A stretch of DNA of 46,428 nucleotides, from the NCBI GenBank assembly GCA_025055295.1, contig JANWWW010000005.1, forward strand, positions 1 to 46,428, given 5' to 3'. Source of the DNA: Deltaproteobacteria bacterium (GTDB taxonomy: Bacteria; Bdellovibrionota_C; UBA2361; JANWWW01). Shown here piece after piece: positions 1 to 46,428 of the stretch; positions within the stretch are counted from its first letter, which is position 1, and each line of letters begins with the position of its first letter. The notes under the pieces were generated by a model. That model was not told where the DNA came from. It made no database searches and saw only the letters and a list, made by a program, of their open reading frames with translations. Made by a program: the position numbers and the translations under genes.

Positions 1-287
1 TTAAGTTGAATATCAAATAAACTGAAAGTATTTTGACCTTGACTTAGGCTGACTTTAATCCTGCTTATACCCGAAATGAAATCTTTTGCTTCCCCCGAAA
101 ACTTGAAATCTCGTTTAGATATAACCTGCGACCCTATTTCAAGCGAAACACTTGGCGGACTCCTGTCAAAATATTCAAGTGCCGAAAATAATAAGACCGT
201 GAATAGGAATGAAGCACAAAAAACCAAAAAACCGGTTAAAACCCTGCTCACCTGCCATTAAATTCTATACGAAAGGCCTTTTCAGAG
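1..287. other. Window edge, no convincing gene
   Basis: This stretch lies downstream of rpoH, which runs leftwards and stops at 288. A 61-codon plus-strand frame (76-261) is open. Its product is polar with no recognisable motif, there is no Shine-Dalgarno sequence, and the -10 box pattern seen before other genes in this window is absent. I see no tRNA or clear terminator. A short real protein cannot be excluded, but nothing supports one. Confidence 0.4.
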
Positions 288-1178
288 CTACTGGGAAGCC
301 AGTATTTCATACGAGAACCTTTCAAGCAAAAAGTTTTTGAGGGATGCTCTTATTCTGTTTTCAATTTGCCTTACTCTTTCAATGCTTAAACCCAAAGAAT
401 TGGATAGCTCTTGCAAAGTTTCCTTGTTCTCCCAAAGAACCCTTTTTTCAAAAATTTCTCGATCTCTGGGCGACAAAGTTTTTGAAAATGTTTCGAGTGA
501 TTTGCGAAGTTGGTTGGAGAACTCTTTGTTGTAAACTTCTTGCTCCACATCAACCGATTTGTCAGCCAAAGTCTCTTCTACAGTCAGTCCCTCACTATTG
601 ATTGGTTCATTCAAGCTTAATTCACGACTTGCTAGTCTTTGTCTCATTTCCTGTACTTTTTCTTCCGACACCTGATACAATTCCGCAAGGCTTTTGGTGT
701 TTTCTCCTTCATTCAATTGCCGTTTGTTAAGACCGAAAAACATTCTTCTTTCAGCCTGATTTGTTCCGATCCTTACAAGTCTATAATTATCGATCAGGTA
801 TTTGATTATATAGGCCTTTATCCAAAAAACCGCGTAAGTCGGGAACCTCACGCCTTTAAAAGGATCAAAATTTTCAACTGCCTCAATCAATCCAATAACA
901 CCCTCTTGAACCAGATCCAGTAAATCCTGCGCAGACCTGTGGTACTCCTTTGCAATTTTCACAACAAGCCAAAGATTTGAGCTCACCAACTTTTTCGCAG
1001 CCTCTATGTCTCGATGTTTAAAATAACGAACAGCTAAATTGAACTCCTCTTCTTTTGTCAATCTCGGTTGAAGCATTAGCTTTCTGATAAACTCAGAGAA
1101 ATGATCTACCGGAGCTATTTGGAGAGCTTTTGGGATCAGCGAGCGATTAACCTTACTTTTTCTTTTTTCAGAAGGCAT
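288..1178 (-). CDS. rpoH: RNA polymerase heat-shock sigma factor (sigma-32 type)
   Basis: A 296-residue group-3 sigma-70 family factor that directs RNA polymerase to heat-shock promoters. Region 2 is clear (LLDLVQEGVIGLIEAVENFD, then the aromatic-rich FPTYAVFWIKAYI). It is followed by the RpoH-box-like segment TNQAERRMFFGL, which in known RpoH proteins reads Q-R/K-KLFFNLR and separates RpoH from RpoD. Region 4.2 ends with a helix-turn-helix (LQELSNSLGLSIERVRQIEN). The length is close to the usual 285-300 residues. The ATG has an AGGTGA Shine-Dalgarno sequence seven bases upstream. A TAGAAT box only 11 bases before the ATG suggests a very short leader. It is divergent from pilB with 64 bases between them. 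Family is secure; RpoH over another alternative sigma is likely. Confidence 0.9.
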   Translation of the reverse strand: MPSEKRKSKVNRSLIPKALQIAPVDHFSEFIRKLMLQPRLTKEEEFNLAVRYFKHRDIEAAKKLVSSNLWLVVKIAKEYHRSAQDLLDLVQEGVIGLIEAVENFDPFKGVRFPTYAVFWIKAYIIKYLIDNYRLVRIGTNQAERRMFFGLNKRQLNEGENTKSLAELYQVSEEKVQEMRQRLASRELSLNEPINSEGLTVEETLADKSVDVEQEVYNKEFSNQLRKSLETFSKTLSPRDREIFEKRVLWENKETLQELSNSLGLSIERVRQIENRIRASLKNFLLERFSYEILASQ

Positions 1179-1189
1179 TGATCACCTAT

Positions 1190-1218
1190 ATTCTAAAGAA
1201 TTTTCGCTAATTTGTCGA
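1190..1218 (-). promoter_or_regulatory. Putative rpoH promoter
   Basis: On the minus strand TCGACA and TAGAAT are separated by 17 bases. The -10 box ends 11 bases before the rpoH ATG, so transcription would start about 4-5 bases before the start codon. This is inferred from sequence only. Confidence 0.4.
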
Positions 1219-1242
1219 AATTTTCCCGAGGGTGGAGTACAC

Positions 1243-2937
1243 GTGAGTCGTAAACTGCTGGAAATCCTGGAACAAACCAACTACATTGATAAATCACAGG
1301 CCGAGTCAGCCTTAAAACTGGCAGAGGAAAAGAATCTTAACATTATATCCGCGTGTTCACACATACTTAACTGCAGAGAGGAGGAAATTTTATGCGTTGT
1401 TTCCGAAAATCTTCATCTAAAACTCATAACGCTTGATGAAATAGAACTTGACCAGAGCCTCGTTGACTTGATACCTAAGCAACTTGCAAAAAAATACGAG
1501 GTTATACCCATAAAGAAAGTTGACCATGTTCTAGAAATTGGAATGTTGGACCCGACAAACATTGTTCAACTGAACGAACTAAAGTTCATAACATCGCATG
1601 AAATTAAACCCATGTTGATTACTCCATCAGACTTTGAGAGGATCTTCGAAACACTTTACGAAGAAAATCACCTGAACAAGATCATAGAGGATTTCTCGGG
1701 TAAAAGCGAGTCGATTGAGGTAGTCGACAAAACGGAGACTGTAAACTTAACCGATCTGGAAAAAGAGAGCGAGAGTGCCCCGGTCGTTAAACTAATTAAC
1801 GCGATCTTGCTTGACGCGATAAAAAAAAGAGCTTCAGATGTTCATTTTGAACCGTTTGAAAAGTTTTTTCGCATCCGATTTAGAATTGACGGCATTTTGT
1901 ATGAGATCATGAGACCACCCGTTCGCCTTAAAAACAGCTTAATTTCTCGTTTAAAAATTATGGCCGGACTTGACATCGCCGAAAGACGACTACCGCAAGA
2001 CGGCAGAATCAAACTTAGAGTAGGTTCAAAGGAAATTGATTTCCGAGTGAACACAATTCCAAGCTTATACGGAGAGAAGGCTGTTTTAAGACTTTTGGAT
2101 AAATCCAATCTTCAGCTAGATCTTGAAAAATTGGGCCTTGAGAAATTTCAGCTAAAAGCAGTACGTGACGCAATAAATCAGCCTTATGGTCTTGTTCTCG
2201 TCGTTGGTCCAACCGGAAGCGGAAAAACTACGACTCTATACTCCGCCATAATGGAGTTAAATCAACCGTCAATAAACATAAGCACAATAGAAGATCCGAT
2301 TGAATATCAGTTGCCAGGCGTAAATCAGCTTCAGGTCAATGATGAAATAGGCTTGACCTTCGCTTCTGCACTGAGGGCTTTTATGAGACAAGATCCCGAT
2401 GTAATCCTTGTTGGCGAAATTAGAGATCTTGAAACCGCTGAAATAGCTGTAAAAGCCTCGTTGACAGGTCACCTTGTTCTGTCAACCTTGCATACAAACG
2501 ACTCGACTTCGACAATCACAAGGCTGCTCAACATGGGAGTTGAACCTTTCCTCGTTTCAACATCCCTGAGCCTGATAATTTCTCAGAGGCTGTTGCGAAG
2601 GGTATGCGCATCATGCGCTGAGCCCCATCATGTTCATCGAGAAACTCTTTTGCAACTTGGATTTGATGAATCGGAAGTCGATACAGTAAAGCCCCTAAAA
2701 GGGACCGGCTGCAAAGCTTGTTCAGACACAGGCTATAAAGGAAGGGTGGCAATTTACGAAGTGTTACCAACTGATGACGAGTTGAAAGATCTTGTCCTTG
2801 CGGGAGTCAATGCAGTTGAACTAAGAAAACACGCAAAACGAAAAGGACTCCAAACTCTAAGAAGGTCCGCTCTTAACAAAGTTGCAGAAGGTATTTCGAG
2901 CTTGGAGGAGGTCGTCCGGGTAACAGTAAACGATTAG
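1243..2937 (+). CDS. pilB: Type IV pilus assembly (extension) ATPase PilB
   Basis: Cytoplasmic hexameric ATPase that powers pilin polymerisation; GspE/PilB family, 564 residues, which is normal for PilB. Residues 1-150 form the MshEN-like N-terminal part. The Walker A motif GPTGSGKT is at 322-329, the Asp box around 350 and the Walker B region (DPDVILVGEIRD) around 385-396. A zinc-binding four-cysteine element has C455/C458 and C490/C493. The tetracysteine element and the N-terminal domain argue for PilB/GspE over the retraction ATPase PilT. The start is GTG, preceded by GGTGGAG. pilC follows after two bases and a sensor-regulator gene comes next, so this is pilus rather than type II secretion. 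No pilT lies between pilB and pilC, unlike the Myxococcus arrangement. Confidence 0.93.
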   Translation: MSRKLLEILEQTNYIDKSQAESALKLAEEKNLNIISACSHILNCREEEILCVVSENLHLKLITLDEIELDQSLVDLIPKQLAKKYEVIPIKKVDHVLEIGMLDPTNIVQLNELKFITSHEIKPMLITPSDFERIFETLYEENHLNKIIEDFSGKSESIEVVDKTETVNLTDLEKESESAPVVKLINAILLDAIKKRASDVHFEPFEKFFRIRFRIDGILYEIMRPPVRLKNSLISRLKIMAGLDIAERRLPQDGRIKLRVGSKEIDFRVNTIPSLYGEKAVLRLLDKSNLQLDLEKLGLEKFQLKAVRDAINQPYGLVLVVGPTGSGKTTTLYSAIMELNQPSINISTIEDPIEYQLPGVNQLQVNDEIGLTFASALRAFMRQDPDVILVGEIRDLETAEIAVKASLTGHLVLSTLHTNDSTSTITRLLNMGVEPFLVSTSLSLIISQRLLRRVCASCAEPHHVHRETLLQLGFDESEVDTVKPLKGTGCKACSDTGYKGRVAIYEVLPTDDELKDLVLAGVNAVELRKHAKRKGLQTLRRSALNKVAEGISSLEEVVRVTVND

Positions 2938-2939
2938 CA

Positions 2940-4145
2940 ATGCCAAAGTTTCAGTATCACGGAAGAGATAGACATGGCAGGTTGATAAAAGGCGTTATTA
3001 CGGCTGAAAGCAAATCAGCCGCTGTAGCGTTATTAAAGCAACAGGCAATCCAAGTCATGCCCGAAGCTTTGAAACAAGTCACGGAGGTGAATTTTAACCT
3101 GTTTGGGGGCCGTGTAAAACTCAAAGATCTTGTCATCTTCACACGTCAGTTTGCGGTCTTGGTTCAGGCCGGCCTTCCAATCACACAGGCTCTCGACTTG
3201 TTGTCAAAACAAACCGAGTCAAAAACTTTGGCGCGGGTTTTATCAGATGTAAAAACAAAAATTGAAACAGGAGAAACCTTATCTTCTACTTTTAGCCAGC
3301 ATCCAAACGTTTTTGACTCTCTTTACTGCAATCTAATTCAGGCAGGAGAGCAAGGTGGTTTCCTCGAACAGGTTTTAGCCAGATTGTCTCAATATTTGGA
3401 AAAACTCAACAAATTAAAAAGAGAGCTTACCGTGGCGCTTATATACCCTGCTATATTGGTTTTGACTGCTATTATTGTTGTTTCGGTGATATTGATTTTT
3501 GTAATACCGACATTTAAAGAAATATTTTCTGAATTTGGGGCTTCCCTGCCACTTCCGACCAGAGTTGTTATAGAAATTTCAAATTTCACCGTTTCATATT
3601 GGTATCTGATTTTCGGAGTAATGTTTGCTTTGGGATTTTCTGCCTTCCGCTTTTATAAGTCTGAAAAAGGAAAAGAATTTTTTGAACCGCACTTGATAAA
3701 AGTTCCCGTCATTGGTCAGATAATTCTTAAAGCTGCGATCGCCAGGTTCTCAAGGACACTGGGAACGATGCTTGGGAGCGGAGTCCCAATCATACAAGCT
3801 CTTGAGACATGTTCGCGAGTTGCCGGAAGTGTGTTAGTGGAGAAGGCAATAAAGCAAACAATAAAATCCGTCACGGAAGGACGTTCGATAAACGAAACGC
3901 TTAAAGAGTTTAAGATTTTCCCGCCAATGGTTTACGGAATGATCGCAGTTGGAGAACAAACCGGTTCGCTTGAAACCATGTTGGAAAAACTTGCTGCGTT
4001 TTATGAGGAAGAGGTAGAAACAGCCGTTCAATCGCTTAAGCAGCTACTTGAACCAGTTCTAATTGTAGTCATCGGAGTCATCATTGGTGGATTAGTCGTC
4101 TCGATGTACCTGCCAATTTTCAAGCTTGGTTCCGTAATTGGATGA
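2940..4145 (+). CDS. pilC: Type IV pilus inner-membrane platform protein PilC
   Basis: A polytopic inner-membrane protein of the T2SF (GspF/PilC) family, 401 residues, which anchors the pilus motor ATPases. Two tandem T2SF domains are visible: about 60-190, with FTRQFAVLVQAGLPITQAL, and about 265-390, with FSRTLGTMLGSGVPIIQALE. Hydrophobic segments lie near 165-190, 213-235 and 375-396. The N-terminal start (PKFQYHGRDRHGRLIKGVI) is typical. The ATG lies two bases after the pilB stop and the gene overlaps the next gene by ATGA, so the three genes are probably translationally coupled. The pairing with pilB makes PilC more likely than GspF. Confidence 0.92.
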   Translation: MPKFQYHGRDRHGRLIKGVITAESKSAAVALLKQQAIQVMPEALKQVTEVNFNLFGGRVKLKDLVIFTRQFAVLVQAGLPITQALDLLSKQTESKTLARVLSDVKTKIETGETLSSTFSQHPNVFDSLYCNLIQAGEQGGFLEQVLARLSQYLEKLNKLKRELTVALIYPAILVLTAIIVVSVILIFVIPTFKEIFSEFGASLPLPTRVVIEISNFTVSYWYLIFGVMFALGFSAFRFYKSEKGKEFFEPHLIKVPVIGQIILKAAIARFSRTLGTMLGSGVPIIQALETCSRVAGSVLVEKAIKQTIKSVTEGRSINETLKEFKIFPPMVYGMIAVGEQTGSLETMLEKLAAFYEEEVETAVQSLKQLLEPVLIVVIGVIIGGLVVSMYLPIFKLGSVIG

Positions 4146-5899
4146 CAGTCAGGAAATTAGACGGCCTTAGACTTATATTTTATGCTATTGCTTTTTTAGT
4201 TTTTGCTATTCAGCTTGATTTTTCAATATTCGCTATAGTGGCTTCAGGACTTTTCCTTCTTTTTCTCGCAATAACTGTCATGGATTCATCGTTAAACAGA
4301 AGATTTTTAACGGACGCGCTATGCGTATGTTTTTTCGGCATGTGCAGTGAAAGCACATCCGTTTTGCGTTTCATGGGGATCTCTTTAGTAAACTTAATTT
4401 ACTCTTTTTTTACGCCGGGGGTGTTGCGTCTTTTTAATCTGGGCTACGTTGTACTTTTGACCCTGTTGGTTCTTTTTGTTTCGGTAAAATTCGAAAATTC
4501 ATCCGTCACAACGCACATAATCACAAATTCAGGCTTTTGGGACGTCGTATTCTTATGCTCCGCAAACATTTTGCTCCTCTATCTTGGGAGTTTTTTTTCC
4601 AAATCATTAGCGCGGGCGCAGGACACTGTGGTGAATATAATTCGGGACGCAGAAGTCATTTTAAACGCATTTCCGTTCCCCGTCTATGTTTACAATCAAG
4701 ACTCTGAATGCATTTACAGAAACCAATTGGCACGTAACTTAACGTTTACGCCTGATAACTTGTTACATGATGAGTATCACTTTAATGAATCCAAAGTGTT
4801 TAAGGCGCACACAATAGAGCCTGACGGAGAAAATAAGATAAAAATAGTCATTCTCTTTGAGAAAACTATGATTGATGAAAAGAGTCTGTGTCTAGATCAG
4901 GATCGAAAGAATGTAAAAACCTTATTAAGCGAAAAGCCGTCAGATACAATCTTTGAGCATAGATTGATTGTTCGAAGCAGTTTAATGAAAAAAATAAAAA
5001 ACCTGATACTCAAAGTCGCTGATACGGACTCAACAGTTTTGATAACCGGTGAGTCTGGCACGGGAAAATCGTTAATAGCAAGAGTAATTCATGACTTAAG
5101 TTCACGAAATTCAAAACCCTTTGTTGCAGTTGATTGCGCCTCTATACCTCCGGACTTGCTTGAATCGGAACTTTTTGGCTCAGTCAAAGGGGCCTTTACA
5201 GGGGCGACTGATCGCAAAGGACTGTTTCAGTCAGCGCATGGAGGAACCGTATTTTTGGATGAAATAGGCGAACTTCCTATCAGTCTACAAGTTAAACTTC
5301 TAAGGGTTATCCAAGAGAGGAAAATCAAAGCTCTGGGAAAAACTGAAGAAACAGAAGTCGATGTCCGAATTATTTGCGCTACAAACAAGAACCTTGAAGA
5401 AGCAGTTAAAAAAGGCTTATTTAGAGAAGATTTATATTATCGCATAAACGTGTTAAGGATCCCTGTACCCCCTCTTCGCGAAAGAAAGGAGGAAATTCCC
5501 CATTTGATCTCGGCTTTCCTATCAAAAAAAAACGTTGGCGTAAAGGTGTCAGAAGAGGCGCTTAAGGCTTTGATGAACTACGATTACCCCGGAAATGTTA
5601 GAGAACTTGAAAATATCCTCGAACGAGCGTTGGTACTAAGCGGTGGGGAGGCTATCTTGAGCGATCATATTCAGTTTTTGAGAATTGAAGGAGAAAAACC
5701 CCCCTCAAGTGTCTCGATATACGAGCTAGACTGCGCCTTACCGGTCGAACTCGAAAGTTTCTTAAGTACTTTAGAAACAAAACTCATTAAAAAAGCCTTA
5801 TCCCAAACTGATAACAACCGAATTCAAGCGGCTAAGCTTTTGGGTTTAACGCCAAGGTCGCTCAGGTATAGGATCCAAAAATTAAACCTAAGGATTTAA
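4142..5899 (+). CDS. Membrane-anchored sigma54 activator, PilS-type sensor part fused to PilR-type AAA+/HTH
   Basis: 585 residues. Residues 8-155 are strongly hydrophobic with about five or six membrane segments, resembling the PilS sensor region. Residues 160-250 look like a degenerate PAS domain (ILNAFPFPVYVYNQDSECIYRN). The NtrC-type AAA+ domain follows: Walker A GESGTGKS at 303-310, sigma54-contact loop GAFTGA at 350-355 and Walker B FLDEIGE around 370. A Fis-type helix-turn-helix is at 558-580 (NNRIQAAKLLGLTPRSLRYR). There is no histidine-kinase core and no phosphoacceptor receiver domain. It sits where pilS and pilR follow pilC in Myxococcus-type clusters, which suggests collapse into a one-component regulator. 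The ATG overlaps the pilC stop. The expected role, inferred from position, is activation of sigma54-dependent pilin genes. Confidence 0.85.
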   Translation: MTVRKLDGLRLIFYAIAFLVFAIQLDFSIFAIVASGLFLLFLAITVMDSSLNRRFLTDALCVCFFGMCSESTSVLRFMGISLVNLIYSFFTPGVLRLFNLGYVVLLTLLVLFVSVKFENSSVTTHIITNSGFWDVVFLCSANILLLYLGSFFSKSLARAQDTVVNIIRDAEVILNAFPFPVYVYNQDSECIYRNQLARNLTFTPDNLLHDEYHFNESKVFKAHTIEPDGENKIKIVILFEKTMIDEKSLCLDQDRKNVKTLLSEKPSDTIFEHRLIVRSSLMKKIKNLILKVADTDSTVLITGESGTGKSLIARVIHDLSSRNSKPFVAVDCASIPPDLLESELFGSVKGAFTGATDRKGLFQSAHGGTVFLDEIGELPISLQVKLLRVIQERKIKALGKTEETEVDVRIICATNKNLEEAVKKGLFREDLYYRINVLRIPVPPLRERKEEIPHLISAFLSKKNVGVKVSEEALKALMNYDYPGNVRELENILERALVLSGGEAILSDHIQFLRIEGEKPPSSVSIYELDCALPVELESFLSTLETKLIKKALSQTDNNRIQAAKLLGLTPRSLRYRIQKLNLRI

Positions 5900-5991
5900 T
5901 GAAAAACCTTGACGCCAAGTAGCTAAGTGTCTGGTGGCACTATGCAAAGTTAGTTGCGATTTCAAAAAGTAAATGAAATGACTTAAAATAA

Positions 5992-6231
5992 ATCAATAGC
6001 ACCAACGAACTTGTAGATTTCACCAAAGTTTTTCAAAATTCTTCCCGAAAGCCATCTCTCCAAGACAACAGCTTAAAATTCTACTTCCGTATTGAAAAGA
6101 TTGAAATTTCTCGAGTGGACAATAGCACTACCTTTATGGACTTTGTTTTGGTTATGGAACTGCTCGATGAGCGCAAAGCTTTTATTGCACCTCTTGAAAC
6201 CCAAATCCTTTCAGGATTTACGATGATTTAA
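5992..6231 (+). pseudogene. Startless coding-like reading frame (possible gene remnant)
   Basis: After the pilus operon a 79-codon frame stays open from a TAA at 5989 to the tandem TAA-TAA at 6229. Its translation is protein-like (for example FYFRIEKIEISR, FMDFVLVMELLDERKAFI, ending QILSGFTMI). No ATG or GTG occurs in its first half; the first candidates are GTG at 6115 and ATG at 6136, which would leave only about 32-39 residues. It could be the 3' end of a decayed gene, a short gene using a rare start, or chance. No family is recognised and it does not look like a pilin. The rest of 5900-6365 shows no gene. Confidence 0.3.
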
Positions 6232-6365
6232 TAAGCTTGGCAAAAATGAATCAAAATGTCAAACTTAAAGTTCCTCGCTTGAACAAAACATCGTGTTCCT
6301 AATGTTCAATATTTTCGGCTGTGAGAACACTAACAAACTGTTGATTTTTTATTACTATAAAAGTT

Positions 6366-6842
6366 CTACCACCTAAAATGAACGAAAGCCCTGTTTGCTT
6401 CTGCCATTTTATGCGTTTCTTCCTTCTTTTTAATCGCTAATCCCCTGCCGTAATAAGCATCGATGAGTTCCGCCGCTAATTTCTTTTCAAAGGATTTTTC
6501 ACTAGTTCGAGCTCTAGCACCATTTTTCAACCATCTGAAAGCAAGACTCAAACCCCTTCTTGGACTAACCTCTACAGGAACCTGATAGTTTGCCCCGCCA
6601 ACCCGACGGGACCTCAACTCAACCAAAGGCTTCACATTATCTATGACAGCCTGGAATGCTTCAATTGGATCAAGCTTTACCCTTTCTGACAGTTCCGACA
6701 ACGCTCTATAAACAAACTTCTCAGCAACCCTTTTTTTCCCGTTTAACATTACGACATTTATGAATTTGCTTACCAAAACACTTGAATAAACCGGATCGGG
6801 AGCAATTTCCCTAACAAAACTACTTTTTTTTCTTCTAGGCAT
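6366..6842 (-). CDS. rpsG: 30S ribosomal protein S7
   Basis: Small-subunit head protein that nucleates assembly of the 3' domain of 16S rRNA; 158 residues, the usual length. Diagnostic segments are the N-terminal [18 protein letters not shown], then [37 protein letters not shown] and the C-terminal [17 protein letters not shown]. The gene is normally embedded in the str operon (rpsL-rpsG-fusA-tuf). Here about 520 bases without a gene precede it and none of those partners is adjacent. On the minus strand TTAGAT-16-TAAAAT lies about 14 bases before the ATG, suggesting its own promoter with a short leader. Identity is secure; the isolation is the oddity. Confidence 0.96.
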
Positions 6843-7365
6843 AACTAACTCTTAATATTTTAGCATTTAAAGATTAAGATCTAAAGCTTAAACTAAGTTA
6901 GCCTTTAGGAAACTTCACCAAATTATTCCTGTGAGTTTAGCGATCTCTTGTGAAGTGAATAAAAATCCGAAAATTTAAAGATTTAGTAAAAGTTGTCTGA
7001 GAATGCGTCATTGTATTTGTGCAAATTTTAGTTGTAATGTATCACATTAAATCCTGTGAAGATTTCATCCCTCGTGTTTGCGATGTCACGTAAGGAAAAA
7101 GAGTTTTAATACGGCAGCCAAAAAAAGGTTATGTAGTATTTCGACCTGTGTCAATTAACGCAAGCGTGCAAGTGAGTCGTTAAAGGAATATTTTTTGACT
7201 AATTAAGTAATTGGTATCCGGTTGAGCAAAACCCCCCATAGTTCTCACAAGAATATAAAATGACAGCCAAAAAACCAGTTTTAAAACATTAGAGTAGAAA
7301 CAGCTTGTAGTTTCGGTGTTTTTTGAAAATGTTTCATCTTAACCCTCTATTAATTGATCAACCCT
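6843..7365. other. Gene-poor spacer between minE and rpsG
   Basis: About 520 bases without a credible reading frame or recognisable RNA. Only the rpsG promoter candidate near 6843-6885 can be suggested. A short phrase (CAGCCAAAAAA) occurs twice, near 7105 and 7264, with no evident function. No rpsL is found here although rpsG normally follows it. Confidence 0.5.
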
Positions 7366-7776
7366 TTAAGTATCTCTTTTATTTTGGACTTCTGAATCTT
7401 CAACATTTCTAATAACCTCTGCTTCGAGTGAAATCCCAACTGAGCTATTATCTTGTGTTTGATCATCAGAATCAGGGTTTATGGACAGATTTTCGCGTTC
7501 CGCATGATCAACTAGTCTTTTAACAAGAACCGGTGAACTGATACTTAAAATCGTGCAGTCACTCTGCCTCTTATAATCTATGTCGAACCCACTGACATCA
7601 ATAACAAAGTATTTTTCAATGACTCTGATGAGCTCAGTTCTAAATTGCTCAAGCTCTCTGCTTGTCAAGCCCGCTCGGTCTTGTATGAGTACAACAGTCA
7701 GTCTGTTTTTGGCGATTACGTTGCTACTTGACCTCTTGGTTTGAGTACCGAAAAAACGTTTAAAAAGGTTCAACAT
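7366..7776 (-). CDS. minE: Cell division topological specificity factor MinE, with C-terminal extension
   Basis: MinE stimulates the ATPase of membrane-bound MinD and drives Min oscillation or gradients that place the division septum. The N-terminal amphipathic start (MLNLFKRFFG), the anti-MinCD strand region (KNRLTVVLIQDRAGLT) and the dimerisation part (VIEKYFVIDVSGFDIDYKRQSDCTILSISSPV) are all recognisable within residues 1-85. The protein has 136 residues against the usual 80-90. The extra 50 or so C-terminal residues are acidic and polar (PDSDDQTQDNSSVG) with no motif I know. It is 11 bases after minD in the order minC-minD-minE, a standard min operon. Identity is secure from sequence and context. 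Confidence 0.92.
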   Translation of the reverse strand: MLNLFKRFFGTQTKRSSSNVIAKNRLTVVLIQDRAGLTSRELEQFRTELIRVIEKYFVIDVSGFDIDYKRQSDCTILSISSPVLVKRLVDHAERENLSINPDSDDQTQDNSSVGISLEAEVIRNVEDSEVQNKRDT

Positions 7777-7787
7777 ATAATTGCCTT

Positions 7788-8603
7788 TTATCCAAATTTA
7801 AACATTTTAAAAACTTTCGTCCAGAACTTTTCTTCTTCCCAATCATCAAGCTCCACCGCTTCTCCAGCTAACCTGCCCGCAATTTTTAGAAAGCTTTGAC
7901 CTGCTCTTGATTTGGGATTATAAACCACTGGTTCACCATAATTCGCAGAAACTATAACCGCATCATCTTTTGGAACTACCCCTAGCAATTGTACACTCAG
8001 AATTTCCTCTATGTCCTTAACCGATAACATATCTCCACGCTTCATCATTTCAACATCAAACCTGTTTATCACAAGTCTCCCTTCAAGCTGCCGTGCTGAA
8101 ATCAAACCTATTACTTTGTCCACGTCCCGAAGGCTTGTAACCTCGGGAGTTGTGACCAAAATTGCTTCGTCCGCAGCAGATATCGCGTTCTTGAAACCAT
8201 GCTCAATTCCAGCAGGACTGTCAATTAATATGAAATCAAATTCTTTCCGGAAATGATCAACTATTTGTTTGAAATCTTCCATTTTAACCGATTCCTTTTC
8301 ATCCGTTTGAGAAGCAGGAAGCAGGTAAAGATTTGATGACTTTTTACTCCTAATAATTGCCTGAGATGGCTTGCATTCTCCACGAATAACATCCACCAAG
8401 TTAAAAACTATTCTATTCTCCAATCCAAGTATGACATCAAGATTCCTCAAACCGATGTCAGCGTCTATAACAAGCACTCGTTTACCCTTAATGGCCAGTC
8501 CGGCTCCAAGGTTTGCGGTTGAAGTAGTTTTACCTACCCCGCCTTTTCCCGAAGTTACTACAAAAACTTGCGCACCATATTTTTTTCCAAGTCCTTCGTT
8601 CAT
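7788..8603 (-). CDS. minD: Septum site-determining ATPase MinD
   Basis: A ParA/MinD-family P-loop ATPase of 271 residues that binds the inner membrane when ATP-bound, recruits MinC and is released by MinE. The deviant Walker A motif KGGVGKTT is at 20-27, with signature lysine K20. The downstream segments VLVIDADIGLRNLDVILGLE and FDFILIDSPAGIE are typical of MinD. The C-terminal tail EEEKFWTKVFKMFKFG is the amphipathic membrane-targeting helix. It lies 43 bases after minC and 11 bases before minE. No Shine-Dalgarno sequence is obvious. Identity is secure. Confidence 0.96.
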   Translation of the reverse strand: MNEGLGKKYGAQVFVVTSGKGGVGKTTSTANLGAGLAIKGKRVLVIDADIGLRNLDVILGLENRIVFNLVDVIRGECKPSQAIIRSKKSSNLYLLPASQTDEKESVKMEDFKQIVDHFRKEFDFILIDSPAGIEHGFKNAISAADEAILVTTPEVTSLRDVDKVIGLISARQLEGRLVINRFDVEMMKRGDMLSVKDIEEILSVQLLGVVPKDDAVIVSANYGEPVVYNPKSRAGQSFLKIAGRLAGEAVELDDWEEEKFWTKVFKMFKFG

Positions 8604-8646
8604 TATTAAATAATTTAAACCAAACTGAATTTTAATGCAAAAGTTG

Positions 8647-9480
8647 TCACACTCTGTATTTTTTGAAAAACACCGTTTGATGAAAATATTTTGAATTATA
8701 GGGCTCGACTATTATCCTGTCATCATCAAGCCGCGCAACCTCGCATTGTGTGTGTTTTCTTAATTGAAGCCCGTCGCCTCGTGTTATGATTTTACCTATT
8801 CTAAGCTGTATGGGACAAAGTGACAGGGCAAAAATGATTCTTGATGATGGTTTTTCATCAAAAGCTCCCGCATGAGCGGTACCCCGAAGGGCGCCTAAAA
8901 CAAATATATCTCCGCCCGATATTATCTCTGAGGCTTGATTGGCGTCCCCGACTAAAACAATAGTTTTATCAGATTCCAGTCTCTGTCCCGATCTCAAGGT
9001 TCCATAGAAAACTACGGCATTCTGTTCTGTGTCCAATTCAGGAACTATTCCTTTAAAATCTTCGGAATAAATGTCCTTTATTTCATTAATATGACCGTAC
9101 AGCCCCCCGTCTAACTGTTCGTATTCTCCCACCTTGGAGTTTAATCCATAGCTGTAGATATCATTACTAAATCCTTGGGTTGATTCAGTAAGACCCTTAT
9201 ATTCAGGCGTCTTGACATCACGACAATATACGTTCGCGTAAGGATCAATTACAACAGATTGAAACTCTTCCCCCAAAATTTGCTTCACTTCAGCATGTAT
9301 TCGGGCCGGAGGCAGCTCAGGATCCCAAATGATTTCAACCTGCGCTCCTTTGAGAAATTCATTTCGCGCGTCCAAATATTCTTTTAGCTCAGACAGATCA
9401 AAATTTTCGCGCAGATTTATTTTTAGTCTCAACTTTGAACCCGCCCCCGTTAGAACAAACTTATTTGAGCCATGCATCAC
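8647..9480 (-). CDS. minC: Septum site-determining protein MinC
   Basis: Inhibitor of FtsZ assembly recruited to the membrane by MinD. The N-terminal FtsZ-interacting domain covers about 1-105. A linker precedes the C-terminal beta-helix MinD-binding domain, which carries the characteristic run TLRSGQRLESDKTIVLVGDA and the GGDIFVLGALRGTAHAG segment. The frame starts GTG-ATG-CAT, so either GTG at 9480 (277 residues) or ATG at 9477 is possible. A TGGTAAAAT extended -10 box ends nine bases before the GTG, which would put the transcription start almost on the codon. It is divergent from the RNase gene, and the first gene of minC-minD-minE. Identity is secure; the exact start is not. Confidence 0.94.
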   Translation of the reverse strand: MMHGSNKFVLTGAGSKLRLKINLRENFDLSELKEYLDARNEFLKGAQVEIIWDPELPPARIHAEVKQILGEEFQSVVIDPYANVYCRDVKTPEYKGLTESTQGFSNDIYSYGLNSKVGEYEQLDGGLYGHINEIKDIYSEDFKGIVPELDTEQNAVVFYGTLRSGQRLESDKTIVLVGDANQASEIISGGDIFVLGALRGTAHAGAFDEKPSSRIIFALSLCPIQLRIGKIITRGDGLQLRKHTQCEVARLDDDRIIVEPYNSKYFHQTVFFKKYRV

Positions 9481-9484
9481 AAAC

Positions 9485-9498
9485 TGGTAATTTTACCA
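9485..9498. promoter_or_regulatory. Extended -10 of minC inside a perfect inverted repeat
   Basis: TGGTAA-TT-TTACCA is a perfect 6-2-6 inverted repeat. On the minus strand it contains TGGTAAAAT, an extended -10 box nine bases before the minC GTG. It may be only the promoter, or an operator placed over the -10 element. It also lies in the short region shared with the divergent RNase gene. Confidence 0.4.
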
Positions 9499-9525
9499 CT
9501 ACTGCGCTTAAAATCCATTACTGAA

Positions 9526-11454
9526 ATGCCCTGTTTTGTTTTTTTCTATAACAATAAAACCATATCCGGTGGTTGGAAAAAGAGCGAAACAAATGACAAC
9601 ATTTTGCTCTCAAGCATTGAAGACAAGCCGCTAAAAATCAACAAAGAGAGAATAATCCTCGAGCTTAACCTCACGAAAGTTTATTCTCGGGAACAGTTTG
9701 AAAAAGTTTTTCAAGATGGGCAGGCGCTTGATTTGGAAGACTTGTGGGAAGTTTTAAATGAATATTCTGGTTCATTCACTCTTCATGACTTGGCAGGCCT
9801 CAAATTTGGTCAGTATTCAGAGGAGAACTTGCTTTCGCTGGCTTTTTCCCTTTGTTTGGATGAAATATACTTTACTAAATCTAAAGGCCTTTTTCAGGCG
9901 CGCTCGCGAGACGGAGTTATTCAAAAAAAAATCGAAGTTGCAAAGAAAAATTCAGACAGATTGCTCGCTCAAAAATTCTCTGAGTGGCTCGAAACAGATG
10001 ATCCCACTTTCCCGGAACTTAGTCCCGAGTCAATTGCGAAGCTGGTTTCGTTTGCCTACGACGAAGATTTTAAAGATTCGTTTGTTGATAAAATTAAATC
10101 TTGCCTTTCTATAAAATCCGAAACCCTAAGAAATCGCCTTCAAAAAGCTCTTCTCAGAAAAAAAATGGTTACCCCTTGGACAAACCTTCCCTTACTCAAG
10201 GCTCAGTTGCCGGAGTCTGGAGTTTCTCCGAACATTAAAACCCTTGAAATCGCATCCGTAGATCAAATTGAAACCCGCAATACAGATGAAATCGTTACCG
10301 TTGACAGTCCGGATACTGTAGACATAGACGATGCCTTTAGCTTTAGAGAAACCGAGTCTGGCTATGAATTGAAGTTATACATAGCGAATGTCGCTGGGCA
10401 AATTGAATTTGATCGTGAACTAATTCAGAAGCTTCAACGCAAGCCTGTAAGCGTTTATATGCCGGACAAAACGATTCACATGCTTGAAAGCGAAAAAGCT
10501 CTGAAGCATTTCAGTTTATTTGAAGGTGCACGGCGTTCCGTGTGCGTTGTGAGAACTAATTTCGAAAAAAATTTCAAACTCGTTTCGTATGATATCGTTT
10601 TTGATACCGTGGTAATTTCAAAAAATTTGACCTATGACCAATTTAATGAGTTAGGCAAGAGCAAGTTTTCCAAACTTTTTGAATTAGGAAAAAGTTTAAA
10701 GGATCAGCGCTTAAGCCAGGGAGCTCTTGAGGTCACTAAAAATGAGGTTAATGTTACCGTCAAAGTTCCTGAGCCGGGTATAAAAGAGCACCCAGTAATC
10801 GAAATCAAAAGATATGAAAAAACCCCCGCTCATCAACTTATTGAAGAACTGATGATCTTTGCAAACTTTTTAGTTGCCAAGACTCTCGTTCAAAACGATT
10901 TAAGCGCCATTTTTCGAACACAAGCAATAGTCGATAAAGGGAGTTTGCGTGAAATCCTTCAGATCGAAAATCATAATGTTCGAAATTTCAGATTGAGAAG
11001 CGTTTTAGGAAGATCCACCTATAGCGCTACACCTGAGATGCATGAAGGCCTGGGACTTCCATATTACACGCAGGCAACAAGTCCGATACGAAGATTTTTC
11101 GACGTTATAACGCAGTATCAGTTAGTTTCATTGATAAACAATTATCAGCCATATGCCTCGGACGAAATATCAAAGATAATCGCCAGCACAACACCTTTTT
11201 TGGAAATATGCCAAAATGTTCAAAGGGAAAGCAAGAGATATTACATTTTGAAATATCTGGAATTAAACAACATAAAACAGTTAAACGGTATTATAGTCGG
11301 CAAAACCCCTAACGGTTATGTTTGCGAGGTGCCGGACTACGAACTATTTTGTTACGTAGCCGAGTCGAGGCTTATTCCCTTAGGAAACAGTGTCAGTTTA
11401 AGAGTAGATCACATTGATCCTTTTAAATTGTCGATATTCACTCGTCTCAGCTAA
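9526..11454 (+). CDS. RNase II/R family 3'-5' exoribonuclease (RNB domain)
   Basis: Processive 3'-5' exoribonuclease of the RNB family acting in RNA turnover. The catalytic RNB motif VDSPDTVDIDDAF gives D260, D266, D268 and D269 (numbered from this start), the same spacing as the four metal-binding Asp of E. coli RNase II. Later signatures are HQLIEELMIFAN and TQATSPIRRFFDVITQYQ. A short C-terminal S1-like segment covers about 585-642. Typical RNase R N-terminal cold-shock domains are not obvious. I prefer ATG 9526 to the in-frame ATG at 9472: the earlier start would overlap minC, and TAAAAT (9509-9514) lies 11 bases before 9526. Whether it is RNase II, RNase R or another RNB protein is unresolved. 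Confidence 0.88.
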   Translation: MPCFVFFYNNKTISGGWKKSETNDNILLSSIEDKPLKINKERIILELNLTKVYSREQFEKVFQDGQALDLEDLWEVLNEYSGSFTLHDLAGLKFGQYSEENLLSLAFSLCLDEIYFTKSKGLFQARSRDGVIQKKIEVAKKNSDRLLAQKFSEWLETDDPTFPELSPESIAKLVSFAYDEDFKDSFVDKIKSCLSIKSETLRNRLQKALLRKKMVTPWTNLPLLKAQLPESGVSPNIKTLEIASVDQIETRNTDEIVTVDSPDTVDIDDAFSFRETESGYELKLYIANVAGQIEFDRELIQKLQRKPVSVYMPDKTIHMLESEKALKHFSLFEGARRSVCVVRTNFEKNFKLVSYDIVFDTVVISKNLTYDQFNELGKSKFSKLFELGKSLKDQRLSQGALEVTKNEVNVTVKVPEPGIKEHPVIEIKRYEKTPAHQLIEELMIFANFLVAKTLVQNDLSAIFRTQAIVDKGSLREILQIENHNVRNFRLRSVLGRSTYSATPEMHEGLGLPYYTQATSPIRRFFDVITQYQLVSLINNYQPYASDEISKIIASTTPFLEICQNVQRESKRYYILKYLELNNIKQLNGIIVGKTPNGYVCEVPDYELFCYVAESRLIPLGNSVSLRVDHIDPFKLSIFTRLS

Positions 11455-12305
11455 GGTTTTCTGTTCCCCACTAAGGATTTTTTTCCCAGGTGTTCTCTTG
11501 TTTCTGTGTAATTTCCAAGAAATTCTTTCACTGTAGGCCAAGAAACGTCAACAATATTAGCGTGATCCGCTTCGGGAAAAAAAATGAACTTAAAACGACT
11601 ATCGTTTTTGAAATACTCAGTAAAGGCTTGATAATGAACACTTGAAACTACCCTATCCCTTCCACCATGCACTATCAGTATTTCGTTTGCCTTTGAATTG
11701 CCCAAATATTGCACATTTGGCATATCATATCTGAGCAACGGAAGAAAAAGCCTGTAAACTATATTTTCCCTGGCCACATCTCGCAGGCTCGAAAACGTGC
11801 TGTACAATACAACCTTTGCGACCGGAGATCGATATGAAATATAGGCCGCAGCCGCACCTCCAAGAGAGTAACCAAGCAGAAAAATGGTTGAAGTCCGATT
11901 GGAGAAATGCTGAAAAATTGTTTCACTGTCCTGATAAAAAGTCGGAACACTCGGATCGTAATGCGGGCCATAGTAACCCCTTACGGAGGGAATCACCACG
12001 TTTAGCCCAAGATTTTTAAGACTTTCGTAAAATCCAAGCCTCGATGATATGTTCTCATTGTTACCATGAAAAAAAAACACTGTAGGTTTTTGGGGATCGA
12101 ATTCGGCTGACTGCCAAGCGATCAGAATTTTGTTATCCGCGGAACGAACAGATATTTCCTCAAGCCACACGGGTTTTTCATATTTTTTTGTCGGATAAAA
12201 AGCCCCGGGAAAAATAATCCTTTCCTGAAAAAAGTATAAAAAAATCCCAAATCCTAGGTAAATAAGGGCCAAAACGACAAAAAATGAGATAAAGTAAAAC
12301 TTCAT
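11451..12305 (-). CDS. Membrane-anchored alpha/beta hydrolase (BEM46/ABHD13-like)
   Basis: 284 residues. Residues 5-26 form an N-terminal membrane anchor, and the rest is a serine hydrolase fold probably outside the cytoplasm. HGN (80-82) supplies the oxyanion turn, GYSLGG gives nucleophile S147, HGGRDRVV gives D217 and ADHANI gives H248, so the triad is complete. The layout (anchor, QERIIFPGAF, HGNNENISSR, GYSLGG) matches the BEM46/ABHD13-type group, whose substrates are poorly known. It is convergent with the RNase gene, overlapping by four bases. It is divergent from the small exported protein at 12346. No substrate can be assigned. Confidence 0.8.
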   Translation of the reverse strand: MKFYFISFFVVLALIYLGFGIFLYFFQERIIFPGAFYPTKKYEKPVWLEEISVRSADNKILIAWQSAEFDPQKPTVFFFHGNNENISSRLGFYESLKNLGLNVVIPSVRGYYGPHYDPSVPTFYQDSETIFQHFSNRTSTIFLLGYSLGGAAAAYISYRSPVAKVVLYSTFSSLRDVARENIVYRLFLPLLRYDMPNVQYLGNSKANEILIVHGGRDRVVSSVHYQAFTEYFKNDSRFKFIFFPEADHANIVDVSWPTVKEFLGNYTETREHLGKKSLVGNRKP

Positions 12306-12331
12306 TTGCTAAAAATATGGTTGTAAGATAT

Positions 12332-12337
12332 TATATA
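12332..12337 (+). promoter_or_regulatory. Putative -10 box before the small exported protein
   Basis: TATATA ends eight bases before the GTG at 12346. The -35 match is poor. It fits the close -10-to-start spacing seen elsewhere in this window. Confidence 0.25.
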
Positions 12338-12345
12338 AGTGTTCA

Positions 12346-12642
12346 GTGATATTCAATCGCCTTGTGGTTTGCTGTGCGCTTCTTGTAGCGAGTATATTGT
12401 CTTCAGCGCCCAAGCTGGATATTTATGGATTTAAAAAAGGAAAGCGTCTTACTTCAGCGTCTTTTTACAAGGGCAAAGGCTTTAACCTTACTAGGGGTAA
12501 CAAGTTATTCTTTTCGCCCAAAAAAGAGCCAGCAACGTTAAATCGAAGAAAACCATTTTTTCATCGCCCCGTTTCCTCGGAACAACCGGATTATTTATGT
12601 TGTTACTCGAAGGAAGATTTTCTTAAAATCTTCGGCTCCTAG
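12346..12642 (+). CDS. Small exported protein of unknown function
   Basis: 98 residues starting with GTG. The first 22 residues look like a signal peptide (short basic start, LVVCCALLVASILSSA). The mature part is basic and rich in Lys, Phe and Pro, with a Cys pair near the end (YLCCYSKED). No lipobox cysteine follows the hydrophobic stretch, so a soluble periplasmic or secreted protein is more likely than a lipoprotein. A perfect 9-base inverted repeat with a 3-base loop (GAAGATTTT/AAAATCTTC) lies in the last codons near 12610-12632. The gene stands 30 bases before nuoI. I recognise no family. Confidence 0.5.
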   Translation: MIFNRLVVCCALLVASILSSAPKLDIYGFKKGKRLTSASFYKGKGFNLTRGNKLFFSPKKEPATLNRRKPFFHRPVSSEQPDYLCCYSKEDFLKIFGS

Positions 12643-12672
12643 CACACCCCTTATGAACCAGTATAAATTGTA

Positions 12673-13287
12673 ATGCCAAAAAGGCAAAAAGACATAGGGT
12701 TAGTAGACAAAATATTTCTTATAGCAGCAATAAAAGGAGTTGCGCTTTTGTTTAAGAGATTTATTAGAAACTTATTTGAAGCCATTTTGGTAGAACTGGG
12801 ATTTCGCAAACGGGGGCAACACATTGTTACGGTCCAATATCCCGATGATATTTTACCCTACCCTCTACGGTATAGAGGCAGGCATAGACTTACGCTTGAC
12901 GACGAGGGTAGAATAAAATGCACAAGTTGTTTTTTGTGCGCTACTGCCTGTCCGGCAAAATGTATTTATATAGAGCCTGCGGAGCACCCAAATCCATCGA
13001 TTGAAAAATTTCCACATCGTTATGAAATAGATACCCTATTATGCATTTACTGTGGCTTTTGCGTGGAGGCTTGTCCTGTTGACGCAATCAGAATGGATAC
13101 CGGCATTCATCCTCACGTCTATCCCACAAACCCAAATTTTTTCATTGAAGACAAAGAGACTCTCTTGAAAAGGTCACTTTTAATGAGAAAGTTCTCAAAA
13201 AGCGAATTAATCGAAAGCCATCTTAAAAAGATACGAGATTATGAGACAAATAATGCTTCTTTTACTCATAATTTCGAGACTGGATAG
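12673..13287 (+). CDS. nuoI: NADH-quinone oxidoreductase subunit I (2x[4Fe-4S])
   Basis: Subunit of respiratory complex I carrying the N6a and N6b clusters that pass electrons towards N2. Two ferredoxin motifs are intact: C83-x2-C86-x2-C89-x3-C93P and C124-x2-C127-x2-C130-x3-C134P. The N-terminal KGVALLFKRFI and the run ILPYPLRYRGRHRLTLDDEGR are characteristic of NuoI. The insertion between the motifs (EHPNPSIEKFPHRYEID) resembles forms I recall from myxobacteria-like lineages. At 204 residues it is somewhat longer than the usual 160-180. No other nuo gene is adjacent. The next gene begins inside its last codons, so the two are coupled. Identity is secure. Confidence 0.94.
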   Translation: MPKRQKDIGLVDKIFLIAAIKGVALLFKRFIRNLFEAILVELGFRKRGQHIVTVQYPDDILPYPLRYRGRHRLTLDDEGRIKCTSCFLCATACPAKCIYIEPAEHPNPSIEKFPHRYEIDTLLCIYCGFCVEACPVDAIRMDTGIHPHVYPTNPNFFIEDKETLLKRSLLMRKFSKSELIESHLKKIRDYETNNASFTHNFETG

Positions 13288-13849
13288 CGAAAATTCACAC
13301 AATATTTCAGCTCTACTCGACGAGCCGTGTAAAACTGCTAAAACACTCAGTAGTTTCAAGAGTAAATCGCCTCGCTCGGCAATTTATAAAAATAATAATT
13401 TTTCTTTGTTATTTGACTCCGATGGTCTGACGCTTAAGAGCCGTGGCTTTAATTTAAGAGCAACTGATTATTGTTATTATGACGGAAAAAAAATTCCGGA
13501 ATATTTTTGCAGCCAAACATGGTTTTCTCCCTTCGTAAGCCCAAAACTTGCGTATATAATTTTTAAGGGACACACGGCGCCATATTTCAAAAAAGTTTCC
13601 TTCGCATGCTTCTTTGATCAAACATCCCAACAATTCATAAAAATTTCATCCAACAACGTAGCTTTTTTGGAAACAGACGTGTTAATGGCCCGTTGCTTAG
13701 GCAACACCATTCTAGATGGCTTTTACAAGCCAAGCGGTTTCTTTTTCTGGGTCATATTTAAAAAAGCGGGGGATCTTTATATTCCAGCCGGATACTATGC
13801 CAAGATGCCTTTTAAAAATTCATTATCTGGAACTGTTTTGTTTGATTAA
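13241..13849 (+). CDS. Unknown protein with hydrophobic N-terminus, overlapping nuoI
   Basis: 202 residues. The ATG lies within nuoI, so 47 bases are read in two frames. The first 12 residues (MRQIMLLLLIIS) are hydrophobic and could be a short signal sequence or membrane insertion. The remainder is rich in aromatic residues with seven cysteines, for example C30, YCYYDG, and FACFFDQ around 123-129. I recognise no domain. A later start would remove the hydrophobic leader, and the long reading frame with tight packing before the SspB-like gene (3 bases) favours a real gene. The function is unknown; an envelope role is only a guess. Confidence 0.6.
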   Translation: MRQIMLLLLIISRLDSENSHNISALLDEPCKTAKTLSSFKSKSPRSAIYKNNNFSLLFDSDGLTLKSRGFNLRATDYCYYDGKKIPEYFCSQTWFSPFVSPKLAYIIFKGHTAPYFKKVSFACFFDQTSQQFIKISSNNVAFLETDVLMARCLGNTILDGFYKPSGFFFWVIFKKAGDLYIPAGYYAKMPFKNSLSGTVLFD

Positions 13850-13852
13850 TAA

Positions 13853-14206
13853 ATGGATCCAAAAATTAAACAAATACAGACTTTGTTATCCTTCGATTAC
13901 ATCTATGTGTTCATAGATCCAACCGTCGAGGGTGTGAAACTTCCAGAGCATGTTTCAGGATGCCCGTATGTAACCCTTAAGCTTAGCAGGCTTTTTCAAA
14001 GTCCAATGTTTATAAGGGAAGATCATATTGAAGCAATTCTTAAGTTTAATGGGCAGTATTTTAATTGTATTTTGCCAGCTAATTCTATCATAGGTGCGGT
14101 TACGCCCGCAGGTCACAAGATATTCTGGGTAGGCAACCTCCAACAAGAAGAAACACATTCAAACTTGGACAAGAAAAAGAAACCAAATCTCAAAAGAATA
14201 AAGTAG
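13853..14206 (+). CDS. SspB-like protein (possible ClpXP adaptor)
   Basis: 117 residues. The fold pattern fits the stringent-starvation-protein-B family, whose members tether ssrA-tagged proteins to ClpXP. After FDYIYVFIDPTVEGVKLPEHV comes a beta-rich core, and the segment ILKFNGQYFNCILPANSIIGAV matches the family block (sequence-phi-F-x-G-x-x-F-x-C-x-V-P-phi-x-A-phi), followed by GHKIFWVG. From memory this is closer to the short versions in myxobacteria-like genomes than to E. coli SspB. The C-terminus is a basic tail (DKKKKPNLKRIK), where SspB proteins carry a ClpX-docking peptide; no clear docking motif is visible. It ends a nuoI-unknown-sspB run. Confidence 0.6.
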   Translation: MDPKIKQIQTLLSFDYIYVFIDPTVEGVKLPEHVSGCPYVTLKLSRLFQSPMFIREDHIEAILKFNGQYFNCILPANSIIGAVTPAGHKIFWVGNLQQEETHSNLDKKKKPNLKRIK

Positions 14207-14279
14207 TTTCAAAACTGGATTTTCTTTAGCTAAGCTAATTGCGTAAGATTTCAAACAAAGTTAAACTTATAACAAAGTT

Positions 14280-15350
14280 ATGTTGACGCAAAATATAAAT
14301 ATAGGCAAGCATTATGACGAATCATTTCAAATTCTTTTCCCAAGGTTTAATGAATTTGTCCTTTCAGGTATCACTTTTCAAAGTATTCCATGCGTTAGAG
14401 ATTTTAAAAATTGGGTCGTTAGCACTAATAGAGTGGTTAAAGAGCATGCAAACCACTTTCCAGACTGGTTTAAGATCTTAGCTGTTGATGCTTACATCGA
14501 AGGTGTTGAGTATCGTCATTGGCTTTTCTCTCAAGACGGTGTTGCAAGTTCCGTTCTCGAAGGTAAAACCGGTCATTCCATGTTTTTACCACAAGACGTC
14601 ATGGATTGGGTAAGAAGAGGCGTGGCGTATTTTTGTGTCGATTTCATACCTGTGATCATACCTAGAGAAGAAGACTTCATGAGTTTTATCTTATGCTTTC
14701 GTTTGGAACCTGACGTTTTGCCGGGTCCTAACTGCTTTTATCTTTATAGAAAAGAGTTTTCCGAATTTGAACCGAGATATAGGGTGGTATCTCCTCAAAA
14801 AAGTCACAATCTTTTTTCCGCACTTTCAGTTTTAGAGCGTGGCGTTGAAGTATCAAGGCATATACTAGCGCAATCTGTTGAACTTGCGACAATTTGGTTT
14901 TTTGGCGGTCGGGCAAGAATTCCTGAAAAACCGCAGTTTTTTGCTCCAGGAGGCGGTGGTGTTTTTTCCGCCATGCTACAAAGCGTCGTTTCTCGCGAGT
15001 TTAAAGAGGAACAGGGCTTTGTTTTACCTGTGGGATTTGGAATAACCAACTTCTCTGAAACACAACTCGGTTTAACTTATGAAAAAGAGTTAGTCGTATT
15101 AAAAACCCCCTGTCAATACACTGTTAACCTTGTCTGCATGATACCGTGTAGGGAAGACCACGTGTTTGTTCCTACAAAGGGTGTTTTTCCACTTCGAATT
15201 GATCTTAGCCTTGACGAAAATGAGGCCATCTCGGTGTTAGAGGCGGAATTTCGCATAAAACCGTATTTTGTGGAATTTTTAAAAACTGGCTACGAATTGA
15301 TTAGAGAAAAATTTCTCCCTCTTAAAACACGTATTTATTCTGGCCAGTAA
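14280..15350 (+). CDS. Nudix-box protein with a long N-terminal region, first box Glu replaced
   Basis: 356 residues. The C-terminal half holds a near-consensus Nudix box: G225-x5-A231-x7-R239-E-F-K-E-E-Q-G-F247. The consensus has Glu where this protein has Ala231, while the REUxEExGU core that binds metal is intact. The preceding FFAPGGGG is the usual glycine turn. Nudix proteins hydrolyse nucleoside-diphosphate-linked compounds; no substrate can be inferred here. Residues 1-200 (rich in Trp, Phe and Tyr; RHWLFSQDG, WVRRGVAYFCVDFIPVI) match nothing I know. TATAAC ends six bases before the ATG, suggesting a leaderless transcript. It stands alone between gene-poor spacers. Confidence 0.65.
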   Translation: MLTQNINIGKHYDESFQILFPRFNEFVLSGITFQSIPCVRDFKNWVVSTNRVVKEHANHFPDWFKILAVDAYIEGVEYRHWLFSQDGVASSVLEGKTGHSMFLPQDVMDWVRRGVAYFCVDFIPVIIPREEDFMSFILCFRLEPDVLPGPNCFYLYRKEFSEFEPRYRVVSPQKSHNLFSALSVLERGVEVSRHILAQSVELATIWFFGGRARIPEKPQFFAPGGGGVFSAMLQSVVSREFKEEQGFVLPVGFGITNFSETQLGLTYEKELVVLKTPCQYTVNLVCMIPCREDHVFVPTKGVFPLRIDLSLDENEAISVLEAEFRIKPYFVEFLKTGYELIREKFLPLKTRIYSGQ

Positions 15351-16121
15351 GCTAGTTAAACTTTTACTACCTGATACAAAGTCGAAAAAAAAGCGAAAAA
15401 ATACCAGTAGAACGTGATAAACGAAAAACTCAGTCCCAATAGATTAATGGTTTTCGATAACGGTAAAAAAACATAGTTTATCTTACCCCCTAGCCTAAAA
15501 TTTAGACCAAGAAAGACCCATAAATTAAATAAATTTACTATTCTGTTTTGATCTCCATAGTTATTCTTTCACAGCCTCAATCTGGTCATCAAACTAGAGA
15601 AAATTGTACCTCGAAACGACTCCCACTAAAGGCTTTGAGAAATCAAATTCCGACTGGTCTAAATTTGGTATGGAGACTTCTATAAATTTAAGCATTTTGA
15701 CAAACGAGCAACTTATCCTTGGGACTGTTTGATTAACTGCTTGTCGAAAAACTCGGTTTGAAAACAATGTTTTAACAAATTTACCGTTTTGCTAATAGCT
15801 TTTTTTTTAAGCGGCGTAGGAAATTTTGTGGCGAAGTTGAGTTTCTCAACAGGCCTACTACCCGGAATTTTCGCGTAATTTACGGGTATGCCTTTGGTGT
15901 TAGATTGCTGGAAGACTCGCGAATTTGTTAGACTTCGAAATGTCAGATTGATAAATTTAAGTTATGAAATATCAGGATTAATTGCCCCCCTATTAGCAAT
16001 ATTTAAAAATATTTCATTCTCGAATAATTTAAACGCCCGGTAGCACTTGATGCCAACAGGATGTTATAATTTTATTGAGATACCATATTTCAACGTATAA
16101 AATAAAGGGCTTGGCGAAGGT
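15351..16121. other. Gene-poor spacer (770 bases)
   Basis: No convincing reading frame, tRNA or CRISPR structure. The phrase GCTTGTCGAAA at about 15739 recurs near 16841 in the next spacer, too short to call a repeat family. A TATAAT at 16065-16070 followed by GAAGG at 16116-16120 probably belongs to the methyltransferase gene downstream. Confidence 0.5.
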
Positions 16122-16775
16122 ATGCAAAAAGGAGAATTGAGAAAGAGTTTTGACGAAGCAAAGTATTTTTTTAAAGGCGCCTTAAAAAACTTAAGGCAGG
16201 TTGGAACAATTCTTCCTACGTCCAGATGGATAGCTCAGGCAATGTGCAAACCACTAAGAAAAGCGATCGAAAATGGACAAAAACCAACCGTTTTGGAGGT
16301 CGGAGCGGGGACAGGTTCTGTTACAAAAGAAGTTTTGTCTTTGATTAGTAACCTTAGGTATTTTGTAACATGCGAATGCAACCCTTTTTATTGCAGTTAT
16401 TTAAAATCCTTAATCAATTCGTCCGTGCCTTTGAGCGTTAGAAAAAATGGGACCATTGAGTTGTTTCAGGGTTATATTGAAGATTACACGAGCGATGCCT
16501 CTTTTGACTTCATTTTATGCGCAGTCCCGTTTTTATGTTTTGACGTTGAAACAAACAAAAGAATAATGAGGAAGTTGAAGGCTTTAAGTCACCCAGAAAC
16601 GATCATGACTCATATTGAGCACCTCGGCAGCAGACCTGTAAAGCTCGCAATTAGCAAAGAAAGAAGGCAATTTTTTAGGGTTGTAAATAAAGCTCAAATT
16701 GACACGGAAATTGTTTTTAAAAACTACTTTCCAATGGTGGTCGTAACAATAAAACCGTATTATTTAGATATTTAA
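16122..16775 (+). CDS. PmtA-like SAM-dependent methyltransferase (phospholipid N-methyltransferase type)
   Basis: 217 residues, class I SAM-dependent methyltransferase. Motif I VLEVGAGTGSVT is at 58-69. The start FFKGALKNLRQVGTILPTSR fits the PmtA/KsgA-related group, where a PSSR/PTSR segment precedes motif I. FDFILCAVPF provides the motif IV-like loop. PmtA enzymes methylate phosphatidylethanolamine to phosphatidylcholine. A related possibility is an rRNA adenine dimethylase-like enzyme, but motif IV NLPY is absent. A PE-methylating role would fit with psd and plsC elsewhere in the window. The gene has a clear Shine-Dalgarno sequence (GAAGG) and its own TATAAT. Family is likely; substrate is inferred. 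Confidence 0.65.
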   Translation: MQKGELRKSFDEAKYFFKGALKNLRQVGTILPTSRWIAQAMCKPLRKAIENGQKPTVLEVGAGTGSVTKEVLSLISNLRYFVTCECNPFYCSYLKSLINSSVPLSVRKNGTIELFQGYIEDYTSDASFDFILCAVPFLCFDVETNKRIMRKLKALSHPETIMTHIEHLGSRPVKLAISKERRQFFRVVNKAQIDTEIVFKNYFPMVVVTIKPYYLDI

Positions 16776-17262
16776 AACCCGGTCGTAACATTATGAATTA
16801 GGAACCCGAACAATGCGTTAATAAAGTGTAAGCGAAGTTGCTTGTCGAAATCTAATATAAAAACTTCAAACATGGGTTTACAAAAGGAGAATAAGTTGCT
16901 TTGACACCTAATAAGTTACCAGCAATCAAAAGAGAAAACAAATTTTAATTTTGACTTTTTAAACGAGATGTCACCTAAAAAATCTGGGTTTTAAAATTCT
17001 TTTGGTTGCACAGGCCTTGTCGGAAAGAATCTCTTTGAAAATTTGGTTTTAAACAACGTGGTCAAAAATAAAAGTCTTGCTCACAGGTTGTTTTTTGCAT
17101 TTTGTCAAATCTTGTGTCGGAAGGTCGGGTTTTTCAACAAGCTCTAAGTCTTTAAGTAAAAGTTATCCTTATTCGCTTTACAACAGTTAGACCACGATCA
17201 AAAACCGAATGTCAATCTACTCTATCGCCCACTGACGCATTCATTCAGTTTTTCCCTCTTGG
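16776..17262. other. Gene-poor spacer (490 bases)
   Basis: This spacer separates the convergent methyltransferase and ctaB genes. I see no reading frame with coding character and no clear terminator hairpin. GCTTGTCGAAA near 16841 repeats a phrase of the previous spacer, and TTTTTCAACAAGC near 17126 is close to its reverse complement. Confidence 0.5.
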
Positions 17263-18108
17263 CTAACCTACTATTACAGTAACGAACAAAACTGTTAAAA
17301 AAAGAGACAAATTTTTTACAGCATTACACGAAGCTTCTTTGGATAGCGTAAAAATTAAATGAGCTGATGCTATTAGAGAGCTTAAGAGTGTAAGCGACAC
17401 CAAAAAAAACGAAATAAAATTCCTGTTGAAAATCAAAAGTTGAAAATTAAGCCATATTAAGACCAAGCCTGATAACATTACCCAAATTAAAAAAAACTTC
17501 TTATTTTTTTCGTTGAAACCAATTTTAAACCCTGCTCTTTCATAATCATCTTTAAAAAAAACGCTCAAAGCTGTAAAGTGTGGAATTTGCCAAAAGGCAA
17601 CTATCAGAAACAATAAAAATGCCGGATCTGTTACGACCGGACTAGCGCACAGTGCCCCTCCAAGCACCGGCAAACTCCCCGGAAGAGTACCGACTATTAA
17701 AGCCCATACTGTCTTCTTTTTTAAAGGTGTGTACACAAAATTATAAAGAAAACATGTTATCAATGACAAAACGGAAGCCGTAGTGGAAAAATGTCCAAGC
17801 ATGAGAGCGGAAATACCACATAGTAGGCAGCCGATAATATACCCCAATCTATGTGAAAGTCTGCTCGAAGCAAACAAACGGGTCCGAGTGCGTTCCATTA
17901 ATGAGTCTTCATATCTTTCAATCGCCTGATTTAGAATACTAGCGCCACAACTGCTTAGAAAAACCGACATAAAAATGATAAAGGCCCTAACTGGCTCTAC
18001 CTCCCCTTCGTTCAATACGTAACCAGTGAAAGCGCTAAGAGAAACCAATAAGGAAATTTTCATTTTAAACAAACTTAAAAACGAAAAACCTCGCATCTGG
18101 TTACTCAT
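17263..18108 (-). CDS. ctaB: Heme O synthase (protoheme IX farnesyltransferase)
   Basis: An integral-membrane UbiA-family prenyltransferase that adds farnesyl to heme b to make heme O for heme-copper oxidases. It has 281 residues and about eight or nine hydrophobic segments. The first Asp-rich region is N60-QAIERYED-SLMERTRTR, matching the CtaB/COX10 form (N...R..D..M.RT..R). The second is FFKDDYERAGFKI. TLPGSLPVLGG is the family's PG-P-x-x-G segment. Its start overlaps the end of the ppiD-like gene by eight bases, so it is the last gene of that unit. It implies an aerobic respiratory chain with heme O or heme A. Confidence 0.9.
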   Translation of the reverse strand: MSNQMRGFSFLSLFKMKISLLVSLSAFTGYVLNEGEVEPVRAFIIFMSVFLSSCGASILNQAIERYEDSLMERTRTRLFASSRLSHRLGYIIGCLLCGISALMLGHFSTTASVLSLITCFLYNFVYTPLKKKTVWALIVGTLPGSLPVLGGALCASPVVTDPAFLLFLIVAFWQIPHFTALSVFFKDDYERAGFKIGFNEKNKKFFLIWVMLSGLVLIWLNFQLLIFNRNFISFFLVSLTLLSSLIASAHLIFTLSKEASCNAVKNLSLFLTVLFVTVIVG

Positions 18109-19813
18109 ACCGTGACAAGTTTTCAGACACTACTTCTATCTTATGTCGTTTGACTAACTCTACAATTTCTTTTAACGGAAGATTATTCAGTTTAGATCGA
18201 AGGGTAGTTTTAAGCTCTTCTATGTTTTGAATTCTTCCTATTTGTTCGTCCTGTTTCGGGATTTCAACGTCAGTTATTAGAACCGCTGTTACAATCCCTT
18301 CATTCTCAAAAGGACCATACAGCCCTACTTTGGGTTTTATGTCAAATAGCAGTCCATAATCAAAGATTGTTTTACGAGTAAAAGTTTCTTCCAACGGCTT
18401 CAAGGCCCTTAGTTGAGTTTCCACATTTTTTAGCTCCTCCTTATTCGTGATTTCTTTGTTGGCCAAGGCATTGACAAGATCCAGTACTAATTTTCTTTGT
18501 TTTTGACTAACAAGCACTTTCACTATACGGTCCCTGACTTCATCTAACTGAAGAGGCCTACTGGGGTAAACTTCTCTAACATAAACAAACTTTAATTTCT
18601 CATCTTCTAAAAAAAAGTAAAGGCCCGGTTCCATTTTTGCCATCCCTTTCGAAATATTTTTTAAAAAATACTCATCTTTTTGCTCAAAATTTTGTTCCAC
18701 CATTAAACCATATTGCCCCATCACTGACATGACTTCTCCTCGCGGAACGTCGCTCGCGACATCCTTCAAAAGCTTGGTAGTTTCGTCTTTAGTATATTCC
18801 AACAAAACCTTGTTTTTGATTGAGGCGTAATCAGGATATAGACCCTTTGTTATTTCTTTTACGAAACAAATACCTGGCCCGGTTGGGAAAATCTGAGGAC
18901 CATAGAACTCGTTACCTTTAGGCGTATCTTCAAAAGTAGCCTTAAATTCTGTTTCACTGAACCACCTTGAACCCACCGAATGTCTGAGATCAAGTCTTTC
19001 AAGATCCTTCTTAAAATCCTCAAGGGAGGCTTTATTCAGAACGCGGACGGTTCCCTCGTCTTCAATTTTGAAGTTATACATCTCGCAGAGTACCCGGTCA
19101 TCTTCTTTGAACCTTTCCTTGTTCAGCATATAAAACTCTTCAAGATCATTTTCAGACACAGGGAATTTTTGATGTAACACAGATAGATCAACCTGCCCCA
19201 ATGCAATTTGGGCAAGAGGGATTGTCATAAATTGATTCAAATTTTCTTCGTAGTAAGTCTCTACCTCCGTTTCATCAGGCCCTGGCACAGGAATATCACC
19301 GATTTTGAAAAAGAAATCTTTTCCGCTATATCTTACAAAAAGACCATTTACGGCTTTACTTAAGTAACCATCGAATAAGCCTAAATCCTGAAATAGTCGT
19401 TCTACCGATGTCATAAGGGAGTGGTCAAGCAATGCTCTTTCGAAAATTTCTTTCGTTGTGCCCAACCTCAAAAGCACGTACTCAAAATTAGCATCCTTAA
19501 ATTGACTCGCGTAAAACTGACTTGCTAATAAAGAGGATCCTCGAAATCCCAACACTTTTAAAGCCTCAACTTGCGTTACAAAATCTAAAACGAAATGCCT
19601 AACATCGCTCTCCTCTTCCACAAGCTCAGCATTCGAGTAAATACGAGCGTATTTTTTAAAATCCTCCGTTGAAAAAACCTCTTTATTTTCAACTAAAACA
19701 AGAGGAAAGCTCTCCTTTTTTTCAGGTTCTATAAAGGTAACTCCAACAGAGCTAAGCGCAAAAGCAATGACAAGAATTAATGTTACTATAAATACTGTCC
19801 TTTTTTTCTTCAT
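18101..19813 (-). CDS. PpiD-like membrane-anchored periplasmic folding factor
   Basis: 570 residues with a single N-terminal membrane anchor (6-27) and a long exported part. The repeated VSENDLEEFYMLNKERFKEDDRVLCEMY pattern, the YYEENLNQF helix and RPLQLDEVRDRIVKVLV match the SurA/PpiD layout (helical chaperone parts around parvulin-type rotamase segments). The length is near that of PpiD (about 620). I cannot confirm an active parvulin domain; the middle part (about 255-330) is diverged. TATAAT on the minus strand (19832-19837) lies 18 bases before the ATG. It overlaps ctaB, suggesting cotranscription. The likely role is assisting folding of exported proteins at the inner membrane. Confidence 0.7.
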   Translation of the reverse strand: MKKKRTVFIVTLILVIAFALSSVGVTFIEPEKKESFPLVLVENKEVFSTEDFKKYARIYSNAELVEEESDVRHFVLDFVTQVEALKVLGFRGSSLLASQFYASQFKDANFEYVLLRLGTTKEIFERALLDHSLMTSVERLFQDLGLFDGYLSKAVNGLFVRYSGKDFFFKIGDIPVPGPDETEVETYYEENLNQFMTIPLAQIALGQVDLSVLHQKFPVSENDLEEFYMLNKERFKEDDRVLCEMYNFKIEDEGTVRVLNKASLEDFKKDLERLDLRHSVGSRWFSETEFKATFEDTPKGNEFYGPQIFPTGPGICFVKEITKGLYPDYASIKNKVLLEYTKDETTKLLKDVASDVPRGEVMSVMGQYGLMVEQNFEQKDEYFLKNISKGMAKMEPGLYFFLEDEKLKFVYVREVYPSRPLQLDEVRDRIVKVLVSQKQRKLVLDLVNALANKEITNKEELKNVETQLRALKPLEETFTRKTIFDYGLLFDIKPKVGLYGPFENEGIVTAVLITDVEIPKQDEQIGRIQNIEELKTTLRSKLNNLPLKEIVELVKRHKIEVVSENLSRYE

Positions 19814-19890
19814 TCTGTTTGGGCCTTAATGATTATATTCTCTACTGACAAAAATAACATTAACCTAATTTTTTTTAACAAGGGGGTTTG

Positions 19891-20634
19891 CTAATTTGTT
19901 GATCTGTTTGATTGAGAACTTTCCACATGTTCGGCGGTATTCAACAGGAAGCTTGCACCTTGTGGCAGTTCTAAACCTAGAACTCTTGATATCCCATCTA
20001 AAAACATGAATTGAACTGGAACTGAACAAACCACCTGAGGGACTTTTGGTGGATAATTAAGGGTGAAAACCCCACAACTAACGCCGTACTGACAACCTTC
20101 ATTATCGGAAAGGCAAAAAGCAGATACTCTTTTTGTCAGTTTTGAGTTATTGAGCAAGAGCCTCAAAATGACGATAAATTTAATATCTGCCGCCCTGGTA
20201 TTGTGAAAATCAACCTGTGAACAAAGGGGACTTTCCATCGAACTTGCTTGACATTGAGAAGGTAAGCGTAGATTTGGATCACTATATGATTCAAGTCCCG
20301 TAAGATACGCTACTAATCCGTCAACATAATCAGATGTTAGCATGCCTTCTTGCAAGGTTGGGTCAAAAGGTTCGACAAATGCCTCCAAATTAGTTAAATC
20401 TTCCAACAGCTGAATCGAAACACAGCATAAAGGAGGCGGGCTTTGCGAATCACATTCACTGCACTCGAGGTAGTGCTCCACCCTTTCTGAAAGAGCAATC
20501 TTAAATGCTTTGTAAAACAAAGATCTAACTACCTGACTTTGCACCAGAACATAAATTCCTTCTGTCACACATAGTATCAAGAAAAAGGCAATTATGATTG
20601 AAATTGACAACCAAACCAAATGAACACCTTTCAT
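19891..20634 (-). CDS. Cys-rich protein with N-terminal membrane anchor, unknown
   Basis: 247 residues. One hydrophobic segment (about 7-33, ISIIIAFFLILCVTEGIYVL) is followed by QSQVVRSLFYKAFKIALSE, which recalls TadE-like pseudopilins but is not decisive. The exported part has at least ten cysteines in close pairs (YLECSEC at about 57-60, PLCC near 69-70, then SQC, PLC, AFC, EGC, SCG, VCS), suggesting several disulfides. It lies between a HDOD-like gene and the ppiD-like gene on the same strand, spaced about 65-80 bases from each. An envelope function supported by the neighbouring foldase is plausible. No family is recognised. Confidence 0.6.
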   Translation of the reverse strand: MKGVHLVWLSISIIIAFFLILCVTEGIYVLVQSQVVRSLFYKAFKIALSERVEHYLECSECDSQSPPPLCCVSIQLLEDLTNLEAFVEPFDPTLQEGMLTSDYVDGLVAYLTGLESYSDPNLRLPSQCQASSMESPLCSQVDFHNTRAADIKFIVILRLLLNNSKLTKRVSAFCLSDNEGCQYGVSCGVFTLNYPPKVPQVVCSVPVQFMFLDGISRVLGLELPQGASFLLNTAEHVESSQSNRSTN

Positions 20635-20699
20635 TTAAAATTTTTAGTTTAACCTAAAAACTTTCGCCACAAGTCAAACGCCTCTAATCCTTAAAAAAT

Positions 20700-21596
20700 T
20701 CAGTCAAGATTAAGCATTTCATCTAAAGCTTCTTCGGAGGAAAACTTAAAGGGCTGATTTTTCATCTCCGCAAGAAACCACGGATTCTCAGGGTTTTCTT
20801 TAATCTTTTTTATTTTCTCGAGCATTGCGTCAATAGCTTCATCATCGAGAAGAAAGTTTTCTTTGGTTATATATTTTGCCGGGTCTTCTTTGAGAAAAAG
20901 CTGAACCCAAAAATGAAAATTGGCGATCCTCTCAGACTCTTTAGAGCCTGAGTCGTGAGAAAGTAAGCCCAAAAGAAAAGCTTCACTAAGCCGTCTTCCA
21001 AAACCTAACTTATGCACCAATTCCGCAGTAATGGCAGCGGAGGTTACTCCAAAAAGAGCTGTTTCAACCTCTGGCAAAGACAGGCACTTCTCTTTTTGAA
21101 TCCTTTGAAAATATCCACCGAACTGATCCGGTGACTTTAAGTACAGGACAGCCATACTGCTTGGAACAAGCGATCCATACAGCGTTCCAAAAAAAAGCCC
21201 AAGCTCCGGAATATAATAACCCAGTATTTCGGAAATTGCGGAGGTGACTGAAACGACCTTGCCAAATTTTTGCCTTAAAGGCTCATCAATCGTCTTAATT
21301 GCTTTACGAGAGGCAAAAAATGACGCAATTATGGAGGCACAGGTATTCGGCTTAACTTTTGTGATGATGTCTTCATAAGATTCCGCCTCAAAACCTAAAT
21401 AAAGTTCGCAATACTCTCTGAAGGCAAGGGTCAATAAATTAGAACCTAAAGCTCTTTTAACGCTAAATCTTGAAAATTCACTATAATCATCATTGCCCAT
21501 TAAAAAATCTGCGTAACAACTTCTAATTGTTTCGGATACGGTTTCGTGAGCGCCAAGAAATCTGTCAACAGGATCAATCAGCTCTTTATTTGACAC
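20700..21596 (-). CDS. HDOD-like domain protein
   Basis: 298 residues, no signal sequence. Residues 70-215 follow the HDOD order: helices with an SVTSAISEILGYYIPELGL block, then LFFGTLYGSLVPSSMAVLYLKSPDQFGGYFQ, then LPEVETALFGVTSAAITAELVHKLGFGRRLSEAF. This corresponds to the family's 'GLLHDIG..., P..Y, E...G..HA.VGA.LL..WG.P..L..A' pattern with most ligand residues lost, as is usual for HDOD. These proteins often act in signalling or motility control. The extra C-terminal 70 residues are acidic helices. It starts three bases after the plsC stop. Assignment rests on pattern only and the function is unknown. Confidence 0.5.
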   Translation of the reverse strand: MSNKELIDPVDRFLGAHETVSETIRSCYADFLMGNDDYSEFSRFSVKRALGSNLLTLAFREYCELYLGFEAESYEDIITKVKPNTCASIIASFFASRKAIKTIDEPLRQKFGKVVSVTSAISEILGYYIPELGLFFGTLYGSLVPSSMAVLYLKSPDQFGGYFQRIQKEKCLSLPEVETALFGVTSAAITAELVHKLGFGRRLSEAFLLGLLSHDSGSKESERIANFHFWVQLFLKEDPAKYITKENFLLDDEAIDAMLEKIKKIKENPENPWFLAEMKNQPFKFSSEEALDEMLNLD

Positions 21597-21599
21597 TTG

Positions 21600-22457
21600 C
21601 TAAATTTTATAAATTTTGCGTGATCTGTAACAGTCAAAAGTGTTCAACATGTTCTCAAAAATCTTATCGATAAACAAACTTGGATCATGAAGCGATGCGT
21701 CAAAAATTTCAGGTTTTAACATAATCATTTCTGATTGACAGTTGTTGTGTCCTATTTTCCCGAATTTGTGGTTCTCGGTAAACACCACTGGAACGATACA
21801 GGCTTTTTTCAGGGCAGTTAGGCACACACTTAGCCCCGTTGATTTGAAATTTTTAAGATTCCCGTCTTTTGATCGAGTGCCTTCAGGAAATATTGCTATA
21901 CCCAGCTCCTCCAAAGGAACAGTAGTGATAAGGTCAGCGACTTTTTCTGAGATTATCCTTATAGCCTCAGACGGTGCGCTTCTATCAATGGGTATGCCAT
22001 TATACCGTTTTATAAAAACGGAAATCGTGGGAGTCCATAAGAGCTCTTTTTTTGCCACGAAAAAAATTCTTCGTTTTGGAAAAGACAATACTATTGAGGA
22101 AATGTCAAAAGCGCTTTGATGATTGGAGACAACCACTAGAGGCAGGTTTTTAGTTGGCAAGTAAATCTCCATGTCCGCTGATAAGTCATGGTCAAGATTT
22201 AGATAACTTTTTTTCACAAAACATCCAGTCAGGTGGTAAAGAATAGAGTGACAGGCAAAACATAAGTTTAAAAGAGCTCTTTGCATCCGATGAATCTGAA
22301 AGAAGGACAGAAAATAAACATAAGGATGATAAAAAATCAGCAAAAGGACAAACATGGCCTGAAATGCCAAAACCCGTAAATTCTCTGAAAATTTAACGAT
22401 TTTTTGATATAATACTGAAAGTGAAAATTCTCCTCTTTTTTTTTCTTCTTTCGACAT
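21600..22457 (-). CDS. plsC: 1-acyl-sn-glycerol-3-phosphate acyltransferase
   Basis: Adds the second acyl chain to lysophosphatidic acid to form phosphatidic acid at the inner membrane. Acyltransferase motif I NHQSAFD is at 112-118, giving the H-x4-D catalytic pair. Motif III FPEGTRS is at 190-196. An N-terminal hydrophobic region (about 30-55) would anchor it. At 285 residues it is a little longer than E. coli PlsC (245), mainly at the N-terminus. The start lies inside the 5' end of the divergent DUF3108 gene, so the two genes overlap head to head by 37 bases. It probably leads the minus-strand run through the HDOD-like gene. The family is secure. Confidence 0.88.
   Translation of the reverse strand: MSKEEKKRGEFSLSVLYQKIVKFSENLRVLAFQAMFVLLLIFYHPYVYFLSFFQIHRMQRALLNLCFACHSILYHLTGCFVKKSYLNLDHDLSADMEIYLPTKNLPLVVVSNHQSAFDISSIVLSFPKRRIFFVAKKELLWTPTISVFIKRYNGIPIDRSAPSEAIRIISEKVADLITTVPLEELGIAIFPEGTRSKDGNLKNFKSTGLSVCLTALKKACIVPVVFTENHKFGKIGHNNCQSEMIMLKPEIFDASLHDPSLFIDKIFENMLNTFDCYRSRKIYKI
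22405..22413 (+). promoter_or_regulatory. Extended -10 of the DUF3108 gene
   Basis: TGATATAAT is a full extended -10 box (TGn-TATAAT) ending eight bases before the GTG at 22421. A leaderless transcript is predicted. The -35 is weak, as expected for an extended -10 promoter. Confidence 0.5.
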
Positions 22458-23140
22458 ATGCGTATGAAATTCTAGAAGGCATTTACAAGTATGACATTAG
22501 CTGGGAGAATCTTAAAGCCGGAGAAGCGGTCATTCAAATAGAAAAACAAGGATCAGATTATGTTTTAAGGGTCAGTGGCAAAACCGCTAATTGGCTCAGA
22601 CCCTTCTATTACTTAAGCTACAAAGCCGAGGTCTTAATGAAAAAAGATTTTAGCCTTGTTAAGGGCACGGCGATCAAAAACGACAAAAAAGAGGATGAAG
22701 TAATTGTGTACACCAGATATAACGACTCCTTAAAAATTGAAAGAACAGTTTTTAAAAAGAAATTCAAAAAAGAAACAAGCCACATTAAGGAGCTTAATGC
22801 AGCCTGGGATCCTTTTAGTTCAGCGATAGCAGCATTGCTGGAAAACTGGTCTTTTGGGAAAAAAAGCCGCTATTTTGTTAGTAACGGCAAAACCGAGTAT
22901 GAAATAAACTTAGAAGTCATTAACGAAAAACCTGTATCCACTTCGGAGAAAATAGTGACTTTAAAACCAATTATTAAAAGTCAAAACACTAAGCAAATAA
23001 AAAAATTAAAACAAGTTACGATTAAACTTAAATCAGAAAATGGATTTAATTTTGTCGATGAAATAAGGTCTAAAGTGTTTATAGGTAGTGTTTATTTCAA
23101 ATTAAAATCTATTGATCCCATAAAGACCAGTTTTATCTAG
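22421..23140 (+). CDS. DUF3108-like exported protein
   Basis: 239 residues with a short signal peptide (KILLFFFLLSTYA, about 1-15). The mature part begins ILEGIYKYDISWENLKAGEAVIQIE, the typical opening of DUF3108 proteins (a beta-rich domain that starts with L-x-Y-x-V-x-W-x-G-x-x-x-G). LRPFYYLSYKAEVLMKKDFSLV and the later WDPFSSAIAAL block continue that pattern. Family members are periplasmic and of unknown function. The remaining third is basic. The start is GTG with an extended -10 immediately upstream. It overlaps the 5' end of plsC on the other strand. Family placement is by recall of the pattern. Confidence 0.65.
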   Translation: MKILLFFFLLSTYAYEILEGIYKYDISWENLKAGEAVIQIEKQGSDYVLRVSGKTANWLRPFYYLSYKAEVLMKKDFSLVKGTAIKNDKKEDEVIVYTRYNDSLKIERTVFKKKFKKETSHIKELNAAWDPFSSAIAALLENWSFGKKSRYFVSNGKTEYEINLEVINEKPVSTSEKIVTLKPIIKSQNTKQIKKLKQVTIKLKSENGFNFVDEIRSKVFIGSVYFKLKSIDPIKTSFI

Positions 23141-23488
23141 GCAAACCTTAAGTTTCTGGAAAGCCTAGTCAGATAAAAAGTTCGTATTCCAGGTAGTGAG
23201 AAAAAATCCGAAAGTTTTAATTGAATTTTAAAACAAGGTAATTCGGAATTTGACGTTTTTAAAGGAGAGTGTGCTCGGTTCTTATGGCAAATATGTAAAA
23301 AGGTTTTCAGGATTCCCAAACTTGAAATTGTATTGCGTTCTGCATGCTTCCGTGGTTAATTCAAAAAATCTAAACCTTTAGGTCAGGACTTTCTGGGGGT
23401 AATCCAACGGTTTTTCAACAACATAATCACAAAATACGATCCTTGTGTATTTATGAGCAAGGCCGATTACTTTATCGGCTGCTGTGTT
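23141..23488. other. Spacer with a stable hairpin
   Basis: About 350 bases between convergent genes. I see no coding frame of note. The only structure is the hairpin at 23456-23483, listed separately. Confidence 0.5.
23456..23483. terminator. Hairpin between convergent genes (possible terminator)
   Basis: The arms AGCA-(AG)-GCCGAT and ATCGGCTGCT pair over ten bases around a six-base loop, with a two-base bulge. It lies between the ends of the DUF3108 gene (plus) and the small gene at 23489 (minus). The following sequences (TGTTTT on plus) lack a long T run, so the terminator role is tentative. Confidence 0.4.
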
Positions 23489-23836
23489 TTACGAACTCTG
23501 CCACATTTGTCCCGCATTTATACCATCCTGAAAAGCTTCTTGCATGACAGTACTCCCATCGCCTTTCACTCGATCAAATAAGCCGGCTAAAACTCCCCCG
23601 ATTAGTAACAAAGCTGCTTCTTCTGCCACCGGCTCTCCAACCCTGCCATGTCTTGCTGAAACTTTTTTTTGTAATTCGTCGACAAGAGAATTCAATAACT
23701 GCCAAGCTCTGTCTGAGTCTCTTGAAACTGCAGAATGCCCCAAGCGCTCGAACATATTCCGAATACTTTCCCAACTTTTTGACTGCAGGTCATATCCTTC
23801 ATTAGCCGAATGACCATTAACATAAACCCTTTCCAT
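23489..23836 (-). CDS. Small unknown protein
   Basis: 115 residues from the ATG at 23836. The frame also opens at TTG 23860 and ATG 23857, but a TTGCTA-18-TAAAAT promoter with TGGTAAAAT lies over those codons and ends 11 bases before ATG 23836, so I choose the later start. The product begins MERVYVNGHSANEGY, contains a helical SWESIRNMFERLGH segment and ends in an Ala/Gly-rich helix (AALLLIGGVLAGLFDRVKGD) and a Gln-rich tail. It has no signal peptide. By eye its GC content is higher than that of its neighbours. Divergent from lysC. No family is recognised. Confidence 0.55.
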   Translation of the reverse strand: MERVYVNGHSANEGYDLQSKSWESIRNMFERLGHSAVSRDSDRAWQLLNSLVDELQKKVSARHGRVGEPVAEEAALLLIGGVLAGLFDRVKGDGSTVMQEAFQDGINAGQMWQSS

Positions 23837-23847
23837 AGTTGATGCGG

Positions 23848-23877
23848 ATTTTACCATCAACCAGTTTTTTTTAGCAA
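23848..23877 (-). promoter_or_regulatory. Promoter of the small gene at 23489-23836
   Basis: Minus strand TTGCTA, 18 bases, then TAAAAT within the extended form TGGTAAAAT. The -10 ends 11 bases before ATG 23836. Confidence 0.5.
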
Positions 23878-23884
23878 TATTTTT

Positions 23885-23912
23885 TTGATTTATATGCTTA
23901 TTATGTTATAAA
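23885..23912 (+). promoter_or_regulatory. Putative lysC operon promoter
   Basis: TTGATT and TATAAA are separated by 16 bases. The start codon is 31 bases after the -10 box, so this transcript would have a leader of about 25 bases, too short for a lysine riboswitch. Confidence 0.5.
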
Positions 23913-23943
23913 ATATCTCGTCCATTAATTAACCAAGAATAGA

Positions 23944-25134
23944 ATGCTGAAAATTCAAAAGTTTGGAGGTACAAGTTTAGGTTCGATTGAACGTATCAAA
24001 CGGGTCGCTGAATTTGTAAAAGAGTCCCTAAAGGAAAGCAAAGTTGTTGTTGTTGCCTCTGCGATGGCAGGTGAAACAGACAAACTAATAAACCTTGCAA
24101 AAGCTGTTACTGAGCTTCCCGATCCTAGAGAACTGGATAGCCTGATGTCTACGGGAGAACAGGTTTCATCCGCCCTGCTTGCTATAGCTCTAAACTGTGT
24201 TGGCGCAAAAGCCCAAAGCCTATTGAGCTCACAGGTAAAAATTTTAACAGACAGCGACTTTAACTGTGCGCAAATAATAGACATAGATAGTTCAAATTTA
24301 TTGGCTCTTCTTCAGGAAGGGATTGTGCCAGTCATTGCAGGCTTTCAAGGAGTTGACGAAAGCGGAAACATCACAACCCTTGGAAGAGGAGGAAGCGACA
24401 CCACCGCGGTTGCCATCGCCTGCGGTTTAAAAGAATTTTTCCCCGAAATCGTGTGTGAGATTTATACTGACGTTGATGGAGTTTATTCAGCCGACCCCAG
24501 AATTATTGAAAATCCGAGGAAATGGAAGTCGGTGTCATACGAGGAAATGCTTGAATTTGCCGGCTCAGGAGCCAAGGTTTTGCATCCCCGATCGGTTGCG
24601 TTAGCGGCAAAATATCAAATTCCAATCGTTGTTAAAAGTTCTTTCACTTTCGTTGAAGGCACGGTTATAACTAGTGAGCAGCTTGAAGCTGAACCAGTGA
24701 GAGGGGTCGCTCTCGATGAAAATCAAGGGCTTCTGACTTTCTCGGTGAAGGATGATCTTTATTTTTTTAAAGTTTTCGACCTGCTTCAAGAAATTTTTAT
24801 AGACATAATCAGCCTTGTCCGAAAAAACGGTGAATTAATCGTAAGCCTTACAACACGTAAAGTTGATCTTGAGAAAGCAAAAAGATTAATAGTTTCACTG
24901 CCCTCAAATTCCGTTCAGCTTATTGATGCTCGACCGGACGTTTCTAAAGTGACAATAATAGGGTTAGGCATGTTAAGCCAACACGGCATTGCAAATTCAA
25001 TATTTGATGCGCTTCATCGTGAAGGCATCTCACCACTTGTGATTTCCACCTCTGAAATTAAAATATCCATAATAGTCAACAGGCAACACGGCGAAAGAGC
25101 CTGTAGAACTATTCACGCAAATTTCAATTTGTAA
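23944..25134 (+). CDS. lysC: Aspartate kinase
   Basis: Phosphorylates aspartate in the first step to lysine, diaminopimelate, threonine and methionine. KFGGTSLGSIERIKRVA at the N-terminus is the kinase signature, and TTLGRGGSDTTAVAIA around 140-155 is the nucleotide/substrate loop. TDVDGVYSADPR is also typical. The C-terminal third (about 260-396) carries two ACT-type regulatory segments (LLTFSVKDDLYFF and VTIIGLGMLSQHG), the usual site of feedback inhibition. At 396 residues it is the monofunctional class. It leads a four-gene operon with dapB, dapA and asd. Identity is secure. Confidence 0.95.
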   Translation: MLKIQKFGGTSLGSIERIKRVAEFVKESLKESKVVVVASAMAGETDKLINLAKAVTELPDPRELDSLMSTGEQVSSALLAIALNCVGAKAQSLLSSQVKILTDSDFNCAQIIDIDSSNLLALLQEGIVPVIAGFQGVDESGNITTLGRGGSDTTAVAIACGLKEFFPEIVCEIYTDVDGVYSADPRIIENPRKWKSVSYEEMLEFAGSGAKVLHPRSVALAAKYQIPIVVKSSFTFVEGTVITSEQLEAEPVRGVALDENQGLLTFSVKDDLYFFKVFDLLQEIFIDIISLVRKNGELIVSLTTRKVDLEKAKRLIVSLPSNSVQLIDARPDVSKVTIIGLGMLSQHGIANSIFDALHREGISPLVISTSEIKISIIVNRQHGERACRTIHANFNL

Positions 25135-25147
25135 ATAATTTGTAAAA

Positions 25148-25852
25148 ATGAAATCAGTCCTGGTTGGCGTCGGAAAAATGGGTGTTGAAATAAAAAGGTT
25201 GCTTGCAAAAAGAGGGCACTCAATCATTGCAGAATTTTCAAAAAAAACCATTAGTGATTTTCCCCCTAATGTTGATTTTGACATTATTTTCGATTTCACC
25301 ACAGCAGAAGCTTTCCTCGAGAATTTCAAGTTGTACGCTTTCGTGGGTAAACCTGTGGTTGTAGGAACAACCGGTTGGTTGTCACACCTTAATGAAGTCA
25401 TAGAGCTCTTTAGCCAAAAAGGTGTCAGTCTTATGCACGGATCAAATTTTTCGCTTGGTGTAAATCTGTTTTTCAAAGTTTTGGAGAAAACGGGACAACT
25501 AATTTCTCAAACGCGTTTTTACGATACCGCTATAATTGAAATTCATCATAATCAAAAAAAAGATGCTCCGAGCGGCACAGCTATTAAGCTTTCTGATATC
25601 CTTCTAAAGATGGGTTTGCATCCGACGATATCATCATCAAGAGTCGGTCACATTTTTGGAGATCACATAGTGTTGTTTGACTCTATGACCGATAGCATCG
25701 AACTTAAACATCACGCTAAAAACAGGGAAGGATTTGCCCTTGGCGCTGTTATGGCGGGAGAATACTTATTGAATAATCCGGGAATTTTTGAATATTCCGA
25801 AATTTTTGATAGAATCGTTGAATGGCATTCAAATGGAACTTCCGGGGTTTAG
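25148..25852 (+). CDS. dapB: 4-hydroxy-tetrahydrodipicolinate reductase
   Basis: NAD(P)H-dependent reductase that forms tetrahydrodipicolinate, a step to diaminopimelate and lysine. The N-terminal VGVGKMGVEIKRLL is the dinucleotide-binding turn. The signature EIHHNQKKDAPSGTAI (about 134-149) contains the catalytic His pair and the Lys. TTGW supplies the usual second cofactor segment. At 234 residues it is slightly shorter than E. coli DapB (273), as in many compact versions. It starts 13 bases after lysC with no evident Shine-Dalgarno sequence, and its end overlaps dapA by 31 bases. Confidence 0.94.
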   Translation: MKSVLVGVGKMGVEIKRLLAKRGHSIIAEFSKKTISDFPPNVDFDIIFDFTTAEAFLENFKLYAFVGKPVVVGTTGWLSHLNEVIELFSQKGVSLMHGSNFSLGVNLFFKVLEKTGQLISQTRFYDTAIIEIHHNQKKDAPSGTAIKLSDILLKMGLHPTISSSRVGHIFGDHIVLFDSMTDSIELKHHAKNREGFALGAVMAGEYLLNNPGIFEYSEIFDRIVEWHSNGTSGV

Positions 25853-26715
25853 GGACCGCGATCGTAACTCCTTTTGACGAAGACCTATCGCTTGACCTTG
25901 GTTCGTTTGAGCGTCTTCTACTAAGACAGCTTGAACACGGTGTAACCTGTATCATCCCATGCGGGACCACAGGTGAAAATCCAACTTTGTCGGAGGAAGA
26001 ATGGGAAAAATTGGTCTCAGTATCTGTCAGAATTGTCTCAGGAAAAGGACTAGTTGTGGCAGGAGCTGGTTCAAACGACACTCAGCGAACAATCAACAGG
26101 TGTAAAAAAGCTTTTGATCTTGGAGTAGATGCTGTTTTGGTGGTCACGCCTTATTACAACAAACCGACCCAAGAAGGGTTATTTCATCACTTTAAACAGG
26201 TAGCTAACTTCGTCAAAGGCCCCTTGATACTGTACAATGTTCCAGGCAGAACTGGTGTTAATATTCTTCCCGACACAGTGTTAAAGATAGCTCGAGAGTG
26301 TGAAAATGTTGTGGGAATAAAGGAATCCAGTGGGAACATTGGGCAAATAATGGAGTTGATATCCAAAAAACCAAAGGACTTCTTCGTTTATTCTGGGGAC
26401 GATTACTTGACTTTTCCGATGATGACGCTTGGAGGTGATGGGGTTATTTCGGTTGTTAGCAATGAAATGCCGACTGAGATGAAGCAGCTCGTAGATTTGT
26501 GCTTAAACGAAGACTTTGCTAAAGCTCGGATTTTACATTACCGACTTTTGCCTTTAATGGAGGGAAACTTTTTAGAGACTAGCCCGGGACCCGTAAAGTA
26601 TGTTTTAAGCAAATTGGGGTTATTAAAAGAAGTTTTAAGACCACCACTTGTTCCTATCAGTAAAAGCACAAGAGAAAAGTTGGACCAAATAGTATCAGAA
26701 CTTGAACTTGTTTAA
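25822..26715 (+). CDS. dapA: 4-hydroxy-tetrahydrodipicolinate synthase
   Basis: A class I aldolase-type lyase that condenses pyruvate with aspartate semialdehyde. FRGLGTAIVTPF opens the protein. The CGTTGENPTLSEEE loop carries the catalytic Thr pair. Y138 in LILYNVPGRTG and Schiff-base K167 in VVGIKESSGN are in place. At 297 residues it is the standard length. The chosen ATG lies inside the end of dapB (31-base overlap); no later start would keep the GTAIVTPF strand. It is the third gene of the lysC-dapB-dapA-asd operon. Identity is secure. Confidence 0.95.
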   Translation: MAFKWNFRGLGTAIVTPFDEDLSLDLGSFERLLLRQLEHGVTCIIPCGTTGENPTLSEEEWEKLVSVSVRIVSGKGLVVAGAGSNDTQRTINRCKKAFDLGVDAVLVVTPYYNKPTQEGLFHHFKQVANFVKGPLILYNVPGRTGVNILPDTVLKIARECENVVGIKESSGNIGQIMELISKKPKDFFVYSGDDYLTFPMMTLGGDGVISVVSNEMPTEMKQLVDLCLNEDFAKARILHYRLLPLMEGNFLETSPGPVKYVLSKLGLLKEVLRPPLVPISKSTREKLDQIVSELELV

Positions 26716-26730
26716 ATAGATAAGCTTCAA

Positions 26731-27705
26731 ATGAAGCTTGGCATTGTAGGAGTTTCAGGTCTAGTCGGCCAAACGTTGCTTCGTGTTTTGGAAGAACGCA
26801 AGGTAGTGCCGCGCGAGTTGCGGGTCTATGGTAATCAAAGCGTGGGCCAGGAAATCATCTTTTGTGAAAACAAAATTAAAATTGAACCTCTCAGAGAAAA
26901 TTCTTTCCATGGGCTTGACTTTGTAATTTTTACAGCTGGTAAAAATACCAGTCTTGAGTGGGCAAGGAAAGCAGTAAGTGACGGCGCTATCGTTATAGAC
27001 AACTCTAGCGCTTTTAGGCTTGAGCCCGACGTTCCTTTAGTAGTGCCTGAAGTTAATCCTCATGCACTACAAAACCATAATGGAATTATTTCAAATCCAA
27101 ACTGTGCTACCATACAGTTGACAGTTGCTCTAAAGCCCCTTTGTGATTTTAATTTAACCAAAATTGTTGTTACTTCGCTTCAAAGTGTAACCGGCGCCGG
27201 TCGCAAGGGTCTTGCACAGTTAAAATCAGAGATGAGACAAGAACCAGTGACACAATTTGCCTTTCCGCATCCAATTGCGTGTAATTTAATACCACAAATA
27301 GACCATTTCCTTGACAATCTTTTCACTTTTGAGGAAATGAAAATTGTAAACGAGACTAAAAAAATACTAGAACTTACTGACTTAAACATTTCCGCAACCT
27401 GTATTCGAGTTCCGACAGTAGGAGCTCATTGTCAGTCGGTGTATCTGGAATTCAATGAGCCTGTCACTGCAAGCAAAATCTTACAAAAATTAGCCGAGTC
27501 AAAAGGAATAAAAATTTGTGATGATCCTTTTAAAAGTAATTATCCTATGCCAGTAAATGTCAATGGAAAGGACGAAGTTTTTATCGGCAGGATCCGTGAA
27601 GCGGGCTTCGAAAATGGCATTAACATTTGGGTATGCGCGGACAATTTGAGAAAAGGAGCCGCAACTAACGCCGTTCAGATATTGGAGCTAGTGTTGCAAG
27701 ACTAG
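26731..27705 (+). CDS. asd: Aspartate-semialdehyde dehydrogenase
   Basis: Reduces aspartyl phosphate to aspartate semialdehyde, the substrate of DapA. IVGVSGLVGQTLLRVL forms the NADP-binding turn, and SNPNCATIQL gives the catalytic cysteine C125. SLQSVTGAGRKG and the C-terminal VPTVGAHCQSVYLEF are family signatures, the latter containing the active-site His. At 324 residues it falls in the shorter Gram-positive/archaeal-like class rather than the 367-residue E. coli type. It follows dapA by 15 bases and a likely terminator follows at 27720. Operon order places both ASA-forming and ASA-using enzymes together. Confidence 0.95.
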   Translation: MKLGIVGVSGLVGQTLLRVLEERKVVPRELRVYGNQSVGQEIIFCENKIKIEPLRENSFHGLDFVIFTAGKNTSLEWARKAVSDGAIVIDNSSAFRLEPDVPLVVPEVNPHALQNHNGIISNPNCATIQLTVALKPLCDFNLTKIVVTSLQSVTGAGRKGLAQLKSEMRQEPVTQFAFPHPIACNLIPQIDHFLDNLFTFEEMKIVNETKKILELTDLNISATCIRVPTVGAHCQSVYLEFNEPVTASKILQKLAESKGIKICDDPFKSNYPMPVNVNGKDEVFIGRIREAGFENGINIWVCADNLRKGAATNAVQILELVLQD

Positions 27706-27719
27706 ACGTCCAGCCTAAG

Positions 27720-27746
27720 ATACTGTGCGTTTCAGGTATTTTTTTA
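27720..27746 (+). terminator. Rho-independent terminator after asd
   Basis: ATACTG and CAGGTAT pair (one bulged base) around a seven-base loop and run into seven T. It begins 15 bases after the asd stop and would end the lysC-dapB-dapA-asd transcript. Confidence 0.55.
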
Positions 27747-28499
27747 TTCAACTTAAGGGGTGTTTTTTATGCGTTTTTATCTAAAGTCATTTCAACTTTG
27801 GAAGCCTAACCGTTGTAAGAGTGTTAAAAGTATACGTATGAGAATACAAAAACAAATCTTTTTGAATTAAGCAGAATAAATCGATTTTTATTAAATCAAG
27901 CTCGAGGCACAAATTTTTCTTAAGTATGCGGGATTAAATTTTAGTGAAGTTTTTTCATTACCCGTAGCTATGAGCAATCCTAATATCATCACTCAAATTT
28001 TTCTCCTGATTTCCATCGCGCTTTTCAAGCTAGTTGCCGAAAAAAACCGGCTTAAACTAACAGCTATCAAATCGTCAGTGTTTTACCACGCAAATCACCA
28101 TGTAAACTTAATTTTAGAAAACTTGAAATTTGAATGTAAGCGGTCGTTACTTCAAAACCTGGCAAATTATTGGCGTAAAGATTTCATTCTTTTGTGTAGT
28201 CACTGAATTTGAAGACATATTATGTTGGGGTTTTTAGGAGCTGAATTTTTTTAGAGTAAAATTTGTTTGGTCTTATGTTAACTCACTTAACGTACCAGAT
28301 TTTTTTCAGGAAGGTCTGGCTTAACCTAAGCAAAAAATGCGTCACTTTATCACAATCTATGAAATCACGAAAAGCATACTGCGATTAAAATTAAATAAAG
28401 AAGGATTGTTTTAGGAACATTAACCAGTAGTGTCAAAAAAACAAGGTGTGTTTCTAAATCCCAAGCTTCGCAGCTAAAAAAGGAACGACAATAGAGTTA
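27747..28499. other. Gene-poor spacer, two doubtful small ORFs
   Basis: About 750 bases between asd and the unknown gene at 28668. A 33-codon frame (27769-27870) starts after GGGGTG and gives a small basic peptide. A 78-codon frame (27970-28206) gives a partly hydrophobic peptide (IITQIFLLISIALFKLV) without a Shine-Dalgarno sequence. Neither has a recognisable family or promoter pattern. CCAGA-15-TCTGG near 28300 is a weak hairpin. Confidence 0.4.
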
Positions 28500-28667
28500 T
28501 CACCCTAAAACTGCACCCGATGGAAGCTTCAGAATTCCTGAATTAGCTCCCTTTATGGTATCTGTAACACCTGAAAATCTCTTGGAAGCGACAAAATACT
28601 GGTCTAGCCCGGCTTTATTAAAAAACCAAGTAATTACGTAGATTTTTAAAGATCTTTTGAATTTCCC
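28500..28667 (-). pseudogene. In-frame continuation beyond the TGA of the 498-residue gene
   Basis: Reading on past the TGA at 28670-28668, the same frame stays open for 55 codons and ends at TGA-TAA. The translation is protein-like (YVITWFFNKAGLDQYFVASK, then FSGVTDTIKGANSGILKLP) with codon use like that of neighbouring genes. It contains no ATG, GTG or TTG, so it cannot easily be a separate gene. It may be the former C-terminus of the upstream gene cut off by a nonsense change, a readthrough extension, or chance. Confidence 0.35.
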
Positions 28668-30164
28668 TCACTCTTTTAAAACTTCCTTTACCGCTTTTCC
28701 TAAAGCTGCGTGGTACTTTAGCGACCAAAAAAATCGTACCCTCGATGGCGGGCTTTTTGAGTCAACCAAAATACCAAATTTTTCAAGACTGAAAGCCGCG
28801 TTTTCTAAAGTTTCAGGAAACACTTGAGATGACGCAGTGCACCACGGAGAAATGGTCTCGACGAAATCTTCCAAAGTTTTAGTGATACCTAGCGAGTCCG
28901 TTTTCGGTCTATTGATGATTTCTAAAATCAGTGAGGGGACTTTTAAAGCCTTAATAGGTTTTACAACTCTAATCTTGTTACTTTTGCCAACAGTTACTAA
29001 GTGAACATGATACGAAAAACTTCCAAGAAGTGATACAAAATAATAAAGCTTAATTAATTTTGCTTTCATAGCATCTGAAATCCAAGTCGACTCATTCATT
29101 GAGTCAGAACTTAAATAATTTTCCCATCTTGTTTTTACTGCGTGCAAACTTTCCACAAGATGCCCTTGTTCGTCAGAGATCAAGCGGATGCATTCGGAAA
29201 TTTTTCTATCAAGTTCCTGATCTGACTCTTTGCCATTATCTAATGAAATTTTCTGAGTTTGTAAAACCGAAAGCGCCTCAAAAAATTCAGCTAAACGATC
29301 AAGGTTTCTCGTTATCCTTTGTTCAAATTCAGCTTGTTCAACTTCCAAGCTCCTTTTACTCTCAGGATTTGACGCAGCAGATGAAACCGTTTCCTGTTTG
29401 CCTGTAGTTTTTTTTAACTCTTCTCGTTTTGAACCGAAAAAGCAAAAGGATAGGAAGCTTTTTGGCCTAATGTTAGCGGATATTTCCCTTGCCAGTTTTG
29501 AAAGTGTATCTGAGTCACTGGGTGTTATTAAACTGCTTACCTTCGTAAACGCCAATTTTTCGATGGAAGAAAGCAAGCTGAAAGCATAAGATTGTTTTAT
29601 CGTATTTTCATTTAAAATGCACAGAGAATTCAAAATATCTTCAAGGTCATTCGTTTCAAAACTAGATAAATCTGTATCAAAACCCAACTCCCTAGAGAGT
29701 AATTCCACTGTCTGAAAAGCAGGCGTCACCCCCGGAATTCTTCCCCGAGACCCCATTTCGACTAGCTTCCCGGATCTATAACCCGTGATTAAGTGCGGGT
29801 CGATCAGCCAGAAAGTTGCAACGCAGGCGCGAACAATTTTTTCAAACAGTTCAGGGGAGCTTACTTTTTCAAAACGAGAAACTAATTCGTCAACGCAACC
29901 GGCCAAACCGCTGACTAAATGCTCAAGCTGTTCCTCACTAATTACAACCGCTTTGTATTCGGTGTCTTGAAGCAACCGCTTTGGATTCAGCCCACCGGGC
30001 TTTGGGCTTCTGTTGCCTTGAGCAATGTTTAATAAGAAAGAGCATACGACCTCGTCAAGACCAGCAAGCGTTTCAGTAACATACTTGGGGTCGTGTCTTA
30101 AAACAACTAAATTCGGGCACTTTGGTTGCTTAGACTCTACCGAAGTGCCAATAACCAGCAACAT
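28668..30164 (-). CDS. Unknown 498-residue protein
   Basis: No signal peptide or clear membrane segment. The protein is mostly helical by composition, with a charged, probably coiled middle (about 255-345: KREELKKTTGKQE, EVEQAEFEQRITRNLDRLAE). I recognise no catalytic motif. The start is well supported: minus strand TTGCTT-17-TATAAT ends eight bases before the ATG. It is the third gene in the psd-(167 residues)-(498 residues) series but has its own promoter. The stop TGA is followed by 55 further open codons in frame, described separately. The function is unknown. Confidence 0.65.
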   Translation of the reverse strand: MLLVIGTSVESKQPKCPNLVVLRHDPKYVTETLAGLDEVVCSFLLNIAQGNRSPKPGGLNPKRLLQDTEYKAVVISEEQLEHLVSGLAGCVDELVSRFEKVSSPELFEKIVRACVATFWLIDPHLITGYRSGKLVEMGSRGRIPGVTPAFQTVELLSRELGFDTDLSSFETNDLEDILNSLCILNENTIKQSYAFSLLSSIEKLAFTKVSSLITPSDSDTLSKLAREISANIRPKSFLSFCFFGSKREELKKTTGKQETVSSAASNPESKRSLEVEQAEFEQRITRNLDRLAEFFEALSVLQTQKISLDNGKESDQELDRKISECIRLISDEQGHLVESLHAVKTRWENYLSSDSMNESTWISDAMKAKLIKLYYFVSLLGSFSYHVHLVTVGKSNKIRVVKPIKALKVPSLILEIINRPKTDSLGITKTLEDFVETISPWCTASSQVFPETLENAAFSLEKFGILVDSKSPPSRVRFFWSLKYHAALGKAVKEVLKE

Positions 30165-30172
30165 GATGACTG

Positions 30173-30201
30173 ATTATATTTTTTTTGTTGTTTTTAAGCA
30201 A
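30173..30201 (-). promoter_or_regulatory. Promoter of the 498-residue gene
   Basis: Minus strand TTGCTT, 17 bases (mostly A), then TATAAT, followed after eight bases by the ATG at 30164. This is among the best sigma-70 matches in the window and predicts a leaderless mRNA. Confidence 0.6.
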
Positions 30202-30209
30202 ATTCAGCT

Positions 30210-30713
30210 TTAGTTAACTGGGCAGAACTTTTTTAGTTCAGACAATTTAACCTGAGCCTCCAAAAACATATCTTCCAAGGAGTAATCAAGTTCTAATATT
30301 TTGATCTCAAATCTGATGTCCTTTATTGTGTCAAACGAAAAATGCTCAATAGCAGCGTTAAATCCCTCGCTAAGGGCGACAACTGCTTGTTTTTTTAAAT
30401 TGGCTATGTCTTCCGGCCTAAACCATGAGGGTTTTACCAGCTCGACAACAGCAAAATCGCTACTGACCACAAAAGAAAGCACGCAGCCAAGTTCAAGGAT
30501 TGACGGCACAAGATTTGTATCAATCCTATAGCTTTTGCAAACTTCGTAAAAGAAGGGATCCGGTATCACAGAAAATGAGCTTGTGATAACCAAACCAAGC
30601 TTTAAAGCATCTTCGTATGAAACGTCTTTAGAAGCTTTAAATCCTCTTTTGTGTTTTGGATTTAAGCTTAACGAACCCTGATCATAATGAATCAGCATGA
30701 GGCCGCTCGGCAT
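30210..30713 (-). CDS. Unknown 167-residue protein
   Basis: A soluble protein without signal or membrane segments. Visible features are a hydrophobic VVSSDFAVVELVKPSWFRPEDIANLKK stretch (about 85-110) and an acidic helical end (ILELDYSLEDMFLEAQVKLSEL). No family is recognised. TGGTAGAAT, an extended -10 box, lies one base before the ATG used here. If active, it would place the transcription start inside the first codons and favour the in-frame ATG at 30698, six codons later. It begins 15 bases after psd ends and lies 45 bases before the 498-residue gene. Confidence 0.55.
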   Translation of the reverse strand: MPSGLMLIHYDQGSLSLNPKHKRGFKASKDVSYEDALKLGLVITSSFSVIPDPFFYEVCKSYRIDTNLVPSILELGCVLSFVVSSDFAVVELVKPSWFRPEDIANLKKQAVVALSEGFNAAIEHFSFDTIKDIRFEIKILELDYSLEDMFLEAQVKLSELKKFCPVN

Positions 30714-30728
30714 AATTCTACCACATGA

Positions 30729-31487
30729 TTACCCTAACACTAATGCCTGACCTATTGAAACCTTCTCGAATACTTTCTTCGTAAAAACCATTTTCCTCTC
30801 AAAAAGCAACCATACGAACGATCCTAATTCAAATCGAGCTATCTCATCTCCTTTTAAAAAGTTTCCAAGGTGATATTCACGCTGGAACTTTTCTGAGAAA
30901 ACGATTCTGCTTACCCCTAGAGCACCGACAAGTATCATACAAATTGCCCCGAGCTGATCTGTAGAAAAATACACGAAAACGCGTTTGTTTAGAAAAAGGG
31001 CATCATCCAGATACCAGATTTTATTCTTGGGGTTAACGCTTCCAAGACAGATACCTTTTCGCTCAACACTAAGCACAGACCCACTTACCGGACTGTACAC
31101 ACGATGAAAATCCGAAACAGATAAATAGATTCCCAGACAGCTTTCGACAGAAAACCTAACCTGTGATATTAACCGTGACAATTTTGCCTTTGCTAAAACA
31201 CCGTCTGCATTTATACCATCAACCTGAAGAATTGTCCCCTCACAAGGCGATACAACCGAGCCGTCTTCAATTTTTACATTTTCAGGCTCCCTTATGAAAA
31301 CTTCTAAAAAACTTTCGTAATCATCGAAACTCTTTTTCTTTGCTTTGGACAGATCAATGTCTAGCGCCGAACACACTCGAGCTAAGATTTTTCTTAAACA
31401 AATCGGAATTGTAGTCCTGCATAAGATGCGGAGTATCATGGTATACGGAATAGCAACTAATGTGACGAGAAAAAAAACGGGGTTCAT
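30729..31487 (-). CDS. Phosphatidylserine decarboxylase-like protein with altered active-site residues
   Basis: 252 residues of the Psd family, which makes phosphatidylethanolamine at the inner membrane after self-cleavage at LG-ST creates a pyruvoyl group. An N-terminal membrane segment (3-22) is present. The conserved blocks are recognisable but changed: SPxDG is SPCEG (Asp to Glu at 83), HRVH is HRVY (H128 kept, His to Tyr at 131), and LGST is LGSF (S223 kept). The Asp and second His belong to the triad proposed for autocleavage in studied enzymes. LVGALGVSR and KGDEIARFELGS are otherwise normal. Either a variant still works or it is a decayed paralogue. It is divergent from secE. Confidence 0.8.
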   Translation of the reverse strand: MNPVFFLVTLVAIPYTMILRILCRTTIPICLRKILARVCSALDIDLSKAKKKSFDDYESFLEVFIREPENVKIEDGSVVSPCEGTILQVDGINADGVLAKAKLSRLISQVRFSVESCLGIYLSVSDFHRVYSPVSGSVLSVERKGICLGSVNPKNKIWYLDDALFLNKRVFVYFSTDQLGAICMILVGALGVSRIVFSEKFQREYHLGNFLKGDEIARFELGSFVWLLFERKMVFTKKVFEKVSIGQALVLG

Positions 31488-31506
31488 GCTGTTTTCTCGT
31501 TCAAGA

Positions 31507-31535
31507 TTGATGGAAATTCTGGCTTGAGGTAATAT
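31507..31535 (+). promoter_or_regulatory. secE-nusG promoter, leaderless
   Basis: TTGATG, 17 bases, then TAATAT; six bases later comes the secE ATG at 31542. The usual spacing puts the transcription start at the A of the ATG. Confidence 0.55.
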
Positions 31536-31541
31536 AAAATA

Positions 31542-31730
31542 ATGCGAAGTATTTTTAAATATTTCTCGGAATCGCGAGAAGAGTTTAACAAATTCACGTT
31601 TCCAAAAAGGTCGGAGGCTAGCAGAACAACATGGGCTGTTTTAATTATAATTTTTTTGGTATCATTATATTTGTTCTTTGTTGATTTCATTTTCAGCAGA
31701 ATTGTAAAGCTTTTTTTGCCTTATGAATGA
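31542..31730 (+). CDS. secE: Preprotein translocase subunit SecE
   Basis: A single-span subunit of the SecYEG channel that stabilises SecY. The protein has 62 residues, the usual size for the one-span type. The amphipathic cytoplasmic helix with the conserved E-F-x-K-x-F/V-x-x-P pattern is seen as SREEFNKFTFPKRSEASRTT. The membrane segment is VLIIIFLVSLYLFFVDFIFS. Its stop overlaps an upstream in-frame ATG of nusG (ATGA), and nusG is next, the standard pair. No tRNA-Trp or rpmG is found upstream. Identity is secure by sequence plus context. Confidence 0.92.
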   Translation: MRSIFKYFSESREEFNKFTFPKRSEASRTTWAVLIIIFLVSLYLFFVDFIFSRIVKLFLPYE

Positions 31731-31747
31731 TAAGTGAGGTTTTAGTT

Positions 31748-32356
31748 ATGACAGAAGAAACAAAGGACGAAACAAAAAACGGGAAAGTGGATCCACATAA
31801 CCCGTCTGTAGATGGAGTCACGGCGGAAGGGAGCAGAAAAACCGGTAAAAACTGGTATTCCGTTTATGTTCAATCCGGTTGTGAATTGAAAGCTTTGGAA
31901 GCTCTTAAACACAGAATTAATCAGAGCTCTTTTAAAGACAAGTTTGGCGAGATACTTTTGCCAAAAGTAAGTCAGGGTGACAATGAAAGCAGGGCTAAAA
32001 AGCTAATGCCCGGCTATATTTTTATAGAAATGGAGATGACAGATGACACATGGGATTTGGTTAGAAAGACGCCAAAGGTTCTTGGATTCATAGGCGGTTT
32101 CAAAAATCCTCCTCCAATTCCTGAAAATGAAATTGCTAGGATCAAAGAAATAATTGAAACTAAAGGGGAAGCTCTAAAAGTAAAGCTAGAATTTTCACCC
32201 GGAGATATCGTAGTCATAAACGATGGCCCATTTAAAGACTTTACTGGCAGAGTCACGGACGTAGACAACGACAAATCAAGATTGACGGTTGAAATCTCTA
32301 TTTTTGGAAGGCCAACTCCTGTTCATGTTGATTTCATTCAGGTCAATAAAAAGTAA
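31748..32356 (+). CDS. nusG: Transcription termination/antitermination factor NusG
   Basis: Binds RNA polymerase through its NGN domain and Rho or S10 through its KOW domain. WYSVYVQSGCELKALEAL opens the NGN domain, with PGYIFIEMEM and VLGFIGG typical. The KOW motif is FSPGDIVVINDGPFKDFTG. The frame also opens at ATG 31727, but GTGAGG lies seven bases before ATG 31748, which I choose. The result is 202 residues, with about 30 extra polar residues before the NGN domain. It is normally followed by rplK, rplA, rplJ, rplL and rpoB; here a kilobase without genes follows. Confidence 0.95.
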   Translation: MTEETKDETKNGKVDPHNPSVDGVTAEGSRKTGKNWYSVYVQSGCELKALEALKHRINQSSFKDKFGEILLPKVSQGDNESRAKKLMPGYIFIEMEMTDDTWDLVRKTPKVLGFIGGFKNPPPIPENEIARIKEIIETKGEALKVKLEFSPGDIVVINDGPFKDFTGRVTDVDNDKSRLTVEISIFGRPTPVHVDFIQVNKK

Positions 32357-32472
32357 GTCGCGGAGAATATCTGGCCTTTTACTTGTGTCTGTTATGAAAG
32401 CTCAGCCTATCGTAACTTGAAAAAACAATTGATTTATTTAAAAATCTAAAAAAGCTGATTTAATAAAGATAG

Positions 32473-32631
32473 ATTAGAGGGAAAATCATTAAAAACCCGC
32501 TTAAAAAAATTGGTGTCCTGTTTTTTATATTTTTTGCATCGTTGACCGGTTTTTTAACGGCAGTTACAAAATTTTTTCCCAAAATACACAACTTCCACAC
32601 GTTGTCAAATAGCACAGCGTTTAACCGTTGA
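32473..32631 (+). pseudogene. Startless membrane-protein-like frame
   Basis: 52 codons open between TAG (32470) and TGA (32629). The product has a basic start followed by a membrane-like segment (NPLKKIGVLFFIFFASLTGF) and a polar tail. AGAGGG lies just before ATC-ATT codons, so only a rare non-ATG start could be used. It could be a decayed small membrane protein or chance. I recognise no family. Confidence 0.25.
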
Positions 32632-33282
32632 CCGCCATTCTCGTATAACACACCAAAGCTTGAAAGTCCTCTAAAAGATTGTTCCTAAAATAACGTTATA
32701 AACCTCTTTACTCTTGACATTGAAAACTACCCTGAAAACCCCTGTTTTCCTGGACTACTTGCCCCTTAATCCACTTCTTTGTAAAGTCTTCGCTTTATTG
32801 ATTTTCATAAAGACCAAAAACAACTCCAAAACTTCCCTTATTTTTCTACCTCTGAGTTTACTCGTTACCGTTTAGATTTTGTTACTTTAAGTCGGTGGGC
32901 ACTCACAAATTCCACTGTAATCCATGTACTATCTTGGGACATTAACCCCACTTGTCTGCTTGCCGATGATTAATTTTAATCTTAATTTTTTTTTTGATAT
33001 CTTCAAAAAAGTTAATATAAACCGACTTGCTACGTATAGCGCCAAATACTTGGCTGTGTCCCTGTTACCCCAAATAGTGTTTGACATTTCAACCATCTCT
33101 GGCACCAGTTTTTCAACGGTCTTCCGGATTACTTTTTACTAATTTTAATACTTTACTAATTGATATTGCCTGGGTTTTCTTACAAATATCAAAGCAATTA
33201 ACGGCTTCGGTTAGATTGCCCTAGGGATTGAGATTATTTTGCTATCGTTCAATTACAATTTTTTTTGAAATTGATTATCTTC

Positions 33283-33295
33283 TGTAAATATTACA
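33283..33295. promoter_or_regulatory. Inverted repeat upstream of the Rrf2 gene
   Basis: TGTAA-ATA-TTACA is a perfect dyad about 90 bases before the Rrf2-type gene. It could be an operator for it; this is inference only. Confidence 0.25.
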
Positions 33296-33348
33296 TAATT
33301 TTTCTGCGCATATTTTGGGTGAAACGGGAGAGCTTTTGTTGCCAAGGT

Positions 33349-33378
33349 TTGTTCAAAAACTTGTGTAGTTTTTATAAT
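33349..33378 (+). promoter_or_regulatory. Promoter of the Rrf2-type gene, leaderless
   Basis: TTGTTC, 18 bases, then consensus TATAAT, which ends eight bases before the GTG at 33387. There is no room for a ribosome binding site in the predicted transcript. Confidence 0.55.
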
Positions 33379-33386
33379 TAACAGTA

Positions 33387-33827
33387 GTGTTTACCAAGCG
33401 GTTTGAGCTTGCAATTCTTGCATGCTTCGAGTTGGCACGATCGACGCGAACCGTGTCAGCCTCAAAAATATGCGAGTGGCTTGGAATAAGCTTGGATTTT
33501 GGCCACCAGATACTTTACAAGTTAAAAAAATCAGGTCTTATCCAGACAGAAAGAGGATCAAAAGGCGGAATAAAGCTAGCTCGAGACCCATCATCTATCA
33601 CGCTTCTCGATATTCTTATCGCAATTGAGCCAGAGGCTCTTAAACTGTGTTGTGAAAAAAGGGAAATATTTAATTTCTGTGTGAAAGACAACGAGATTTG
33701 CAGACTCAGAAACTTTTTTTACTCGACGTTCAAAAAAATTGAAAAGGAGCTTACTATTACCATTAAAGATTTTTTGGAAGACGGTTTGTTTTGGCCCCGG
33801 GAAAAAAAACGCCAAAAAACTTTATAA
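33387..33827 (+). CDS. Rrf2-family transcription regulator (IscR/NsrR-like, Cys-containing)
   Basis: 146 residues starting at GTG. The N-terminal winged helix has the family layout (KICEWLGISLDFGHQILYKL). It is followed by the wing and signature GLIQTERGSKGGIKLAR at 50-66 and ITLLDILIAIE at 71-81. After these come four cysteines, C88, C89, C98 and C105, where IscR, NsrR and RsrR carry their Fe-S ligands (three Cys plus a fourth ligand). A redox-, NO- or iron-responsive cluster is therefore plausible. Spacing differs from IscR. It is followed after 57 bases by the nicotianamine-synthase-like gene, with an inverted repeat between them, so that gene is the obvious candidate target. Confidence 0.82.
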   Translation: MFTKRFELAILACFELARSTRTVSASKICEWLGISLDFGHQILYKLKKSGLIQTERGSKGGIKLARDPSSITLLDILIAIEPEALKLCCEKREIFNFCVKDNEICRLRNFFYSTFKKIEKELTITIKDFLEDGLFWPREKKRQKTL

Positions 33828-33855
33828 TATGTCTTGTTTTTGATCTTCTCGTTGT

Positions 33856-33876
33856 TGCAAGATACTTGAACTTGCA
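33856..33876. promoter_or_regulatory. Inverted repeat before the nicotianamine-synthase-like gene
   Basis: TGCAAG-9-CTTGCA is a perfect 6-base inverted repeat that ends eight bases before the ATG at 33885. A nested CAAG-ATA-CTTG shares its left arm. It is a candidate operator for the adjacent Rrf2-type regulator, or an mRNA hairpin over the start region. Confidence 0.35.
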
Positions 33877-33884
33877 GCGTTTCT

Positions 33885-34655
33885 ATGAAGACGAATCACA
33901 AATTACTAGAACTTGCGTACACGATTTTGTCTCTGAAATGTCTCTATCCAGATGACTTCGTCAATAGCGTCTTTCAGCGGTTTGTTTCAGCTGTTCTTGA
34001 GACAAAGTCTGACACTTTTCAGATTACACCGTGTGATCTTTGCAAGCTTAGAAAAAGATGCGCAGTTGCAGAGAAAATGCTTGAAATTGACTGGGCAAAC
34101 CGAGTACGAAAATCGGTTTCCCCAAAAAAAAGTCTTTTAAGTTTTCCGTATTATGACAATTACTTATCTCTTGCTTCTTTTGAAATAGGATTGATAAAAA
34201 ACTTTAAAAAGGCTTCGAAAATCATATTTGTCGGCTCAGGACCTTTGCCTTTATCCGGAATTCTGTTAGCAAAAAGCGGTTACGAAGTTTGGCTAATGGA
34301 CCGTTGCCCTTTCGCCTGCTTCCTTGCTGAGAAGCTGTTAACTAAACTTGGAATGATAAAACGTTGTAAAGTTTTGCAGCAGGACGCTTTTAGGTTCTCA
34401 AATTACTCAGATTTCCCAATAATCATACTCGGAGCTTTGGTTGGTCAAGACGAAAAAGAGAAAAACAAACTGTTACAGTCGATACTTTCAAACACTCTCA
34501 AAGGAAGCCTTATTCTTGCAAGAAGCACTTGGGGTGCAAGACGTGTATTTTATCCCGTGGTAAACACGGAGTGGTGTAAGCCATGCGATTTTATTGAAGA
34601 ATTTCGACCAAAAGATCCAAAACTGGTGAACTCTTGCGTGGCATGCATTGTTTAA
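33885..34655 (+). CDS. Nicotianamine synthase-like enzyme, cysteine-rich
   Basis: 256 residues. The core matches nicotianamine synthases and the staphylopine enzyme CntL, which transfer aminocarboxypropyl groups from SAM to build metal chelators. FPYYDNYLSL at 87-96 resembles the family's PYY-x-NY block. IIFVGSGPLPLSGILLA at 113-129 is the SAM-binding signature. ILGALVGQDEKEKNKLL and LARSTWGARRVFYPVV (211-226) are the other family blocks. Unusual cysteines flank the core: C50-x2-C53-x5-C59, C231-x2-C234 and C251-x2-C254, suggesting bound metal or an Fe-S cluster. No opine dehydrogenase, histidine racemase or transporter is adjacent. The Rrf2 gene is upstream and a TerC-type gene is convergent. 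Family fair; product unknown. Confidence 0.7.
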   Translation: MKTNHKLLELAYTILSLKCLYPDDFVNSVFQRFVSAVLETKSDTFQITPCDLCKLRKRCAVAEKMLEIDWANRVRKSVSPKKSLLSFPYYDNYLSLASFEIGLIKNFKKASKIIFVGSGPLPLSGILLAKSGYEVWLMDRCPFACFLAEKLLTKLGMIKRCKVLQQDAFRFSNYSDFPIIILGALVGQDEKEKNKLLQSILSNTLKGSLILARSTWGARRVFYPVVNTEWCKPCDFIEEFRPKDPKLVNSCVACIV

Positions 34656-34663
34656 AGAAATTA

Positions 34664-34696
34664 TTTGTAAAAATTAAACCCCAAAAAATTTACAAA
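34664..34696. terminator. Inverted repeat between convergent genes
   Basis: TTTGTAAA and TTTACAAA form an 8-base perfect stem around a 17-base A-rich loop. It lies just after the stop of the nicotianamine-synthase-like gene and before the end of the convergent terC-like gene, so a two-way terminator is plausible. The stem is AT-rich. Confidence 0.35.
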
Positions 34697-34778
34697 GCCA
34701 TATAGAACAAACCTTTTTCTCCCACATCTAACAGTTTATAATTCAATACTTTCCGAAAAGCCTCTGGATCGGGTTCCA

Positions 34779-35486
34779 TTACGGCTGCGTACCTACAACC
34801 TGATTATAGTGTCCCCTGACCTTTAAATTTATTCCTTCTACTACTGCAGAAAAAGCCATAGCAAAGTAAACATAACCCCTGTCGAAATGTGTTCCAAAGC
34901 CTTCTGCTAAAAGAAGGATTCCAATCATTATTATGAACGCCAGAGCCAACACTTTTATGGTCGGATGGTTCTGGACAACCCTTACAATGAACCCTGAAAA
35001 AAGGACCATGAATACCACCGATGTCACTATAGCTCCAGCCATCACCCAAAAACTGGAGACAAGGCCAACAGCCGTTAAAATTGAGTCGATAGAAAAAACC
35101 ATATCTACCATTGCAACTTGTATCAAAGCCTTGCCAAATGTTAATGTTGGCAAATCGGTTCGCCTAGCGGACTTCATACCTTCGAGCTTTTCATGGATTT
35201 CACGAGTTCCTTTCCAGATTAAAAATAAACCGCCAAATATTAGAATAAAGTCTTTGATTGAGAAATTGAAAACAATCGGATTAGTCAGCTTCATTATATA
35301 ACCCAAAAAAGCAAGTAAAATAAGACGTGTTATTACAGCGAGCAACAGGCCAACCTTTCTCGCCAACTCTACTTGATGGGCTGGGAGTTTACTAGCGACG
35401 ATTGAGATAAAAATAATGTTGTCTATACCAAGTACAATCTCAAGCGCAGTAAGAAGTAAAAAACTTGAAATAAGGTCTAAAGTCAT
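34779..35486 (-). CDS. TerC-family integral membrane protein
   Basis: 235 residues, about seven membrane spans. The two conserved acidic segments of the family are ALEIVLGIDNIIFISI (about 14-29) and VDMVFSIDSILTAVG (about 126-140), with further conserved HPTIKVLALAFIIMIG. This resembles the short TerC/YgdQ type. Relatives are linked to tellurite resistance and, in Bacillus and E. coli, to manganese export and metal loading of exported enzymes. It is six bases after the osmC-like gene and is the last gene of the ruvB-led series. Substrate is not determinable from sequence. Confidence 0.85.
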   Translation of the reverse strand: MTLDLISSFLLLTALEIVLGIDNIIFISIVASKLPAHQVELARKVGLLLAVITRLILLAFLGYIMKLTNPIVFNFSIKDFILIFGGLFLIWKGTREIHEKLEGMKSARRTDLPTLTFGKALIQVAMVDMVFSIDSILTAVGLVSSFWVMAGAIVTSVVFMVLFSGFIVRVVQNHPTIKVLALAFIIMIGILLLAEGFGTHFDRGYVYFAMAFSAVVEGINLKVRGHYNQVVGTQP

Positions 35487-35491
35487 ACTGA

Positions 35492-35917
35492 CTAAGCAAC
35501 TGTTTCAGTCAATTGATCAGAGAACAAATACTCGGTTTTTATTTGAACAGAGGATGATAGAGTTTTCTTAACTGGACAACTTTCAGCCACTCTTATCAAT
35601 TCCTCTTTAATATACTCAAGTGCTACAGGGAAAAACACTTTCAAATTTATTGCTTTAATCTCTCCTTCAGGACCTTTTTGGTATGTGCATTCAAATTTTA
35701 TGTTTTCGAATGATACGTTTAATTTCTTTTCCAGATAAATCGCAACAACAGCCAGCACACAAAGCCCAACCGAGGCGGAGAACACATCACGAGGGTTAGG
35801 GTACTCACCAAGCCCTCCCCACTGCTTATCGACATCACAAAAATTCAGGCAATCGTTTTTTATGCAATAAACTATTCTTTTGTCCTTTGATAACCACCCA
35901 TGAAGCACTTTTTCCAT
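35492..35917 (-). CDS. OsmC/Ohr-family protein
   Basis: 141 residues. The first redox block is GGLGEYPNPRDVFSASVGLCVL with C53. The second is VAESCPVKKTL with C114. These are the two cysteines used by OsmC/Ohr enzymes to reduce organic hydroperoxides with a dithiol partner. The length is typical. The gene lies between the M16C peptidase (53 bases) and terC-like (6 bases). OsmC versus YhfA-like subgroup cannot be decided by eye. Both redox Cys are present, so activity is plausible. Confidence 0.85.
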   Translation of the reverse strand: MEKVLHGWLSKDKRIVYCIKNDCLNFCDVDKQWGGLGEYPNPRDVFSASVGLCVLAVVAIYLEKKLNVSFENIKFECTYQKGPEGEIKAINLKVFFPVALEYIKEELIRVAESCPVKKTLSSSVQIKTEYLFSDQLTETVA

Positions 35918-35970
35918 GACTGAAGAGCTAAAATATAACCTAACTTCTAAGCGTTATCCATACCTTTCAG

Positions 35971-38736
35971 TCATACCTGCTCAATGATCAAAGCGCCCAG
36001 CTTGCTAACATCAGAAGGGCCTATAATCACTTCCCCGTATCGCATGGGTTTGCTAAAAGCTTGTAAAGCATCCACAAACTCTCCTGCAGAGCAACTAAAT
36101 AAAGATTCACGCAGCTTAGCTCTAAAGTCTAGAGGAACATCAAATACCTCATAAAAGACCGCTTTTGAGAGTTCTCCCGCAGGCCCTAGAGGCATATCTA
36201 GTCCTCCCAACATTGACACTGCCGTTCTTTCAATATCCTCGTCGGAGAGCCAATTTAAAAAGTAGTCGGAAGAGAATTTTCTAAACTTTTCAAGACTTTC
36301 CTCGGGTTTGGGATCATCCCACGATGTGAAAACAAAATACTTACCCCAGCCGACCGAAGTTAAGTTACCTCCGTAGGCTCCTCCACGAGTTCTTATTTCG
36401 TTCCATACAAAAGTCTCCGAAACTAATTTTTCGATCAAACCGGTCAAATGTATTATGGGAGTTTCGAGGGCTACTGCTCTACAAGCAGCGCTTACCTGCA
36501 GGTCTAATGGTATTGAATACACTCCGACGGCTTCGTTAAATCGGTCAAAAATTACGGATTCCGATCTCTCACTTTTTGTGAAAGGTGTGAAGCATGCTAC
36601 TTCCCTTGACGTCGTGAACACCAGAGGTTCGTTTTTGGTTACCTTTGTCCATAAATTGTTTAAGAGCCCAACTATGACTTCGGGACTCGTGGCCGTTAAA
36701 TACTTAACCTGCTGAATTCCTCCTAGCAGATCATCAATATTTCCAACGGCGCAAACCCTACTAAGCGCAAACTTTCTGGCAAATCGTGCAGGTACCGCAA
36801 CAATTTGGTTTCTAAGTTCAGTCCGATACTCCCTGAAAAGCTTTGTTACGAGGTCAAAATTTTCAGTTAAACCCAAACCTTCTATCATTTCCTCGAGCAA
36901 TTGGACGCCCGTTTTGAGTTTGTCCTCAAGACAAGTAAAGTCTATGCGAAAAAAACAACGCGCAGCATCGATGGTGTAAGGTGACCCGAAAAAAGGGTAC
37001 GCGTGGACAGTGGCAAAATTTTCAAACAGTTTAAGGCTTAACTCGTACGGTGAACTTTTTTTTGTTCCAACTTGTGTAAAAACCTCTCCCAGAAAAGAAA
37101 GCAACTGTATCTCTTCAAAAAAGTCAATTGGGTAAAGCAGACTTGTGTAAATCAGGCCATTGGTATCCGTGCGGTAGAAAAAAATGTTATCCTGAATTTT
37201 TTCGCACCGATAGCTCTTACCCTGACGCGGAAAATTGGCTCTTCTTAGACTAGGCACTACGGATACATCCTCGTCAATGGTGGAGTGATATATTTCGAGG
37301 CGTCTGTTTATGTCCTCAAGAGCTTTAAGCGAATGTTGCTCCAGAATCTCCCGAGACCTAGCTTTTTCTTTTTCCAGAAACTTAAGTGAATAACTTTCAT
37401 CAGGTCGCAAATCAATAACCGCAAAAGTGTCGGTGTTAAAAAGCTTGCGTCGAAATTCGTCGACAGAAGCAAATACTTCCTCAAAAGGTTTACCGAGGAA
37501 GGATGTTATTTCGTTAAGAACTTTGTCAATCCCCAATCCAAATGGCAAGAAAGGGCAGGTTTTTAGAACAATTTGGATCCCTCTGTCGGGATTATTAAGG
37601 AATTTTTCAATAAAACTAGCTTTAAAATTTTCGTAAACCGGGAATAAAAGTTTTTCGGAAAATTTTTCAGAGAGCACATTTAAAACCACCTCCTCAAAAT
37701 CACCTAGTCTTTGGCTTTTGGTGTCATCTATATCCTGATAACCAACGGTAAATAGGTTGCCAAAGGGAAAGTTTAGGGTTCCCGTTTTTATAACTTTCTC
37801 GGCAATATCTAGTTCTCTCATTCGTTCAAGCAACGGAGAGGTCGCGAATCCTAGAAGGCAAGCGTCCAACAAATCAGTCACGACAAAATTTTCAGCTTCA
37901 GATGCAAATCTTGCCAAAGCGTACCATCTTTTATCACTCGGCTTCGATTTTTGAAAAGTTGCGACAATATTTTTTGGATTAATTCTTGATGGTCTATCGT
38001 CAGTTACTCTGATGCCATCTGTCTTATCAGTTGTGTTAATCAGTTCTTCAAAAATTTCAACCAATTTTTCAAATTCATAACTACCGAAAGTTAGTATCCT
38101 AAGGTTTTGCAAGGTGTAGTTTTTTTTATGGAAATTAACTAATTCTTCATAACTTAACTCCAGTATTTCTTCAGGATCACCACCCGAGTCCAAAACATAA
38201 TGCGAATTTTCAAAAAAGGCTTCATGCACCGCTCTGGCAAAAATAGTGTAAGGTTCGCTGTAATAGCCTTTCATTTCATTGTAAACAACTCCCTGAAACT
38301 TGACTGAATTACTTTCTATTACCGGGTGTATCCCTTGAGTCCAGAAAGCTTCCTCTTGCAGCAAAGGGTTAAAAACGCTATCCCAGTAGACGTTCACCAA
38401 GTTAACAAAATCCGCAAAAACAAAGCTGGACGCTGGAAAAGCCGTTAGGTTGTGGAAGGTTATTGCGTTTAAAAATGTCTGAACCGAACTTCTAAGAAGA
38501 ACCGCAAACGGATCCTTGAGGGGAAATTTTTTTGAACCGCAAAGAACGGTATGTTCAAGAATATGAGGTATACCTTTGGAGTTTTCAGGTATGGTGACAA
38601 AACATAAGGCGAATGTTTGATTCATGCATGAGGGATCTTTGACAATTTCCAGAGTTGAGCCAAATTTCGTGTGTGTATATGACCTATATTCAATGTTATT
38701 TAAAAACAATTTACTGCTGGTCAACTCAAATGACAT
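35971..38736 (-). CDS. M16C-family zinc metallopeptidase (presequence protease-like)
   Basis: 921 residues. The inverted zinc motif HILEH is at 58-62, and the third ligand is E154 in VVYNEMKG. The LCGSKKFPLKDPF and MKGYYSEP segments are typical of PreP/Cym1-type M16C enzymes, which close as a clamshell around unfolded peptides and degrade them. The C-terminal half (about 500-921) is the catalytically inert partner half with an R-x-x-GGAYGG-type segment (IRTRGGAYGGNLTSVG) for substrate binding. No signal peptide is seen, so a cytoplasmic peptide-clearing role is likely. The start is 12 bases after the ntrY-like gene. Confidence 0.9.
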   Translation of the reverse strand: MSFELTSSKLFLNNIEYRSYTHTKFGSTLEIVKDPSCMNQTFALCFVTIPENSKGIPHILEHTVLCGSKKFPLKDPFAVLLRSSVQTFLNAITFHNLTAFPASSFVFADFVNLVNVYWDSVFNPLLQEEAFWTQGIHPVIESNSVKFQGVVYNEMKGYYSEPYTIFARAVHEAFFENSHYVLDSGGDPEEILELSYEELVNFHKKNYTLQNLRILTFGSYEFEKLVEIFEELINTTDKTDGIRVTDDRPSRINPKNIVATFQKSKPSDKRWYALARFASEAENFVVTDLLDACLLGFATSPLLERMRELDIAEKVIKTGTLNFPFGNLFTVGYQDIDDTKSQRLGDFEEVVLNVLSEKFSEKLLFPVYENFKASFIEKFLNNPDRGIQIVLKTCPFLPFGLGIDKVLNEITSFLGKPFEEVFASVDEFRRKLFNTDTFAVIDLRPDESYSLKFLEKEKARSREILEQHSLKALEDINRRLEIYHSTIDEDVSVVPSLRRANFPRQGKSYRCEKIQDNIFFYRTDTNGLIYTSLLYPIDFFEEIQLLSFLGEVFTQVGTKKSSPYELSLKLFENFATVHAYPFFGSPYTIDAARCFFRIDFTCLEDKLKTGVQLLEEMIEGLGLTENFDLVTKLFREYRTELRNQIVAVPARFARKFALSRVCAVGNIDDLLGGIQQVKYLTATSPEVIVGLLNNLWTKVTKNEPLVFTTSREVACFTPFTKSERSESVIFDRFNEAVGVYSIPLDLQVSAACRAVALETPIIHLTGLIEKLVSETFVWNEIRTRGGAYGGNLTSVGWGKYFVFTSWDDPKPEESLEKFRKFSSDYFLNWLSDEDIERTAVSMLGGLDMPLGPAGELSKAVFYEVFDVPLDFRAKLRESLFSCSAGEFVDALQAFSKPMRYGEVIIGPSDVSKLGALIIEQV

Positions 38737-38748
38737 GAAGCTTTTAAG

Positions 38749-40587
38749 TTAAACATTCGGCCTTAATTTATCAAGACTTTTGGGAAAAGCTAAGCAAAAA
38801 CAAGTGTTTTCCTCAGTCGATTCTACAAGCCTTATTTCGCCCCGCATCGACGCCATAAGTATCTTAGTTAAATACAGACCAAGACCGGTGCCACCTGCAC
38901 TTGTTGTAAAATAAGGCTCAAATATTTTTTCACGAAGTTCCAAGGGTATCTGTGCACCTCGATTGTAAATGTAAGCGTAAATAAAACTTGAATCCTCGGT
39001 TAAAACCACTTTGACCTGCGATCCATCAGTTGCATGGTTAAAGGCATTTTCTAAAACATTCTTAAAGGCAATGCTTAAAACTGTACGATCTGACACCACC
39101 TCGTTGCTAGTCAATTTGCTAACCGCGGTAAAATCTACATTCTTTGACACAGGCTTTACTGCCTGAGAAACCTCAAATAAAAGATCACAAATGTCAAAAG
39201 ACGATAGCTGAATGTTCTGTAGTTTAACATCTGAAAACAACCGAACAAGCAACCTTTTGAACTCAACAATCTGATTAAGAATAGACTCAAGCTCAATCTT
39301 TAAAGATACGGTTTCCGTTGAGTCCCTCAAAGCTTTCAATTTTTCTTCTATCGGCATTAGCGGATTCCTGACTTCATGGGCAAGTCTTGACAATAAATCT
39401 CTTAAAAAAATGTTCCTTTCTTCCTGAACAAGATTTGTTACATCTCGCAAAGCGACAACACACTTTGTTTTTTCAGGATTTAAAATTGTCACGAAGACTG
39501 AAAATAAAGTTTCGCGAAATTGAGCTATTTTCGAGCCGGTCGCTGGAAATGTCTGAAATTTCTGAAACGATTGTTCCACTACCTCCTGTATTTGTCCTAG
39601 TAGCCAGTCAATAGAAAGGCTTTTTCTTAATCCGGAAAAGAACACATTCTGGTAAACGATTTTGGTGTTTTCAATTATTGCTATTGCGACCCCGCAATTG
39701 TTTAAAACGGCCTGTAATTCTGATGACTTATCCTTTAATTCCTTTACCGTCGATTGTAATGTTAAAACCATCGAGTTGAATTTTTTCGAGACTAAGTAAA
39801 ATTCAGGAGGTTGCCTTGATTCTTCAAGCCTAAAAGAAAAATTACCTCTGCTTACTTCGTCTATGCCTTTGACTATTCGATTGAAAAAACTTGTAAAATT
39901 CCTTCCCAGAAAAACTCCTAACCATAGAGCGGAAAATAAGGACAATAGAACCACGAATGCAAGGTTTGCCGTTAAATGTCGGACAACCGACCGCTTTTCC
40001 TTAAGATAGTCTGCTATGGCATCCTGTTGTCTTTTAAGCTTGAGATAATTCTGAGCTAAGCTGTCGTCAATCCTTAAGATTAACAAATGGTTTCTGCTTG
40101 GGTAAACAAAAAAAAGCTTTGACTCGTAAAAAGCCAGTCTTGACGATGAACCCGTAAACCTTTTTTTAACCGCAAGAAATTGTTTTGAACAGTTGCCAAA
40201 AGCTTTAGAAGTCATTGAAATTAAACACGTATCAGGAGAGAGATTTTTTGTTTTTACGTTCTTCCTGAATTTTAACTTAAACGATCTAATTTTTTTATTT
40301 ATTTCTTTTTCAAAGTAAGCCACAGATCCTTCGATATTTACCAAATCAGCTTTGGTTACAAGGGAGTCTAAAACCAAGTTAAAGACTAGTATTGTAAAAA
40401 CTGTAATGGCGCAGATAGGGGTAATTAATGAAAAGAAAAATATCAAAAAAAGCTTCCATGTGATTCTTCGCGCAAACCATAATTTTTCGCGCCAAAGATA
40501 CTTTATAAAGTTTCTAACCAGAAGAAGCACTAGGCCAGCAGAGACTAGGATCAGCAAGGTAATAGTCAGTGAGGTCGGGAGGGTCAT
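38749..40587 (-). CDS. NtrY-like membrane histidine kinase
   Basis: 612 residues. Two N-terminal membrane spans (about 8-26 and 43-75), an extracytoplasmic part (about 76-200), a third span (205-228), then HAMP (about 228-285) and a PAS-like region. The phosphoacceptor is H404 in RLAHEVRNPL. The ATPase part has VLENAFNHAT (N box) and GGTGLGLYLTK (G2). In the G1 box the usual Asp is replaced (YIYNRGAQIP). The overall layout is that of NtrY. No NtrX response regulator is adjacent. The DUF4390-like gene directly upstream is the usual NtrY neighbour. Partner and signal are unknown. Confidence 0.8.
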   Translation of the reverse strand: MTLPTSLTITLLILVSAGLVLLLVRNFIKYLWREKLWFARRITWKLFLIFFFSLITPICAITVFTILVFNLVLDSLVTKADLVNIEGSVAYFEKEINKKIRSFKLKFRKNVKTKNLSPDTCLISMTSKAFGNCSKQFLAVKKRFTGSSSRLAFYESKLFFVYPSRNHLLILRIDDSLAQNYLKLKRQQDAIADYLKEKRSVVRHLTANLAFVVLLSLFSALWLGVFLGRNFTSFFNRIVKGIDEVSRGNFSFRLEESRQPPEFYLVSKKFNSMVLTLQSTVKELKDKSSELQAVLNNCGVAIAIIENTKIVYQNVFFSGLRKSLSIDWLLGQIQEVVEQSFQKFQTFPATGSKIAQFRETLFSVFVTILNPEKTKCVVALRDVTNLVQEERNIFLRDLLSRLAHEVRNPLMPIEEKLKALRDSTETVSLKIELESILNQIVEFKRLLVRLFSDVKLQNIQLSSFDICDLLFEVSQAVKPVSKNVDFTAVSKLTSNEVVSDRTVLSIAFKNVLENAFNHATDGSQVKVVLTEDSSFIYAYIYNRGAQIPLELREKIFEPYFTTSAGGTGLGLYLTKILMASMRGEIRLVESTEENTCFCLAFPKSLDKLRPNV

Positions 40588-41106
40588 TTACCTCTGCCTC
40601 AGTTGATATTCCTCCCAGCCGTAAGATTTTCTCTTGAAAAACTGACTTCCAAGAAAGAACAAAAACTTGCTGGCAAAAGACGCGTAAGGTTTTACACATC
40701 GAACTTCAGCTTTAATCTGAATGGAAGTAGCCTCTGCATTCGGCTGAATGTACGCGGGACTTAAAAAATCATTTAAAGCTTCTGACAAGTTCGAATAGAG
40801 AAGAGTTATGCCCGGAAGTTTGTCGCCTTTAATGTCTTCAGAAATTGAGATCTTGCCATCACTTTCGCTCACCTTCAAATCCCGTGATAATACAAATTCG
40901 CGGGAGCATCTGTTTTTTAACCCTCTTTTTGTACACAAAAGATACCGAAACAGTAAAGACACATTTTTAACGCGTTCAATGCATTCTCTTGCAACTTGCT
41001 CTGTTTGAAACCATATTTCAAGTCTGGTCCTGTTTGAATCAGCCCAATTTAATTTCAAAACATCAGAATATAAAAAACCAAAAAAAACCAACAAAAATGT
41101 TCTCAT
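40588..41106 (-). CDS. DUF4390-like exported protein upstream of the NtrY-like kinase
   Basis: The frame opens at 41160, but ATG 41106 overlaps the ruvB stop as ATGA and begins a good signal peptide (MRTFLLVFFGFLYSDVL), so I choose it (172 residues). The mature part is beta-rich, with LEIWFQTEQVARECIERVKN and a late IQIKAEVRCVKP strand. DUF4390 proteins are short exported proteins encoded beside ntrY in proteobacteria. The resemblance rests on size, signal peptide and position, with weak sequence similarity as I recall the family. It ends one base before the kinase starts. Confidence 0.5.
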   Translation of the reverse strand: MRTFLLVFFGFLYSDVLKLNWADSNRTRLEIWFQTEQVARECIERVKNVSLLFRYLLCTKRGLKNRCSREFVLSRDLKVSESDGKISISEDIKGDKLPGITLLYSNLSEALNDFLSPAYIQPNAEATSIQIKAEVRCVKPYASFASKFLFFLGSQFFKRKSYGWEEYQLRQR

Positions 41107-42098
41107 GAGAACAAAGTTTTTGACCTTGTCACCAAGTTTTTGCCCTTTTCTGTAAGGCACCGTCCTTTTTTTGTTCGGATAATCAGCCCCTTTTGCAAAA
41201 GGAACGGTTCCACTACATCCTCAAGAGAATCTTCCGGCTCCCCTGTTGACGCAGAGATCGATGAAAGACCAGCCGGACCTCCCCTAAAGTTGTAAAAAAG
41301 TGTCTCTAATACCTTTCTGTCAAGCCAGTCAAGGCCATTTTCATCAATTTGAAGCATCGAGCATACATCATTTGCAATTTTTTCCGTTATTAGCGATACC
41401 CCTGTAACCAATGCAAGGTCACTGGCGCGTTTTAAGAGGCGATTTGCGATTCTGGGTGTTCCACGCGACCTTGAGGCAAGAATATGAGCTGCAGAGTCTT
41501 CGATCTCAATTTCGAGTTTTTTTGCGGATTGAAGAATTATCTGGCATAGGTCAGCATCTGAGTAATAATCAAGCCTTAAAATAATTCCGAATCTGTCGCG
41601 TAAAGGAGACGAAAGCAGTCCTGTCCTGGTTGTAGCGCCAATTAAAGTGAAAGGTTTGAGATTTAATTCAATCGTCTTGGCAAAAAGGCCTTGACCGGTG
41701 ACAATGTGTAGCCTGAAGTCTTCCATAGCAGAATAGAGAATTTCCTCAACTGGCTTGGGCGTTCTATGAATCTCGTCGATGAACAGTATTTCGTTCTGTT
41801 CTAAACTATTTAAAATTGCCGCCAGATCGAAGGGTTTTTCTAGCGCCGGACCTGTGGTCGAGGTGAGTTTTACTCCAAGCTCGCGCGCAACTATCTTGGC
41901 AAGACTAGTTTTGCCAAGACCCGGCGGCCCATACAATAGAACATGGTCAACCGGTTGAGATCTTATTTTTGAGGCTGAAACCGCAGTTTTCAGGTTAAGC
42001 TTGACATTTTCCTGACCAATGAATTCGTCAAAATTAGTTGGTCTGAGAATATTTATAACTTCCTCTGTTTCAGAGTCAAAAGATTTATCAAGGGACAT
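41103..42098 (-). CDS. ruvB: Holliday junction branch migration ATPase RuvB
   Basis: A hexameric AAA+ motor that works with RuvA and RuvC on Holliday junctions. The N-terminal LRPTNFDEFIGQENVKLNL, Walker A YGPPGLGKTSLAK, STTGPALEKPFDLAAIL, Walker B ILFIDEIHR and the sensor-1 region IGATTRTGLLSSPLRDRFG are all standard. The C-terminal winged helix ends QKGLIIRTKKGRCLTEKG. ATG 42098 is chosen because AGGTGA stands six bases upstream; GTG 42107 is in frame but sits inside that signal. This gives 331 residues, typical. It begins 12 bases after the tRNA-Thr gene on the same strand. ruvA and ruvC are not in the window. Confidence 0.95.
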   Translation of the reverse strand: MSLDKSFDSETEEVINILRPTNFDEFIGQENVKLNLKTAVSASKIRSQPVDHVLLYGPPGLGKTSLAKIVARELGVKLTSTTGPALEKPFDLAAILNSLEQNEILFIDEIHRTPKPVEEILYSAMEDFRLHIVTGQGLFAKTIELNLKPFTLIGATTRTGLLSSPLRDRFGIILRLDYYSDADLCQIILQSAKKLEIEIEDSAAHILASRSRGTPRIANRLLKRASDLALVTGVSLITEKIANDVCSMLQIDENGLDWLDRKVLETLFYNFRGGPAGLSSISASTGEPEDSLEDVVEPFLLQKGLIIRTKKGRCLTEKGKNLVTRSKTLFS

Positions 42099-42109
42099 GC
42101 TGATCACCT

Positions 42110-42181
42110 AGCTGGCAGAGGGACTCGAACCCACAGCCTGCTGATTACAAATCAGCTGCTCTACCGTTGAGCTATGCCAGC
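42110..42181 (-). tRNA. tRNA-Thr, anticodon UGU
   Basis: Minus strand. The acceptor arms GCTGGCA/TGCCAGC pair over seven bases. The D stem is GCTC/GAGC, the anticodon stem GCTGA/TCAGC with loop TTTGTAA (anticodon TGT, reading ACA), and the variable loop has five bases. The T arm is GTGGG-TTCGAGT-CCCTC, with one T-T mismatch at positions 50/64. The discriminator base is T (42110) and no CCA is encoded. ruvB follows at once on the same strand. Confidence 0.93.
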
Positions 42182-42191
42182 GATTTGAAAA

Positions 42192-42220
42192 ATTTTACCA
42201 GATCGCAAGAATTTGAGCAA
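42192..42220 (-). promoter_or_regulatory. tRNA-Thr promoter
   Basis: Minus strand TTGCTC, 17 bases, TAAAAT within TGGTAAAAT, ending ten bases before the mature tRNA 5' end. It probably also drives ruvB and the genes after it. Confidence 0.55.
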
Positions 42221-42226
42221 AATTAA

Positions 42227-42235
42227 TGGTATACT
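42227..42235 (+). promoter_or_regulatory. Extended -10 of rmlA
   Basis: TGGTATACT, an extended -10 box, ends nine bases before the rmlA ATG. No Shine-Dalgarno sequence is present, so a nearly leaderless transcript is predicted. Confidence 0.5.
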
Positions 42236-42244
42236 CCAAAACAA

Positions 42245-42982
42245 ATGAAGGGGATCGTTCTAGCGGGTGGACTGGGAACAAGACTTTACCCTTGCACGCG
42301 TGTAACTAACAAACACTTGTTGCCTGTTTATAACAAGCCTATGATTTATTACCCGATTGAAGCGCTCGTCAAGCTTGGCATCACAGAAATTATGGTTGTA
42401 ACAGGGGGCAACTACGCAGGAGATTTTCTCAAGCTTCTCGGCAGTGGCAAGGAGTTTGGTTTAAAGCATATCCATTACACATATCAGGAAAAAGAAGGCG
42501 GGATTGCGGAAGCTCTAGGTCTTTGTGAACATTTTTGTTCTGGTGACAGTATGGTTGTTTTTCTTGGCGACAACATAATACAAGGTAATGTAAAAAAGGG
42601 GTACTCAAGGTTCCTTGAAAAAGGCGCGCGGGGAGCCATGATTTTTTTAAAAGAGGTCGAGGACTGTCAAAGGTTTGGGGTGCCTGAATTCGACAATGCA
42701 GGCAAACTTTTGCGAATTGTCGAAAAACCTCAAAACCCCCCGTCAAAGTATGCTGTGACAGGAATATATATGTACGATAGCTCTGTTTTTGATTACATCA
42801 AAAAGTGCGTGCCATCTGGAAGAGGAGAACTGGAAATCACCGATGTCAATAACTTTTACATCCAGGCAGGTCTCATGGACTATGAAATTCTTGACGGCTG
42901 GTGGACAGACGCAGGCACCTTTGATAGCCTCCTTCGGGCTTCTCAGCTTGTCCAACTGACTGGGGCTAATAACGATCACTGA
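42245..42982 (+). CDS. rmlA: Glucose-1-phosphate thymidylyltransferase (nucleotidyltransferase), short form
   Basis: Activates glucose 1-phosphate with dTTP to dTDP-glucose for surface sugar synthesis. The nucleotide-binding GIVLAGGLGTRLYPCT is at 3-18, followed by NKHLLPVYNKPMIYYPI, FLGDNI with the metal Asp, RFGVPEFD and IVEKPQNPPS. The protein has 245 residues against about 290 for E. coli RmlA; the missing C-terminal part is the allosteric region, as in several short homologues. It leads rmlA-rmlB-rmlD-manC with gaps of 4 bases or overlaps. Identity as a dTDP-glucose enzyme is supported by the following rmlB. Confidence 0.9.
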   Translation: MKGIVLAGGLGTRLYPCTRVTNKHLLPVYNKPMIYYPIEALVKLGITEIMVVTGGNYAGDFLKLLGSGKEFGLKHIHYTYQEKEGGIAEALGLCEHFCSGDSMVVFLGDNIIQGNVKKGYSRFLEKGARGAMIFLKEVEDCQRFGVPEFDNAGKLLRIVEKPQNPPSKYAVTGIYMYDSSVFDYIKKCVPSGRGELEITDVNNFYIQAGLMDYEILDGWWTDAGTFDSLLRASQLVQLTGANNDH

Positions 42983-42986
42983 CCAA

Positions 42987-43994
42987 ATGCGGTGTCTGGT
43001 TACAGGGGGGGCTGGATTCATAGGATCAAACTTTGTTCGTTTTTTATTAACCAGAAACTTATACGATAAAGTTGCAGTAGTTGATAACCTTAGCTATGGG
43101 GGCTATTTAGATAATTTAAACGGAGTTTTGTCAGGAATTGATTTTTTTCAAATTGATATATCTGATTATTCATCGCTTGCCAAAGTTTTTGAAGAATTTC
43201 GACCAGACCACGTCTACCATTTTGCGGCACAAAGTCATGTGGACAGATCGATACTAAACCCGGGACAGTTTATCAGTTCCAACATAGTTGGCTCTTTTAA
43301 TTTGTTTGAGCTTTCGCGGATTTATAAGACCCAAAAGTTCATCCATGTGTCTACCGACGAGGTATATGGATCGGCTAACCCGGGTGAGAGTTTTCTTGAG
43401 TCTTCTCCGTTAGACCCGTCAAGCCCCTACTCTGCTTCTAAAGCAGGAAGCGATTTGTTGGCGTTAAGTTATTACAAAACTTTTAATTTTCCGGTCGTAA
43501 TAACCAGGTCATCAAACAACTATGGCCCATACCAGTTACCTGAAAAATTTATCCCGCTTGCAATTACTAACCTTTTGGAAGGCAAACCAGTTCCAATTTA
43601 CGGAACTGGAATGAATATACGCAACTGGCTTTATGTAGAGGATAACTGCGAGGCAATTTTAACTGTAGGGTTGCATGGAGCTACTGGAGAAATTTACAAC
43701 ATTGGCGGGTTGCACGAGTGTGAAATTCCAAATCTCGAGCTTGCAAAGATTTTATGTGATCTTCTTGGGAGGAGTTATTCCTTGCTTGAATTTGTCAAAG
43801 ATCGGCCAGCGCATGATTTAAGGTATTCACTCGACAGTTCAAAGATAAAAAAACAGCTAAACTGGGAAGCAAAAACGAAACTGCGTGATGGCTTGCATAA
43901 GACTGTCGAATGGTATTCAACTAATAGGCCTTGGTGGGAGAAAAGAAAGAAGGAACTCGAGGAGTATTACAAACAAAACTATGGCAATAGATAA
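42987..43994 (+). CDS. rmlB: dTDP-glucose 4,6-dehydratase
   Basis: Converts dTDP-glucose to dTDP-4-keto-6-deoxyglucose. The N-terminal NAD-binding turn is TGGAGFIGSNFV. The catalytic STDEVYGS has T123, D124 and E125, and the YSASK motif has Y148 and K152. NNYGPYQLPEKFIPLAI and PIYGTGMNIRNWLYVEDNC are the standard substrate loops of RmlB. The length of 335 residues is slightly below the usual 350. It starts four bases after rmlA and overlaps rmlD by 14 bases. Identity is secure. Confidence 0.95.
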   Translation: MRCLVTGGAGFIGSNFVRFLLTRNLYDKVAVVDNLSYGGYLDNLNGVLSGIDFFQIDISDYSSLAKVFEEFRPDHVYHFAAQSHVDRSILNPGQFISSNIVGSFNLFELSRIYKTQKFIHVSTDEVYGSANPGESFLESSPLDPSSPYSASKAGSDLLALSYYKTFNFPVVITRSSNNYGPYQLPEKFIPLAITNLLEGKPVPIYGTGMNIRNWLYVEDNCEAILTVGLHGATGEIYNIGGLHECEIPNLELAKILCDLLGRSYSLLEFVKDRPAHDLRYSLDSSKIKKQLNWEAKTKLRDGLHKTVEWYSTNRPWWEKRKKELEEYYKQNYGNR

Positions 43995-44808
43995 AGTTGT
44001 CGTTTTTGGAGGAACAGGTCAGGTCGGGTCAGAATTAAAAAAGTTAGCTGGCAGTGAGTTTATTTTTTTTGACTCAAAACAGGCAAATTTTCAGGAACGT
44101 GAAAAAGTTAGGCAGGTTTTATTAACCTTAAAACCTTCAGTCGTTGTAAACTTGGCGGGATACACCAATGTTGATTTGGCGGAACTGGAGAGAACAAAAT
44201 GTTTTTTGGTTAATTTTCTTGCAGTCGAAGAAGTTATTTCATGCTGTGAGGTTTTAAAAAGTTACTTAGTCCATTTTTCGTCAGATTATGTTTTTGACGG
44301 AGAGCGTGGAAATTATGATGAACACGATATTGTTTCACCATTAAATTTTTACGGTCTTACAAAAGCGTGGTCGGAAAAGACATGCTTGTTATATGAAAAC
44401 AGTCTGGTTGTACGCACAAGTCATATCTTTGGTGGAAGAAACAGCATAGTTTTTCGATTTGCCGAAAAGATTAGGGATCGAAAAAAATTGATAGTTTTGT
44501 CTGGGCAAAAAGTAAATATAACTTATGCTGTTGATCTTGCAAAGTTTATTCTGTTCGCAATCAGGGAAAGACTTGGTGGATTAATTAACTTTGCAAATTC
44601 AGGAACGGTTACTTGGCCAAGTCTTGTTGACCAAATTGAAAAATATTTTTATATTTCGACGGAGAAAGAGCTGGTTTCAGAGTTTCCTAGGCCTGCTCGG
44701 AGACCACAAAACTCAACTTTGAATTTAGAAAAGGTTTCCGGGATGTTTAATGTCAGAAATTGGGAGATTGCTTTGGATGAGTTTTTATCCAATAATTTTA
44801 GTGGTTGA
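43981..44808 (+). CDS. rmlD: dTDP-4-dehydrorhamnose reductase
   Basis: Last step of dTDP-L-rhamnose synthesis, NAD(P)H-dependent. An earlier in-frame start inside rmlB exists (43885), but ATG 43981 begins MAIDKVVVFGGTGQVGSEL, the normal RmlD N-terminus, so I use it (275 residues). The GGTGQVG cofactor turn is at 10-16, then NLAGYTNVDLAE, HFSSDYVFDG and the YGLTK Tyr-Lys pair. It overlaps rmlB by 14 bases and manC by one base. No rmlC epimerase lies in this operon, so either it is encoded elsewhere or a related 6-deoxy sugar is made. Confidence 0.88.
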   Translation: MAIDKVVVFGGTGQVGSELKKLAGSEFIFFDSKQANFQEREKVRQVLLTLKPSVVVNLAGYTNVDLAELERTKCFLVNFLAVEEVISCCEVLKSYLVHFSSDYVFDGERGNYDEHDIVSPLNFYGLTKAWSEKTCLLYENSLVVRTSHIFGGRNSIVFRFAEKIRDRKKLIVLSGQKVNITYAVDLAKFILFAIRERLGGLINFANSGTVTWPSLVDQIEKYFYISTEKELVSEFPRPARRPQNSTLNLEKVSGMFNVRNWEIALDEFLSNNFSG

Positions 44809-45872
44809 TGGACACGGTTGGGGTTTTGTTAGCAGGCGGAATTGGTTCAAGATTTTGGCCCTTGAGCAGACAATCAAGACCGAAGCAATTCTTAAAACAT
44901 TTTAACGGCAAGACTTTTCTGCGTTGCGCGGTAGATCGTTTGCTTGCGTCAATAGGGGAAAATCACGGATCAATTTTGGTTGTGACTAACGAAAAATACA
45001 AAGATCTTGCAGTGCAAGAGGCTCCTGAAGCCATCATTTTGCCTGAAAAAGAGGGTCGTAACACAGCTCCTGCGATAGCCTATGCGGTGGCAAAAGCAAA
45101 AAGTCTTGGGGCAAAAAAAATGATTGTTGCGCCTGCAGACCATGTTTTTGAAAACGAAGAAAAGATGGTTTTGAAATTAAAGTCTGCGCTCGAATTTGTT
45201 GAGAAATCACCGCTTATCGTCATTTTCGGCCAAAAACCTATGTATCCACACACAGGTTATGGTTACATTAAAGTCGGGGGTTACGTTGATGAAGAAAAGT
45301 TTCCGGGTTTCAGGTATGTCAGGCGCTTTCACGAGAAGCCTAACCTTGAAAGAGCTAAATCCTACGTATCATCCGGTGAGTTTTTGTGGAACATGGGCAT
45401 ATTTGTTTGGTCTTTAGAGTCAATCCTTAGGGCTTTTGAGGATGAGCTGCCTGACTATTTTGAAGCAATTAACGAAATATCGAAAATTTTCGAATCAGGA
45501 CAAGATCAAGAAAAAATTTTTGGAATTTTAAACTCACTTGAGCCGGTTTCAATAGACCTTGGGTTGATTGAACGCGTTCGAAACATATCGGTTATGGAGG
45601 TCGAAGATTGTGGTTGGAGTGATATTGGTAACCTTAAAGTTTGGGTTGAGTTGATTGAGAATTCAGGGGCAAACTCAACTGAGCATATTCAAATTGATAG
45701 TAACGGTGTAAAAGTGTATGTAGACAAAGGCCTAGTTGTTACAGTGGGTGTCAGCGATTTATTTGTAGTTAAGAAGGATGACATTATTTTAATTTGCGAC
45801 AAGGAAAGAATTTCAGATGTAGGAAAAATTCCGGGAATTTTAGCAGAACGCGGTTTGGACCAGTATATTTAA
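44808..45872 (+). CDS. manC: Mannose-1-phosphate guanylyltransferase
   Basis: Makes GDP-mannose for polysaccharides. The signature GVLLAGGIGSRFWPLSRQSRPKQF is at the N-terminus, with ILPEKEGRNTAPAIAYA, GYGYIKVGG and the RRFHEKPNLERAKSYVSSGEFLWNMGIF block typical of type II GDP-mannose pyrophosphorylases. It ends at 354 residues without the phosphomannose isomerase half of bifunctional enzymes. The start is ATG 44808, which shares its A with the rmlD stop; a TTG one codon earlier is possible. It is the fourth gene of the nucleotide-sugar operon. Identity is firm. Confidence 0.92.
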   Translation: MDTVGVLLAGGIGSRFWPLSRQSRPKQFLKHFNGKTFLRCAVDRLLASIGENHGSILVVTNEKYKDLAVQEAPEAIILPEKEGRNTAPAIAYAVAKAKSLGAKKMIVAPADHVFENEEKMVLKLKSALEFVEKSPLIVIFGQKPMYPHTGYGYIKVGGYVDEEKFPGFRYVRRFHEKPNLERAKSYVSSGEFLWNMGIFVWSLESILRAFEDELPDYFEAINEISKIFESGQDQEKIFGILNSLEPVSIDLGLIERVRNISVMEVEDCGWSDIGNLKVWVELIENSGANSTEHIQIDSNGVKVYVDKGLVVTVGVSDLFVVKKDDIILICDKERISDVGKIPGILAERGLDQYI

Positions 45873-46110
45873 TCGGTGGCATAGGCACAGATTTTACCTG
45901 TCGTGTATAAAAAATGTATTGCGAGGTAATCAGAGAAAAATTTTTAAAATTAACGAGCAAAATTGATACTTTTTGAGTTAGGCAGAAGAATTTTTTTGGT
46001 GGACTACGAAGTTTTACCTAAATAAACTATCGTTACGGCAGGCAAATTAAGAGGTGTCAAGTTGATTGAAGGGTTTAAACTACTCATAAGCTCTTAAGTG
46101 ACCCCAGGAA

Positions 46111-46428
46111 CTAGAAATATTTACTTCCAAGTAACATTTTGATCTCAAGCTCGTAGGCAGCAAAATCTGCCTTAAGGTACGGGTTCTGTTGATACCTGTC
46201 GATGTCTTGAACATCTGGAGGGAACATAACTTTGCTCGCCTCATAGGCTACATCTAGCGCACTCACTACCACCCCAAGCATCGCTTCAGCATAACTCCTG
46301 TCCACCCCAAGTCTTGTCGCAACACTTGTAACAATCTGACTCGTTATCAACTTCGTCATCTCCTCTGCCACATCGCTTGATTTGATCTTCTCAAGCGCCT
46401 GCTCCAGAGCCTGTGTCTCTACACCAAG
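46111..46428 (-). CDS. Unknown protein, 5' end outside the window
   Basis: The frame is open from the window edge (first codon 46428-46426) through to the stop at 46111, giving 105 visible residues. A GTG at 46371 is in frame, but coding-like sequence continues upstream (LGVETQALEQALEKIKSSDV), so the gene is probably truncated here. The visible part is helical and soluble, with a hydrophobic patch (YAEAMLGVVVSALDVAYEA) and an acidic, Tyr-containing end. By eye it is richer in G+C than the neighbouring genes. I recognise no family. The 240-base gap to manC holds nothing clear. Confidence 0.6.
   Translation of the reverse strand, partial: LGVETQALEQALEKIKSSDVAEEMTKLITSQIVTSVATRLGVDRSYAEAMLGVVVSALDVAYEASKVMFPPDVQDIDRYQQNPYLKADFAAYELEIKMLLGSKYF

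Follow-up and report, generated by a model that had tools for sequence, protein, structure and literature searches.

Nicotianamine synthases and Rrf2 regulators

Nicotianamine is a known metal chelator of plants and fungi. The bacterial relatives of nicotianamine synthase (NAS) studied in the literature that was found make opine metallophores. The plant enzyme AtNAS1 requires E77, Y106, E73 and the block 206-VGMD-209 for its activity, and its C69 was singled out as conserved in plants (PMC10248798). In the thermonicotianamine synthase MtNAS (PDB 3FPE), Glu81, which is accompanied by Tyr107, is taken as catalytic from the structures of the E81Q mutant, and CntL is an aminobutanoyl transferase of the staphylopine type. 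On the side of regulation, the closest described proteins are RirA, IscR and the Rrf2 proteins linked to SUF genes.

The locus described here is located in a window of 46,428 nucleotides, the whole stretch of DNA that was analysed, which comes from a draft genome (85% complete) of a little-known bacterial phylum. It consists of an Rrf2 gene followed by a NAS homologue. The AtNAS1 sequence used for the alignment matches PMC10248798 at all positions checked (C69, E73, E77, Y106, VGMD and TRGCMFMPCNCS). With this sequence, C69, E73, E77, Y106 and VGMD of AtNAS1 align with C59, E63, E67, Y93 and VGQD of the window enzyme, the V, G and D of the block being shared and M208 replaced by Q, and the identity is 31% over 249 residues. 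The window enzyme differs from AtNAS1 in being bacterial and beside an Rrf2 gene, in the absence of the plant C-terminal autoinhibitory tail and in the presence of three CxxC pairs. It shares with MtNAS the fold and the pair of catalytic residues, and with CntL the superfamily and fold, although neither the CntL model nor the opine dehydrogenase and transporter genes fit this locus. The regulator has the Rrf2 domain and the three cysteines behind the DNA-binding domain of RirA, IscR and the SUF-linked proteins; its target here, in contrast, appears to be the NAS gene.

Arrangement of the locus

Both genes are found where the original prediction had placed them. The first (33387..33827, plus strand, GTG start) encodes an Rrf2-family transcription regulator of 146 amino acids, and the second (33885..34655, plus strand) the plant-type NAS homologue with the three CxxC pairs, of 256 amino acids. 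They are on the same strand, separated by a 57-bp gap, and 3' of NAS no further gene occurs on the plus strand before the opposite-strand genes. A search of the window with Rfam returned a single tRNA and no RNA element upstream of the genes. Between nusG and rrf2 there is a stretch of about 1 kb (32357-33386; 34% G+C) without a convincing gene, and in this window rplK and rplA do not come after nusG.

The gene that adjoins NAS on the opposite strand is terC, itself beside an OsmC gene (35492-35917, minus strand), whose product is an OsmC-like protein of 141 amino acids with six cysteines. TerC had been proposed as part of the system. Neither TerC nor OsmC is present at any homologue locus, and both were rejected as partners.

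The NAS gene was predicted to stand alone, and it does: no opine dehydrogenase gene is found among its neighbours and no transporter gene alongside it. The search of the whole genome with the PF10100 profile gave no match, and the control genomes likewise gave none; with a genome 85% complete, missing partners are weak evidence. The further suggestion that this absence is out of the ordinary did not hold, as stand-alone genes are ordinary among plant-type NAS loci. The plant-type NAS of Halocatena stands alone, without opine dehydrogenase, and in a Paceibacterota MAG (L012:4970-8777) and an uncultured bacterium (L014:5702-8783) a divergent Fur-type gene is followed by a gene for a cobW-domain GTPase and then by NAS, a cluster that on its gene content is read as a metal-regulated operon of plant-type NAS. 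Both cases support the participation of stand-alone NAS in metal homeostasis. These two clusters resemble the window locus in having NAS without opine dehydrogenase beside a metal-type regulator, and differ from it in that the regulator is of the Fur type, that the GTPase is present and that their NAS, about 30% identical to that of the window, is without CxxC pairs. A locus outside the phylum (L006:1219-3296), where a staphylopine-type dehydrogenase (PF10100, 283.6 bits) comes after a NAS-like gene, is probably devoted to an opine metallophore.

The explanation preferred here, to which we give slightly better than an even chance, is that the two genes constitute an iron- or Fe-S-responsive operon in which a plant-type NAS would make nicotianamine as a metal chelator under the control of an Fe-S Rrf2 repressor. 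The enzyme would condense the aminobutyrate moieties of three SAM into nicotianamine, with release of methylthioadenosine, and the product would bind Fe, Zn or Ni within the cell, or serve in uptake after export. Repression by the cluster-bearing Rrf2 would be lifted when iron or clusters are short. Counted against this explanation are the branch of the window enzyme, which is the longest in the tree, the change of VGMD to VGQD, the lack of an Rrf2-NAS pairing in the homologues and the lack of a regulon motif. A stand-alone bacterial NAS of the plant type behind the only Rrf2- or Fur-type regulator found in its genome would provide a small system for studying the use of nicotianamine by bacteria, and would allow one to ask whether Fe-S status controls nicotianamine.

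The Rrf2 regulator and its pairing with NAS

The product of gene 1 matches the Pfam Rrf2 domain with 86.5 bits, and its four cysteines (88, 89, 98 and 105) are located after the DNA-binding domain, as the original prediction stated. The columns of C88/C89, C98 and C105 are common to 13 aligned Rrf2 proteins of the phylum, with a spacing that varies by one or two residues, and these cysteines are probably the Fe-S ligands, a prediction made from the alignment. Three of the aligned relatives (L106, L107 and L112) adjoin suf genes, of SUF Fe-S assembly. The pattern of three cysteines in the phylum together with the suf neighbours supports the placing of the window Rrf2 in the Fe-S-sensing type, by relation to RirA, IscR and NsrR, as had been proposed for it. 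Its scores against the corresponding equivalog models are below the cut-offs, with 49.4 bits for IscR, 39.1 for RirA and 44.4 for NsrR versus 207.6, 193 and 182, respectively. Another Rrf2 protein (L118), from the same-family genome G001, is without the three-cysteine pattern. Relatives of the regulator are present in 43 of 46 genomes of the phylum; in the window genome, 85% complete, it is the sole Rrf2 match, and no Fur was found there by a search that gave matches in the control genomes.

The suf genes of this genome lie elsewhere, without the dyad discussed below. Of them, sufB has no suf neighbour; sufC and sufD occur on a different contig, together with a Rieske-type gene (L121, L122; contigs 73, 56).

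The inverted repeat TGCAAG-N9-CTTGCA, a possible operator, is present exactly as predicted at 33856..33876, 8 bp ahead of the start codon of NAS. Its reading as a distinctive operator is not supported. When 57-bp pieces of the window are drawn at random, about 16% contain a perfect 6-bp dyad whose loop measures 3-15 nt, and the value is about 4% when the rrf2-NAS gap is itself shuffled by mononucleotides; at a frequency so near chance, the dyad by itself is poor evidence for an operator. It was also tried as a regulon motif and rejected: a genome scan that allowed up to three mismatches gave one other place, equal to the reversed control. The dyad is not repeated at other genes, and no regulon motif was found in the genome scan.

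The neighbourhoods of the homologues bear on whether the two genes work together. Conservation of the Rrf2 neighbour, which the original prediction had proposed to look for, was not seen: no homologue has an adjacent Rrf2, and the only one in these neighbourhoods, that of L071, is over 5 kb distant. In the same-family genome G001 the relative of the regulator, 47% identical, adjoins a flavin-reductase gene, without NAS. It is conceivable, although on balance improbable, that Rrf2 and NAS are accidental neighbours, the regulator controlling Fe-S assembly elsewhere and NAS having been acquired and inserted behind it. The restriction of the pairing to the window genome, the presence of NAS in 3 of the 46 genomes of the phylum and the SUF genes beside the three relatives agree with an accident of this kind, whereas the common strand, the short gap and the lack of any further gene on that strand until the opposite-strand genes argue against it. 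Moreover, Rrf2 genes often regulate the adjacent gene. The search of the literature returned no paper on NAS with Rrf2. As far as is known, the Rrf2-NAS pairing and the three CxxC pairs are new, and both are so far confined to one genome.

Family and type of the enzyme

The product of gene 2 belongs to the nicotianamine synthase family, as profile, fold and catalytic residues indicate. The PF03059 profile, set beforehand as the test of the predicted membership, gave 133.2 bits against a cut-off of 27.1 and covered positions 11-267 of 276, nearly its full length, and the predicted blocks VGSGPLPLSG, ALVG and PYYDNY are all present. Among solved structures the best match is MtNAS (phmmer versus PDB, E=1.5e-11), CntL reaching only about 0.3. 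The AlphaFold model, built with 39 aligned sequences, has a pLDDT of 95.1 and a pTM of 0.92, and in a Foldseek comparison with the PDB it found MtNAS first, with a TM score of 0.83, and CntL next, with 0.55-0.75. Against the CntL equivalog of NCBIfam the score was 10.9 bits, for a cut-off of 350. The catalytic Glu and Tyr of MtNAS (E81/Y107) and AtNAS1 (E77/Y106) are kept as E67 and Y93, the former being the residue that aligns with the mutated E81 of MtNAS.

A scan of genome contigs with the window enzyme returned 80 loci, which are the basis of the homologue alignment, and in them no homologue exceeds about 35% identity. The alignment splits into an archaeal MtNAS-like group, a CntL-like group and a third, plant-type group, the last with members from Actinomycetota, Myxococcota, Chloroflexota, Paceibacterota, Halocatena and others. 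At position 59 the archaeal rows have Y or R and the CntL-like rows L, and both groups are without the three residues (VGx) that follow the A-L-V/A block. The plant-type rows mostly combine C59 (replaced by S in L014 and L038) with E63, E67 and a block that reads VGx or AGx, so that the combination of C59 and VG is the mark of this group among the homologues. The window enzyme has the full set (C59, E63, E67 and VGQD), with one substitution in the features of AtNAS1 that were compared (E73, the VGMD block and C69). Its PF03059 score of 133 bits is below the 138-182 of the other plant-type members and above the 94 of the archaeal type and the 75 of the CntL type. In the tree of homologues it has the longest branch, 2.13, and the tree does not fix its exact position, so that the assignment rests on the residue signature. 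By this signature the window NAS is of the plant, fungal and actinobacterial type, the one that would convert three SAM into nicotianamine, and not a CntL or an archaeal NAS.

The original prediction had also considered the use of the fold for another SAM transfer, which the nicotianamine-forming signature makes less likely. In its most explicit form the enzyme would be a divergent NAS-fold aminobutanoyl transferase that has a different starter (Glu, His, or else a peptide or cofactor) and yields the product of a single or double transfer, not nicotianamine. MtNAS and CntL do use other starters (PMC10248798), and the window sequence is very divergent, with VGQD for VGMD; the combination of E63, C59 and VGx, however, is missing in the MtNAS- and CntL-type rows, and a starter of this kind is considered unlikely. 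An azetidine-2-carboxylate synthase, a reading derived from PMC11794875, is not favoured, since MtNAS is the top Foldseek match and the NAS-specific residues are present.

Relatives of the window NAS were not found in viral contigs, and the sole one on plasmids is that of Halocatena marina, with 32% identity.

Cysteines of the enzyme

In the translation, the cysteines of the window NAS are at positions 50, 53, 59, 231, 234, 251 and 254. The segment CDLCKLRKRCAVAEKMLE (34032..34085, plus strand), placed by the model and the alignments in the long N-terminal helix, contains C50-x2-C53 followed by the conserved C59, E63 and the catalytic E67, and the pairs C231/C234 and C251/C254 (34575..34646, plus strand) are around the last two strands of the sheet. 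In the model the helix spans residues 49-76, with the C50/C53 pair at its start, and the strands residues 235-240 and 250-255. The prediction had counted all seven cysteines as foreign to the family. For the three CxxC pairs this is correct, while C59, on the alignment, is the conserved plant-type residue that corresponds to C69 of AtNAS1 and not an extra cysteine. The pairs occur in none of the roughly 80 homologues, so that the predicted conservation of these six cysteines in relatives failed, and the cysteine content of 4.3% compares with 1.29 ± 0.51% in the homologues. Probably the pairs make up a metal (Zn or Fe-S) or redox site that is particular to this lineage and was added to an otherwise ordinary NAS.

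A bound Zn or Fe-S cluster might then change the activity of the enzyme and act as a control at the protein level on top of Rrf2, which is compatible with the preferred two-gene operon. Such gating is doubtful: the three CxxC pairs in a single protein and its cysteine content speak for it, but no close homologue was found in which conservation of the cysteines could show, and some further genes predicted in the window exceed 4% Cys as well, so that a drift towards cysteine is possible. Plant class I NAS has a cysteine-containing C-terminal autoinhibitory tail, for which control by metal has been speculated (PMC10248798). The fuller version, in which a bacterial NAS with its own metal or Fe-S site would have its chelator synthesis controlled jointly by the enzyme-bound metal and an Rrf2 repressor that senses Fe-S, is improbable. 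If the CxxC site is functional, the enzyme would be a case of metal feedback on NAS.

The sole other CxxC among the homologues is in L060, at a non-equivalent position. Together with L003:1195-2016, L060 constitutes a second, very different NAS-like branch, from Acidobacteriaceae and from a genome of the same class as that of the window (G003), in which Phe replaces the catalytic Tyr.
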